In this document: positions 1 to 49,710 of the stretch, piece after piece
Layout of the letters: every line of letters begins with the position of its first letter
Numbering within the stretch: position 1 is the stretch's first letter
Assembly (NCBI GenBank): GCA_017479675.1
Contig: JAFVBX010000063.1
Coordinates: 1-49,710 of the forward strand
DNA length: 49,710 nucleotides
Source: Prevotella sp.
GTDB taxonomy: Bacteria > Bacteroidota > Bacteroidia > Bacteroidales > Bacteroidaceae
Direction of reading: 5' to 3'
Program-made: the position numbers and the translations under genes
Notes under the pieces: model-generated
Databases searched by the model: none
What the model was told of the DNA's origin: nothing
The model's input: only the letters and a program-made list of their open reading frames with translations

Positions 1-293
1 GCAAAGCCTGCCTTACCCATGATACGGCGCGACATCATGCGTCCGGCGATGCTCACTGTGCGTGAGTTCTCTTCCGTAGCCTTCACACGTACGGGGTTAC
101 CCTCTTCGTCCATCAGAGTGTTGCCGTTCTCATCCAGTTCGTATGGCAAATCAACAAAACTATCTATTATGTCCGTAGAATAAGCATCCACGGGATATTC
201 CGCTGCAGGATATGGGTTGATGCCCATGTTGCGCAACTCCTGCAGACTCTCTCTGCGTCCTATCTCTTGTTCTGAAAGTTCGAGTACATTCAT
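1..293 (-). CDS. lysS: Lysyl-tRNA synthetase, N-terminal part (cut by window edge)
   Basis: Class II lysyl-tRNA synthetase, which charges tRNA-Lys in the cytoplasm. Only the first 97 codons are inside the window; the gene runs off the left edge. The start MNVLELSEQE and the following RNMGINPYPA stretch match the N-terminus of Bacteroidetes LysS, just before the OB-fold anticodon-binding domain. A short acidic insert (ENGNTLMDEEGN) precedes the SIAGRMMSRR segment, which is the first OB-fold strand. The ATG at 293 is the only in-frame start before the promoter-like element at 367-398. The catalytic domain is not visible. Confidence 0.9.
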   Translation of the reverse strand, partial: MNVLELSEQEIGRRESLQELRNMGINPYPAAEYPVDAYSTDIIDSFVDLPYELDENGNTLMDEEGNPVRVKATEENSRTVSIAGRMMSRRIMGKAGF

Positions 294-366
294 TCCTTTA
301 TCTGTCTTTATACTTTACTCTTTATACTTAAAACCTAAAACTTCAAACGTCACTTCTTACCGTCTG

Positions 367-398
367 CAAAGTTAGTAATTTAATTTGACATACGGAAA
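367..398 (-). promoter_or_regulatory. Bacteroidetes-type promoter for lysS
   Basis: On the minus strand the sequence reads TAACTTTGC at 374-366, the -7 box. A TTTC at 398-395, 20 bases upstream, fits a weak -33 box. The predicted start leaves a leader of about 65 bases before the lysS ATG. Confidence 0.6.
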
Positions 399-419
399 TT
401 ATTCTGTCACTTTTATTCT

Positions 420-503
420 GCGGTTGCTTTGCTTCCACGTGCGGTTGCTTTGCTTCCGCGTGCCCTTGCTTAGCTTCCACGTGCGGTTGCTAAGCTTCCG
501 CAC
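420..503. repeat. Four-unit 21-bp tandem array
   Basis: Four consecutive 21-bp units start at 420, 441, 462 and 483. Each has the form GCGGTTGCTTTGCTTCCACGT with a few substitutions. The core TTGCTTAGCTTCC recurs elsewhere in the window (about 24920; reversed near 42665), so this is one member of a dispersed family. The rest of the lysS-transpeptidase intergenic region (294-532) holds the lysS promoter and AT-rich sequence. Confidence 0.8.
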
Positions 504-532
504 GGGAGGGGATTTCCCACAATATTAATGCT

Positions 533-2080
533 TCAATCCAACAGAGAATGTAGCTTGCTGATTATGGGTTTGTCATAGCCATAGACGTCGGGCATGCTCT
601 CCACTATACCGGTAGAGGGGTCGGGAAACATGGTATAGTAGAGGATATACACAGGCACACGCGGTGACACCTTATGGTAACTCAGCAGGCGGAATGGGCG
701 TGGTTCTTCTTGATGTTTACTCACCCACTTCATGCCGCGCTCAGTCTCCGGCGGCATATCCATAGAGATGCGGAGACAGTCGCGTGTCCATTCCGTCATG
801 TCAGGCAGGAGGAAGAGAGCCAACTGATATGGGTTCTCCACACGTACACAGCCATGAGAGACTGTGCGGCGGTCGCGGCTGAACACGCCAGGCGAATTGG
901 TATCGTGAAGATATACGGAGAAACTGTTGGAGAAACGGAACACTATCCTACCGAGGGCATTGCCACGTCCGCCTCGCTGCACGAAACGTATGCTTGCCTT
1001 CTTGAAATCCTCTGCACCAAGATGTGTGATATTGATAGTGTCACCAGTGATGCGGCTCACGGCAAAATAGTTGTGGCGCGCAAACCATGCCGAGTCGCCT
1101 GCATGGCGTGGAAAGTCAGAGGCGGCTATCTTGGGAGGCAGGCTCCACTCAGGGTTTACCTGAATATAGCTGATGTCGCTGCACAGCAAAGGTGTCTTGG
1201 TGTCCCACGCACCTACGGCGACTTTCATCGTCAGCATGGTATCCGCTCCCACCGCCCATAGCAACTGCGACGGTATGTTGACCATCACGCGGCGCTCACC
1301 TGCCGACGGATGATTGATGCGCCAGCGGCAGCGCTCCATGTTGGCGGCTATCTTGTTGCGGTGGTCTCTGTCGGTAGCTGTCTCCAGCTCCCCTTGCAAC
1401 GTCTCATACATAGTCTTGTTGGCAGGAACAGAGGCATAGAGGTAATCCATGCGCTCGTCGGAGGAGATTTTGCCAAGGGTGCCGTCATAATCTGGCACGG
1501 CGGTAACATAGTCATAGAGGTGTGCGTAGGCTGTCACTCCTGGCGGCAGGTCAGCTTTCTGATACAAGCGATTGAGCAGCTTTGCCGGTTGCACGAAGCC
1601 ATAACGCATGCCTGTGACGTACTTCACGTATGCCTTGGTGAGGTTGTAGTCAAGGCGTGGCAGCACCTCGTTGATGTCGAGCGAAAGGGAATCGAAAGCC
1701 AGACTGCGCACGGCGGCGAGGTCTTGTTCTATCTCCGGTAGATAGAAGGCTGACGGCGAGAAGCCATGACGGGGCAGCTCGTCTTGAAGATAGCGGAGAA
1801 GGTCGTCGGCATCTTCCATCAGTCCGTCTTCCGAGAACCACAGGGGTATATCGTCAAAGTCGGAGATGCTGTCATAGCGGTGCTTCACAATGAGGTCTGA
1901 CCTCCACGAGGCGGTGTCAGCTGCTATGATGTCATGAAGACAATGCGCCATGCGCTCTGCATCCAGTGAGTCCTGATAAGTCCCGAATGGCTCTTCTGTT
2001 ACCTCTTGCAGAACGTTGGTGATACGTTGGCATGAGGATAACAACAATAGAAGGAATATGAGACACTGGATATGGTGCAT
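533..2080 (-). CDS. Murein L,D-transpeptidase (YkuD/YcbB-like lipoprotein)
   Basis: Predicted L,D-transpeptidase that forms 3-3 crosslinks in peptidoglycan or attaches proteins to it. The catalytic motif SHGCVRV is present with Cys at about residue 411. The 515-residue length and a long N-terminal region before the catalytic domain resemble YcbB (LdtD). The N-terminus MHHIQCLIFLLLLLSSCQ is a signal peptide with a lipobox (LSSC), so the protein is probably anchored in the periplasm. It lies 6 bases downstream of the antiporter gene and looks like the last gene of the recA-pepT-antiporter run. Stop is TGA. The exact crosslink or substrate cannot be read from sequence. Confidence 0.88.
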   Translation of the reverse strand: MHHIQCLIFLLLLLSSCQRITNVLQEVTEEPFGTYQDSLDAERMAHCLHDIIAADTASWRSDLIVKHRYDSISDFDDIPLWFSEDGLMEDADDLLRYLQDELPRHGFSPSAFYLPEIEQDLAAVRSLAFDSLSLDINEVLPRLDYNLTKAYVKYVTGMRYGFVQPAKLLNRLYQKADLPPGVTAYAHLYDYVTAVPDYDGTLGKISSDERMDYLYASVPANKTMYETLQGELETATDRDHRNKIAANMERCRWRINHPSAGERRVMVNIPSQLLWAVGADTMLTMKVAVGAWDTKTPLLCSDISYIQVNPEWSLPPKIAASDFPRHAGDSAWFARHNYFAVSRITGDTINITHLGAEDFKKASIRFVQRGGRGNALGRIVFRFSNSFSVYLHDTNSPGVFSRDRRTVSHGCVRVENPYQLALFLLPDMTEWTRDCLRISMDMPPETERGMKWVSKHQEEPRPFRLLSYHKVSPRVPVYILYYTMFPDPSTGIVESMPDVYGYDKPIISKLHSLLD

Positions 2081-2086
2081 AGGGTA

Positions 2087-4345
2087 CTAAAAGTTCTCGG
2101 CAAGGCGTTTGATGTCCTGATCCTCACCTACTATCCACAGTATGTCACCTGGTTTAAAGAGATAGAGCGGCGACACGGTGGTGAGGTTCTCACGGCCTTC
2201 CTCCAGTCCCACAAGCATACAGTTGTACTTGTCGCGCAACTGTGAGGTGATAAGCGACTTGCCGTCAAAGGGGCAGAGAGGCGTTATGGCAAAGCGACGC
2301 AGCTGCATCTCGTGTATGCCGAACTCGGTGGGTTCGGGGTATTGCTCGTCTTGCAGGGTGGCATTGACGGCGGCAAGCTGAGCATCGGAACCGATGACGT
2401 TGATTTGGTCGTATGGGAATATGATGTCGTCGCCCGAAGGGATATTTATCTTCCTGTGGCCACGCACTATGCTGCTGACATGCACTCCGAAACGTTGCGC
2501 CAGCTTCAGTTCCTTCAGTGTCTTGCCAGCCCACGTAGAGTCCTGCGGCACATCGACGGTAGCGATGTGAATATCGCGGTCGAGCAGCTTACCCTCGAAG
2601 AGTGGTCGTTTCTTGCCTGTGGCACGTGCCGCGAGGTCCTTAGACTGCAAGTTCTGTACGAATAGGCGCTCCAGTCTGATGCTGCTACGCTTTATCGAAC
2701 GCGAATAGACGATAGCCACCACTACACACAGCGCTACGCACAGCATCATGGCATTGGAGAACTGCGTCAACTGACTGAAGATGTAGCAGATGTAAGCCAT
2801 TGCAATAGCCACACGCGCTATGACGGTGAAGGTAAGCGGTGCCCTGTTATGGCGGCTGCCTATCCACAGGGCGCGGAACTCCTCGCTGCGGGTTTTCTTC
2901 ATCACCATAGCACGAAGGAACGGTGCTATGAGCAACAGAGTTATGGCAGCACACAACAGGTCTGCCCACTTGGCTGGCATGAGCGACTCAAGGAACGACT
3001 CGCCGAGTGTCAGCATGATGATGACTATGGCACTCGACAACACGGAGTATATCAAGGTGTTGATAGCCATCTGGGTGAGCAACGGACGCCAGTAGCCCTG
3101 TGAATGGTCGTAGTTGGTGGGGGCTATGTCAGAAATCTTGTTTATGCGGCTAATCCAAGCCTTGGGCATAGACCTCTCAAGGAGGTTATATACAGGCACG
3201 GCACCGCGAATCATATATGGCGTAGAGAACGTAGTGATGACCGACACGGTGACGACCACCGGATAAAGGAAGTCGCTAATGATGTTAAGGCTCAAGCCCA
3301 ACGAGGCTATGATAAAGGCAAACTCGCCTTTCTGCGCCATAGAGAAACCGCATCGCATGGCAGTCTTGAGCGGCTGACCAGAGAGGAGGAAGCCGAAGGT
3401 GCCGAAGATGCTCTGTCCAAAGATGATGGCGAGGGTTATGATGATGATAGTGAGCCACTGCTGCATCACCACGTTTATATCGACCAACATACCCACAGAG
3501 ACAAAGAAGATGGCACCAAACAGGTTTTTCACAGGCTCGACAAGTTTCTCTATCTTCTTTGCCTCGATGGTCTCGGCAAGTATGCTACCCATGACAAATG
3601 AGCCGAAGGCGGAGCTGAAACCCACCATAGAGGCACACACCGCCATAGCACAACATAGCGCCAGCGCCACGATGAGCAGCACCTCCTCGTTTATCAGTTT
3701 GCGAACCTTGCGAAGGAATATGGGGATAAAGAATATGCCTGCGACAAACCACAGCACGAGGAAGAACACAATGTCGAACAGCGATGAGAGCATGCTGCCG
3801 TCGGATCCGCCCTCGCCTCCTTTGGCTATTGTGGTAAGCACCACCATCATGACGATGGCGAGGATGTCTTCAAGTATCAGCACGCTCATGACGAGAGAGG
3901 CAAACTGTTGTTGCTTTAACCCCATATTGTCGAATGCCTTATATATAATGGTAGTGGAAGACATGGCAAGCATGCCTGCAAGAAACAGCCCATCCATCTT
4001 CGACCAGCCTTGGAACTCTGCCACCATGATGCCTATCGTCATCATGGAAAAGATTATGGTGAGGGCGGCAATGATGGGCGCCATACCCATCTTGAGTATT
4101 TTCTTGACGGAGAAGTCCAGACCTAATGCAAACAACAGGAACATCACGCCTATGTCAGCCCACGTCTCAATGTTTTCATGGTCGGTGACGCTCATGGTAA
4201 TCGGCAGGTTGGGCGATATGATGAAACCAGCCACGATGTAGCCCAGCACAAGCGGTTGCTTGAGCTTCTTGAATATCAATGTCACTATTCCTGCGGTGAC
4301 AAGAATGAGTGCCAGGTCTCTTACTAAGGAAGGGATGTCCGACAT
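2087..4345 (-). CDS. Kef-type monovalent cation:proton antiporter with C-terminal RCK_C (TrkA-C) domains
   Basis: Membrane antiporter of the CPA2 family, exchanging K+ or Na+ for protons. About twelve hydrophobic segments cover residues 5-390, with the family sequence LFALGLDFS near residue 75. Another hydrophobic stretch covers about 420-560. The cytoplasmic tail (about 590-750) holds two TrkA-C-like domains, each ending in a [13 protein letters not shown] or GDILWIVGE type strand. At 752 residues it is longer than E. coli KefB/KefC and uses TrkA-C rather than a visible Rossmann NAD domain. Its start overlaps the end of pepT by 22 bases, suggesting coupled translation. Stop is TAG. Ion specificity is unknown. 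Confidence 0.87.
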
Positions 4346-5562
4346 ATATTGACTATTGTTTGAACTGCCTTTTCCATCACCTGCAAGGAGACGAACTCAT
4401 GTGGTCCATGGAAATTTACGGCACCAGTAAAGATGTTGGGACAAGGCAAACCCTTGAAAGACAACTGCGCCCCGTCGGTACCTCCACGAATAGGTTGCAC
4501 CTTAGGTGTCACGCCTGCAGCAGCCATAGCTTGCTCTACCTTTTCTATTATGTGGCGTACAGGATCTATCTTTTCGAGCATGTTGTAGTATTGGTCAACG
4601 ACCACAGCATGGCATACTCCCTCGCCGTACTTATGACAGATTTTCTCTGCCACCTTATTTATATATAGCTTGCGCTCCTCGAACCTCTCGCGGTCGTGAT
4701 CGCGGATGATGTAGCTGAGCTCTGCCTGTTCACAGCCGCCCGTCATGCCCGTAAGATGGAAGAAACCTTCACGCCCTTCGGTTCTTTCTGGTATCTCATC
4801 GGCAGGCAACATGTTGGCAAACTCAGTGGCTATGCGGGCAGCATTGAGCATCTTGCCCTTGGCATAGCCAGGATGCACGCTGACACCTTTGAAGTGTATC
4901 TTTGCCGATGCAGCATTGAAGTTCTCGTACTCCAATTCTCCGAGGTCACCGCCGTCAATGGTGTAGGCATAGTCACAGCCGAACCTCTCCACGTCGAAGT
5001 GGTGAGCCCCCATGCCTATCTCCTCGTCCGGGTTAAAGGCAACGCGTATTGTGCCGTGTTCTATTTCAGGATGGTCTCTGAGATAACACATCGCCTGCAT
5101 TATCTCTGCTATACCCGCCTTGTCGTCAGCGCCCAGCAACGTGGTGCCGTCGGTAACGATGAGGTCTTCGCCTACATGGCGTAACAGTTCGGGGAACTTC
5201 TCGGGACTGCTCACTCTGCCTGGCGACAACTCTATGTCACCGCCGTCATAGTGCTCCACGATGCGTGCCTTCACGTCCTTGCCAGAACAGTCAGGCGAGG
5301 TGTCATAATGGGAGATAAAACCGATAGTAGGTAAGGAGTTGACGAGTTGACAAGTTGACGAGTTGACGAGCTGTGCAGGCAAGGTGCCATAGAGGTAACC
5401 GTTGTCATCGAGCACAACGTCTTGAAGCCCCTCGCTAATCATCTCATCACGCAGGAAACGTGCGAAGACAAGTTGCTTCGACGTGCTTGGTACCGTCTGT
5501 GAGTCCTCACTCGACTGGGTATCAAACTGCGTGTAATGTATGAAACGCTCACTTAGCTTCAT
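4324..5562 (-). CDS. pepT: Peptidase T (tripeptide aminopeptidase)
   Basis: Cytoplasmic M20-family metallopeptidase removing the N-terminal residue from tripeptides. It aligns closely with E. coli Pep[11 protein letters not shown] (metal-binding His and Asp), [42 protein letters not shown], the dimer and substrate segment [12 protein letters not shown], and final ligand GPHEF. The length of 412 is normal. An extra run of about 8 residues ([13 protein letters not shown]) sits between LPA and TIGF and is encoded by an 8-bp tandem repeat (5339-5370) that looks like intergenic repeat DNA. The start overlaps the recA end by 14 bases. Stop is TAG. Confidence 0.95.
5339..5370. repeat. 8-bp tandem repeat inside pepT
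   Basis: Four adjacent copies of TTGACGAG (the second is TTGACAAG) lie inside the pepT reading frame. They encode the extra [12 protein letters not shown] residues on the minus strand. Eight is not a multiple of three, so gain or loss of one unit would shift the frame. Confidence 0.85.
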
Positions 5563-6562
5563 TGTCCTTGCTTACTGCTTCGCGCACCTTTGCCTCCAGT
5601 TCATCGCACAGCTCAGGATTGTCCTTCAACAGAGCTATGACAGCCTCGCGTCCCTGCGCCAGTTTTGACTCTCCGTATGAGAACCATGAGCCTGACTTCT
5701 TCACGATACCCTTTTCGGTAGCGATGTCAAGGATTTCTCCTAACTTTGATATACCCGTGCCGAACATGATGTCAAACTCGCACTTACGGAATGGAGGTGC
5801 CACCTTGTTCTTCACAATCTTTACCTTTGTGAGTTTGCCGAGTACGTTGTCTCCGTCCTTGATAGGAGTAGAGGCACGTACATCGATACGCACGGAAGCA
5901 TAGAACTTCAGCGCGTTACCGCCTGTGGTAGTCTCTGGGTTGCCGAACATCACGCCTATCTTCTCACGCAGCTGGTTGATGAAGATACACGTTGTGTTGG
6001 TCTTTGATATGGTAGAGGTGAGTTTGCGGAGAGCCTGCGACATCAGTCGAGCCTGCAGTCCCACCTTGTTGTCGCCCATGTCACCTTCTATCTCAGCCTT
6101 CGGAGTGAGGGCTGCCACAGAGTCGATAACGATGATATCCACTGCAGCACTTGAGATGAGCTGGTCTGCAATCTGCAATGCCTGCTCGCCATTGTCGGGC
6201 TGCGAGATAAGCAGCTCGTCAACGTCAACGTTCAGGTTTGCCGCATAGAAACGGTCGAATGCGTGCTCTGCATCGATGAATGCTGCTATGCCACCCTGCT
6301 TCTGAGCCTCCGCTATGGCGTGAAGTGCCAGTGTCGTCTTACCTGATGATTCAGGACCATATATTTCGATAATACGTCCCTTAGGATAGCCACCCACACC
6401 GAGAGCTATGTCAAGACCTAAGGAGCCAGATGGTATCACGTCTATTTTCTCCACGTTTTCGTCACCCATCTTCATGATTGAGCCCTTGCCGAAATCTTTC
6501 TCAATCTTTGCCATTGCTGCCTGCAATGCCTTCAGTTTTGCTTCTTTATTCTCGTTTGCCAT
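5549..6562 (-). CDS. recA: Recombinase RecA
   Basis: DNA-dependent ATPase for homologous recombination and SOS co-protease. Walker A GPESSGKT lies at residues 69-76. Walker B is in the [12 protein letters not shown] stretch. Loop L1 and L2 regions ([20 protein letters not shown] and [10 protein letters not shown]) are intact. The length of 337 is normal for Bacteroidetes. It is the first gene of a compact run with pepT, the antiporter and the L,D-transpeptidase. Only 43 AT-rich bases separate it from the upstream carboxynorspermidine synthase gene, and no clear SOS box or promoter is seen there. Stop is TGA. Confidence 0.98.
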
Positions 6563-6605
6563 TGTCGTTGTTTATTATGAATTATGAATTGTGCATTATG
6601 AATTA

Positions 6606-7847
6606 TTACAGTTCCAGGTCGCCATTGAACACCTCATGCCAGGGGAGTCCCTGCTTGTTGAGCTGTTCCATGAACGGATCGGGATCAAAATCTTCCACGT
6701 TCCACACGCCGGGCTTTTTCCATATACCTTTTACGAACATCATGGCACCAATCATTGCCGGCACTCCAGTGGTGTAGCTCACGCCCTGCATGCCTGTCTC
6801 TTCGTATGCCTCCTGATGCTTGCAGTTGTTATAAACGTAGTAAGTGATTTCCTTGCCATCCTTGATACCACGAATACGACAGCCTATACTCGTCTCGCCG
6901 TCGTAGTTCTCGCCAAGGTCTTGCGGATTAGGCAGCACAGCCTTGAGGAATTGCAAAGGAACTATTTTTACCTTCACCGTCTTACTGCCGTCAGCCAAAG
7001 GTGCTTCATACTCTATCTCGTCGATGCGGCTCATGCCGAGGTTCTGTATGCAGTCGAGGTAGGTGAGATATTGCTGACCGAAGGTCATCCAGAAACGCGC
7101 CTGCTTAATGGTAGGATAATTCTTCACCAATGACTCCAGTTCCTCATGGTGCATAAGGTATGACTCGCGCGGACCTATGTTAGGATATGTCAGCGCCTTG
7201 TGTATCTCAAGCGGCTCTGTCTCTATCCATTCACCGTCCTTATAGTACAGTCCCTTCTGCGTTATCTCGCGTATGTTTATCTCAGGGTTGAAGTTCGTTG
7301 CGAAAGCCTTATGATGATTGCCTGCGTTACAGTCCACTATGTCGAGGTAATGTATCTCGTCGAAATGGTGCTTTGCTGCGTATGCAGTATATACACCTGA
7401 TACTCCCGGGTCGAAGCCGCAGCCGAGTATTGCCGTCAACCCTGCCTCCTCGAAACGCTGTTTGTATGCCCACTGCCATGAGTACTCAAAGTGCGCCTCA
7501 TCCTTTGGCTCGTAGTTTGCCGTATCAAGGTAGTTCACTCCGCATGCCAGACAGGCATCCATTATCGTCAGATCCTGGTAAGGCAGTGCGAGGTTTACGC
7601 ACAGTTCGGGTTTGAAATCGTTGAACAAAGCCTTCAGCTGCTCCACGTCATCAGCATCTACCTGCGCCGTGCTTATATTGATGCTGCCCGCATAGTTTCT
7701 TGCCTTGATTGCCTCAGCCAGTGCATCGCATTTCTCCTTGCGACGGCTTGCTATCATGAAGTCTGTGAAGACATCGCTGTTTTGCGCTATCTTGTGTGCC
7801 GCAACGGTTGCTACACCGCCTGCACCAATCATAATGATTCTTGACAT
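6606..7847 (-). CDS. Saccharopine-dehydrogenase-family carboxynorspermidine synthase
   Basis: Probably reductively condenses a diamine with aspartate semialdehyde to make carboxynorspermidine or carboxyspermidine, the alternative polyamine route known in Vibrio and common in Bacteroidetes. The N-terminus has the nucleotide-binding motif GAGGVAT (residues 8-14). Family stretches such as YLDTANYEP, LGCGFDPGVSGVY and TTGVPAMIGAMM are present. The length of 413 matches the family. Within the broader saccharopine dehydrogenase family a lysine role is possible, but the Bacteroidetes homologues are assigned to polyamine synthesis. It lies between a lipoprotein gene and recA on the same strand. Stop is TAA. 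Confidence 0.85.
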   Translation of the reverse strand: MSRIIMIGAGGVATVAAHKIAQNSDVFTDFMIASRRKEKCDALAEAIKARNYAGSINISTAQVDADDVEQLKALFNDFKPELCVNLALPYQDLTIMDACLACGVNYLDTANYEPKDEAHFEYSWQWAYKQRFEEAGLTAILGCGFDPGVSGVYTAYAAKHHFDEIHYLDIVDCNAGNHHKAFATNFNPEINIREITQKGLYYKDGEWIETEPLEIHKALTYPNIGPRESYLMHHEELESLVKNYPTIKQARFWMTFGQQYLTYLDCIQNLGMSRIDEIEYEAPLADGSKTVKVKIVPLQFLKAVLPNPQDLGENYDGETSIGCRIRGIKDGKEITYYVYNNCKHQEAYEETGMQGVSYTTGVPAMIGAMMFVKGIWKKPGVWNVEDFDPDPFMEQLNKQGLPWHEVFNGDLEL

Positions 7848-7883
7848 TCTTCTCTATTCTTTAAACTTTATTCTATATTTTCT

Positions 7884-8702
7884 TTACTTTTTCAGTTCTT
7901 TTTGCTGTGCTTCCTTGTTTGCCTCCATTGCATTGAGTTTTCTGTGGAAGCCGTAACGTACGCCATTCTGCATGAGTACGAGGGAATCGGTGCTGAGACT
8001 CACAAGGTCGAGCGTGTCCATAGCATAGCTGCTCTTACGCTGTTGACTGCCATTTATCGGGTTGAAATGTCCTGATATGAGTACCAGACGTCCGTTGAGC
8101 ATATACCACTTGACATAGTTCTTCACCTCTGGATATACTACTGGCGAGTCATCTTCCAGCGAGTTGGAACGCATAATACGTCCCACTGCCCTCGCATTAT
8201 GGCTACGCTTCAGTGTAAAGCCATATTCGCGCGGTATCATAAAGTTGTCCTTTATCGAGTCGTCAATATGTGCCATCATACGGCGCTGAGCCCTGCGCGA
8301 CATGTTCTGCAACTCCTTCATCACAGGCATTACGGGATAGGTCCATGTACCCTTCAGCTCGTCAAGGTTTACCACCATGGTGGCAGTAGTGCTGTCTTCC
8401 GGGTCACGCATCACTCCTATCCAATCGCCTATCTCGGGCTTTCCTATTATGCGGCGGTTCTCCTTTGCATCGATAGTACTGATAGTTATGGGGTCGCCAT
8501 AGAACGGCCATATCACCACAACGGAGTCTGACGTTCCGTCGCACGACAGACCATAGAGCATGGAGTCACCGACGATTTCGGGTGTAGAGTCGCTGACAAC
8601 TTCCTCATCGTCGATTTTCTCGCTGCTTCTGTTACAACTTCCCGTGCCCATCACTATGAGGCAGGCAAGGGCGAAACAGAGTATGTGAAATTGTATTTTC
8701 AT
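7884..8702 (-). CDS. Hypothetical lipoprotein, possibly lipocalin-like
   Basis: A 272-residue exported lipoprotein of unknown function. The N-terminus MKIQFHILCFALACLIVMG is hydrophobic and ends in a lipobox (GTGSC), followed by acidic and serine-rich residues (EKIDDEEVVSDS) that suggest export to the outer membrane. The C-terminal half has alternating strands including KWYMLNGRLVLISGH and DTLDLVSLSTDSLVL, which resemble lipocalin-like domains of Bacteroidetes lipoproteins; this is a weak match by eye. It sits 36 bases upstream of the carboxynorspermidine synthase and may share its transcript. An array of 22-bp repeats lies just upstream. Confidence 0.6.
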   Translation of the reverse strand: MKIQFHILCFALACLIVMGTGSCNRSSEKIDDEEVVSDSTPEIVGDSMLYGLSCDGTSDSVVVIWPFYGDPITISTIDAKENRRIIGKPEIGDWIGVMRDPEDSTTATMVVNLDELKGTWTYPVMPVMKELQNMSRRAQRRMMAHIDDSIKDNFMIPREYGFTLKRSHNARAVGRIMRSNSLEDDSPVVYPEVKNYVKWYMLNGRLVLISGHFNPINGSQQRKSSYAMDTLDLVSLSTDSLVLMQNGVRYGFHRKLNAMEANKEAQQKELKK

Positions 8703-8737
8703 CGCTGTTATTTTGTTGTATAATTTCTTGCGTTTTA

Positions 8738-8822
8738 GAAAAGCTATCCTTTAAGGGGCTAAAAGCTATCCTTTAAGGGGCCAAAAGCTATCCTTTTGGG
8801 GGGTGAAAAGATAACCTTTTCC
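8738..8822. repeat. 22-bp-period tandem array (GAAAAGCTATCCTTTAAGGGG type)
   Basis: Three nearly identical units of 22-23 bp start at 8738, 8761 and 8783. A fourth, diverged unit (GAAAAGATAACCTTTTCC) starts at 8805. They fill most of the gap between queF and the lipoprotein gene. The core AAAGCTATCCTTT resembles the AAAGCTATGCTTT core of the array at 42582-42711. Confidence 0.8.
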
Positions 8823-8863
8823 AAACGTCTCCGTAAACCATTGACTCTGTGATACTTACAAAA

Positions 8864-9364
8864 TCATATTGTTTGCTTGTTTTCCAAGCGTCGCTGAGCC
8901 ATAGTTTCGTACCTCGTACCAGGGCGTCCGTAGTTGGCATAGGGATATATGGAGATACCCCCACGTGGCAGGAAGAGCCCCGTCACCTCTATATACTTCG
9001 GGTCCATCAGTTTGATGAGGTCCTTCATGATGATGTTCACACAATCCTCATGGAAGTCACCGTGGTTACGGAAAGAGAAGAGATAGAGCTTCAGGCTCTT
9101 GCTCTCCACCATCTTCTTGTCAGGGATGTACATTATCTTTATCTCTGCAAAGTCGGGCTGTCCCGTAATAGGACACAGCGAGGTGAACTCCGGGCAGTTG
9201 AACTGAACCCAGTAATCATTGTCGGGGTGCATGTTCTGGAATGTCTCAAGCACCTCCGGCGCATAGTCGCTGTGGTAGTTTGTCTCCTTGCCCAACAGCT
9301 GCAGCCCGTCCTTACTTCTGTCGTTTATTGGCATCGCTTCGCTATTTTCCGAATCGTCATACAT
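8864..9364 (-). CDS. queF: NADPH-dependent preQ0 reductase QueF
   Basis: Reduces 7-cyano-7-deazaguanine to preQ1 in queuosine synthesis. This is the short, unimodular form (166 residues). The catalytic Cys lies in [14 protein letters not shown], the family signature. The NADPH-binding segment is [15 protein letters not shown] and the second active-site part is HEDCVN. It is the last gene of the nusB-to-queF minus-strand run, 3 bases after the DUF5606 gene. Stop is TGA. No preQ1 riboswitch is seen directly upstream, as expected for an internal operon gene. Confidence 0.95.
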
Positions 9365-9367
9365 CTT

Positions 9368-9805
9368 TTACTCCTCCTCGCGGCTGTCAATATTGTCACC
9401 GTTTGTAGGCTTCAGGTCTTCCTCGAAGTTTACTCCTGCCTCGATAAGGATGTTATACCACTGAATGAGTTTCTTGACATCTGACGGATGGACGCGGTCG
9501 CGGTCAAAGGTAGGAAGGAACTTTGCGAAGTATTCAAACAGTTCGTCACCGCTTGCCTTCTTGTAATTGATGCCGGCAGTCTTGCCACCCTCCATGTCGC
9601 GCAGGGCGATAAGGATTTCTCCCAGAGGCTTGTCCTCCTCGTCGGTGTACATTGCTATGTCACCCAGTGATGTCACGCGGTCGCTGGCAAAAGCTGGCAT
9701 ACGCTTATGGTCTATGAGGTTTTCTACTATCAGTGTACCTTTGCCTCGTGTAACGAGTTCGTAAAGTCCAGGTTTGCCAGATATGGCTAAAATTGTCTTG
9801 CTCAT
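9368..9805 (-). CDS. DUF5606-type conserved protein
   Basis: Small cytoplasmic protein (145 residues) with no signal peptide or membrane segment. The N-terminal half (MSKTILAISGKPGLYELV, then SLGDIAMYTDEEDKPLGEIL) looks like a compact beta domain found across Bacteroidetes and, to my recollection, catalogued as DUF5606. The C-terminus is acidic (DNIDSREEE). Its function is unknown. It sits between coaE and queF, with 26 AT-rich bases to coaE and 3 bases to queF. Stop is TAA. Confidence 0.75.
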   Translation of the reverse strand: MSKTILAISGKPGLYELVTRGKGTLIVENLIDHKRMPAFASDRVTSLGDIAMYTDEEDKPLGEILIALRDMEGGKTAGINYKKASGDELFEYFAKFLPTFDRDRVHPSDVKKLIQWYNILIEAGVNFEEDLKPTNGDNIDSREEE

Positions 9806-9831
9806 TATACTATATATTATGAATTTGTAAA

Positions 9832-10395
9832 TTATGAATTACTTATCAACTTGTCTATCTGTTCGGAGAGGTCGCTCTCACCATCGTTTATTATTACGTA
9901 GTCAGCCCTCTTTGCCACCTCCTGCTGGTCTGCCTGACCATCCACCCACTGCGATGCCTTGTCGTAGGTTATGTTATCGCGTTTCATTATACGTTTTATG
10001 CGTACCTCACGTGGTGCCGTTACGGCTATGACCTCATCGACGTATTTGTCAAGGTTTGCCTCGTATATTATAGCACACTCCATCCACTGTAACCCTGAAG
10101 CATAGAAATCGTCTATCACTGCCGGATGTACTATGCTGTTTATGGCATGCTTGTTTGCCTCTGACGCTAAAAGAAATTCCGTCACGACAGCAGTGTTATA
10201 GCGACCGTTGACATATGTCTCTGGACCTATGAGGTCCGTCAGTTGCCGGCGAATGGCAGGTGAGGTGTTTATGAGGTGGCGGGCAGCCTTGTCGCAGTCG
10301 TATATCTCTATTCCCTTTTGCCTCAGCAGGCTACACACGTATGACTTTCCGGCGCCTATACCGCCCGTTATGCAATAACGTTTCATGCGCATCAA
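9832..10395 (-). CDS. coaE: Dephospho-CoA kinase
   Basis: Last step of coenzyme A synthesis: phosphorylates dephospho-CoA at the 3'-hydroxyl. P-loop GGIGAGKS lies near residues 9-16. The substrate-side sequence YDCDKAARHL, the NSIVHPAV stretch and the lid KRIMKRDNITYDKASQW match the family. The length of 187 is usual. The ATG at 10395 overlaps the end of ybbR by 4 bases; the ATG at 10386 (MKRYCITGG) is an equally reasonable start. Stop is TAA. Confidence 0.93.
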   Translation of the reverse strand: MMRMKRYCITGGIGAGKSYVCSLLRQKGIEIYDCDKAARHLINTSPAIRRQLTDLIGPETYVNGRYNTAVVTEFLLASEANKHAINSIVHPAVIDDFYASGLQWMECAIIYEANLDKYVDEVIAVTAPREVRIKRIMKRDNITYDKASQWVDGQADQQEVAKRADYVIINDGESDLSEQIDKLISNS

Positions 10396-11375
10396 TAGTT
10401 CTCTAAGATGTAGTCCACCCTGCTTGTCTTCAGCGTAGCACGCACTATGCCTTGCGGCTGTACCATTATCTTCACCTTCATCTTGTCGTCAGGAGCAGCA
10501 GAGAGGTCTGTGTAGTCTGCCACCACAGTGAACAGTTCAGGCTTTATCTTCGCCATATTCGACAGCCCTACCGTCACTTTCACGTCCACTCTTGCAGGGA
10601 ATGTCTTTAGCGTCACTCCCTCAGGAACGTTGATTGTCTTTATGGGTACACTGATGGTCACCTCCGTCATCTGTTCGGCAATGAGGCTCATACGTACACT
10701 GGTAGGTTCTATACGTGCTCCCGTTATCTTCTGTAACGCCACCTGATGCGTTGACGACTCTTTGATTCCGACAATGTTTTGCGGCACGGTATATACCGCA
10801 TTGATAGTATCAAGAGCTGCAGAGGCAGCATAGACGGAAACGCTGTCTGGTGTCATCACGGTGCGCGTAATGAAATAGTCTGGTGCTGGCAACACCTGTC
10901 CCTCCACCACTATCGGCACTTTCTTCATCTCACCGTAGCTATAGTAGAAGTCCCAACGGTCTGATTTCACCGAGATGATGGATGTCGTCTCAAGGGTACG
11001 CGACTTCAGTATCTTCTGGATATCGTTTGAAGAAATGTTTCCCTTGCCTCCAGACTTGGCATAGTGTGCAAAGCGCAGGTGAATGGTGCGCAACGTATTG
11101 TTGAACGCGTACTCAAGAAGGTTGTAGCCCTTATCGCGCAATACCACACGGATAGTGTCAGGAAGAGGCTCGGTGATGACTATGTTGCGAGGAATATCCG
11201 TCACCTCTATGCGAAGTGGGTACTCCTTCTCATACGTATCATTAAGCGTGGAGAGAAACCAGAAGGTGGCACTGACGGTAAGAAAAAAACAAAATATGAG
11301 AAACTCCTTGCTCGAGAATAAAAGCAAGGAATTTCTCATATCCTTATATTTCTTACGTATAGTCAGCGTGTCCAC
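10392..11375 (-). CDS. YbbR-domain membrane protein (CdaR-like)
   Basis: A single N-terminal membrane segment (about residues 24-42, FLIFCFFLTVSATFWFLSTL) is followed by extracytoplasmic beta-rich repeats of the YbbR type, for example YPLRIEVTDIPRNIVI, VPIVVEGQVLPAPDYFI and VTISVPIKTINVPEGVTL. Firmicutes YbbR/CdaR regulates a diadenylate cyclase; in Bacteroidetes the protein is conserved next to yajC and coaE and its role is not established. It overlaps coaE by 4 bases. The membrane segment lies next to a strong inverted repeat in the DNA (11294-11341). Stop is TGA. Confidence 0.85.
   Translation of the reverse strand: MDTLTIRKKYKDMRNSLLLFSSKEFLIFCFFLTVSATFWFLSTLNDTYEKEYPLRIEVTDIPRNIVITEPLPDTIRVVLRDKGYNLLEYAFNNTLRTIHLRFAHYAKSGGKGNISSNDIQKILKSRTLETTSIISVKSDRWDFYYSYGEMKKVPIVVEGQVLPAPDYFITRTVMTPDSVSVYAASAALDTINAVYTVPQNIVGIKESSTHQVALQKITGARIEPTSVRMSLIAEQMTEVTISVPIKTINVPEGVTLKTFPARVDVKVTVGLSNMAKIKPELFTVVADYTDLSAAPDDKMKVKIMVQPQGIVRATLKTSRVDYILENY
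11294..11341. repeat. 19-bp inverted repeat inside the start of ybbR
   Basis: The arms at 11294-11312 and 11323-11341 are complementary at 18 of 19 positions, with a 10-base loop. The repeat lies in the coding sequence, about 35 bases after the ybbR start, and encodes residues around MRNSLLLFSSKEFLI. No T-run follows, so it does not look like a terminator. Confidence 0.85.
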
Positions 11376-11391
11376 AAGGCGTATCGCTCTA

Positions 11392-11706
11392 TTACTTCAT
11401 CTGCTGGCTGGCAGCATCAGCAAATACATATCCACGGTCAATGGTGATAGTAACGCCACGCGCTATCTCCACCTCGAGCGAGTTCTGCTCCATATTGATA
11501 CGCTTCACGGTGCCATAGACACCACTTGCCGTCACTACCTTCGTTCCTTCAGTGATAGAATTCTGGAAGTTCTTGATTTCCTTCTGCTTCTTCTGTTGAG
11601 GACGAATCATAAAGAAATACATGATAGCAAAGATTGCCACCATCATGATAATCATAGAATAACCGCCACCGGCATTGCCTTGAGCGGCAAGAATAATGTT
11701 TGTCAT
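11392..11706 (-). CDS. yajC: Preprotein translocase subunit YajC
   Basis: Small inner-membrane partner of SecDF in protein export. One membrane segment (about residues 17-34, SMIIMMVAIFAIMYFFMI) is followed by the family signature RPQQKKQKE and a beta domain (GTKVVTASGVYGTV). The length of 104 is normal. It overlaps the nusB end by 4 bases and lies 16 bases before ybbR, the usual Bacteroidetes arrangement. Stop is TAA. Confidence 0.95.
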   Translation of the reverse strand: MTNIILAAQGNAGGGYSMIIMMVAIFAIMYFFMIRPQQKKQKEIKNFQNSITEGTKVVTASGVYGTVKRINMEQNSLEVEIARGVTITIDRGYVFADAASQQMK

Positions 11707-12686
11707 TTTTTATTTTTTGTTGTTTTCTTTGGTTTTGCTTCTTTCTTTTCAGGCTTCTCCGGCATAACCTTCAGGAGCGTACCGTTATCTATAAGGTGGC
11801 GTGCTATTGCATCAAGCATACCATTGATATAGCCACCTGAGCGAGACGTTGAGTACAGCTTTGCCAAACCTACATACTCGTTGATGGTGACATTGACAGG
11901 TATGTTGGGGAAGGTAAGCATTTCAGCTATGGCAAGCTGCATTATCACCACGTCCATGTAGGCAAGACGCGAGAAGTCCCAGTTGCGGCTTGCCTCGGTC
12001 ATGTACTGCTGATACTGGTCGGCATTCACTATGGCTGCATGGAAGAGTTGCTGTGCAAACACTCTGTCTTCCTCGTCGGTATATTCAGGAAGCAGTTCCT
12101 GGTCTGCCCCGTTGGCAGGGTCGAAGCGCTTGATGGTTTTCAGCACGAACGTGTCAACCACTTCCTTGTCATCATTCCAATATATGGAGTCCTCCTCCAG
12201 GGTGTTGCAGAGGTCGTCATTATTCTGTATGAAGAGCTTGTACAACTTGCGCCACACCTCACGATGCGTCTCGTATTCGTCATCGTCGGAGGTTATATAC
12301 TCCTGATATGGCTCGCTCTGTTCCATCTGCAAGTACAGGTTCTTCACAAACTCTGCCTTGTCTTCCCAAATGTTTTTCTGCGTTTCGGCAAACTCCCTAA
12401 GCTGCTTGTTTTCTTCCAGCTGGACTGCAAACTTATTAAACGCAAAGCGCCCTATCGGACCGACGCTGCCCTCACGTTCTGCCTTTGCGGATGCTATATC
12501 GTAGTGCTTGCGCGCCATACGCGTTACAGCCACAATGAGCAACAGCAGGGTTTCGTACAGATGATACGCCTTAGTGAGAGAGAACATCAGTTCTTTCTCC
12601 GCGTTGTCTATGTTGTGGTTGCCGTTCTGGAAATAGGCATAGGTTAACTGAACTGCCTTTATCCTTATTAGTTCTCTGTTAATCAT
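11703..12686 (-). CDS. nusB: Transcription antitermination protein NusB (long Bacteroidetes form)
   Basis: RNA-binding factor that with NusE (S10) promotes rRNA antitermination. The N-terminal part (MINRELIRIKAVQLTYAYFQ) is the RNA-binding helix. The C-terminal helical domain (residues about 200-310) contains the family stretch RLAYMDVVIMQLAIAEML and NEYVGLAKLYS. At 327 residues it is about twice E. coli NusB, with a central acidic helical insert, as in other Bacteroidetes. The end is Lys-rich (KPKKTTKNKK). It heads the yajC-ybbR-coaE operon and has its own promoter. Stop is TGA. Confidence 0.92.
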   Translation of the reverse strand: MINRELIRIKAVQLTYAYFQNGNHNIDNAEKELMFSLTKAYHLYETLLLLIVAVTRMARKHYDIASAKAEREGSVGPIGRFAFNKFAVQLEENKQLREFAETQKNIWEDKAEFVKNLYLQMEQSEPYQEYITSDDDEYETHREVWRKLYKLFIQNNDDLCNTLEEDSIYWNDDKEVVDTFVLKTIKRFDPANGADQELLPEYTDEEDRVFAQQLFHAAIVNADQYQQYMTEASRNWDFSRLAYMDVVIMQLAIAEMLTFPNIPVNVTINEYVGLAKLYSTSRSGGYINGMLDAIARHLIDNGTLLKVMPEKPEKKEAKPKKTTKNKK

Positions 12687-12750
12687 ACGTTTCTCCTCTA
12701 CTAATTAGATCGCTGTGTTATAGTACTGGTTTATATGTGAATATCACATG

Positions 12751-12781
12751 CAAAGGTACTATATTTATATATAATGACAAA
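12751..12781 (-). promoter_or_regulatory. Promoter for the nusB operon
   Basis: On the minus strand, TTTG (12781-12778), exactly 19 bases, then TACCTTTG (12758-12751): an excellent match to the Bacteroidetes -33/-7 consensus, about 65 bases upstream of the nusB ATG. Confidence 0.8.
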
Positions 12782-12820
12782 GAAAGCTTTTCGTTTTTAT
12801 GTTTTTTTTACAGTTTTATT

Positions 12821-12850
12821 TGCCTGTGTCAAAAATAATTACTACCTTTG
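12821..12850 (+). promoter_or_regulatory. Promoter for rplY
   Basis: TTTG at 12821-12824 and TACCTTTG at 12843-12850 form a Bacteroidetes-type promoter, divergent from the nusB promoter. It gives a leader of about 110 bases ahead of the L25 gene. Confidence 0.75.
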
Positions 12851-12856
12851 CACCCG

Positions 12857-12969
12857 CAAAATCGCAAAACGCGTTTGGGATGTAACGTCCGCGACGGTCA
12901 GCCACATCCCGTGTGTGATGGCAGATTAAGCATTTCATTTCAAAAAACTTAATTTAGAGTAACACAATT
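12857..12969 (+). ncRNA. Structured 5' leader of rplY (possible r-protein autoregulatory leader)
   Basis: The leader contains a 7-bp helix GGGATGT (12877-12883) with ACATCCC (12904-12910). It encloses a 4-bp helix CGTC/GACG. The sequence CGACGGTCAG inside it is close to CGACGGTTAG in the L13 leader. Ribosomal protein genes often carry leaders bound by their own product; that role here is inferred. Confidence 0.5.
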
Positions 12970-13569
12970 ATGTTAGAAATTTCACTCAACGGTCAGAAGC
13001 GTTCTGACCTCGGAAAGAAGGCTTCTAAGGAAGCTCGTAAGCAGGGACTCATCCCATGTAACATCTACGGTGAGAAGAAGGGCGAGAACGGTCTGCCAGT
13101 AGCAGAGTCTTTCGTTATTCCTTTCACAGAGTTGCGTAAGGCTATCTATACGCCTAACGTTTATGTCATCAACCTCAACATTGACGGCGAGAAGAAGATT
13201 GCCATCATGAAGGAGATACAGTTCCACCCAGTTACTGATGCTCCCATCCACGTTGACTTCTTCGAGATCACTCCAGAGAAGCCTATCACTGTAGGCATAC
13301 CTGTAAACCTCGTTGGTCTTGCTGCCGGTGTACGCCTTGGTGGTCGTATGTCTCTCTCTATCCGTCAGATTAAGGTTACTGCACCATACACTCGCATACC
13401 TGAGAAGCTCGACATCGACGTTACAGCACTCGAAATCGGCAAGTCTATCAAGGTTGGCTCACTCTCATTCGAGGGACTTGAGTTGGCTACTCCTGCTGAA
13501 GTTATCGTATGTTCTGTTAAGATGACACGTGCTGCACAGGCTGCTGCCGCTGCTGCCGCTGCAGAATAA
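12970..13569 (+). CDS. rplY: 50S ribosomal protein L25/general stress protein Ctc
   Basis: Binds 5S rRNA in the large subunit. The N-terminal L25 domain has SLNGQKRSDLGKKASKEARKQG and IPCNIYGEKK, the family's opening. A C-terminal Ctc domain (about residues 100-185, ITVGIPVNLVGLAAGVRLGG and VTALEIGKSIKVGSL) makes this the two-domain TL5/Ctc form of 199 residues rather than the short E. coli type. The tail is an alanine run. Strongly biased codon use and a dedicated promoter and leader suit a highly expressed gene. A rho-independent terminator follows, so pth is largely separate. Confidence 0.95.
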   Translation: MLEISLNGQKRSDLGKKASKEARKQGLIPCNIYGEKKGENGLPVAESFVIPFTELRKAIYTPNVYVINLNIDGEKKIAIMKEIQFHPVTDAPIHVDFFEITPEKPITVGIPVNLVGLAAGVRLGGRMSLSIRQIKVTAPYTRIPEKLDIDVTALEIGKSIKVGSLSFEGLELATPAEVIVCSVKMTRAAQAAAAAAAAE

Positions 13570-13605
13570 GCATTGCGTTGGTCATTGACTGAACTTACCA
13601 TACAT

Positions 13606-13636
13606 AAGGCACTCTTGGCAACAAGGGTGCCTTTTT
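13606..13636 (+). terminator. Rho-independent terminator after rplY
   Basis: An 11-bp stem, AAGGCACTCTT (13606-13616) with AAGGGTGCCTT (13623-13633), closes a 6-base loop and runs into a T-tract. Confidence 0.88.
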
Positions 13637-13674
13637 AATTAGGAATCAGAAAATAAGAATTGGGAGTTTAAAGG

Positions 13675-14238
13675 TTGGAAAAATTTCTTATAGCAGGTCT
13701 CGGCAACCCTGGGGCAGAGTATCACGAGACCCGACATAACGCAGGATGGATGGTGCTTGACGCCTTTGCCAAGGCACAAGAGGTGACGTTCAACGACCGT
13801 CGCTACGGCTTTGTGGCTGAAACAAGTGTGAAGGGACGCAAGATGTTCCTTCTGAAACCCACCACCTTCATGAACCTTTCAGGCAATGCCATACGTTATT
13901 GGTTGGAGAAAGAGAACATACCCACCGAACACCTGCTTGTCATAGTCGATGACCTCGCCCTGCCTCTCGGCAAGATGCGACTGAAAGGCAATGGTTCCAA
14001 TGGCGGACACAACGGCTTGGGACACATCCAGCAACTCATCGGACAGAAGTACGCACGCTTACGTATCGGCATCGGCAACGAGTTTCTGCGTGGCGGACAG
14101 ATAGACTATGTCCTCTCCAAATTCAGCGAGGAAGACAAAAAGGTTCTTGAGCCACTGATAGAGACTTCATGCGAAATAATAAAGAGTTTCGTGCTCGCAG
14201 GCATTGACCGTACAATGAACTTATACAACAAAAAGTAG
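13675..14238 (+). CDS. pth: Peptidyl-tRNA hydrolase
   Basis: Releases tRNA from peptidyl-tRNA dropped by ribosomes. Family motifs are [22 protein letters not shown] (catalytic His in TRHNAG), [37 protein letters not shown]. The length of 187 is normal. The start must be the TTG at 13675: an in-frame TAA ends 3 bases before it and no ATG lies between. A purine-rich stretch (GGGAG, AAAGG) precedes it. Stop is TAG, directly abutting the ATG of the next gene, which implies coupled translation. Confidence 0.95.
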
Positions 14239-14682
14239 ATGGAGCAAAAACTGAAACATCAGGAGTCGGCGCGCCTCGACAAATGGCTGTGGGCAAGTCG
14301 CATATTCAAGACACGCTCCATTGCCGCTGATGCCTGCAAAAACGGTCGTGTCACAAAAGACAGCGTCACCATGAAACCGTCTCGCATGGTGAAAGTCGGC
14401 GAGGTGATAAGCGTCAAGAAACCGCCGATTACCTACTCCTTCAAGATTCTCAATGCCATAGAGAACCGCGTAGGTGCAAAACTGATAGGCGAGGTTTACG
14501 AAAATGTTACCGACCCTAAGCAGTATGAGCTACTCGAAATGTCTCGCATCTCTGGCTTCATCGACCGTCAGAAAGGCACAGGACGCCCCACCAAGAAGGA
14601 CCGTCGCGCCATGGAGGCATTCGTCGAACCCGTAATGTTCGGATGGGATGACGATGACGAGATGTTTGATGATGAAGAATAA
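14239..14682 (+). CDS. S4-domain RNA-binding protein (Hsp15-like)
   Basis: Hsp15/HslR-like protein; E. coli Hsp15 binds 50S subunits carrying stalled nascent chains. The S4 domain occupies residues 12-75 (RLDKWLWASRIFKTRSIAADACKNGRVTKD). A basic linker (RQKGTGRPTKKDRR) and an acidic end (WDDDDEMFDDEE) follow. The length of 147 is slightly above E. coli Hsp15 (133). Its ATG abuts the pth stop, so both likely act in rescuing stalled translation (inference from context). A strong hairpin follows. Confidence 0.88.
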   Translation: MEQKLKHQESARLDKWLWASRIFKTRSIAADACKNGRVTKDSVTMKPSRMVKVGEVISVKKPPITYSFKILNAIENRVGAKLIGEVYENVTDPKQYELLEMSRISGFIDRQKGTGRPTKKDRRAMEAFVEPVMFGWDDDDEMFDDEE

Positions 14683-14724
14683 AACTTTTTTTGCGCAATT
14701 CTTTGAAAATGCGCAAAAAGTTTT
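14681..14724 (+). terminator. Hairpin terminator after the S4-domain gene
   Basis: Arms AAAACTTTTTTTGCGCA (14681-14697) and TGCGCAAAAAGTTTT (14710-14724) pair almost fully. The right arm ends in TTTT and overlaps the -33 box of the nhaD promoter. Confidence 0.75.
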
Positions 14725-14752
14725 GCCGTTTCAGAAAAACATTGTATCTTTG
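14722..14752 (+). promoter_or_regulatory. Promoter for nhaD
   Basis: TTTG (14722-14725), 19 bases, TATCTTTG (14745-14752), followed by C: a full match to the Bacteroidetes consensus. The leader contains reiterated TTTAATC/TTTAATT units (about 14780-14822), similar to those ahead of the aminotransferase gene at 23787. Confidence 0.82.
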
Positions 14753-14829
14753 CAAAATTGAAGATAGTACAAAGTACAAATCTTTTAATCGTTTAATCGT
14801 TTAATTTTTTAATCCTTTAATATCATAAA

Positions 14830-16149
14830 ATGTCAACTATTACTATTATCGTTGCTGCTTTCGTCATTGGCTATTTCTTCATCGCCATAGAAAGCGTTAC
14901 AAAAATCAACAAGGCGGCTATTGCCGTACTTATGTGTGTGGTATGTTGGACTCTGCTTGCCCTGGGTCATGCAGACCTTATCGGCATAGCACTGCCCGAA
15001 GGTTGGGAACTCGGTGAGTCCATTGAGAAAAACCTCGGCGAGGCTGGCACCACACTGTTCTTCCTCATGGGTGCCATGACAATCGTAGAGATTGTCGATC
15101 AGCACGGAGGTTTCAACTGGGTACGCGGTGCGCTGGCATCTAAGTCAAAGCGCTCACTGCTATGGAAGATTGCCTTCATGACGGCTATCCTCTCTGCAGT
15201 GCTCGACAACCTCACCACCTCCATCGTAATGATTATGATTCTGCGTAAGCTCGTGCAGGACAAGAACGACCGCATCTGGTATGCTGTCTGCGTCATCATC
15301 GCAGCTAATGCCGGCGGTGCATTCTCTCCTATCGGCGACGTTACCACCATCATGCTTTGGAACGGTAAGATGATGACAGCCCTCGGCGTTATCTCTGAGA
15401 TTATCGTACCATCATTCATCGCCTTCATCGTGCCTACCTTCGTCATGCAGATGCACCTGAAGGGCGCCCTGCCAGCCATCGAAGACAAGCAGTCGGCCGG
15501 TGATGATATCGTGTCATCCTTCCAGAAGAAGCTCATCTTCGCTATCGGCGTAGGCGGTCTCTGCTGTGTTCCTGTATTCCACACCCTCACTGAACTCCCT
15601 GCATTCATGGGCATCCTTGCTGTACTTGGCATCCTGTGGACAGTTACGGAGCTCATCTATCGCCGCAAGAAGGAGAACGATCCTATGGCTAAGCGCGTCA
15701 CAAAACTGCTCTCACGCATCGACCTCGCCACCATCATGTTCTTCCTCGGCATCCTTATGGCTGTTGCCACTCTCTCAGAAATCGGCGTACTGGCACAGAT
15801 GGGTAAGTGGCTCGACGAGTCTATCGGCAACGACTACCTCATCACGGGTGCCATCGGTATCCTGTCATCAATCGTTGACAACGTGCCTCTCGTAGCAGCA
15901 TCAATGAAGATGTATGTCATCGACTCTGCACCAAACCTTGTTGTTGACGGTGTATTCTGGCAGCTGTTGGCTTACTGTGCCGGCGTCGGCGGTTCTATGC
16001 TTATCATCGGCTCCGCTGCTGGTGTCGTAGTAATGGGCTTGGAGCACATCAGCTTCGGTTGGTACATGAAGAACGTTACATGGATTGCCTTCGTCGGCTA
16101 CGTGGCAGGTATCATCTGCTACTGGCTCGAGAAGACATATATTTTCTAA
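14830..16149 (+). CDS. nhaD: Na+/H+ antiporter NhaD
   Basis: Inner-membrane sodium:proton antiporter of the ion-transporter superfamily. About twelve hydrophobic segments span 439 residues. Family stretches include AVLDNLTTSIVMIMILRKL, ANAGGAFSPIGDVTTIMLW and SSIVDNVPLVAASMKMY; the paired DN residues at the two repeat centres are the usual transport sites. It supports sodium and pH homeostasis. The stop TAA abuts the ATG of the PAP2 gene, so the two are probably co-translated. It has its own strong promoter. Confidence 0.94.
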   Translation: MSTITIIVAAFVIGYFFIAIESVTKINKAAIAVLMCVVCWTLLALGHADLIGIALPEGWELGESIEKNLGEAGTTLFFLMGAMTIVEIVDQHGGFNWVRGALASKSKRSLLWKIAFMTAILSAVLDNLTTSIVMIMILRKLVQDKNDRIWYAVCVIIAANAGGAFSPIGDVTTIMLWNGKMMTALGVISEIIVPSFIAFIVPTFVMQMHLKGALPAIEDKQSAGDDIVSSFQKKLIFAIGVGGLCCVPVFHTLTELPAFMGILAVLGILWTVTELIYRRKKENDPMAKRVTKLLSRIDLATIMFFLGILMAVATLSEIGVLAQMGKWLDESIGNDYLITGAIGILSSIVDNVPLVAASMKMYVIDSAPNLVVDGVFWQLLAYCAGVGGSMLIIGSAAGVVVMGLEHISFGWYMKNVTWIAFVGYVAGIICYWLEKTYIF

Positions 16150-16791
16150 ATGGACGAACAACTGTTTTTCCTTATAAACGCCCACCACACGGAGTATTTC
16201 GATGCTTTCATGTGGATGATGAGCCAGAAGACGGTATGGATTCTGCTCTATGCAAGTCTGCTCTATGTGGTGTGGCGCAACTACTCATGGCGAGGGGCAC
16301 TCACGTTGCTCCTCGTCATTGGTATCGGAATGCTTATTACCGATTGGGGCAATGCCCACCTCTTGCGTCCATGGATAGGGCGACTTCGTCCAAGCAATCC
16401 CGACAACCCCATTGCACCTATGGTGCACATAGTATACGGCAGGCATGGCAGCGGATGCGGAATGCCATCCGCTCACAGTGCTAATATGTGGTTGCTCACC
16501 TACGTGACATATCACTGGCTCCGCTCACGCTGGACTGCCATCACTATGGTTGTGCTCACCCTCATGATATGCTACTCACGCATATACCTTGGCTTCCACT
16601 ATCCTGGTGACATCCTCGGTGGATTCATTCTCGCCACCCTTGTTGTGTTGATGTTGTCACGCATCTTCAAGAAACTGTGGCACATAGAGCCACCCCTCAC
16701 TGTCCGCCTCGTCTGGCTTCCAACTCTTGTGACCATACTCACCATAGTGTCATTCGCCATCTCATCGGCATGCATCACCTTTCAACAGTAA
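16150..16791 (+). CDS. PAP2-family membrane phosphatase
   Basis: Membrane phosphatase of the PAP2 superfamily (213 residues, about five to six membrane segments). The three catalytic motifs are visible: RPWIGRLRP (motif 1), GMPSAHSAN (motif 2) and SRIYLGFHYPGD (motif 3, catalytic His). Likely substrates are undecaprenyl pyrophosphate, phosphatidylglycerophosphate or lipid A phosphate; the sequence does not decide. Its position at the head of the surface-glycan region favours carrier lipid or lipid A. The start abuts the nhaD stop. Confidence 0.88.
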   Translation: MDEQLFFLINAHHTEYFDAFMWMMSQKTVWILLYASLLYVVWRNYSWRGALTLLLVIGIGMLITDWGNAHLLRPWIGRLRPSNPDNPIAPMVHIVYGRHGSGCGMPSAHSANMWLLTYVTYHWLRSRWTAITMVVLTLMICYSRIYLGFHYPGDILGGFILATLVVLMLSRIFKKLWHIEPPLTVRLVWLPTLVTILTIVSFAISSACITFQQ

Positions 16792-16818
16792 ATAAAATAA
16801 AGGAACAAGGCGGTAACC

Positions 16819-18735
16819 GTGTTCAAGAAGCATAACATATCAACCCCTGTTGCTTTTGTCATTAACATGGCAATGGCGTATGTGGCATACATGCTATGCA
16901 GGATAGAGTACGTGGCAGAAAACTGGAGCGCCCTTGGCTCATCGCTGTTTGCCAACCCTTTGTCAGGTCTGCTTGCCGGTTCACTGAAGTTTGACACCTC
17001 TGCCATACTCTACACCAACATCCTCTATGCCCTCATGATGCTCCTGCCCTTGCATTATAAAGAGTCAAGACTTTGGCAAAAGGCAGCTAAATGGCTGTTT
17101 GTTATGGTCAACGGTATTGCGATAGCAGCCAATCTTGCCGACTCTGTCTATTTCCGCTATACGGGCAAGCGCACCACGATGAGTGTGCTGCAGGAGTTTG
17201 AGAACGAGGGTAACATGGGCAGCATACTCGGTGCAGAGGTGATAAACCACTGGTATCTGTTCATGCTCGGCATAGTGATGATATACTTATTGTGGAAACT
17301 GTATGTCATGCCGTCGTCAAGAGCCAACAAGAAACGTAACTACATTTTATATTATACGGCAAACACGCTTGTCTTTGTCCTGTATATTCCGCTTACCATT
17401 GCCGGTATGCGCGGTGGTTTCACTCATGCCGTGCGCCCCATCACGATAAGTAATGCCAACCAGTATGTCTCTCATCCCAAGGAGGCGGCAGCAATACTCA
17501 ATACCCCCTTCTCGCTGATAAGAACGACGGGTAAGAAATCGTTCAAAGACCCAGGCTATGCCATAACGGAGATTGACGATACCTATACAGCCCTGCACAA
17601 CGGCAACAGCCAGTCAGTGCCTAACAAAAAAAATGTGGTGGTGCTGATAGTAGAGAGCTTCGGCAGGGAATATGTCGAAGAGGGATTTGCGCCGTTTGTG
17701 AAGTCGCTGGAGCAAGGCTCACTGACCTTCGATTACAGTTATGCCAATGGCAGGAAGTCTATTGACGGCATGCCGTCGATACTTTCCAGCATACCAATGT
17801 TCGTGGAGCCTTTCTTCCTTACCCCTGCATCACTGAACAACGTTAGCGGACTGGCAGGCGAACTGGGTAAGATAGGTTATTCCACTGCTTTCTTCCACGG
17901 TGCGGAGAACGGCAGCATGGGTTTTGAGGCTTTTGCCAAAGCCACAGGATTTAAGAAATATTACGGCAGGACGGAATATAACGCCGACAAGCGTTTCGAC
18001 GGTGATGACGACTTTGACGGCACGTGGGCAATATGGGACGAACCCTTCTTGCAGTTCTATGCCCAGAAGATGACGGAGATGCAACAGCCGTTTATGACTG
18101 CCGTGTTCACTGCCTCCAGCCATCATCCGTTTAATGTGCCTGACAAATATGCGGACATATATAAGGATGACGACAAGAACTCCATACACCGTTGCATCAG
18201 GTACACGGACATGGCAATTAGGAAGTTCTTCGAGACAGCCAGGAAGCAGGCGTGGTACAACAACACTGTCTTTGTACTCACGTGCGACCACACCAACGGT
18301 TTCGACAGTGACATGTATAACACGGACTTAGGACTGTATGCCGCTCCTCTCATCATCTTCGACCCGACAGGCGAGGTGGTGAAGCCTGAGCGTCGGCATG
18401 GCGTAGCGCAACAGATAGACATAATGCCCACGGTGCTAAGTCTTACGGGTTACAACAAGCCCTACATAGCTTTCGGACAGGACCTTACGAAGACCAACGA
18501 CGAGGCTACGTGGGCGGTGAGCTACAATAACGGCATCTATCAGTTTGTGAAAGGTGACTACTTCCTGCAGTTTGACGGAAGGAAAGTCACAGGCTTCTAT
18601 GATTTCAAACAAGACCCTTTGCTGAAAAATAATGTGATAGGCAAGGCGAAGCAAGACAGTATGCTACGCACGCTGAAGGCAGTGATAGCAGACTACATGA
18701 AGAGGATGGAGAATAACCAGTTGGTTGTAAAGTAG
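16819..18735 (+). CDS. LTA-synthase-like sulfatase-family membrane protein
   Basis: Alkaline-phosphatase/sulfatase superfamily phosphotransferase related to lipoteichoic acid synthases and lipid A phosphoethanolamine transferases. Four to five membrane segments (about residues 10-200) precede a periplasmic catalytic domain. It opens with VVVLIVESFGREY (metal-binding Glu) and has a probable nucleophile Ser314 in NGRKSIDGMPS. Later ligands are in FTASSHHPF and LTCDHTNGFDSD. It probably transfers a phospho-alcohol to a glycan or lipid (inference). The start is GTG at 16819, the first candidate after an in-frame TAA at 16798-16800. Stop is TAG. Confidence 0.85.
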   Translation: MFKKHNISTPVAFVINMAMAYVAYMLCRIEYVAENWSALGSSLFANPLSGLLAGSLKFDTSAILYTNILYALMMLLPLHYKESRLWQKAAKWLFVMVNGIAIAANLADSVYFRYTGKRTTMSVLQEFENEGNMGSILGAEVINHWYLFMLGIVMIYLLWKLYVMPSSRANKKRNYILYYTANTLVFVLYIPLTIAGMRGGFTHAVRPITISNANQYVSHPKEAAAILNTPFSLIRTTGKKSFKDPGYAITEIDDTYTALHNGNSQSVPNKKNVVVLIVESFGREYVEEGFAPFVKSLEQGSLTFDYSYANGRKSIDGMPSILSSIPMFVEPFFLTPASLNNVSGLAGELGKIGYSTAFFHGAENGSMGFEAFAKATGFKKYYGRTEYNADKRFDGDDDFDGTWAIWDEPFLQFYAQKMTEMQQPFMTAVFTASSHHPFNVPDKYADIYKDDDKNSIHRCIRYTDMAIRKFFETARKQAWYNNTVFVLTCDHTNGFDSDMYNTDLGLYAAPLIIFDPTGEVVKPERRHGVAQQIDIMPTVLSLTGYNKPYIAFGQDLTKTNDEATWAVSYNNGIYQFVKGDYFLQFDGRKVTGFYDFKQDPLLKNNVIGKAKQDSMLRTLKAVIADYMKRMENNQLVVK

Positions 18736-18816
18736 CACGAAAGTTAACGTTTCGTAAATTACGTAACGCAAAATGCGAAATGCAAAAAATAGCACAAATC
18801 AGTAAATACAACTATT

Positions 18817-19917
18817 ATGAAATACGACTATTTAATAGTAGGTTCAGGGCTTTATGGTGCAACATTTGCATATTATGCCCAGAAAAGAGGAAAGAAGTGT
18901 CTCGTGATTGACAAGCGAGAGCATCTTGGAGGTAATGTCTATTGTGAGAAAATTGAGGGCATAAACGTACACAAATACGGTGCACATATCTTTCATACAT
19001 CTAATAAAATTGTCTGGGATTTTGTTAACTCCTTTGTGGAGTTCAATCGCTATACCAACTGCCCTGTGGCAAATTACAGGGGCGAATTGTACAACCTGCC
19101 GTTCAACATGAACACCTTCAACAAGATGTGGCCAGATGTGCACACTCCACTGGAGGCACAAGCAAAGATAGACAGCCAGAAGTTCAAGGGAGTGCCAAGC
19201 AACCTTGAAGAGCAGGCAATGTCACTCGTAGGTAAGGATATTTACATGAAACTCATAAAAGACTACACGGAGAAGCAATGGGGGCGTGACTGTAAGGAAC
19301 TGCCAGCCTTTATCATAAAGCGTCTGCCCGTTCGTCTCATCTTCGACAACAACTACTTCAACGACAAGTATCAGGGCATACCTGTCGGTGGATATAACAA
19401 GCTCATAGACGGTCTGCTTGAAGGAGTGGACTGCAAAACCGATATAGATTTCTTCGCATCCGAATACAGGAACTGGAAAGAATATGCAGACAAACTCGTA
19501 TATACGGGGGCGCTGGACGAATACTTTGACTATAGTCTCGGCAAGCTTGACTGGCGCACGGTGAACTTCAAAACAAGGATAGAGAACACTCCAAACTATC
19601 AAGGTAACGCAGTAGTCAACTACACCAGCCATGACAAACCATACACCCGTGTCATAGAGCATAAGCACTTCGAGATGTTCGGGCAGGAAGTTTATGATTG
19701 TCCTAAAACCGTTATCAGCGAGGAGTATTCTACGGAATACGAAGATGGAATGGAACAATTCTATCCTGTCAACGATGACCGCAACAATGCTTTAGCAGAA
19801 AAATACAGAGCGTTCGCAGCCCAAGAAGAAAATGTCATCTTCGGAGGTCGCCTCGCTCAATACAAATACTATGATATGGCTCCTATTATAGAGGAGGTCA
19901 TGAAGCTATTTAACTAA
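18817..19917 (+). CDS. glf: UDP-galactopyranose mutase
   Basis: Flavoenzyme converting UDP-galactopyranose to UDP-galactofuranose. The N-terminal FAD-binding motif is LIVGSGLYGATFA (residues 6-18), followed by VIDKREHLGGNVY. The sequences HKYGAHIFHTSN, YNLPFNMNTFNKMW and IIKRLPVRLIFDNNYFND match the family. The length of 366 is typical. It is followed by two glycosyltransferases, the second of which looks like a galactofuranosyltransferase, so the cell probably builds Galf-containing surface glycan. Its 5' region is AT-rich with short inverted repeats. Confidence 0.96.
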   Translation: MKYDYLIVGSGLYGATFAYYAQKRGKKCLVIDKREHLGGNVYCEKIEGINVHKYGAHIFHTSNKIVWDFVNSFVEFNRYTNCPVANYRGELYNLPFNMNTFNKMWPDVHTPLEAQAKIDSQKFKGVPSNLEEQAMSLVGKDIYMKLIKDYTEKQWGRDCKELPAFIIKRLPVRLIFDNNYFNDKYQGIPVGGYNKLIDGLLEGVDCKTDIDFFASEYRNWKEYADKLVYTGALDEYFDYSLGKLDWRTVNFKTRIENTPNYQGNAVVNYTSHDKPYTRVIEHKHFEMFGQEVYDCPKTVISEEYSTEYEDGMEQFYPVNDDRNNALAEKYRAFAAQEENVIFGGRLAQYKYYDMAPIIEEVMKLFN

Positions 19918-19950
19918 TTTCATTATACACTATAATAATAAACCATATAA

Positions 19951-20958
19951 ATGACAGAGAAAATTGTAACGATAATTGTACCTACGTACAACATGGAGAA
20001 ATATATTGGAAGATGTATTGAGTCTGCCATTATACCTAGTATAGAAAGTATTGAAGTCATCGTAGTGAATGACGGAAGTACAGACAATTCACATGAAATA
20101 GCATCGGAGTATGCAGATAAGTACCCTGATTCCATCCGCGTGATAGACAAAGGAAACGGACACTATGGCACAACGATTAACGCAGGGCTCAAGGTCGCAA
20201 GAGGCAAATATATGCGCATTATGGATGCCGATGACTACTTTGAAGAAGGAGCATTGGAAAAATTCGTACAACTATTGGCGAACTGTGATACAGATCTTGT
20301 AGTTACAGCCAAGAGAGAAGAACTTCTTGAAGATGGAAAATTCAGACTCGTTAGAGTAGAGAATGTAGAATATGGCAAAGTATATGATTACCCAAGTTTC
20401 CGAGTGACGGACTATTCCACATGGAAAGGAGAGTTTAACATGCATACAATGACATGCAAGACAGCTCTTTTGCGCGAATGTGGATTGAACCTCCCTGGTG
20501 GTGTATGCTACACGGACATGATATATTGCATGCAACCGTTGGACAGGATAAAAACATTGGTTATATATGATCTTGTGCTATACCATTACAATATCGGACG
20601 CGAGGGAAGCAGTACCACTCAGCAAGTGATAAAACGAAATCTGAAACATATTTGCACTGTATTGACATATATGCTTGATTATTGTGAGCAACACCCATCA
20701 ACGGAAATAATACAGGCAAATAGGAATCGTCATATAAACGAGGCTTTTGATTTTTTTCTCAATAGCATCATGCGACACGACTTTGTAGGCAGGGAGGAGT
20801 ACGAATTAGTCTGTCCCATTCTATATAAGATAAAGAAACTCAATATTAAAAACAAAAGAATTTCCAAATATTATATAAAACCCTGGGTGGAAAATCCTTC
20901 CTTATTGAGACTCAACTTCTGGCTTACAATATACAAAATTGGTCATCCTTTGAAATGA
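19951..20958 (+). CDS. GT2-family glycosyltransferase
   Basis: Inverting GT-A glycosyltransferase. The N-terminus VTIIVPTYNMEKYIGRCIES and VIVVNDGSTDNS bind the nucleotide. The DxD equivalent is in YMRIMDADDYFEEGAL. The C-terminal part (KRNLKHICTVLTYMLDY onward) lacks membrane segments, so the enzyme is cytoplasmic or peripheral. Its length is 335. Base composition is more AT-rich than the flanking housekeeping genes, as is common in surface-glycan loci. Donor and acceptor are unknown; it shares a strand and tight spacing with glf and the next transferase. Confidence 0.85.
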   Translation: MTEKIVTIIVPTYNMEKYIGRCIESAIIPSIESIEVIVVNDGSTDNSHEIASEYADKYPDSIRVIDKGNGHYGTTINAGLKVARGKYMRIMDADDYFEEGALEKFVQLLANCDTDLVVTAKREELLEDGKFRLVRVENVEYGKVYDYPSFRVTDYSTWKGEFNMHTMTCKTALLRECGLNLPGGVCYTDMIYCMQPLDRIKTLVIYDLVLYHYNIGREGSSTTQQVIKRNLKHICTVLTYMLDYCEQHPSTEIIQANRNRHINEAFDFFLNSIMRHDFVGREEYELVCPILYKIKKLNIKNKRISKYYIKPWVENPSLLRLNFWLTIYKIGHPLK

Positions 20959-21004
20959 TTTTCAACTCATTCTACCCCCCAAAAAGTAATAGCATTAATA
21001 AATC

Positions 21005-21898
21005 ATGAAGATATACGCCGTAATAGTAACATATAATCGCTTACCACTACTAAAAGAATGTATAGAGACAGTAAGACAGCAGAGTAGCCAATTGCATGAG
21101 ATAGTTATCGTAGACAATAACTCCACAGATGGCACACATGAATATCTCGAAGGAATAAAAACAGATGGATTCTCTATAGTGCACTTACCAGAAAATATAG
21201 GTGGTGCAGGGGGCTTTTCATGTGGAATAAAGACAGCCGTCGAACATGGCGCTGATGCAGTATGGGTGATGGATGATGACACCATACCAGAGCCCGATGC
21301 ACTGCAAAAACTTTATGACGTAATCGTCCAAAACCCTAATGCAGGATATGCCAGTAGCCGTGTATTGTGGACAGATGGGACAGACCACAACATGAATATC
21401 CCTGTATTCTGCTCTACAAGCGACAGTACAAGCAGTGTGAGAAAACTCAAACAGTCATCTTTTGTATCCATGCTGATAACGGCAAAGGCTATATGCACAG
21501 TTGGACTTCCATACAAAGAATTCTTTATATGGAAAGACGACACAGAGTACTCAAGCCGAATTGTCAACAGCGGTTTTGACGGGTTATTTGTCGCAGATAG
21601 CGTCGTACTTCACAAAACCGCTGTAAATTATAATGCCGATTTGTCAACCGCACCTGTTTCTCAGGCATGGAAATTCTACTATTGGAAACGTAATTCCATA
21701 TTTATGAGCAAAATGAGATATGGCAAGGGCATGAAGTTCTATATAAAGGAACTCAATCACATGCGTATTGCGTACATGAAATTGCTACGCCGCCCAAAAG
21801 TAGAAAGGAACATTTTTTGGAACAAGATAAAGGAAGGATACCATGACGGTCTCAGCTTCGCCCCCAAGATTGAGATGATCAATAGGGAAACAGTTTAG
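21005..21898 (+). CDS. GT2 glycosyltransferase, probable galactofuranosyltransferase
   Basis: GT2 enzyme (297 residues) with YAVIVTYNRLPLLKECI, VDNNSTDGT, NIGGAGGFSCGIKTA and WVMDDDTIPEPDAL. The GGAGGF stretch and DDD acidic motif are characteristic of GlfT-type galactofuranosyltransferases and close relatives. Together with glf two genes upstream, this suggests transfer of galactofuranose from UDP-Galf; the closely related rhamnosyltransferases are an alternative. No membrane segment. Stop is TAG, and the gene converges on the next one with an 8-base gap. Confidence 0.8.
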   Translation: MKIYAVIVTYNRLPLLKECIETVRQQSSQLHEIVIVDNNSTDGTHEYLEGIKTDGFSIVHLPENIGGAGGFSCGIKTAVEHGADAVWVMDDDTIPEPDALQKLYDVIVQNPNAGYASSRVLWTDGTDHNMNIPVFCSTSDSTSSVRKLKQSSFVSMLITAKAICTVGLPYKEFFIWKDDTEYSSRIVNSGFDGLFVADSVVLHKTAVNYNADLSTAPVSQAWKFYYWKRNSIFMSKMRYGKGMKFYIKELNHMRIAYMKLLRRPKVERNIFWNKIKEGYHDGLSFAPKIEMINRETV

Positions 21899-21906
21899 TC
21901 TGCCAG

Positions 21907-22680
21907 TCACAACCATTGGTTGATACCCTTCTCGCACCATGTGCTTTTGTTGCGCACTGTGTCGTCCTGTATATTGTTATTGTTCTGTTTGTTAGCTTTC
22001 GAAGGCTCACCATGATATATGTGACGTATCACACCGCCAAACTTCAGGCGACGCTCTTTCACACCGTTAAACATCATGCGGTAGATAAGTTCGTGGTCCT
22101 CATGCCCCCACCCCACTATCGCCTCGTTGTAGCCGTTCACGGCGATGAAGTCCTTTCGCCAAAAGGCGAGGTTACAACCGCGTATGTGGCGAGTGGAAAA
22201 CTGCGGCTCTTTCTTTGCCATATATCTACGCAACAGCTTACACCTTATTAAATTAAGGTAGTGTGACGTCCTCACCCTGCCCTCGGCATCAAGCATCACA
22301 CGGCTGCCACATACGTAGTAGCCCTGTTCCATCACCTCTATATGGTCCTGTATGAAATGGCGCTCAGGTATCACATCGCCGTCCATCTCTATTATATAGT
22401 CTCCCTCCGCCTGCGCTATTGCCTTGTTGAGTATCACCGAACGGCGGAAACCGTCGTCCTCATGCCACACATGTTTTATCCTTACGGGGAAATCCTTTTT
22501 CACTTCGTCGATAAACTCACGTGTGTCCTCACGCGAGCCGTCATCGGCTATCACCACCTCGTATGGCAACACCGTCTGCTTCCTAACTCCCTCCAACACT
22601 CGCTTCAAGGCATCAACCCAGTTGTAGGTTGATATCAGCAGAGTTACTTTATTCGCCTGGGGCTTATCTCTTCGAGTCAT
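21907..22680 (-). CDS. GT2 glycosyltransferase with galactosyltransferase-type C-terminus
   Basis: GT-A enzyme of 257 residues. LLISTYNWVDALKRVLEG and VIADDGSREDT form the nucleotide site, and YIIEMDGDVIPERHFI contains the DxD. The later GWGHEDHELIYRMM motif is that of the galactosyltransferase C-terminal (Glyco_transf_7C) region found in chondroitin-polymerase-like enzymes, where the ED acts as catalytic base. It lies 3 bases downstream of the GT90 gene, so the two probably share a transcript. The sugar is unknown. Confidence 0.85.
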   Translation of the reverse strand: MTRRDKPQANKVTLLISTYNWVDALKRVLEGVRKQTVLPYEVVIADDGSREDTREFIDEVKKDFPVRIKHVWHEDDGFRRSVILNKAIAQAEGDYIIEMDGDVIPERHFIQDHIEVMEQGYYVCGSRVMLDAEGRVRTSHYLNLIRCKLLRRYMAKKEPQFSTRHIRGCNLAFWRKDFIAVNGYNEAIVGWGHEDHELIYRMMFNGVKERRLKFGGVIRHIYHGEPSKANKQNNNNIQDDTVRNKSTWCEKGINQWL

Positions 22681-22683
22681 CTT

Positions 22684-23649
22684 TTAATCTTTTATTTGGT
22701 TTGTCATTCGGAAGTACTTCTCCATCACCATTAGCGATATAAGGTCTTCTGTCTCCTTGTCCTGAAACTGCCTCACCCATTCGTGGGCATGTTCTATGAT
22801 AGCCTTTGCCTCATCTGGATGGGTTTCATAATACTCTATGCGCTCTATCAGGTCGCTATAGTCTTCCTTTATCTCTATATAGTGGTAGTCAGGCTTCAGC
22901 CTACCCTCCATGAACCATGTCTCGCAGGTAGGGCGCGGCATCACAGCTATGCTGTTACTTGACATCACCCATTTCAGGTTGCTTGCCACGTCGTTACCCT
23001 CCAACGCCATGATATAGCGATATTTCAGATGGTCATCAATCGACATTGCACGTGCCTTGGCATTTGTAGGCACAAGGTCACACAGCGGATGATCCTTCCA
23101 CATCTCTATGAAACGCTGCCGACGTGGTTTTGTTGCCGCTTCACCACGGAAGATTATCTTACATTCCTTATCCTCCCATTTGTACGGATCTTTCACCCAC
23201 ATGAAGTGGCGTACCTTGTTTAATTTCAGTAGTATGTTATTGCGATTGTCGTCATTATCTGTCACAGGGCGGCTCTTGCAGAAACCCGGTTCGGGCAGTA
23301 TATGGCTCACATCGCCAGATGTTATTGCTATGCGATAGTCGTCAGGAAAATATCGCGAATACTCGTAAGTGTCGTAGAAGTGTATGCTGTGGATGTATCC
23401 GCAGGGGGTATCCCTACGCTTACCGTTGGTAAAGTCACCCAAGCGTATAGTGTTATTCGGAACAGCAACAGGTGCCGACAACTTACAGTAATAATCTACC
23501 CGTTGCTTCACCACATCCTGCTCCTCCTCGGTCATACGTTCATACCGAAGTAACCTGCCATGCAACAGCTTCTGTGTCAGGCAGCGAGGCACCAGCGTCC
23601 TCGCCACAGCCTTTACGAAATATATAAAGTGCGAGTTCTTTTTGTTCAC
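22684..23649 (-). CDS. GT90-family (CAP10/LpsA-like) glycosyltransferase
   Basis: Member of glycosyltransferase family 90, which includes LpsA of bacterial LPS core synthesis. The signatures are IFRGEAATKPRRQRFIEMW and the long motif around KYRYIMALEGNDVASNLKW, followed by SNSIAVMPRPTCETWFME and HYIEIKEDYSDL. The length of 321 is typical and there is no membrane segment. It probably adds a sugar to the LPS core or a surface oligosaccharide. It is the first gene of a two-gene minus-strand unit, divergent from the aminotransferase gene. Confidence 0.88.
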   Translation of the reverse strand: MNKKNSHFIYFVKAVARTLVPRCLTQKLLHGRLLRYERMTEEEQDVVKQRVDYYCKLSAPVAVPNNTIRLGDFTNGKRRDTPCGYIHSIHFYDTYEYSRYFPDDYRIAITSGDVSHILPEPGFCKSRPVTDNDDNRNNILLKLNKVRHFMWVKDPYKWEDKECKIIFRGEAATKPRRQRFIEMWKDHPLCDLVPTNAKARAMSIDDHLKYRYIMALEGNDVASNLKWVMSSNSIAVMPRPTCETWFMEGRLKPDYHYIEIKEDYSDLIERIEYYETHPDEAKAIIEHAHEWVRQFQDKETEDLISLMVMEKYFRMTNQIKD

Positions 23650-23653
23650 TTTG

Positions 23654-23661
23654 CAAAGTTA
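23654..23661 (-). promoter_or_regulatory. -7 box for the GT90 gene
   Basis: The minus strand reads TAACTTTGC, a consensus -7 box, 5 bases upstream of the annotated ATG. No good -33 box is seen at the right distance, and the leader would be nearly absent, so a slightly later start is possible. Confidence 0.45.
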
Positions 23662-23702
23662 CGAAAAAAGTACAAAGTATAAAGTATAAAGTATAAAGAT
23701 TT

Positions 23703-23733
23703 TTTCATAATTCACAATTATTTCGTAACTTTG
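23703..23733 (+). promoter_or_regulatory. Promoter for the aminotransferase gene
   Basis: TTTC (23703-23706), 19 bases, TAACTTTG (23726-23733), then C. The leader has TTTTAATC-type reiterations (about 23745-23782) like those in the nhaD leader. Confidence 0.75.
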
Positions 23734-23786
23734 CAGCAAAATTCAATCTTTTAATCTCTTAATATTTTAATCCTTTAATATCTAAG

Positions 23787-24908
23787 ATGATACTATTCAA
23801 CAAACCATATTGCTCCGGACGCGAACTGGAATACATGGCTGAGGTATGCAAGTCAACGACGATGTCAGGCAATGGCACCTACACCAAGCTATGTCATAAA
23901 TTCTTTGAGGAACGCTACGGCTTCCGTAAATGCCTGCTCTGCACATCGGGTACAGATGCCCTCGAAATGTGTGCCATGCTCTGTGAGGTAGGTCAGGGTG
24001 ACGAAGTCATCGTTCCTTCATACACCTTCGTCTCTACAGCACTGGCTTTTCTGCGTGAGGGAGCCTACATAAGGTTTGCGGACAGCGGCAAGGAGAACCC
24101 CAACATTACTGCCGACACCATACGTCCGTTAATCAACGAGCGCACCAAGGTAATATGCGTTGTGCACTACGCAGGCGTGGCATGCGACATGGACTCAATC
24201 ATGAGTCTCGCAGAGGAGCACAACCTCATTGTGGTGGAAGATGCAGCCCAGGCAGTAGATTCCTTCTACAAGGGACGTCCACTCGGTAGCATAGGCCATC
24301 TTGCCGCCTTCTCCTTCCACGAAACGAAGAACATCAGCTGTGGCGAAGGTGGCATGCTCGTCGTCAACGACGAACGCTTCGTACGTCGCTCCGAGATACT
24401 TTGGGAGAAAGGTACTAACCGTGCCGAGTTCTATCGCGGCATGGTAAACAAATACGGATGGTGCGACATGGGCTCGTCATTCCTGCCGTCAGAGTTCAAC
24501 GCAGCATTCCTCTGGGCACAGTTGGAGCAGATGGACGACATCCAAGGATGGCGCAAGCATATCTGGGAAAGGTATGACGCTGCCCTGCGAGGCAAGGAAC
24601 TGGCTCATGGCATCAAGGTAATGCCTGCACTGCCCCAATACGCTACCAACAATGCCCACATGTACTACCTGTTGTGTCCTTCCCTGGAAGTCAGGACACA
24701 GTTCATGAAGTACCTTCACGACAATGGTGTGCAGACCACTTTCCACTATCTGCCGCTCCATTCCAGCACCTACTATATAGACAAGCATGACGGAAGAGCC
24801 CTTCCCGAATGTGACCGCTATAGCGACACCCTCGTACGCCTTCCCTTGTATCAGGAGATGACTGATGCCGACATTGACAAAGTCATCGAGACGATACTTT
24901 CTGCTTAG
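23787..24908 (+). CDS. rffA: dTDP-4-amino-4,6-dideoxygalactose transaminase (RffA/WecE)
   Basis: PLP-dependent sugar aminotransferase of the DegT/DnrJ/EryC1 family making dTDP-4-amino-4,6-dideoxygalactose from the 4-keto sugar. It aligns along its whole length with E. coli WecE: CTSGTDALEM, PSYTFVSTALAFL, VHYAGVACDMDSIM, VVEDAAQAVDS and SFHETKNISCGEGG, with the PLP lysine at residue 181. C-terminal FHYLPLHSS and LPLYQEMTDADID also match. The product, a 4-amino-fucose nucleotide, would feed LPS or capsule. Alone in its transcript unit with its own promoter. Stop is TAG. Confidence 0.93.
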   Translation: MILFNKPYCSGRELEYMAEVCKSTTMSGNGTYTKLCHKFFEERYGFRKCLLCTSGTDALEMCAMLCEVGQGDEVIVPSYTFVSTALAFLREGAYIRFADSGKENPNITADTIRPLINERTKVICVVHYAGVACDMDSIMSLAEEHNLIVVEDAAQAVDSFYKGRPLGSIGHLAAFSFHETKNISCGEGGMLVVNDERFVRRSEILWEKGTNRAEFYRGMVNKYGWCDMGSSFLPSEFNAAFLWAQLEQMDDIQGWRKHIWERYDAALRGKELAHGIKVMPALPQYATNNAHMYYLLCPSLEVRTQFMKYLHDNGVQTTFHYLPLHSSTYYIDKHDGRALPECDRYSDTLVRLPLYQEMTDADIDKVIETILSA

Positions 24909-24938
24909 TCACACCTACTTGCTAAGCTTCCATAATAA

Positions 24939-24996
24939 ATTAACTAGTAAATTTAACGAATTAACTAGTAAATTTTAAAAATTAACTAGTAAATTT
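24939..24996. repeat. Three exact 16-bp direct repeats at 21-bp period
   Basis: ATTAACTAGTAAATTT occurs at 24939, 24960 and 24981, each exactly 21 bp apart, with unrelated 5-bp spacers. The core ACTAGT is palindromic. The array ends immediately before the next gene's start. Just upstream, TTGCTAAGCTTCC (24920-24932) resembles the array at 420-503. Confidence 0.9.
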
Positions 24997-25000
24997 GGGC

Positions 25001-25822
25001 ATGTCACATATACGCAAAATATATTACAGGCTGTGTGCCTGGTACCCTTACAGTGCTTTGAAGCCCTCGAGGGAGGAGATTGACGTGGTGATACCTGTCA
25101 TAGCGAAGGACTTGGAGATACTGCCGCTTTGCATAGAGGGCGTAAGACGGTGCGTAGCGCATCCCATAAGGAACATATACCTCGTGTCTCCAGACGACAA
25201 AGCGATACGAGAGTTTTGTGACTGTCACGGACTGGTGTTCGTAGAGGAGACATCGGTACTTGGATTTAAAGCTAAAGACCTGGGCATTGTGGTGGACGGC
25301 AGGGACAGGAGCGGATGGCTGTACCAGCAGCTGATAAAGCTGTCGGGAAAGGTAGGCACGTGCGAGAGGTATCTCTGCATAGACTCCGACCACATCCTTG
25401 TCAGGGAGCATGTCTTCGTTACCGAGGAAGGCAAGACGGTGTTCTATATGAGCTACGAGAAAAACGATGCCTACTACAGGAATATCCACAGGATGTTCCC
25501 GGAGATAAAGCTTGCACGCCTGTCATACGTGGCACACAAGATGCTGTTCACTAAACAGACGCTGAAAAGGCTGCACGAGGAGATGAGCGCCAGGACGGGC
25601 AAGACATGGACGCAGGCTATCATAGACAACTACGACCGAGGTTGCTTCGCCGACTTCTCTGAGTTTGAACTGTACGGCAACTTTGTGCCAAAGGAAGAAA
25701 AGGTGTTGCGTCCGTGGCTACAGAAGCTATTGAGATACAACAAACTGGCAGACTACGAGACACTGTACAAGAGGTGGACAAAGCGCAGAATGTCACTCAC
25801 TTTTCCTGCCTACAGAAAATAA
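25001..25822 (+). CDS. DUF6492-type glycosyltransferase-like protein
   Basis: A 273-residue cytoplasmic protein with a GT-A-like layout: EIDVVIPVIAKDLEILPLC near the start, IYLVSPDD, then RYLCIDSDHILVREH carrying a DxD-like SDH. This pattern fits the DUF6492 family found in polysaccharide loci. Direct evidence of activity is lacking. The start is taken as ATG at 25001; an in-frame TTG at 24995 would overlap the repeat array and add two residues. It converges on the fucosyltransferase-like gene with a 3-base gap. Stop is TAA. Confidence 0.68.
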   Translation: MSHIRKIYYRLCAWYPYSALKPSREEIDVVIPVIAKDLEILPLCIEGVRRCVAHPIRNIYLVSPDDKAIREFCDCHGLVFVEETSVLGFKAKDLGIVVDGRDRSGWLYQQLIKLSGKVGTCERYLCIDSDHILVREHVFVTEEGKTVFYMSYEKNDAYYRNIHRMFPEIKLARLSYVAHKMLFTKQTLKRLHEEMSARTGKTWTQAIIDNYDRGCFADFSEFELYGNFVPKEEKVLRPWLQKLLRYNKLADYETLYKRWTKRRMSLTFPAYRK

Positions 25823-25825
25823 GCA

Positions 25826-26671
25826 TTACAAATCGTTGATGCGACGAAACCAATAATTAAAGGTGTTGAACGACTCCAGACGGAACAGTTCAACATCTTT
25901 TTTATCCATACGATAGAAGGGCACGTCCCTGTACATGGAGGCAACAAGTGAGTAGGTGCTTGGCGGACCGATGATATAGTCACACTGCGACAACATATAC
26001 AAGTCTTCTATGGCATTGCCCTTCAGAAGGTGGATGTGAAGTTTGTTAGTATCGGGAGATATGCGGAAATTCTCTGGTCTGACGGCAGGATCGTTAGTTG
26101 AGAGATAGACATGACATTCCGTGCCAGGAAACATCGTCGTGAACTTTTGTATATGTTCAGCATAGACTCCATCGTCATAGTAATAGGCACCATTTGCCCA
26201 TTCTTTATAATCTCCCCTACGTATATGCACGCCAAGGCGCAGCACATCCTTGCCTGATGCCTGCTCACACTCTGCCATTCTCTGGCGAACGGGGGCTGCA
26301 TAGCGCTCGTTGACCGTGAACAGGTCGCATATCTCCGGCTTGTACTTCTCGAAGAGGTCATAGAACCTCACAAACCATCCGCTCACCACAATATGCCTAT
26401 GGCGTAGCATCATCTGTTCCAGAGCCGCATGGTCGCAGTCCCTACGCTTGAAACTGGCGGTGGGCAGGATGTGCAGGGCAGCAGCATATTTTGCCATGAG
26501 GTAGAGGGGAAAGCTGACAAGGTTGGTCCCGTCAATCTTGAAAAAGCCCTTGTACTTATAGCTGAAACGCATGGACATGACACTCCTGTTATGTTCACGC
26601 GCCCAGGCATATACATGGGCAAACTGCAACAGGTTGTTGCACATCTGGCTTTTATCGCGAGAGAAAATCAT
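25826..26671 (-). CDS. GT11-family (alpha-1,2-fucosyltransferase-like) enzyme
   Basis: Glycosyltransferase of 281 residues resembling alpha-1,2-fucosyltransferases, which use GDP-fucose. The key motif VHIRRGDYKEW (residues about 148-158) is the family's donor-binding signature. Later stretches VYLSTNDPAVRPENF and CDYIIGPPSTYSLVASMY are the usual motifs II and III. No membrane segment. It probably decorates the surface glycan. No GDP-fucose synthesis genes are in the window. Stop is TAA-like (TTA on the plus strand). Confidence 0.82.
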   Translation of the reverse strand: MIFSRDKSQMCNNLLQFAHVYAWAREHNRSVMSMRFSYKYKGFFKIDGTNLVSFPLYLMAKYAAALHILPTASFKRRDCDHAALEQMMLRHRHIVVSGWFVRFYDLFEKYKPEICDLFTVNERYAAPVRQRMAECEQASGKDVLRLGVHIRRGDYKEWANGAYYYDDGVYAEHIQKFTTMFPGTECHVYLSTNDPAVRPENFRISPDTNKLHIHLLKGNAIEDLYMLSQCDYIIGPPSTYSLVASMYRDVPFYRMDKKDVELFRLESFNTFNYWFRRINDL

Positions 26672-26683
26672 CGTTTCGTTTTT

Positions 26684-26726
26684 TCGGGATATCGGTATGT
26701 CGGAATATCGAAATGTCGGTATATCG
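26684..26726. repeat. Short dispersed repeat (ATCGGTATGTCGGAATATCG type)
   Basis: The stretch reiterates ATATCGGTATGTCGG and AATATCGAAATGTCGG. The piece CGAAATGTCGGTAT recurs at 43868-43881 next to the ddh terminator, so it is a small dispersed family in this genome. Confidence 0.6.
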
Positions 26727-26738
26727 TATATGTTCTAA

Positions 26739-28667
26739 CTATCGAACCGGCAAGACAAGGCGGAAGCCCGTATTCACCCAGCGGCGGCGAGTGTCGAACA
26801 TATAACGGTTGGTGATGCGAGAATAGCGCGGAGAGTTGTTGTAGCCTCCGCCACGAATGACATGGAACCAGCTTTTCTTCTTATTCAACGGGTTAAGCTG
26901 AGTGTCAGGGGAATACTTGCCGTAGTAGTCCTCACACCACTCCCATACATTGCCCGACATGTCGTAGAGACCAAGCTCATTGGGGCTTTTCTTCTTCACC
27001 TCCACATGGCCGTCCCACTTCATGCACTCATCGCCTATCCATCCGCATTGCAGTATGTCGTTGCTGCCAGAGTACAGATAGCCTTTGGACTTACGTCCGC
27101 CACGTGCAGCATACTCCCATTCCGCCTCCGTAGGCAGTCGGAAGTTGAGATGGGTGATGGCATTGAGTTTCTTGATGAAAGCCTGACAGTCTTCATAGGT
27201 GACGTAGTCAACAGGCTGCTTCTTGCCCTTTATCTTACACTTGTTCTTACCCATGACAGCCTCCCAGATGTCTTGCGTCATCTCCGTCTCACCGATGTAG
27301 AAGCTGTTCACCACTACCTTATGGCGAGGCAGTTCGTCAGCATCGGCAAGAGTGTCGCCTGGCTGTGCACCCATCATGTAGGAGCCACCCTGTACATATT
27401 TCATAGTGAAGGTCATGCCGTTGACCTTTATCACTCGCTGTGAAGGACGTGCCTTGCCTCCCTGGGCAGATGCCGACAACGGCACAAGGAACAGCAGTAT
27501 TGCAGCAGCAGCCGTCGCAGCATTCCTGAGATAGGCAGCTCGAGGTTCAATAGCCCACCACACCACTCTTATCCAACAGAGGGCGTAGGTATAGACATCG
27601 AGCCATAAGTTTTCGTGAATGTACTCATGCAACCAACGCGGACAAAGCACGTCGGTTGGCAATATGCCGAAGTTTATCACCAACGACCAGAACAGCACCC
27701 AGTCATACCATTTGCGGTTGGGCTGTAGCCAGAATGCCATGACATAGCCAGGGAACGAGATGATGTAGGTATGCGTCTCGGGACAATCACTGAACAGGAT
27801 GATATAGCCTGACAGCACCGCCATGCAGCAAGTGCGGAAATAGAGGCTCTTCCATCGCTTGTAGTTGGCGAAGAAGCCTATGGCGAGGAGCGCCAGAAGT
27901 CCCACTTGCACCAATCGGTAGTTAGGCAGCAGGAAAGGTTTCAGACCACGAGCGAAGAGTATGCCGACGAAGTCGCTGTCGCTATGGTGGCTGCCTATCA
28001 TATTAAGCATATCACTGTACAGGGAAAGGGGATTGTCGAAGTTGAAATTCAACAGCGGCAGGGCAAGCAGCAAGGCTCCCAGAACTATGGCATAGCCAAA
28101 GTTGCGCCATGTCTTAGGATAACAGAACAGCAAGGCAAGCTCGGCACCGCCATAGACCTTGGTGCAAGCTGAAATCATGATGAGCAGCACCGCCCAGAAA
28201 CCTTTGCCACGTTCCAACAGCGAGAAGGCGAAGACAAAGAGATAAGCCACCACGGTGTTATACTGATAGCAGAAGATGGCTTGAAGCAACACGGGCAACA
28301 GGAACCACATCATCCTGACGCGATACTTCCAGAACTTCTGAGGCAGAGTCCATATAGAGAGGAAGAAGAGACTGTAGTTGGTCACATTCCACACATAAGG
28401 TCCCAGCCACCACGGCAGCATGAAAATCGGTGCGAAGAGCATGCTGAACACAGGGGTATAGAGGAAGTATATCTCATGAGCATAGGCATACTCCAAAGTA
28501 TATTCCGAGATACCCTCAAGAAACATTCGCGTGGAATCCTGATAGTCGTAGTAATTGGTACAGCGTCCGCGAAAAACCTCAAGAGAGGTCGCTATGAGCG
28601 TAATGAGCATGCCAAACCAGAATACGTTCTGGGGTTTGCTGCAAAAGGAAAGGAAACGTGACTTCAT
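26739..28667 (-). CDS. GT87-like (DUF2029) membrane protein fused to a secreted SUMF1/FGE-type domain
   Basis: A 642-residue fusion. Residues about 1-385 are a polytopic membrane protein (ten or more hydrophobic segments) resembling the DUF2029/GT87 polyprenyl-phosphate-sugar glycosyltransferases, and similar in layout to the separate GT87-like gene at 29614. Residues about 383-400 look like the core of a signal peptide (ILLFLVPLSASAQGG). Residues about 405-640 are a SUMF1/FGE-sulfatase domain: GSYMMGAQPGD, FYIGETEMTQDIWEAVMG, NFRLPTEAEWEYAARGG, DMSGNVWEWCEDYYG, VIRGGGYNN and TGFRLV. The usual FGE active-site cysteines after RGG are absent (SPRYSRITNR), so it is not expected to make formylglycine. 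No in-frame start codon lies at the junction. Confidence 0.82.
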   Translation of the reverse strand: MKSRFLSFCSKPQNVFWFGMLITLIATSLEVFRGRCTNYYDYQDSTRMFLEGISEYTLEYAYAHEIYFLYTPVFSMLFAPIFMLPWWLGPYVWNVTNYSLFFLSIWTLPQKFWKYRVRMMWFLLPVLLQAIFCYQYNTVVAYLFVFAFSLLERGKGFWAVLLIMISACTKVYGGAELALLFCYPKTWRNFGYAIVLGALLLALPLLNFNFDNPLSLYSDMLNMIGSHHSDSDFVGILFARGLKPFLLPNYRLVQVGLLALLAIGFFANYKRWKSLYFRTCCMAVLSGYIILFSDCPETHTYIISFPGYVMAFWLQPNRKWYDWVLFWSLVINFGILPTDVLCPRWLHEYIHENLWLDVYTYALCWIRVVWWAIEPRAAYLRNAATAAAAILLFLVPLSASAQGGKARPSQRVIKVNGMTFTMKYVQGGSYMMGAQPGDTLADADELPRHKVVVNSFYIGETEMTQDIWEAVMGKNKCKIKGKKQPVDYVTYEDCQAFIKKLNAITHLNFRLPTEAEWEYAARGGRKSKGYLYSGSNDILQCGWIGDECMKWDGHVEVKKKSPNELGLYDMSGNVWEWCEDYYGKYSPDTQLNPLNKKKSWFHVIRGGGYNNSPRYSRITNRYMFDTRRRWVNTGFRLVLPVR

Positions 28668-28672
28668 CTCTG

Positions 28673-29596
28673 TTAAAAGTTTATGCGCTCGCCTGTGATG
28701 TATGACGGACGGTGCTTTACCTCATTGAATATATAACCGATATAGGTTGCCATGACGCCCATTATCATTATCAGGATGCCGGCAATGAACCACATACTGA
28801 CAAACAGCGTGAGCCAACCGCTGACGTTAATGCCCGTTATCATAAAGTCGATGGCAAGGTAAAGGGCAAAACATATAGCGAGAAACGTTATGAGACTGCC
28901 GAAATAGACTATCAGTCGTAGTGCCTTGGTAGAGAAGGCTATCGTGGTGGTGACGGCGAGGTCTATTCGTTTCATCATGGAGTAGGAGGACTCCTTGCCG
29001 TCTGTACGCGGATCGTGAGGCACTGGTACTTTAGCATCACGGAATCCCACCCAGCGATTCATCAGCGGATAGTAGCGCACATAGTCGCCCATCTGTCCCA
29101 TAGCCTCAACCACCTTGCGGCGATATAGCACGAACTCGGCAACCGACTCGTCTTGCTTAGTGTTGGTAAGGTAACCTATGAGACGGTTGAACAGTTTGGA
29201 GCCTTGCGTCATGAAGTAGTTGTCGGGACGGTTCTGACGACTGGCGAAAACGATGTCGTAACCCTCCTGCGCCTTGTCATAGAGAGCCTTGATGTGGGAC
29301 GGCGGATTCTGCAAGTCGCAGTCGAGCGTTACTATGTACTCTCCCTGTGCGGCATCAAGCCCAGCATTAAGTGCCGGTTGCTGTCCGAAGTTTCTGCTGA
29401 GGAAGATAGACTTGACGTGCTTGTCCTTACTGCATATCTCGCGTATTATCTCACGTGAATTGTCTGGCGAGAAATCCTCTACGAGGATAATCTCGTAGTC
29501 ATCGGTTATCTCACGTGCAGCCTGTGTACACTGCCTTACGAGTTCTTCTAAGAGTGTTGGTGCCCCATAGCAGGGGCTTACTATTGATAGTACCAT
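28673..29596 (-). CDS. GtrB/DPM-like polyprenyl-phosphate glycosyltransferase
   Basis: GT2 enzyme with two C-terminal membrane segments (about residues 235-262 and 268-295), as in GtrB/ArnC-type enzymes that move a sugar from a nucleotide to undecaprenyl phosphate. IVSPCYGAPTLLEELV, ILVEDFSPDNSREII and the DxD in VTLDCDLQNPP are visible, as is the loop GKESSYSMMKRIDLA. At 307 residues it is normal. Its position between two GT87-like genes suggests it supplies the lipid-linked sugar used by them (inference). The gap to each neighbour is 5-17 bases. Confidence 0.9.
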   Translation of the reverse strand: MVLSIVSPCYGAPTLLEELVRQCTQAAREITDDYEIILVEDFSPDNSREIIREICSKDKHVKSIFLSRNFGQQPALNAGLDAAQGEYIVTLDCDLQNPPSHIKALYDKAQEGYDIVFASRQNRPDNYFMTQGSKLFNRLIGYLTNTKQDESVAEFVLYRRKVVEAMGQMGDYVRYYPLMNRWVGFRDAKVPVPHDPRTDGKESSYSMMKRIDLAVTTTIAFSTKALRLIVYFGSLITFLAICFALYLAIDFMITGINVSGWLTLFVSMWFIAGILIMIMGVMATYIGYIFNEVKHRPSYITGERINF

Positions 29597-29613
29597 TTTT
29601 TGTAGGTTAAGGG

Positions 29614-30831
29614 TTAAAGGACTAAGGCCGAAGGGTTATGGTTAACGTTAGCGTTTCCGTTATAATCTCTTCGCAGCATTTCCCACGTCAGTTTTATCCA
29701 TATCAGCACTACGGGGAGTGCCCTGAGTGCGTAGGGACGTATCACCTCTGTCTTGAGGGCTCTGGGATAGAGGTCGGTGGGCGACAGACTGCCAAACACG
29801 AAAGCGAACACCAACAGCGCCAAGTCCCAGTTACTGCGTTTCCAAGGTACGGAGGCATACCACAAGGGAATACCGATGTAGGCAATGACGTATGAACTGT
29901 TCTCTGTGCCTGTACTGATAAGTATCACCATAAACAACATCTGCACCAGCACCATCTTGCGAAATGCCAAGTGTTTCCACTGTCCTATACGGAAATAAGC
30001 TGTTGCAACAATCAACAGGTATGGCACGATTACCCACATATCGGAGTAGTCATAGTCTATCAGCGGTCGCCTGATGAGTCCCAACAAAGATATGTTGTTC
30101 ATCGTCAGGACATCGGCAGTGTTGGTCATATTCTTGCTTGCCAGGGCATGGTACCACGACTCATACTGCCCCACCACATAATCGGGCGAACTGATAACCA
30201 TGGGAGCGACAAACATTACTATGCTCCATACGAAAAGAGATACGAGAAAAGTCTTTTTCCTTTTTGAGAAGAAAAAGAATGACAGTCCCACCACACCAAG
30301 CAGTTTCACAAAGGTGCCGACACAGATAAAAAAGGTTGCCCAGTGGTCTTTCTTTTGCTCAACCATAGTAAACGACAGCAGTATCAATGCCGCTACGGCG
30401 ATATTGAACTGTGACATCATGAGACAGGTGATGAGGTCTTGAGCCGCATACCACAGCATGAACAGTATCTCGTACTTGGAAAAACGTGACGTGCGGATAG
30501 CAACGTAGAGCAACATGGCGAGAAACACATGCCACATCACTATGCCCAAGCCTTCGGGAACAACAGCAAAGGGAGCGATAAAGATGGAGAAGAAAGGACC
30601 GTAGTGATTAAGGTCGGCAAACTCCTCGGGATAGTAAAGATAGAGGTCCTTCCGCTCTATGGTATGCCAAAAGACGTACTTGTAAATCAGGAAGTTGTTG
30701 GCACCACGATGTGCCTTTACAAGTCCCGTAACCACACCCATCAGCAACCACAGCACAAATGTGACGCGGTAGTCGCGCCACAAGGGCAAGGCAAAGAAAT
30801 CTTTTATCTTCTGAATGAAGGGTGTCTGCAT
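29614..30831 (-). CDS. GT87-like (DUF2029) membrane glycosyltransferase
   Basis: Polytopic protein of 405 residues with about ten membrane segments. It resembles GT87-type transferases that use polyprenyl-phosphate sugars on the periplasmic side. NHYGPFFSIFIAPFAVVPEGLG near residue 75 corresponds to FLYTPVFSMLFAPIFMLPWWLG in the fused homologue at 26739, showing the two are paralogues. The C-terminal tail NGNANVNHN is low-complexity and encoded by AACG-rich repeat DNA. It is co-directional with the GtrB-like gene and the acyltransferase. Acceptor unknown. Confidence 0.8.
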   Translation of the reverse strand: MQTPFIQKIKDFFALPLWRDYRVTFVLWLLMGVVTGLVKAHRGANNFLIYKYVFWHTIERKDLYLYYPEEFADLNHYGPFFSIFIAPFAVVPEGLGIVMWHVFLAMLLYVAIRTSRFSKYEILFMLWYAAQDLITCLMMSQFNIAVAALILLSFTMVEQKKDHWATFFICVGTFVKLLGVVGLSFFFFSKRKKTFLVSLFVWSIVMFVAPMVISSPDYVVGQYESWYHALASKNMTNTADVLTMNNISLLGLIRRPLIDYDYSDMWVIVPYLLIVATAYFRIGQWKHLAFRKMVLVQMLFMVILISTGTENSSYVIAYIGIPLWYASVPWKRSNWDLALLVFAFVFGSLSPTDLYPRALKTEVIRPYALRALPVVLIWIKLTWEMLRRDYNGNANVNHNPSALVL

Positions 30832-30848
30832 CTTTTTGTAGTGAATCG

Positions 30849-32240
30849 TTATTTCTGTGTATCACCGAAAAGACGGCGGTACTCCTCTATCGTTCTCTTC
30901 CAGCGCTTATGGCTCCACAACCAATAGGGAGGAGCCTCGTTGATAGTCTGTTCGAGCATGCGTGTGTATTGTTCGGTGAGATAGAATTCCTCACACTCAT
31001 TTGGTGTGGAGGATATTAGTTTGAACTCAGCCTCATAGTGTCCGCGCTTCACCTTGCGCACATCAAGGTAATAGACATCCATATTGAGTTTCTTCATCAG
31101 TCGCTCGGCACCAGTAAACACTGGCGTATATTCATGGTTGAGGAAGCGTGTCCAATAGTGTATGTTTTGCCACAAAGGCACCTGGTCGGCTATAAAGCCT
31201 ATGACCAACGGCTTGCCTTGTTGCTTTAGCTTTATGATGTGTCGAATGCTCTCAGCCGCAGGTATGTTTACACCGCCCCACCTCTCACGTGTATAGGCTA
31301 CAAGGCGATCCATCACCTTATTCTCCAATGGATGATATAGCTGGCAGCACTGACTCACATCGCCAACTGCAAGGGGCAGGCTACTTACCCACTCCCAATT
31401 GCCGTAATGTCCCATGTACAGACCTATCGTCTTGCCGTTCTTCAGTGACTCGCGTGCCTGCTCCAGGTTCTTATACACCAGACGCTTGCGCAGTGACTTC
31501 TCTGATATGGAGAAGTACTTCAGGCTCTCCATCAAGAGGTCGCAGAAATGCTGGTAGTATCGGCGTTCTACCTTATATATCTCTTTTGCCGACTTATCTG
31601 GAAACGAATCGGTAAGATTCTTGTGCACCACCTTTCGGCGATACCTCACCACATGAAAGAGGAATGCCGAAATCACATCGGACAGGAAGTAGAGTACAAA
31701 GAACGGTATGCACGCTACGACATACCACAGAGCGAACATCAAGTGGTAGTTGAACGTGTCAAGGTACTTCTTCAGCCTCAGATCAAACTCACTGGGCTGC
31801 ACAATCTCACCCTTCACTCTATACAAAAACTCCTTGTTGAGAATGTCTATACACAACTTCAGCCACACAATGACGGCAGTCCAATGCACGATGTTGCCTG
31901 CCATGTCGCCAAGAACATCTATCTTGTTGAGCACAAAACCGAAAAGCAGCCCTGTGCTGCATATCATCCTAAGACGATAGGGCAAGTAGCGCCAACGTGT
32001 AACCCTTATCAGTTGACCTATATAAAGCAACAAGAAGAATGCCGTCCACCAACTGTTACACGGATTATAGCGGCTGTTCCACTGAGACAGATAGTCCGTA
32101 AACGTAGCACCGATGATGGCAATAGCCCAAAATGCCACGAGGGCAAAAATAATCCTCTCGTGTTTCGGCCATACATATTCCTTTCTCTCTATACACAGAA
32201 ACGATAAAACGACGGCTATCGTGACAAGTAAAACTATCAT
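30849..32240 (-). CDS. LpxL/HtrB-like lysophospholipid acyltransferase with N-terminal membrane extension
   Basis: The C-terminal ~300 residues match LpxL/HtrB lipid A acyltransferases: NYHLMFALWYVVACIPFFVLYFLSDV start the domain, GHYGNWEW carries the HX4E catalytic motif, and later stretches FIADQVPLWQN and PPYWLWSHKRWKR match. About 155 residues with four to five membrane segments precede it, which is not usual for LpxL. Start: the -7 box of the promoter covers 32271-32278, so the longer ATG at 32273 cannot be transcribed from it; the ATG at 32240 with GAAAGCGG ahead is chosen, giving 463 residues. It probably adds a late acyl chain to lipid A. Confidence 0.85.
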   Translation of the reverse strand: MIVLLVTIAVVLSFLCIERKEYVWPKHERIIFALVAFWAIAIIGATFTDYLSQWNSRYNPCNSWWTAFFLLLYIGQLIRVTRWRYLPYRLRMICSTGLLFGFVLNKIDVLGDMAGNIVHWTAVIVWLKLCIDILNKEFLYRVKGEIVQPSEFDLRLKKYLDTFNYHLMFALWYVVACIPFFVLYFLSDVISAFLFHVVRYRRKVVHKNLTDSFPDKSAKEIYKVERRYYQHFCDLLMESLKYFSISEKSLRKRLVYKNLEQARESLKNGKTIGLYMGHYGNWEWVSSLPLAVGDVSQCCQLYHPLENKVMDRLVAYTRERWGGVNIPAAESIRHIIKLKQQGKPLVIGFIADQVPLWQNIHYWTRFLNHEYTPVFTGAERLMKKLNMDVYYLDVRKVKRGHYEAEFKLISSTPNECEEFYLTEQYTRMLEQTINEAPPYWLWSHKRWKRTIEEYRRLFGDTQK

Positions 32241-32270
32241 CCGCTTTCTATTATATATATAAATAATGTG

Positions 32271-32302
32271 CAAAGATAGCGTTTTTTATTGAAACTCACA
32301 AA
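32271..32302 (-). promoter_or_regulatory. Promoter for the LpxL-like operon
   Basis: On the minus strand, TTTG (32302-32299), 20 bases, TATCTTTG (32278-32271). It sets the true start of the acyltransferase gene downstream of the longest possible ORF. Confidence 0.75.
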
Positions 32303-32394
32303 TAATAGTAGCAAGAGCATTCTGTTGATGTTAAAAAAACATAAAACTACACTTTGAAAGGGTGTCGCATAGCTTCTATGTTAATAAATATGTG

Positions 32395-32402
32395 TAACTT
32401 TG
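32395..32402 (+). promoter_or_regulatory. -7 box for rplM
   Basis: TAACTTTG followed by CA, a consensus -7 box about 190 bases before the L13 start. No clear TTTG is seen at the -33 position. Confidence 0.6.
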
Positions 32403-32407
32403 CACTC

Positions 32408-32590
32408 CGATTTCCGATTATCGCTGGGGAATTACTTAGGTTCCCCGTGGGTGATGTGTGTTAATAGTCGTGCGTTTGGCCGCGCCGACGGTTAGTGAAT
32501 CCGCACCCAGAGAGGCAAGGGGTGAATTAGACTGCACCCTGAGCCGAAACATGTTTTTTAGTAGTTATAAAAATTATCATTTACAAAGTA
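32408..32590 (+). ncRNA. Structured 5' leader of rplM-rpsI (probable r-protein leader)
   Basis: A long leader with several helices: GGGGAA (32426-32431) with TTCCCC (32441-32446), and a GGGTG with CACCC closing a larger domain that ends in CCGCACCCAG. A second GGGTG/CACCC hairpin follows. L13 leaders of this kind have been proposed in Bacteroidia (from memory). It contains CCGACGGTTAGTGAATC, similar to motifs in the L25 and S2 leaders. Confidence 0.6.
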
Positions 32591-33052
32591 ATGAACACTT
32601 TAAGTTACAAGACAATCTCCGCTAACAAGGAGACTGCAAAGAAGGAGTGGGTTGTAGTAGATGCTACAGATCAGGTAGTCGGCCGTCTCGCTTCTAAAGT
32701 GGCTAAGATACTTCGCGGTAAGTACAAGCCAAACTTCACACCTCACGTTGACTGTGGCGACAATGTCATCATCATCAATGCCAAGAAGGCTGTCTTCACA
32801 GGCAAGAAGGAAACTGATAAGGTTTACACACGCTACACTGGCTATCCAGGCGGTCAGCGTTTCAATACTCCTGCCGAGCTTCGCAAGAAGCAGGGCGGTG
32901 TTGACAAGATGATACGCCACGCCGTTAAGGGTATGTTGCCAAAGGGCATCCTCGGTCGCTCTATTCTCAACAACCTCTACATCTATGAGGGCACAGAGCA
33001 TCAGCAGCAGGCTCAGCAGCCTAAGGCTATCGACATCAATCAGTATAAATAA
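32591..33052 (+). CDS. rplM: 50S ribosomal protein L13
   Basis: Early-assembly large-subunit protein. WVVVDATDQVVGRLASKVAKILRGKYKP at residues 20-50 and the central DKVYTRYTGYPGG followed by AVKGMLPKGILGRSIL are family signatures. The length of 153 is slightly above E. coli (142) because of a Gln-rich tail. It is co-transcribed with rpsI 25 bases downstream, as in most bacteria, and is preceded by a long structured leader. Confidence 0.97.
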   Translation: MNTLSYKTISANKETAKKEWVVVDATDQVVGRLASKVAKILRGKYKPNFTPHVDCGDNVIIINAKKAVFTGKKETDKVYTRYTGYPGGQRFNTPAELRKKQGGVDKMIRHAVKGMLPKGILGRSILNNLYIYEGTEHQQQAQQPKAIDINQYK

Positions 33053-33077
33053 TAAAATAGGTGGATATTAAAATACA

Positions 33078-33464
33078 ATGGAAGTAATTAATGCAATCGG
33101 TCGCCGTAAAAGCGCTGTAGCTCGTGTTTACCTCTCAGAGGGAACCGGCAAGATTACCATCAACAAGATAGAACTCGACAAGTATTTCCCATCTGCAATA
33201 CTGCAGTACGTCGTAAAGCAGCCACTGGAACTCCTTGAAGCTACTGAGAAGTATGACATCAAGGCTAACCTCGACGGTGGTGGCTTCACAGGTCAGAGCC
33301 AGGCTCTGCGCCTTGCTATTGCACGTGCACTTGTCAAGATTGACGCTGAGGACAAGAAGACTCTCAAGGCTCAGGGCTTCCTCACACGCGATTCACGTGA
33401 GGTAGAGCGTAAGAAGCCAGGTCGTCCAAAGGCTCGTCGTCGCTTCCAGTTCTCTAAGCGTTAA
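33078..33464 (+). CDS. rpsI: 30S ribosomal protein S9
   Basis: Small-subunit head protein whose C-terminal tail reaches the P-site tRNA. The family end KKPGRPKARRRFQFSKR with its terminal Lys-Arg is intact, as is NAIGRRKSAVARVYL at the start and GGGFTGQSQALRLAIARAL in the middle. The length of 128 is normal. It forms an operon with rplM; a 129-base gap with its own structure separates it from rpsB. Confidence 0.97.
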   Translation: MEVINAIGRRKSAVARVYLSEGTGKITINKIELDKYFPSAILQYVVKQPLELLEATEKYDIKANLDGGGFTGQSQALRLAIARALVKIDAEDKKTLKAQGFLTRDSREVERKKPGRPKARRRFQFSKR

Positions 33465-33593
33465 TATAGGGAACTGCTGTTTAGTATCTAAACCGTTGAG
33501 ACTCGCAGCATGAGGCTGTGGCTACCCGATGGTTGTGATTCTGACAAATCATAAAAAAGAACGTAAACAAATTTATAAAAAAGAACAAAGACA
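33465..33593 (+). ncRNA. Structured intergenic leader ahead of rpsB
   Basis: Contains the perfect hairpin GTTTAG-TAT-CTAAAC (33479-33493), then a GC-richer part with CCCGATGGTTGTGATTC (33525-33541). That motif resembles CCGACGGTTAGTGAATC in the L13 leader. It may be a leader bound by S2 or another r-protein; the role is inferred. Confidence 0.45.
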
Positions 33594-34400
33594 ATGTCAA
33601 GAACAAATTTTGATCAGTTGCTTCAGGCAGGATGTCATTTCGGACACCTCAAGCGTAAGTGGAACCCAGCTATGGCTCCTTATATCTTCATGGAGCGCAA
33701 TGGCATTCACATCATCGACCTCAACAAGACCGTAATAAAGGTTGACGAGGCTGCTGAGGCACTGAAGAATATCGCTAAGCAGGGTAAGAAGATCCTGTTC
33801 GTCGCTACTAAAAAACAGGCTAAGGACGTGATTGCCGAGAAGGCACAGAGCGTAAACATGCCTTACGTTAACGAGCGCTGGGCTGGTGGTATGCTCACCA
33901 ACTTCCAGACTATCCGTAAGGCTATCAAGAAAATGGCGAACATCGACAAGCTTACTTCTGACGGCACATACAGCAACCTTTCTAAGCGCGAGCTCCTGCA
34001 GATTTCACGTCAGCGTGCAAAGTTGGAGAAGAACCTCGGTTCTATCGCCGATCTCACACGTCTGCCTTCTGCTATCTTCGTGGTTGACATCGAGAAGGAG
34101 CACATCGCAGTCAAGGAGGCTCACCGTCTCGGCATACCTGTCTTCGGTATCGTTGACACCAACGCTAACCCTAACGCCGTTGACTTCGCTATCCCAGCTA
34201 ACGACGACGCATAGGATTCTGTTGACGTAATACTCTCTGCTTGCTGTGACGCTATCAACGAGGACATCCAGGAGCGTAAGGTAGAGAAGGCTGACGACAA
34301 GGCTGCTGCACAGCAGGAGGACAAGCCAAAAGCAAAGGCAAAAGTTGCTGAGGCACCTGCTGAGGAGGCAACAGAAGAGGCTGCACCTGCTGCTGAGTAA
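33594..34400 (+). CDS. rpsB: 30S ribosomal protein S2, reading frame interrupted by an in-frame TAG
   Basis: Essential small-subunit protein. The first 206 codons (33594-34211) are a typical S2: NFDQLLQAGCHFGHLKRKWNP, VDEAAEALKNIAKQGKKILFVATK, NERWAGGMLTNFQTI, GIPVFGIVDTNANP and AIPANDD. Codon 207 (34212-34214) is TAG. The same frame then continues for 61 further codons to a TAA at 34398, beginning DSVDVILSACCDAINEDIQER, which is the expected C-terminal helix, then the acidic Ala/Glu-rich tail usual in Bacteroidetes. So the full-length gene is 268 codons with one internal amber codon. As read, S2 would be truncated just before its last conserved helix. This could be a sequencing error, a real mutation or readthrough. 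Confidence 0.9.
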
Positions 34401-34414
34401 TAAAAAAGTTTATA

Positions 34415-34453
34415 GTTGAAGGTTGAACGTTGAACGAACTTTTAACCTTCAAC
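34415..34453. repeat. Inverted repeat between rpsB and tsf
   Basis: GTTGAAGGTT (34415-34424) and AACCTTCAAC (34444-34453) are perfectly complementary around a 19-base loop. Further TTGAAC units lie within. A T-run does not follow, so attenuation is uncertain. Confidence 0.75.
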
Positions 34454-34481
34454 ATTCAACCAATAAAAAGAAAATAAGACA

Positions 34482-35468
34482 ATGGCTATAACAATGGAAA
34501 GCATCAAGACCCTCCGCGCTATGACTGGCGCAGGTCTTGCTGACGTAAAGAAGGCACTCACAGAGGCTGACGGCGACATGGACCGTGCTAAGGAGATTCT
34601 CCGCGAGCGTGGTCAGGCTATCGCTGCTAAGCGTTCTGACCGTGAGACAGCCAATGGCTGTGTACTCACTAAGAGCGAGAACGGCTTCTCTGCTATCATC
34701 GCCTTAAAGTGTGAGACAGACTTCGTTGCTAACGGAGCAGACTATATCAAGCTGACACAGGAAATCCTCGACGCTGCTGTTGCTGCTAAGGCTAAGAGCA
34801 TCGACGAAATCAACAACCTCACCCTCGCCAACGGTCAGACCGTAGCAGCTGCTATCACTGAGCGTTCAGGTGTAACTGGTGAGAAGATGGAGCTTGACGG
34901 TTACTCTTACCTCGAGGGTGACAACGTATCTGTCTATAACCACATGAAGAAGAACACTCTCTGCACAATGGTTCAGACCAACAAGCCAGCAGAGGAGCAG
35001 GCTCACGTAGTGGCTATGCAGGTAGCAGCTATGAAGCCAGTAGCCCTCAGCGAGGCAGACGTTGATCCAAAGATTATCGAGGAAGAGAAGAAGGTTGCTG
35101 CTGAGAAGACAAAGCAGGAGCAGATTCAGAAGGCTATCGACAACGCACTCAAGAAGGCAGGCATCAACCCTGCACACGTTGACTCTGAGGACCACATGGA
35201 GTCTAACATGGCTAAGGGCTGGATTACTGCTGAGGACGTTGCCAAGGCTAAGGAGATCATCGCTTCAGTACCAGCTACCGTAAACATCCCTGAGCAGATG
35301 CTCGCTGGCATCGTTAACGGTCGTGTGAAGAAGTTCTACAAGGAGTCTTGCCTGCTCAATCAGGAGTTCATCCAGGACAGCAAGATGTCTGTTGCAGACT
35401 ACCTCAAGGCTGCCGACAAGGACCTCACAGTGGTTGCGTTCAAGCGTTTCTCACTCCAGGCTGACTAA
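34482..35468 (+). CDS. tsf: Elongation factor Ts
   Basis: Guanine nucleotide exchange factor for EF-Tu. The N-terminal UBA-like region and signature (TLRAMTGAGLADVKKALTEAD) are at residues 9-29. The TDFVAN motif that contacts EF-Tu is in ALKCETDFVANGADY. The C-terminal core contains NPAHVDSE and LLNQEFIQD. The length of 328 is usual in Bacteroidetes. It follows rpsB in the standard gene order and ends at a strong terminator. Confidence 0.97.
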   Translation: MAITMESIKTLRAMTGAGLADVKKALTEADGDMDRAKEILRERGQAIAAKRSDRETANGCVLTKSENGFSAIIALKCETDFVANGADYIKLTQEILDAAVAAKAKSIDEINNLTLANGQTVAAAITERSGVTGEKMELDGYSYLEGDNVSVYNHMKKNTLCTMVQTNKPAEEQAHVVAMQVAAMKPVALSEADVDPKIIEEEKKVAAEKTKQEQIQKAIDNALKKAGINPAHVDSEDHMESNMAKGWITAEDVAKAKEIIASVPATVNIPEQMLAGIVNGRVKKFYKESCLLNQEFIQDSKMSVADYLKAADKDLTVVAFKRFSLQAD

Positions 35469-35499
35469 TTCTAAGTTTTCAACTAAACAATTTATATCA

Positions 35500-35533
35500 A
35501 GCGTCAGTGCCCACAAGGCGCTGGCGCTTTTTT
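35500..35533 (+). terminator. Rho-independent terminator after tsf
   Basis: A 12-bp stem AGCGTCAGTGCC (35500-35511) with GGCGCTGGCGCT (35517-35528), two G-T pairs, 5-base loop, then a T-run. Confidence 0.9.
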
Positions 35534-35547
35534 AATTCCCTATCCAC

Positions 35548-36222
35548 ATGAAAATCTTCGCGGTCGGCATGAACTATGCCCAGCACAATAAAGAGATAAA
35601 AAATGCGTTATTACAACAGGGTGTAGGCACTGCTGATGACGACACTGGGCGCGCCCCTGTCATCTTCACCAAGGCAGACAGTTCGTTGCTCAAGGATGGC
35701 AAGCCATTCTTCGTGCCCGACTTCATGGGGCGCATCGACTATGAGACCGAAGTGGTGGTGCGTATATGCAAATTAGGCAAGAGCATAGACGAGAAGTTCG
35801 CCCATCGCTACTACGATGCCGTAACGCTGGGTATCGACTTCACGGCACGCGACATGCAGAAGCGACTGCGCGAAGAAGGTCAGCCTTGGGACATCGCCAA
35901 GGGTTTCGACGGTGCCGCTGTCATAGGCGAGTGGGTAGAGAAGGAAAAACTCTATTCTCCCGACAAGACGGGAGCGAACGAGGGCATACAGGCTCTGCAC
36001 TTCCGCATGGAGATGAACGGCGAAGTACGCCAAAAGGCATGCACCAGCGAAATGCTGTGTAGCGTTGACCGCCTCATAGCCTATATCTCGCAGTTCTTCA
36101 CCCTAAAGACAGGCGACCTGCTGTTCACGGGAACCCCTGTAGGTGTAGGACCCGTAAAGCCCGACGACCACATCGTGGGCTATCTCGAAGAGCGTAAGGT
36201 GCTCGATTTCTATTGTAGATAA
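35548..36222 (+). CDS. Fumarylacetoacetate hydrolase (FAH) family protein
   Basis: Member of the FAH family, which includes acylpyruvate and oxaloacetate-decarboxylating or isomerase enzymes. The metal-binding acidic residues are in IDYETEVVVRI and LGIDFTARDMQ. AKGFDGAAVIG and the end FTLKTGDLLFTGTPVGVGPV are the family signature. At 224 residues it is the short single-domain form. Its exact substrate cannot be told; acylpyruvase (YcgM/FAHD1-like) is the closest guess. The stop lies 4 bases before the porU start. Confidence 0.87.
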   Translation: MKIFAVGMNYAQHNKEIKNALLQQGVGTADDDTGRAPVIFTKADSSLLKDGKPFFVPDFMGRIDYETEVVVRICKLGKSIDEKFAHRYYDAVTLGIDFTARDMQKRLREEGQPWDIAKGFDGAAVIGEWVEKEKLYSPDKTGANEGIQALHFRMEMNGEVRQKACTSEMLCSVDRLIAYISQFFTLKTGDLLFTGTPVGVGPVKPDDHIVGYLEERKVLDFYCR

Positions 36223-36226
36223 CTAA

Positions 36227-39200
36227 GTGTATCGACTACGCATACATATTATAATAATGATGCTGCTGGTGGCTGTCATGTCATCAGCACAGCGTGACAT
36301 GGCTGTTACCGCCACTGCCGACACCTATGCCTCTACATCCGTACTCAGTAGCGGCAAATGGGCAAAGATACGTGTGCCGTCTTCCGGCATCTACCGCCTC
36401 ACTACCAACGTCATCCGCCGTGCCGGCTTCAGCGACATGAGCAAGATACGCATCTACGGCTACGGCGGCAACCTTGTGCCAGAGACTCTCACACAGTCAT
36501 GGCTCGCCGCTCACGACGACCTGCCAGAGGTGCCCACCGTCACCATCGACGGTGAGAAGTATTTCTATGCCTACGGTCCCATATCATGGACTGACAAGAC
36601 AACAACCACACGCACGCGAAATCCTTACTCCGACTACGGATACTACCTTATCACCGAGAGCAACGACAGCGGCGAGGAAACCACTGAGGAGGCTCTACTC
36701 GCCCAGGTGTCTGCCAGCAACGACACACACCACTATCTCTATGAGGTTGACGACTTCGCATGGGTGGAGACAGGCAGAAAACTCGTCAATGCACAAACCA
36801 TCACCACAAGTTCGCCAAGGAGTTACACCGTAACCATACCTGCCAACAGCACCGAGGCAGAAGTGGCTGTAAACCTTACCGCCAACGTAGCCAGCAGCGC
36901 ACAGGTCACCACCATCGACGAGGAGCAGTCATACACCTATTCCTTCGCCGGTATGTCGTCCACCTACGAACGTGTACGCGACTTCGGAACCATCTTTACT
37001 TTCGACGCCACCCAACTTGCCCAATGTGAGAAAGACGCTTCAGGCAACTACCTGTTGCCCGTCACCGTAGCATGTACCTCCGGCGGTCCGCTGCGTCTCG
37101 ACTACATTTCTGCATCCTTCGACGGCTCCGCCGAGATTGCGTCACTCAATGCTGCCAGCTATCCTGCGGCGGAATATGTACATAACATAACCAACCAAAA
37201 CCACCATGCCGATGCCTCTGCCGACATGATTATCATCATACCCACCTCGCAGAAGTGGTACAGTCAGGCTAAGCGCCTCGGCGAGCTCCATGTCAAGGAA
37301 GAGGCTTCCTTCGGCAACACCTTCACATACAATATTGTGCCTGCCGACGAGCTCTACAACGAATTCTCAAGTGGCACGCCCGATGTTTCGGCTTACCGCC
37401 GCTACCTCAAGATGTTCTACGACCGTGCCGGCGGCTCGTCTGCCTCCATGCCACAGTCCGTCTTGCTCTTTGGCGGCTGTCTGTGGGACAACCGTCTCAA
37501 CACCCTGCCAAACTACTCCGCCGACGACCTCTTGCTCATCTACGAGACAGAGGAGTCGGAGACCACCACGGCATCGTCAGGCATAGACGACTTCATCACC
37601 ATCCTTGCCGACGGACAGACGGTCAACATTGGCAATGCCTCCGCATCCCTCCGCTTCAATATGGGTGTAGGACGTCTCTGCGTCACCTCCCTTGCCGAAG
37701 CCACCCAGATGGTGGACAAGATAGAGCGCTATATGCAGCAGCGTGCCTCCGGTCCCTGGACCACTACCCTCGCCTACGTGGGCGATGATGACAGCTCTAC
37801 GGGCAGCAGCCACATGAGAGCCATCGACGCCAATGCCGACAATATCATCAGCAAGGAGATGGGCTTCGACGTCCGCAAGGTGATGCTCGACGCCTACGAG
37901 CGTATCTCCACCTCCACAGGCTTCCGCTATCCTACAGTAAATGCCGAGCTCCTCCGTTACCTTTCTACCGACGGAGCCTTGGTTATCAACTACGGCGGTC
38001 ATGCCTCACCCGTCCAACTGTCACACGAGAACATCCTCACTCTCAGCGACTTCAAAGGACTCACAGGCACCCGTTATCCTATTTTCTTTACCGCAGCATG
38101 CGAGACGATGCCCTTTGACCAAACGGCAGAGAGCATCGGCACCGCCGCCATGCTCAACAGCAACGGCGGCACCATAGCCTTCATCGGTACCCTGCGCACC
38201 GTATATGCCAGCCACAACGAGGCTCTCGACTACTCTTTCATGGACTACCTCCTCACCTCCGACTACAATGGCGTGCCCGTCACCATAGGCGAGGCTTTGC
38301 GACTGGCAAAGAACCAGGTAGTGATGAACGGTCGCGACCGCACCCTCAACAAACACCAGTACCACCTCTTCGGCGACCCTGCGCTGCGCCCTGCCGTTCC
38401 GCGTTACCGCCTTGTCATTGACAATATCAACGTCAACGATGCTGCCGACAGCGGCGAAGACAGCTATGTAGAGGCAAAAGCCAACGCCGTAGTCAACGTG
38501 AAAGGTCACGTCGAGACCTTCGACGGCAAGCCTCTCACCGACTACAACGGCTCTGTCAACGTGGTAGTGAAAGACGCACTCGAGTACGTCACCACACGCA
38601 ATAACGACGGAGAGTCACAATTTACCTACTCCGACCGTCTCAGCACCCTGTACAAAGGCTCTACCACAGCCAGCGAGGGAACCTTCGAGACAACATTCCG
38701 AGTAGGCAGCGACATTATCGACAACGGCGGCGAAGGCCTCATCACCCTCTATGCACACGACACTAACAACGGCACCTCTGCCTTCGGCGAGTCACAAAGC
38801 ATCGTCTTCACAGGCGAGGAAGAAGTGGAGAACGACGGAGAAGGTCCCGACATCTACCTCTACCTTAACACACCGTCGTTCGTCAGCGGCGGCACCGTAG
38901 GCGCCACACCTTACCTCAACGCCACCCTCTACGACCACGACGGACTCGACGTCATGGGCAACACCATAGGTCACAACATAGAACTCACCATCGACGGAGA
39001 GACATCTCTCACCTACAACCTCAACGACTACTTCACCTTTGACGGCGGCAGCTACACCGGCGGCGAAGCCTACTACGTGCTTCCGTCACTCTCAGCAGGC
39101 TACCATACCTTGCGCCTTCGTGCATGGGACATCCTCGGCAACCCGTCGTCAAAGAGCATCAGCTTCAACGTTGATACTGCCCTCAGCCCCAGCGTCGGCG

Positions 39201-39484
39201 ATGTCTTCATATCGCCAAATCCCGTAAGCGGACAGGGTACTTTCTACATTTATCATGACTTCCAGGGCAGCAATGCCGAGATAGACATTGACATCTTCGA
39301 CACCACAGGGCGCCTCGTGCAGACCAACACGTGGCACCAGGCTCTCGGCATCGCCGAAGGCAGGACAGCCCTGACGTGGAACTCATCGTCACTCTCCAAC
39401 GGACTATACCTCTACCGCGTACGCATCAGCTGCGACGGCATCAACTATACCACGAAGACCAAAAAACTTATCGTGGCGCAATAA
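36227..39484 (+). CDS. porU: Type IX secretion system sortase PorU (peptidase family C25)
   Basis: Outer-membrane-associated cysteine protease that removes C-terminal signals of type IX cargo and joins the proteins to anionic LPS. A signal peptide (MYRLRIHIIIMMLLVAVMSSAQ) is followed by a long beta region. The C25 catalytic domain has His in VINYGGHAS and Cys in FFTAACET. The C-terminus is a type IX sorting-like domain (PNPVSGQGTFYIYHDF, then SNGLYLYRVRI), as known for PorU. The length of 1085 is near P. gingivalis PorU. GTG at 36227 is used because a TAA directly precedes it and the basic start (YRLRIH) improves the signal; ATG at 36257 is the alternative. Confidence 0.92.
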   Translation: MYRLRIHIIIMMLLVAVMSSAQRDMAVTATADTYASTSVLSSGKWAKIRVPSSGIYRLTTNVIRRAGFSDMSKIRIYGYGGNLVPETLTQSWLAAHDDLPEVPTVTIDGEKYFYAYGPISWTDKTTTTRTRNPYSDYGYYLITESNDSGEETTEEALLAQVSASNDTHHYLYEVDDFAWVETGRKLVNAQTITTSSPRSYTVTIPANSTEAEVAVNLTANVASSAQVTTIDEEQSYTYSFAGMSSTYERVRDFGTIFTFDATQLAQCEKDASGNYLLPVTVACTSGGPLRLDYISASFDGSAEIASLNAASYPAAEYVHNITNQNHHADASADMIIIIPTSQKWYSQAKRLGELHVKEEASFGNTFTYNIVPADELYNEFSSGTPDVSAYRRYLKMFYDRAGGSSASMPQSVLLFGGCLWDNRLNTLPNYSADDLLLIYETEESETTTASSGIDDFITILADGQTVNIGNASASLRFNMGVGRLCVTSLAEATQMVDKIERYMQQRASGPWTTTLAYVGDDDSSTGSSHMRAIDANADNIISKEMGFDVRKVMLDAYERISTSTGFRYPTVNAELLRYLSTDGALVINYGGHASPVQLSHENILTLSDFKGLTGTRYPIFFTAACETMPFDQTAESIGTAAMLNSNGGTIAFIGTLRTVYASHNEALDYSFMDYLLTSDYNGVPVTIGEALRLAKNQVVMNGRDRTLNKHQYHLFGDPALRPAVPRYRLVIDNINVNDAADSGEDSYVEAKANAVVNVKGHVETFDGKPLTDYNGSVNVVVKDALEYVTTRNNDGESQFTYSDRLSTLYKGSTTASEGTFETTFRVGSDIIDNGGEGLITLYAHDTNNGTSAFGESQSIVFTGEEEVENDGEGPDIYLYLNTPSFVSGGTVGATPYLNATLYDHDGLDVMGNTIGHNIELTIDGETSLTYNLNDYFTFDGGSYTGGEAYYVLPSLSAGYHTLRLRAWDILGNPSSKSISFNVDTALSPSVGDVFISPNPVSGQGTFYIYHDFQGSNAEIDIDIFDTTGRLVQTNTWHQALGIAEGRTALTWNSSSLSNGLYLYRVRISCDGINYTTKTKKLIVAQ

Positions 39485-39546
39485 TCACGCACACAGTGCG
39501 TTAGTTAAGAGTTAAAAGTTTTGAGTTTAGAAATAACAAATAGTAT

Positions 39547-40803
39547 ATGACTCGACATTTCGCAATATCAACATACCGACAGTTCGCCATAGCTTTGGCG
39601 ATTGTCGTTACTTTCGCCGTAACAGGACGAGTAAGTGCTGCCGACTCCAAGACCAGCATGTTCAACCCCATCCACACGGCGATGGTGTCAAACAACATAG
39701 CGCCTGACGCACGAGCAGGCGGTATGGGCGACGTAGGTGCTGCCACCGACCCCGACGTGGCATCACAGTACTGGAACCCTGCCAAGTACCCCTTCTGCAT
39801 ATCACGTGCAGGAGTGCAGCTGAGCTACACACCGTGGCTGCGCCAGCTCGTCAACGATATGAACATCGCCTATATGTCAGGCTACTATCGCATTGGCGAC
39901 TACAGCGCCATTTCTGCTTCGCTGCACTATTTCTCACTTGGTGAGGTGTATTTTGCAGACGAGAGCGGCAATGCCGACCTCAGCCAGTCCATCAAGCCCT
40001 ACGAGATGTCTGTCGATGCAGCCTACTCACTCATGCTCAGCGAGAAGTTCTCACTTGCGGCAGGAGTGCGCTTCCTACTCTCCGACATAAGCTACTCGCG
40101 CACCGAGGAGTCATCAGCAGCCACAGCCTTTGCTGCTGACCTCGCCTGCTACTACCAGAACTATGTCAACATAGGGCAGCGTGAGTGCCAGCTCGGCTTA
40201 GGTCTAAGCCTGCGCAACATGGGTTCCAAGATGACATTTGCTGGCAGCAACCGCTCCGAGTTCCTGCCTACCAACCTGCGCTTGGGTGCATCGCTCATGA
40301 TTCCCATCAACGAGTACAACCGCTTCACCATCGCTGCCGATGCCAACAAACTCCTTGTGCCTACCTACCCTACAATCGATCAAGATCAGGAGGCATACGC
40401 AAAGGGTGAGACATCCGTTGGCGACGGCACCGACAACTCCAGCAACCTTGAGGCTTATGCCGACGAAGTATATTACAGCAAAGGTTCCATCGCCGGAATG
40501 TTCTCCAGCTTTACCGATGCTCCCGGCGGCTTCAAGGAAGAGTTGGAAGAGATACAGTGGAGCATAGGCGCTGAATACGTCTATAACGACCGTTTCTCGC
40601 TCCGTGCCGGCTATCACGACGAGGCACAGTCAAAGGGTAACCGCAAATACTTCACCGTCGGTGCAGGCTTCCGCATGAGCGCCTTCACCCTCGATGCCGC
40701 CTACGTCATCTCTACCGCACAGTCTAATCCTCTTGACCAGACTTTGCGATTCTCACTCAACTTCGACCTAGACGGTATCAAGGACCTCTTCGGACGCAGA
40801 TAA
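39547..40803 (+). CDS. porV: Type IX secretion outer-membrane protein PorV (LptO)
   Basis: Outer-membrane beta-barrel of the FadL type that shuttles cargo from the translocon to PorU. A signal peptide ends at VSAADS (about residue 32). DARAGGMGDVGAATDPDVASQYWNPAKYPF is the family's conserved opening. Amphipathic strands continue to the end RFSLNFDLDGIKDLFGRR. The length of 418 is typical. It lies 62 bases after porU, the same pairing as in Porphyromonas. No other type IX genes are in the window. Confidence 0.93.
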   Translation: MTRHFAISTYRQFAIALAIVVTFAVTGRVSAADSKTSMFNPIHTAMVSNNIAPDARAGGMGDVGAATDPDVASQYWNPAKYPFCISRAGVQLSYTPWLRQLVNDMNIAYMSGYYRIGDYSAISASLHYFSLGEVYFADESGNADLSQSIKPYEMSVDAAYSLMLSEKFSLAAGVRFLLSDISYSRTEESSAATAFAADLACYYQNYVNIGQRECQLGLGLSLRNMGSKMTFAGSNRSEFLPTNLRLGASLMIPINEYNRFTIAADANKLLVPTYPTIDQDQEAYAKGETSVGDGTDNSSNLEAYADEVYYSKGSIAGMFSSFTDAPGGFKEELEEIQWSIGAEYVYNDRFSLRAGYHDEAQSKGNRKYFTVGAGFRMSAFTLDAAYVISTAQSNPLDQTLRFSLNFDLDGIKDLFGRR

Positions 40804-40821
40804 TATAAGTTTTTTTTACTT

Positions 40822-40848
40822 TTCAGGAGGTAAGCGTTACTTCCTGAA
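40822..40848. terminator. Hairpin between convergent porV and gtrA-like gene
   Basis: TTCAGGAGGTAA (40822-40833) and TTACTTCCTGAA (40837-40848) match at 11 of 12 positions around a 3-base loop. The right arm contains the stop codon of the minus-strand gene. No T-run follows on either strand, so termination is plausible but not shown. Confidence 0.45.
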
Positions 40849-41244
40849 TACCCATCGCAGTATGGTAAACTGTATGAGCATGGCGATGCCCATCACTATG
40901 AACGGTGCCACCAAGCGATGGATGCCCACCTGCATGCAGAGCCAGAAGAGCACTATGTGGAGCCCGAAGTTCACGGCATGCGAACCTGAGAAGCCCACGA
41001 AATGTTTCCACGTAGGCTGCTGACGGAAGGTGAAGCGGCACGTAGTGTAATAGTTTACGAGAAAACTCACTATGTAGCCTGTGGCATACGCAGTGTTCAC
41101 CTCTATCGCCAACTGCAATAGGTAATATACAATGTAATGCACCGAGGCAGAAAAACATCCGTTGAGGATAAAGCGTACAAACTGCGCCTTACCCTGATCA
41201 CCGTCCTTCAGTGCCTTAGCTTTATCTCGAATTAACGAATTCAT
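40837..41244 (-). CDS. GtrA-family membrane protein
   Basis: Small four-segment membrane protein (135 residues) of the GtrA family, thought to flip polyprenyl-phosphate sugars or to help GtrB-like transferases. The opening FVRFILNGCFSASVHYIVYYLL and the later FLVNYYTTCRFTFRQQ (the usual F.F motif after NF/NY) match the family. The end is TILRWVFRK. It lies 13 bases after the GT4 gene, so both likely share a transcript. It may partner the GtrB-like enzyme at 28673 (inference). Confidence 0.85.
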   Translation of the reverse strand: MNSLIRDKAKALKDGDQGKAQFVRFILNGCFSASVHYIVYYLLQLAIEVNTAYATGYIVSFLVNYYTTCRFTFRQQPTWKHFVGFSGSHAVNFGLHIVLFWLCMQVGIHRLVAPFIVMGIAMLIQFTILRWVFRK

Positions 41245-41257
41245 TCTTTCTTTACTC

Positions 41258-42325
41258 TTAATTCTTAACTCTTAACATTTTCTCATAGAGACCGTACATC
41301 TGCCCCGTAAGCACATCGGGATGGAAATGCTCCATGCAGTATTTATATCCAGCCTCGCCACGCTGACGGCGCTCTGCCTCGTCAGTAAGCAGGCGGTGCA
41401 GTGCCTCGGCTATCTCCTCTGGTGATGACGGATCAACCTGTATGCTGTCAGGACCTGCCGCCTCGGGCAGAGAACTTACGTTGCTCGTTATCACGGGGCA
41501 GCGTTGCAGCGACGCCTCTACCACTGGCAAGCCGAATCCTTCATAGAACGAGGGGTACAGCAGGCACAACGCATTAGCATAGAGCGCCCGCAACGTCTCG
41601 GCATCGTGGATGTCGCTCTCTATGCGCACCCACTCTTGTAGATGATGTTCGCTGATGTATTGCTCCACTCTGCGTCTGTATTCCCTGCCGTTGCCCACCA
41701 CTACGAGCAACGGACGCTCGTCTTCAGCTATCATCTCCAGTGCCTTCACCATACCCATAAGGTTCTTCCTGGAGTTGATGGAGCCGACGGTTAAAAGAAA
41801 ACCTCTCTCCAACTCCCCCAAGGGGGGAGGGCTCCCTCCCTTTGGGAGGGCAGGGGGTGGGGTTGTATAAAACACCTCCTGCACCGGCTGATATATCACC
41901 GATATACGCTCCTCTGGCACGCCGTAGTAACGCATCACATCGCGCTTTGTCGATTCGCTGATGCACACCACGTGCGAAGCGTGCTTCGCCGACCATCCGT
42001 ATTTCCAGTCGTATATAAGGCGGTCCCAAGGCTTGTACATATCGGGGAACGTGCGCCACGCCACGTCGTGCATGGTCACGATGCTCGGTATTCCAGCCTT
42101 AACAATATCACGGGGCAGTTCATTGCTCAGTCCGTGAAACAGCTGGCAGCCCTCTTCTGCCGCCTTCCTGCCCAAGCGAAACGTGCGTTCTATCGCCTTG
42201 CTGTCATAGAGCACCGCCTCGACATCCTCATGCCGACTCGTCATACACGAGACGAGCGTGCGGCTGTAGTTGCCCAGCCCCGTCCTGTTGTGGTAATATC
42301 GCTTTGCGTCGTATGCTATCTTCAT
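41258..42325 (-). CDS. GT4-family glycosyltransferase with repeat-derived insert
   Basis: Retaining GT-B enzyme. The N-terminal acceptor domain begins MKIAYDAKRYYHNRTGLGNYSR, and the C-terminal nucleotide domain has LLTVGSINSRKNL, VVVGNGREY and the E-x7-E motif in PSFYEGFGLPVVEAS. Between VIYQPVQEVFY and GFLLTVGS lies a low-complexity insert (TTPPPALPKGGSPPPLGELE) encoded by a palindromic repeat at 41801-41863. Start: a longer ORF begins at 42499, but the first 58 residues are unlike the family and a TAACTTTG box lies just upstream of the ATG at 42325, which is chosen (355 residues). Confidence 0.87.
   Translation of the reverse strand: MKIAYDAKRYYHNRTGLGNYSRTLVSCMTSRHEDVEAVLYDSKAIERTFRLGRKAAEEGCQLFHGLSNELPRDIVKAGIPSIVTMHDVAWRTFPDMYKPWDRLIYDWKYGWSAKHASHVVCISESTKRDVMRYYGVPEERISVIYQPVQEVFYTTPPPALPKGGSPPPLGELERGFLLTVGSINSRKNLMGMVKALEMIAEDERPLLVVVGNGREYRRRVEQYISEHHLQEWVRIESDIHDAETLRALYANALCLLYPSFYEGFGLPVVEASLQRCPVITSNVSSLPEAAGPDSIQVDPSSPEEIAEALHRLLTDEAERRQRGEAGYKYCMEHFHPDVLTGQMYGLYEKMLRVKN
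41801..41863. repeat. GC-rich palindromic repeat inserted in frame in the GT4 gene
   Basis: The stretch contains CCCTCCC-TTT-GGGAGGG and nested CTCCCCC/GGGGGAG type complementarity. Translated on the minus strand it gives PPPALPKGGSPPPLGELERG, a low-complexity segment between conserved family motifs. From memory, similar GGGAGG-rich palindromes are common between genes in this group. Confidence 0.8.
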
Positions 42326-42333
42326 CGTGGGTA

Positions 42334-42341
42334 CAAAGTTA
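42334..42341 (-). promoter_or_regulatory. -7 box just upstream of the GT4 start
   Basis: The minus strand reads TAACTTTG, 8 bases before the ATG at 42325. Transcription from it would give a leader of only a few bases. No TTTG lies 19-21 bases upstream. Confidence 0.4.
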
Positions 42342-42581
42342 CAGAAACTTTTCCAAACACGACGGATTTTTTCTCCTTTTTTATTTTGCAAAAAGAAAAA
42401 TATATGGGGATTTGGGTGACAAAGTGATTTTTCGTAACGGCATTTCCTTGCGATTTTTGCAAGCAAAGTCGGATGGGCGATCAAATTCGCGATTCTCACG
42501 TATTTTTAGCACTGTGCTGACAATCAAGCTGTTGTGTTTTTAAGAGTTTCATTTCCAACAGAAAAAGCACGGAAAAGGGGT

Positions 42582-42711
42582 GGAAAAGCTATGCTTTTGG
42601 GTAGGAAAAGCTATGCTTCTGCCTTGTAATAGCTATGCTTTTAGGTGATAAAAGCATAGCTTCCGCGCGTGGAAGCTAAGTTTCCGCACGTAGAAGCATA
42701 GCTTCTGCGGC
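42582..42711. repeat. Six-unit 21-22-bp tandem array with internal orientation switch
   Basis: Units start near 42582, 42604, 42626, 42648, 42670 and 42691. The first three contain AGCTATGCTT and the later ones AGCATAGCTT, its reverse complement, or AGCTAAGTTT. The later units also match the array at 420-503 read in reverse (CTTAGCTTCCACG). The rest of the 628-base gap 42326-42953 holds AT-rich sequence and the ddh promoter. Confidence 0.82.
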
Positions 42712-42881
42712 TTTTTGCTTGGAAAACCGCCTTCGTTGCTCTCTATTTTGAGTTTTTTGCTTGCACTTTTTGAAATGACGTTTTGCCATGAAATCTGCCG
42801 TTCGGGTGACACTCTGACTTTTCCGAATCATTTCTTCTTGTCTTAAAAAATGCTCCACTCCTATAAAAAAGTGACGAAATG

Positions 42882-42913
42882 TTTGGTTAAATCGTAATTA
42901 TTATGTAATTTTG
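42882..42913 (+). promoter_or_regulatory. Promoter for ddh
   Basis: TTTG (42882-42885), 20 bases, TAATTTTG (42906-42913), then C. The ddh ATG lies about 40 bases downstream. Confidence 0.78.
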
Positions 42914-42953
42914 CAAACGATTTTAGGCTAAAACATTGCAAAAAGATAGAAAA

Positions 42954-43853
42954 ATGAAAAAGATTCGTGCAGCCGTAGTAGGTTACGGCAACATTGGAAA
43001 GTTTGCCATCGAGGCTCTCGAGGCAGCTGAAGATTTCGAGATTGCTGGCGTAGTACGCCGCAACGGTGCAGAGAACAAGCCTCTGGAACTCACTCCATAC
43101 GAGGTTGTCAAAGACATCGACGAGCTGAAGGACGTTGACGTGGCTATCCTCGCTACGCCTACCCGTTCCTGTCAGGAGTTTGCCGAGAAGATACTCGCCA
43201 AGGGCATCAACACCGTTGACTCTTTCGACATCCACACCTCTATCGTTGACTACCGCAAGGCGCTCATGCCTATCTGTAAGGCCAACAACGCCGTTGCCGT
43301 CATAGCAGCAGGATGGGATCCGGGCTCTGACTCGGTAGTGCGCACCTTGATGCAGTCACTCGCTCCGAAGGGCTTGTCATACACCAACTTCGGTCCCGGC
43401 CGCTCTATGGGTCACTCTGTCTGCGTACGTTCCAAGGCTGGCGTGAAGGACGCCCTGTCCATGACCATCCCTGTCGGCGAGGGCATACACCGCCGCATGG
43501 TATATGTAGAGTTGGAGGAGGGTGCCGACCTCGCAGAGGTTACGAAGGCTATCAAGGCTGATCCTTACTTTGCAAACGACGAGACACACGTGTTCCAGGT
43601 GGAGAGCGTGGATGCGCTCAACGACGTTGGTCACGGCGTGAACCTCACTCGCAAGGGCGTGAGCGGCAAGACGCACAACCAGCTCTTCGAGTTCAACATG
43701 AAGATAAACAACCCTGCCCTCACCGCTCAGGTGCTCGTCAACGTGGCTCGTGCCTCTATGAAACAGCAGCCTGCGGCATACACCATGGTGGAGATACCAG
43801 TGATAGACTATCTGCCAGGTGAGCGCGAGGATTTGATTTCGCATCTTGTGTAG
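42954..43853 (+). CDS. ddh: meso-Diaminopimelate D-dehydrogenase
   Basis: NADPH-dependent enzyme aminating tetrahydrodipicolinate to meso-diaminopimelate in one step, for lysine and peptidoglycan. VVGYGNIGKFAIEAL (NADP site), LATPTRS, VDSFDIH, AAGWDPGSDSVVRTL and GPGRSMGHS are characteristic. The end KQQPAAYTMVEIPVIDYLPGERE also matches. The ORF can be extended to a TTG at 42936, but the ATG at 42954 gives the normal N-terminus MKKIRAAVVGYG (299 residues). It stands alone with promoter and terminator. Confidence 0.95.
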   Translation: MKKIRAAVVGYGNIGKFAIEALEAAEDFEIAGVVRRNGAENKPLELTPYEVVKDIDELKDVDVAILATPTRSCQEFAEKILAKGINTVDSFDIHTSIVDYRKALMPICKANNAVAVIAAGWDPGSDSVVRTLMQSLAPKGLSYTNFGPGRSMGHSVCVRSKAGVKDALSMTIPVGEGIHRRMVYVELEEGADLAEVTKAIKADPYFANDETHVFQVESVDALNDVGHGVNLTRKGVSGKTHNQLFEFNMKINNPALTAQVLVNVARASMKQQPAAYTMVEIPVIDYLPGEREDLISHLV

Positions 43854-43900
43854 AGTATTTCGGCATTTCGAAATGTCGGTATGTAGAAATAACGACAATA

Positions 43901-43930
43901 AAAAAGGCAGCCAATCGGCTGCCTTTTTTT
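43901..43930. terminator. Bidirectional terminator between ddh and the HerA-like gene
   Basis: AAAAAGGCAGCC (43901-43912) pairs perfectly with GGCTGCCTTTTT (43917-43928) around a 4-base loop. A/T runs on both sides suit termination of both convergent genes. Confidence 0.9.
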
Positions 43931-45554
43931 ATATCTTCAAGTTACCCAATATATCTCGCGACAACTCGCGGGTGATGGTGCGAGTGGCGGCGCTTGTGGC
44001 GTTCTTCACCACCTTTTCCTTGGTTGAGGTGCGCGACTTTGTCGTCTTACCCGAAATCTTGTTGCTCACGTAGGTGCCGAGGATGGCGGCAAAGGTGGAG
44101 GTGACGGCTGTCATGATGGCTTTGAGCACCTTACTCATTATGCCAGGCTTCTTGGTACCCCTCTTCGTCGTACCAGTGTCTTCATCGTCCTCTTTTGAAG
44201 ATTTCTTCTTGCTCTTTGTCGTGGTTTCCTCTTCGTCTTCGTTCCCGTTCACGTTCCCGTTCACGTTAAGCAGCTCCTCGTATGCACTCTGACGGTCTTT
44301 CAGCGTGTCGTACTTGCCGTAGATAAGGCTCTGACGGATTATGTCGAGGCGCTGTCCCTCGGTTATGGCGCCAATCTGCGAGAGTGGGAAGAGTATCTTA
44401 GCACGTTCCACTACGGCAGGCGCGCCCTTCTCGTCGAGGAAGCTAACGAGGGCTTCACCCGTCTCAAGGTTCATTATCGCCTCGTCTGTCTTGAAGTCAG
44501 GGTTAGGGCGGAAGGTGTCAGCGGCAGTCTTCACCGCCTTCTGGTCTTTCGGCGTGTAGGCACGGAGGGCGTGCTGCACGCGGTTACCCAGCTGTCCGAG
44601 GATGTTCTCTGGTATGTCCGTAGGGCTCTGGGTGATGAAGTATATACCCACGCCCTTTGAGCGAATGAGGCGGATAACCTGTTCTATCTTGTCGAGCAGC
44701 GCCTTGCTGGTGCCTTCGAAGAGCATGTGAGCCTCATCGAAGAAGAACACGAGCTTGGGTTTGTCCATGTCGCCAACCTCTGGCAACGTAGAGTACAGCT
44801 CGCTCAACAGCCACAGGAGGAAGGTGGAGTACAGCTTAGGCTGCATCATCAGTTTGTCGGCAGCGAGGACGTTCATCACGCCCTTGCCCTGCTCCGTCTG
44901 CATAAGGTCGTAGATGTCGAAGGATGGCTCACCGAAGAACTTGTCTGCGCCTTGGTTCTCCAACTGCAACAGGGCGCGCTGTATGGCTCCAACGGAGGCT
45001 GAAGACACGTTGCCGTACTTGGTGGTATATTCCTTGGCGTGCTATGAAACGTAGTCGAGCATGGCGCGGAGATCCTTCAGGTCGAGCAACAGCATGTTGG
45101 GGTTCTCGCGTGCAAGGTCGTCGGCAATGCGGAACACTATGTTGAGCACGCCGTCCTGCGTCTCATTAAGTCCCATGAGGCGCGAGAGCAACTGCGGTCC
45201 CATCTGCGAGATAGTGGCGCGCATGGGGTGTCCCTGCTCGCCATATACATCGAAGAACCTGACGGGACAGGGCTGGAATTCTGGGTTCTGGATGCCAAAC
45301 TCTGGCATCCTTTTCTCTATGAAACCACTCATCTTGCCAGCCTGCGATATGCCACTGAGGTCGCCCTTCATGTGTGCCATGAAGCAGGGCACGCCTGCCT
45401 GGCAGAAAGATTCAGCCATCACTTGCAGCGACACCGTCTTACCCGTACCCGTAGCACCTGCTATCAGTCCGTGGCGGTTAGCCATCTTACCTACTATGCT
45501 CAAAGGTCCGTTGGCGCAATGAGCTATGTAAAGTCCTCTTTCCTTGTCGTACAT
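43929..45554 (-). CDS. HerA-like (DUF853/YjgR-type) ATPase, reading frame interrupted by an in-frame TAG
   Basis: HerA/FtsK-superfamily ATPase of the DUF853 type (E. coli YjgR). The first part has Walker [13 protein letters not shown] (about residues 34-45). Codon 171 (45044-45042) is TAG in a context reading LDYVS, stop, [13 protein letters not shown], and the same frame continues to 43929. The second part has Walker [31 protein letters not shown] and [14 protein letters not shown], the usual family order. Without the TAG the protein is 541 residues. A low-complexity linker [14 protein letters not shown] near residue 430 is encoded by 12-bp repeats at 44241-44267. The Lys-rich C-terminal part and a weakly hydrophobic segment ([12 protein letters not shown]) follow. 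The TAG may be an error, a mutation or readthrough. Confidence 0.88.
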
Positions 45555-45595
45555 TGTTTTTATCGTTTTAGTTATCGTTGTTCCTGTTCTGTCTG

Positions 45596-45603
45596 CAAAA
45601 ATA
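45596..45603 (-). promoter_or_regulatory. -7 box for the HerA-like gene
   Basis: The minus strand reads TATTTTTG followed by C, about 40 bases upstream of the ATG. TTGC lies about 19 bases further upstream as a partial -33 box. Confidence 0.55.
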
Positions 45604-45638
45604 CAAATTTATATTGACAGGAGCAAGAAAAAGCGCAC

Positions 45639-45680
45639 AAAAAAAAGGGAGCCTGACGGAAAAACGTCCGTCAAGCCCCC
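45639..45680 (-). terminator. Rho-independent terminator after hsp20
   Basis: On the minus strand a stem GCTTGACGGA with TCCGTCAGGC encloses a short loop and is followed by eight T residues (45646-45639). Confidence 0.85.
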
Positions 45681-45718
45681 TCGTCTATCTACTAACTATT
45701 ATCTTTCGTATGTCGTTT

Positions 45719-46141
45719 TTAGAACACCTCGATAGACTTTGCCGTCGTCTCGGGCTTTGCAGCCTTCGGCATGGTGATGGTCAGTATGCCGTCCTCCACC
45801 TTGGCAGAAATCTTGTCCTTCTCCACGTCGTCGGGCAGGCTGTAGTTCTGCTCGTAGTTGGAGTGTGAGAACTCGCGGCGCAGGTAGTGGTGGTCCTTGT
45901 CCTCATGCTTGTGCTCCACCTTGTTCTCTATTACCACGCTGAGGTTTCCGTCGTTATTGATGTTGACGCGGCAGAACTCCTTCTTGATGCCTGGAGCCGC
46001 TATCTCCATCGTATAGTCAGTCTTGCTCTCTTTCACGTTCACTGCAGGTGCCGTAGCATTGGCACGAGGCATGAAATCTGTGTTCAGGAAATCGTCAAAT
46101 ACTGTTGGGAACCAACTGTTCTTAAACATTACTGGTAACAT
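45719..46141 (-). CDS. Hsp20/alpha-crystallin-family small heat shock protein
   Basis: ATP-independent holdase chaperone forming oligomers on unfolding proteins. The alpha-crystallin domain spans residues about 33-130: PAVNVKESKTDYTMEIAAPGIKKE, SVVIENKVEHK, RREFSHSNYEQNYSLPDDV and the A-x-x-x-n-GILTI signature (KVEDGILTITMPK). The final IEV is the usual I-x-V-like C-terminal motif. The ATG at 46141 is chosen because GGAGGT lies 7 bases upstream; a longer TTG start (46147) would sit too close to it. It has its own terminator and an unusual upstream region with candidate sigma-54 and activator sites. Confidence 0.92.
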   Translation of the reverse strand: MLPVMFKNSWFPTVFDDFLNTDFMPRANATAPAVNVKESKTDYTMEIAAPGIKKEFCRVNINNDGNLSVVIENKVEHKHEDKDHHYLRREFSHSNYEQNYSLPDDVEKDKISAKVEDGILTITMPKAAKPETTAKSIEVF

Positions 46142-46208
46142 AATCAATACCTCCTAATTTTTTTGTTTGTTAAACGAATGTTGTTTATCTTTATTCGCTT
46201 TCCTATAA

Positions 46209-46271
46209 CACAACAAACGTGCCTACCCTTGCATCATTGCCAAAATGACACTTCGCAAAGACAAAGTGGCA
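46209..46271 (-). promoter_or_regulatory. Candidate sigma-54 promoter and two upstream sites for hsp20
   Basis: On the minus strand AGGCACGTTTGTTGTG (46224-46209) resembles the sigma-54 consensus TGGCACG-N4-TTGCW with correct GG-to-G spacing and two mismatches. Upstream, TGCCAAAATGACA (46238-46250) and AGACAAAGTGGCA (46259-46271), read on the plus strand, are related 13-mers exactly 21 bp apart, as activator sites often are. No good TAnnTTTG promoter was seen here. Confidence 0.45.
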
Positions 46272-46414
46272 CAAGAGGGCTTTTAGAGAGCTTTTAGTTA
46301 CTCTCGCTCGAAAAAACTCAAAAAAAATTTGGTTTTTTGCTCGCTTATTGAATAAAATCTTCACGTTCGAGAAAAAAAATCCTTCTTTTTCTTCTCACTT
46401 AATCAGATTTTTCG

Positions 46415-46422
46415 TAACTTTG
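46415..46422 (+). promoter_or_regulatory. -7 box upstream of the structured region
   Basis: TAACTTTG followed by C, a consensus -7 box directed into 46430-46940 and divergent from hsp20. The -33 position has only TTCT. Confidence 0.5.
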
Positions 46423-46427
46423 CATCG

Positions 46428-46940
46428 CAGATTGGTGTAGAGTGCTCGCAAGAGTGCCGTCAACCAAGAGCGCGTGGGGATGCGTCCCCACCTTGACATA
46501 TTGGTAAAAATGAAGCGTTGTGCTTCTATCTTGTGCTCTGAAACCTGAGAAATTTCAAAGAACAAAACAAGATGGAGTATTAACGGTTCGCGCTATGGCG
46601 TGGGCTGATTGTATCCGTATCTTTTTTGTTCAGGTTTTCTCAGGACCTCAGAGTGGAGATTTGGAGTTCAGTTTCACGCTCTTTTTGTATCCTGGTGCGA
46701 AATTCCCATCAAATCACCTTTTTACTTCGAGAGCTTTCCAAATGTTTTATTGACAAATTAGACAATAGTGGATAAGCAAAAGAAATACTCGCTAACGGGG
46801 TATAATCCCAGATTCCATTATGTATGCTCTCCCTGCCCGTGAGCGTAGGGAGAGCCAAAGAAACTCCCAGCCTGTTCCCTAACGGACAGACTACAATATA
46901 TATAATAGTACGCGCGTAAGCGTAAAGAAGTAAGACAAGA
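46428..46940 (+). other. Structured non-coding stretch, possible RNA of unknown type
   Basis: About 510 bases without a convincing gene but with many hairpins downstream of a -7 box. GTGCTC-GCAA-GAGTGC (GNRA-type loop) lies at about 46442-46457, inside a TTGGT/ACCAA helix. GTGGGGA-TGCG-TCCCCAC (UNCG-type loop) lies at 46474-46491. GAAGC/GCTTC lies at 46512-46526, and ATCTTGT/ACAAGAT (46528-46534 with 46567-46573) closes a larger loop. Farther on, GCTCTCCCT/AGGGAGAGC lies at 46826-46855 and TACGC/GCGTA near 46909-46924. It does not show the conserved cores of RNase P RNA, tmRNA or SRP RNA that I know. It may be one or more small RNAs or a long leader of the next gene. Confidence 0.5.
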
Positions 46941-47678
46941 GTGACAACAAAAGAACTCAAAAACATAATCGACACAATAATCGCAGAAGCGTTTGATACT
47001 GTACAAAAGATGTATAGCAATAAGGAGGTTGCCCATGAGATAGGCAATACCTCTGTTGCTCAAATCTTCCCTCAGTATTCGACCTGTCGTAATTATAGTG
47101 CGGCTAACATTACTCGTGTAAGTGAACAAGAACTACGTTATGCCTTTGTTAATGTGCTTCAGAAGCATTGTGCTGGTGGTAAAATGTTCTTCTCTATTGA
47201 AACTCCAACGGAAGGAAGTTACAAGTTCCCTAAAAAAGACATGCCCAAGATAATGAAGACTGGAGGTCAGTCTGGTAATTTCGACCTCGTCATTCACGAT
47301 GAAGAATTTAACCGCATCTGTCTGATAGAGTTTAAATGTAATTATCCAGAACTGAATGCTTTTAGAAAAGATTTTCTGAAGTTAGCCAATCCTAAGGAGG
47401 ATAGAGACGAAAAAGAAGTTTTGAGATACTTCATACATTTAATTGTAAACTACGAAAAGGCAAAACTGACCAACAGATTAAAAGCTGTCAGTAAGCTCAT
47501 AGGAGAAGGACTAAATAAAAATGTCAACTACGTCCTATATTCTCTATGTAGAGACAATAAAAATGACAATACGAACATTGCTAATGATTTTTCTTCTGAC
47601 GGGGAAATTGGAGCAAATGCTGATATAAAAGGCTTTTCGTTACATTGGTTTGATGAAAAAACAAAAACAATAATATAA
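46941..47678 (+). CDS. PD-(D/E)XK nuclease-like protein of unknown function
   Basis: A 245-residue cytoplasmic protein I do not recognise as a named family. The central stretch SGNFDLVIHDEEFNRICLIEFKC has the D-Xn-ExK pattern of PD-(D/E)XK nucleases (Asp115, Glu130, Lys132), with a possible helix Glu in SEQELRYAF (Glu62/64). This suggests a restriction-like nuclease fold. The start is GTG at 46941: an in-frame TAA at 46923-46925 and no ATG in between. The gene is more AT-rich than the housekeeping genes, which suggests acquisition. It stands alone between the structured region and the secreted-protein gene; no methylase or toxin partner is seen. Stop is TAA. Confidence 0.65.
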   Translation: MTTKELKNIIDTIIAEAFDTVQKMYSNKEVAHEIGNTSVAQIFPQYSTCRNYSAANITRVSEQELRYAFVNVLQKHCAGGKMFFSIETPTEGSYKFPKKDMPKIMKTGGQSGNFDLVIHDEEFNRICLIEFKCNYPELNAFRKDFLKLANPKEDRDEKEVLRYFIHLIVNYEKAKLTNRLKAVSKLIGEGLNKNVNYVLYSLCRDNKNDNTNIANDFSSDGEIGANADIKGFSLHWFDEKTKTII

Positions 47679-47727
47679 AGAACAAATCAACAAACAAACT
47701 ATGTTTAATTTTTAATTAATTTCAGTT

Positions 47728-49710
47728 ATGAAAAAACTACTTACATTAATTATGCTTTTCGTAGCGATAGTTACGGGAGCACAGGCAGCGGAAGCATCTT
47801 TGAATGCTTTCCCTACAGGTACCACGAGTTTCAAGACTGGTGATACTGGATATTACGATTGGGGAACATCTAAGACCAAGAATGCAGTAATCTATGACAC
47901 GAACACGCGTATCATGTTGTGGTCAAATGGTAATAACCTTGATCAGGATGCAAATGGTCTGAAGATTGGTAACTCTTCCAAGAAGAGTGCTTTCGTATTC
48001 AAGGTAGCAGATGCTTCTGACATTTCAGTAGAAGTAGCTCGTAATAGTAGCGACATGACAGTGTCAATCTATTATCTGGGTACGACTACAGAAGTTTTGA
48101 CAGATCCAAACAGTATGGCACCAACAGGAGCATTGGATTCAGAAGATATTTCTTCTTCAAACAGTCCTGCAACTTTGACTGTAGAAAATGGTGCTGCTGG
48201 TTATTACATGGTGTTTGGAACATTACGTTTCTATGCTTCTTCAATAACAGTAACCAAGGCTGTTTCTTCTGACAAACCAACAATCGCAACACAGCCAGTT
48301 GGTGCTACCTATCAGTTAAATGGTGAAGCATCTGCTCTTTCTGTTGTTGCTACAGCGTCTGCAGGTGAATTAGCTTACCAGTGGTACACTTGCGAAGATG
48401 CTGAAGGTACAAATCCAGAGGCAATTGCTACTGCAACGGCATCAACCTATACTCCTTCTACTGAAAGCACAGGTACTACTTATTACTATGTAGTTGTAAG
48501 TGATGGTAATGGTGAAGTTACTTCTGACATCGTAGCTGTAAATGTTGTAACAGAAGAAGCTCCGGAGGTGGAAGCTTCAATTTCGTCTACTCTCGTAAGA
48601 ACAGGTGCAGAAGTTACGGCTACTGCTAACGTAACAGCAGGCGTTCCTGAACCAACTCTCCAGTGGTATAGCTGTGATGATGCAGAGGGAACAAATGCAC
48701 AGGCAATTGACGGTGCAACAGCTGCAACCTATCAGCCATCTACCGCAACCGTTGGCACATTCTACTTCCTCGTAAAGGCTTCTAACTCTGTTGCTGAAGA
48801 TGTTGCTTCAAATGTAGTTAGCTTCAAAGCTGTTGACGCAGGTGTTGCAGGCACAGTTGACGACCTTGTAGCTGTATCTGAGGGATATGTCTTCGTTGCT
48901 GATAACGTAACTGCAGATGGTACACTGAAACCTGCTAAAAATACTCTTTATGACGAAGGAAAAGTATTTGTTTCTGCGGAATTTACTGTTGCAACAAACA
49001 AGGGTTCTAACACATTCGGCGGTGCTTCACACCTTAACTCAATGCGTCTGAAGAACAACACTGACTACATTGCATTCAAGGTTGCTGATGCTTGCCTGAT
49101 AACATTCTATGTTGAGAATCCAAATAAGGACACTCGTCACTTTAAGGTAGGTAATGCTGCAAACGATGATACATACGGACTTATTCCAGATGGTCAGACT
49201 ACAGCATCTATCCTTATCCCTGCGGCAGGAACAGTATATGTAACAGGTCCTGGCAGTGACCGCTACTTCGGCGGTTTTGAAGTGAAGTCAGCTACCGAGA
49301 CCATCACAATTCCAGAGGACGGCGTACTGACATACGTAACAGAGAACGATCTCGACTTCTCTACAATCGACGGTGACATCACTGCTTACGCAGTAACAGC
49401 AGTAAGCGCTACATCTGCTACGACAGCGGCAGTTGCTCAGGTTCCAGCAGGCACGGCTCTCCTCATCAAGGGCACAGCAGGCAGCTATGACATAGAGATA
49501 GCTGAAAGTGCAAGTGCAATCACAAACCTCCTCCTTGCTTCTGACGGCACAATAACAGGCGGCGACAATATCTACGCTTACTCAAAGACTGCCAAGAAGT
49601 TCAAGAAGGTTGCTTCTTCTGTTACAATCCCAGCAGGTAAGGCATATCTCCAGGCAAATGCAGGCGACGCTATCGACATCGACTTCGCAGGCGAGGCAAC
49701 AGCAGTTGAA
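47728..49710 (+). CDS. Large secreted protein with Ig-like repeats, N-terminal part (cut by window edge)
   Basis: Open frame of 661 codons running off the right edge. It starts with a clear signal peptide, MKKLLTLIMLFVAIVTGAQA. A beta-rich region of about 170 residues follows (YDWGTSKTKNAVIYD). Two related Ig-like units then run roughly 190-275 and 285-370. They share YQWYTCEDAEGTN and LQWYSCDDAEGTN, each followed by a YxPST segment. A further domain (FVADNVTADGTLKPAKNTLYD onward) and a repeat-like region (VPAGTALLIKGTAGSYDI) continue to the edge. This pattern is typical of cell-surface or type IX-secreted proteins of Prevotella; the C-terminal signal would lie outside the window. Function unknown. 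Confidence 0.85.
   Translation, partial: MKKLLTLIMLFVAIVTGAQAAEASLNAFPTGTTSFKTGDTGYYDWGTSKTKNAVIYDTNTRIMLWSNGNNLDQDANGLKIGNSSKKSAFVFKVADASDISVEVARNSSDMTVSIYYLGTTTEVLTDPNSMAPTGALDSEDISSSNSPATLTVENGAAGYYMVFGTLRFYASSITVTKAVSSDKPTIATQPVGATYQLNGEASALSVVATASAGELAYQWYTCEDAEGTNPEAIATATASTYTPSTESTGTTYYYVVVSDGNGEVTSDIVAVNVVTEEAPEVEASISSTLVRTGAEVTATANVTAGVPEPTLQWYSCDDAEGTNAQAIDGATAATYQPSTATVGTFYFLVKASNSVAEDVASNVVSFKAVDAGVAGTVDDLVAVSEGYVFVADNVTADGTLKPAKNTLYDEGKVFVSAEFTVATNKGSNTFGGASHLNSMRLKNNTDYIAFKVADACLITFYVENPNKDTRHFKVGNAANDDTYGLIPDGQTTASILIPAAGTVYVTGPGSDRYFGGFEVKSATETITIPEDGVLTYVTENDLDFSTIDGDITAYAVTAVSATSATTAAVAQVPAGTALLIKGTAGSYDIEIAESASAITNLLLASDGTITGGDNIYAYSKTAKKFKKVASSVTIPAGKAYLQANAGDAIDIDFAGEATAVE

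Follow-up and report, generated by a model that had tools for sequence, protein, structure and literature searches.

A premature TAG in the rpsB gene of a Prevotella-related draft genome, most likely a base error of the assembly

In-frame TAG codons are a known trait of the crAss-like and Lak phages of gut Bacteroidales, in which UAG is read as glutamine (code 15), and the same trait is seen in the rpsB gene described here. Compared with these phages, as far as the available parts of the accounts on them go, the present case is located in a host chromosome with few such TAG codons per Mb, in which TAG is still in use as a terminator, RF1 is encoded, and no CUA tRNA was found among 31 tRNAs. 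In nonsense-suppressor strains (supE-like), essential genes would remain readable despite a TAG. The draft genome considered here differs from such strains in that no suppressor was found among its 31 tRNAs and in that three of its premature stops are TAA. Base errors in short-read metagenome assemblies are the third situation of relevance. The premature stops reported below resemble them in being isolated substitutions, mostly transversions where inferable, which are scattered over contigs, and the draft itself does so in showing no reported frameshift pair and exact 141-base overlaps between contig ends. Literature searches on rpsB nonsense, Prevotella suppressor tRNA and code reassignment revealed no described case of such kind, and those on metagenome premature stops and assembly base errors gave no paper describing the pattern of this draft. 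According to the accessible portion of a screen for code changes (PMC8629427; Shulgina and Eddy, 2021), the stop codon reassigned in all code changes then known in bacteria was UGA, the in-frame stops of pseudogenes are mostly single-nucleotide transitions, and pseudogenes and contamination led to false inferences in the screen.

The window, i.e. the whole stretch of 49,710 nucleotides that was analysed, corresponds to the complete contig C60 of G000, a draft genome near Prevotella. This draft comprises 1,781,001 bases in 117 contigs, with a completeness of about 80% and a contamination of 1.39. The open reading frame of rpsB starts at position 33594 of the window. Codons 1 to 206 (33594–34211, plus strand) encode the core of the ribosomal protein S2 (Pfam PF00318, Ribosomal_S2, 292 bits), codons 9–206 being fitted to positions 1–198 of the 216 of the profile. 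They are directly followed by an in-frame TAG as codon 207 (34212–34214, plus strand), where relatives display Lys, Thr, Ser or Asn. Past the TAG, the frame remains open for 61 codons (34215–34397) until a TAA at 34398–34400. This remainder (34215–34400, plus strand) corresponds to the C-terminal region and acidic tail of the protein, as recognised by alignment to the S2 C-termini of relatives, and the read-through product would count 268 amino acids. S2 chains from solved ribosomes align across the site of codon 207. A preliminary description of the window had claimed that a TAG lies in frame within rpsB behind an S2 core which is intact up to codon 206, and that the 61 codons downstream still encode the end of S2; both claims were confirmed.

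The rpsB gene is present as a single copy in the draft genome, and its neighbours rplM (L13), rpsI (S9) and tsf (EF-Ts) are all open frames with their own Pfam match. Across L13, S9, S2 and EF-Ts, the sole other radical departure noticed is an Asp at codon 224 of rpsB (34263–34265, plus strand), downstream of the TAG, a position at which 112 of 113 rows from related genomes have Gly (a few genomes being represented twice). Two further features of the window were recorded elsewhere on the contig. The region 36227–39481 encodes a Peptidase C25 protein (gingipain-type family) with a Por secretion tail, which is far less conserved among relatives than the products of neighbouring genes. A stretch of about 400 bp (42393–42802) is 88% like part of contig C69, which is itself 87% like part of C44, and represents a dispersed repeat.

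The best named matches to S2 were obtained with Prevotella and Prevotellaceae assemblies, several of them of ruminant origin. Comparison of codon 207 with related genomes, a check already proposed in the preliminary description, was done on 109 rpsB loci, a set in which at least one assembly was counted twice and for which L117 was missed by the motif used. All 108 readable loci showed a sense codon, namely AAG (61), AAA (8) or codons for Thr (25), Ser (8) and Asn (6), and none showed a stop. Lysine encoded by AAG is found in the three closest relatives, and a single base change from AAG to TAG would explain codon 207 of rpsB. When 200 genomes of the genus were considered, 182 (G000 included) gave an rpsB match, and among the matches listed a stop inside the match occurred in G000 (TAG), G021 (TAA) and G030 (TAA). 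The TAA of G021 and G030 were rejected as internal stops, as they are the ordinary ends of these genes. Among the relatives read, the TAG is private to the G000 assembly.

The earlier account of premature stops in the window was right on rpsB and missed a second one on the minus strand, a TAG at 45042–45044 in a gene for a HerA-like ATPase. It was revealed by comparison with G008 and G181, which both have AAG at this position; in 30 relatives the residue is Lys (16), Gln (13) or Arg (1). The first part of the gene (45045–45554, minus strand, 170 codons) matches positions 9–159 of the Pfam HerA_C profile, and the remainder (43929–45041, minus strand, 370 codons and the stop) matches positions 163–486. 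Codon 61 (45372–45374, minus strand) encodes His where Asp is found in 30 of 30 relatives. The gene is present in 50 of the 120 genomes searched, G000 included.

Premature stops, meaning stops flanked on either side by in-frame codons that look coding, were then considered in 80 stretches of the draft genome together with the window (1,111,832 bases or 1.11 Mb, 62% of the assembly). Starts of next genes, short tails and shadow frames were discarded from the candidates by eye. This concerned 39 of 44 rows when the open reading frames of G008 were compared to G000 and 15 of 15 rows in the reverse comparison (antisense shadow frames), as well as 16 of 25 rows in G000 and 9 of 9 rows in G008 in a further stop scan (next-gene starts, tails and shadow frames). 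Rows of the other scans were removed on the same grounds. The stops in secY and in the mutase gene stem from separate scans and are both absent from that 25-row scan. Eleven premature stops were left, of which eight are TAG, three are TAA and none is TGA. The TAG codons are located in rpsB, the HerA-like gene, leuS (L243), secY (L244), leuA (L303), dapL (L290), and the genes for an RND-type permease (L304) and the small subunit of methylmalonyl-CoA mutase (L369). The TAA codons were found in a GH2 gene (L163), a pectate-lyase-like gene (L298) and the gene for the CCA tRNA nucleotidyltransferase (L384). In secY, as in the HerA-like gene, the stop splits adjoining parts of one profile (SecY 1–262 and 264–413; HerA_C 9–159 and 163–486). 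Five other genes (leuS, leuA, RND-type permease, GH2 and CCA enzyme) have two pieces that each match a part of the family expected, though in different models. Most of the gene pieces flanking premature stops fall below the NCBIfam whole-protein cut-offs. The long piece alone of dapL was scanned, and the mutase small subunit was named from its orthologue in G008. The pectate-lyase-like gene is the weakest of the eleven cases, because a match was obtained for its second piece alone, the first half having none in Pfam. Among the affected genes, rpsB, secY and leuS are essential in other bacteria.

In relatives no such stop was recognised, the sequence covered being 520 kb (G008), 77 kb (G001), 40 kb (G181) and 14 kb (G134). 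Under equal rates, the absence of stops in about 651 kb of relatives against 11 in 1,112 kb of G000 has a P value of 0.006. Without the window, which was chosen for its stop, 9 stops in 1,062 kb are left and P is about 0.013 (hand calculation). The G000 assembly therefore stands out from these relatives. Where G000 and G008 have territory in common, five stops of G000 (rpsB, HerA-like, leuS, mutase and CCA enzyme) face none in G008. No frameshift pair between these two genomes was reported in either direction, shadow frames being discarded by eye. Sense codons are present in the relatives read at the positions of the rpsB, HerA-like, secY, leuS and dapL stops.

The composition of the stops was compared with codon usage, according to which TAG represents 55–58% of the single-step changes that create a stop. 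The eight TAG among eleven stops (P 0.18–0.25) are thus unremarkable, and so is the absence of TGA, which errors alone would produce with a P value of about 0.1. The source codon could be deduced from relatives for eight stops, with TCG assumed in the case of leuS. The other three genes (leuA, RND-type permease and pectate-lyase-like) were without usable orthologue. Six of the eight changes are transversions, that of secY is a transition and that of the HerA-like gene could be either. The source residue is Lys for rpsB, dapL and the HerA-like gene (AAG in two copies), Gln for secY (27 of 27), Tyr for GH2 (19 of 19 matches) and the mutase (G008), and Glu for the CCA enzyme (three matches). At the leuS stop, Ser is found in the two nearest of 29 relatives and Thr in the others. 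A single in-frame meaning of the stops is not evident.

A second dapL sequence was identified in the same bin, with C27 (L290):6248–7208 and C29 (L292):10604–11566 representing one locus on two contig ends. The overlap extends over 963 bp with 96.9% identity. The codon which is TAG in C27 is AAG in C29, and AAG (10) or AAA (3) in 13 of 13 relatives. At the TAG and just upstream of it, C27 displays five transversions crowded into some 40 bp, which turn L to H, L to M, N to I, A to G and K to stop, and G008 and G001 side with C29 at all five, as judged by eye. Between offsets 505 (the TAG) and 822, the two copies are set apart by 11 transversions and 2 transitions, and between offsets 140 and 434 by 3 transversions and 12 transitions. 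The other duplicated locus, C20 (L255):1–1321 and C39 (L300):393–1713 (1321 bp, 96.7% identity), shows 10 transversions and 34 transitions. With a boundary that was chosen post hoc, the Fisher P value for offsets 505–822 is 0.0018 against offsets 140–434 and 0.0001 against C20/C39. The differences between C20 and C39 look like ordinary strain variation, whereas the TAG-bearing stretch of dapL looks like noise, strain variation seen alone consisting mostly of transitions. Over all differing columns of dapL, the majority of relatives agrees with C29 in 14 cases and with C27 in 11, a further 8 being tied, and the pair is therefore regarded as a combination of strain variation and presumed error. 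Contradiction by a second sampling was seen for dapL in this bin, in which rpsB occurs only once.

Exact overlaps of 141 bases between contig ends were detected in four pairs (L172/L377, L242/L259, L251/L378 and L307/L374), and the ends of L256 and L257 overlap over a similar length with 98.7% identity. The exact overlaps point to an assembly of the de Bruijn type at k = 141 and to short reads. With a probability of roughly 0.86, the TAG of rpsB would be a consensus base error in a short-read metagenome draft, a reading which is supported directly at dapL and inferred for rpsB. At codon 207, the consensus would have received an incorrect base, or one that stems from a faulty or minority read, presumably by the same kind of error as at the other stops. 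The real rpsB of the cell would most likely have a sense codon at this position, probably for Lys. While the preliminary description had left open readthrough or suppression, a tolerated truncation and a sequence error, the last of these has much more support than the others, since stops of this kind occur throughout the draft, several of them in genes which are essential elsewhere, and since the one in dapL is contradicted by a second copy. The kinds of stop follow codon opportunity and the spectrum of changes is unlike natural variation, on small numbers, with the post hoc boundary in dapL and with a test over several genes that reached only P 0.087.

Private changes at invariant sites showed no excess in G000 in the rpsB region, the secY contig and leuS. 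In the rpsB region, 1 of 843 sites was private to G000, this being the TAG, while 30 genomes gave 2.0 on average. When 110 genomes were used, the values were 0 of 871 sites against 0.29. The corresponding values are 1 of 1009 against 4.1 for the secY contig and 1 of 810 against 1.9 for leuS. Eleven nonsense changes translate into about 0.28 substitutions per kb (nonsense share calculated by hand), and the power of the test is low, since only about one or two changes are expected at this estimated error rate. Transversions make up 9 of 12 private changes in G000 (three of these nine are premature stops) and 326 of 663 among the relatives. The difference has the direction expected of errors, with P 0.087, and the GH2 set yielded 0 sites. 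Branch counts of nonsynonymous and synonymous changes (129/213 for the window and 124/307 for G134) lean towards more nonsynonymous change on the window branch, a comparison which is confounded by fast genes.

A nonsense suppressor tRNA (CUA, or UUA reading both UAG and UAA) with its gene outside the recovered sequence would make the interrupted genes readable, and is considered very unlikely. The location of stops in rpsB, secY and leuS, the eight TAG among eleven stops without any TGA, and the higher number of premature stops in G000 than in its relatives would agree with it. The draft lacks about 20% of the genome, and two tRNAs of G008, tRNA-Lys(CTT) and tRNA-Gln(CTG), are absent from the recovered part of G000, which leaves room for a suppressor in the unrecovered fifth. 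The search of G000 with tRNA-Lys(CTT) of G008 gave 12 matches, eight of them with 76–83% identity to other tRNAs and four short ones. A tRNA with CUA anticodon, proposed earlier as something to look for, was not found: none of the 31 tRNA genes detected in the about 80% complete draft has a CUA, UUA or UCA anticodon and thus none reads a stop codon. RF1 is intact, with a score above the cut-off and no internal stop. A cut-short RF2 was rejected as well, the TAA in the RF2 match being its ordinary end. Next to an intact tRNA-Glu(CTC) gene, a second one was observed at L054 (C49):438–510, which has altered conserved positions, is the one tRNA gene of the 31 not called by ARAGORN and is either a decaying copy or the site of more base errors.

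The use of TAG as terminator is also normal. It ends 10 of 39 picked open reading frames of the window (two of these being the premature stops) and 44 of 244 in the first 358 kb of G000, while the relatives show 11 of 67 (G008, 120 kb), 5 of 44 (G001), 10 of 34 (G181) and 1 of 9 (G134). Together with the intact RF1 and the negative search for a CUA tRNA in the draft, these counts uphold the earlier argument that TAG termination in the window speaks against a general reassignment. Backup stops are not enriched after TAG: one follows within ten codons in 14 of 44 cases, compared with 71 of 148 cases for TAA. From the signs expected of UAG reassignment, the 1.11 Mb showed no excess of TAG beyond codon usage (8 TAG, 3 TAA and 0 TGA), TAG was not avoided as terminator and RF1 was neither lost nor changed, and the stops are not shared across the clade, the relatives having sense codons. 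A suppressor of TAG would be insufficient, because three premature stops are TAA, and a suppressor of both TAA and TAG would also act on the normal terminators of most genes, as 192 of 244 picked open reading frames end with TAA or TAG. The sense-codon twin of the dapL TAG, the predominance of transversions among the inferable changes and the mixture of Lys, Ser, Gln, Tyr and Glu as source residues argue against suppression too. A Lys-inserting suppressor had been considered, both TAG codons of the window corresponding to Lys in the nearest relatives in the same CA-A-AG context, and was dropped because Gln (secY), Ser (leuS), Tyr (mutase and GH2) and Glu (CCA enzyme) turned up. Slightly less probable still is a low-frequency decoding of UAG, perhaps UAR, as sense in an uncultured Prevotella-type bacterium which would have an undiscovered suppressor tRNA and keep RF1.

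Just as improbable is a real and recent nonsense mutation by which an S2 protein without C-terminal region and acidic tail would be tolerated. One base change would be enough for it, and the Gly224Asp exchange sits downstream of the TAG as it would under relaxed selection, but one departure is no trend. S2 chains from solved ribosomes align over the region behind the TAG, the relatives read have retained this region, and truncations of SecY and LeuS would need to be tolerated too. Programmed or regulated readthrough, with which the coding frame downstream of the TAG would agree, is the least probable, as a stop at codon 207 is conserved at none of the 108 loci read out of 109 and, among the matches listed for 200 genomes of the genus, G000 alone has an internal rpsB stop.

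If they were true, in-frame UAG codons in essential genes of a host chromosome would offer an insight, rarely obtained, into a code change of a cell, and the stops in rpsB, secY and leuS would represent an early stage of it in a cellular genome. The TAG of rpsB is most likely not real as a biological feature, and as the case stands G000 is one draft genome able to yield false recoding signals. Scanning of the remaining assembly combined with the comparison of twin contig ends can provide a read-free test of recoding claims.
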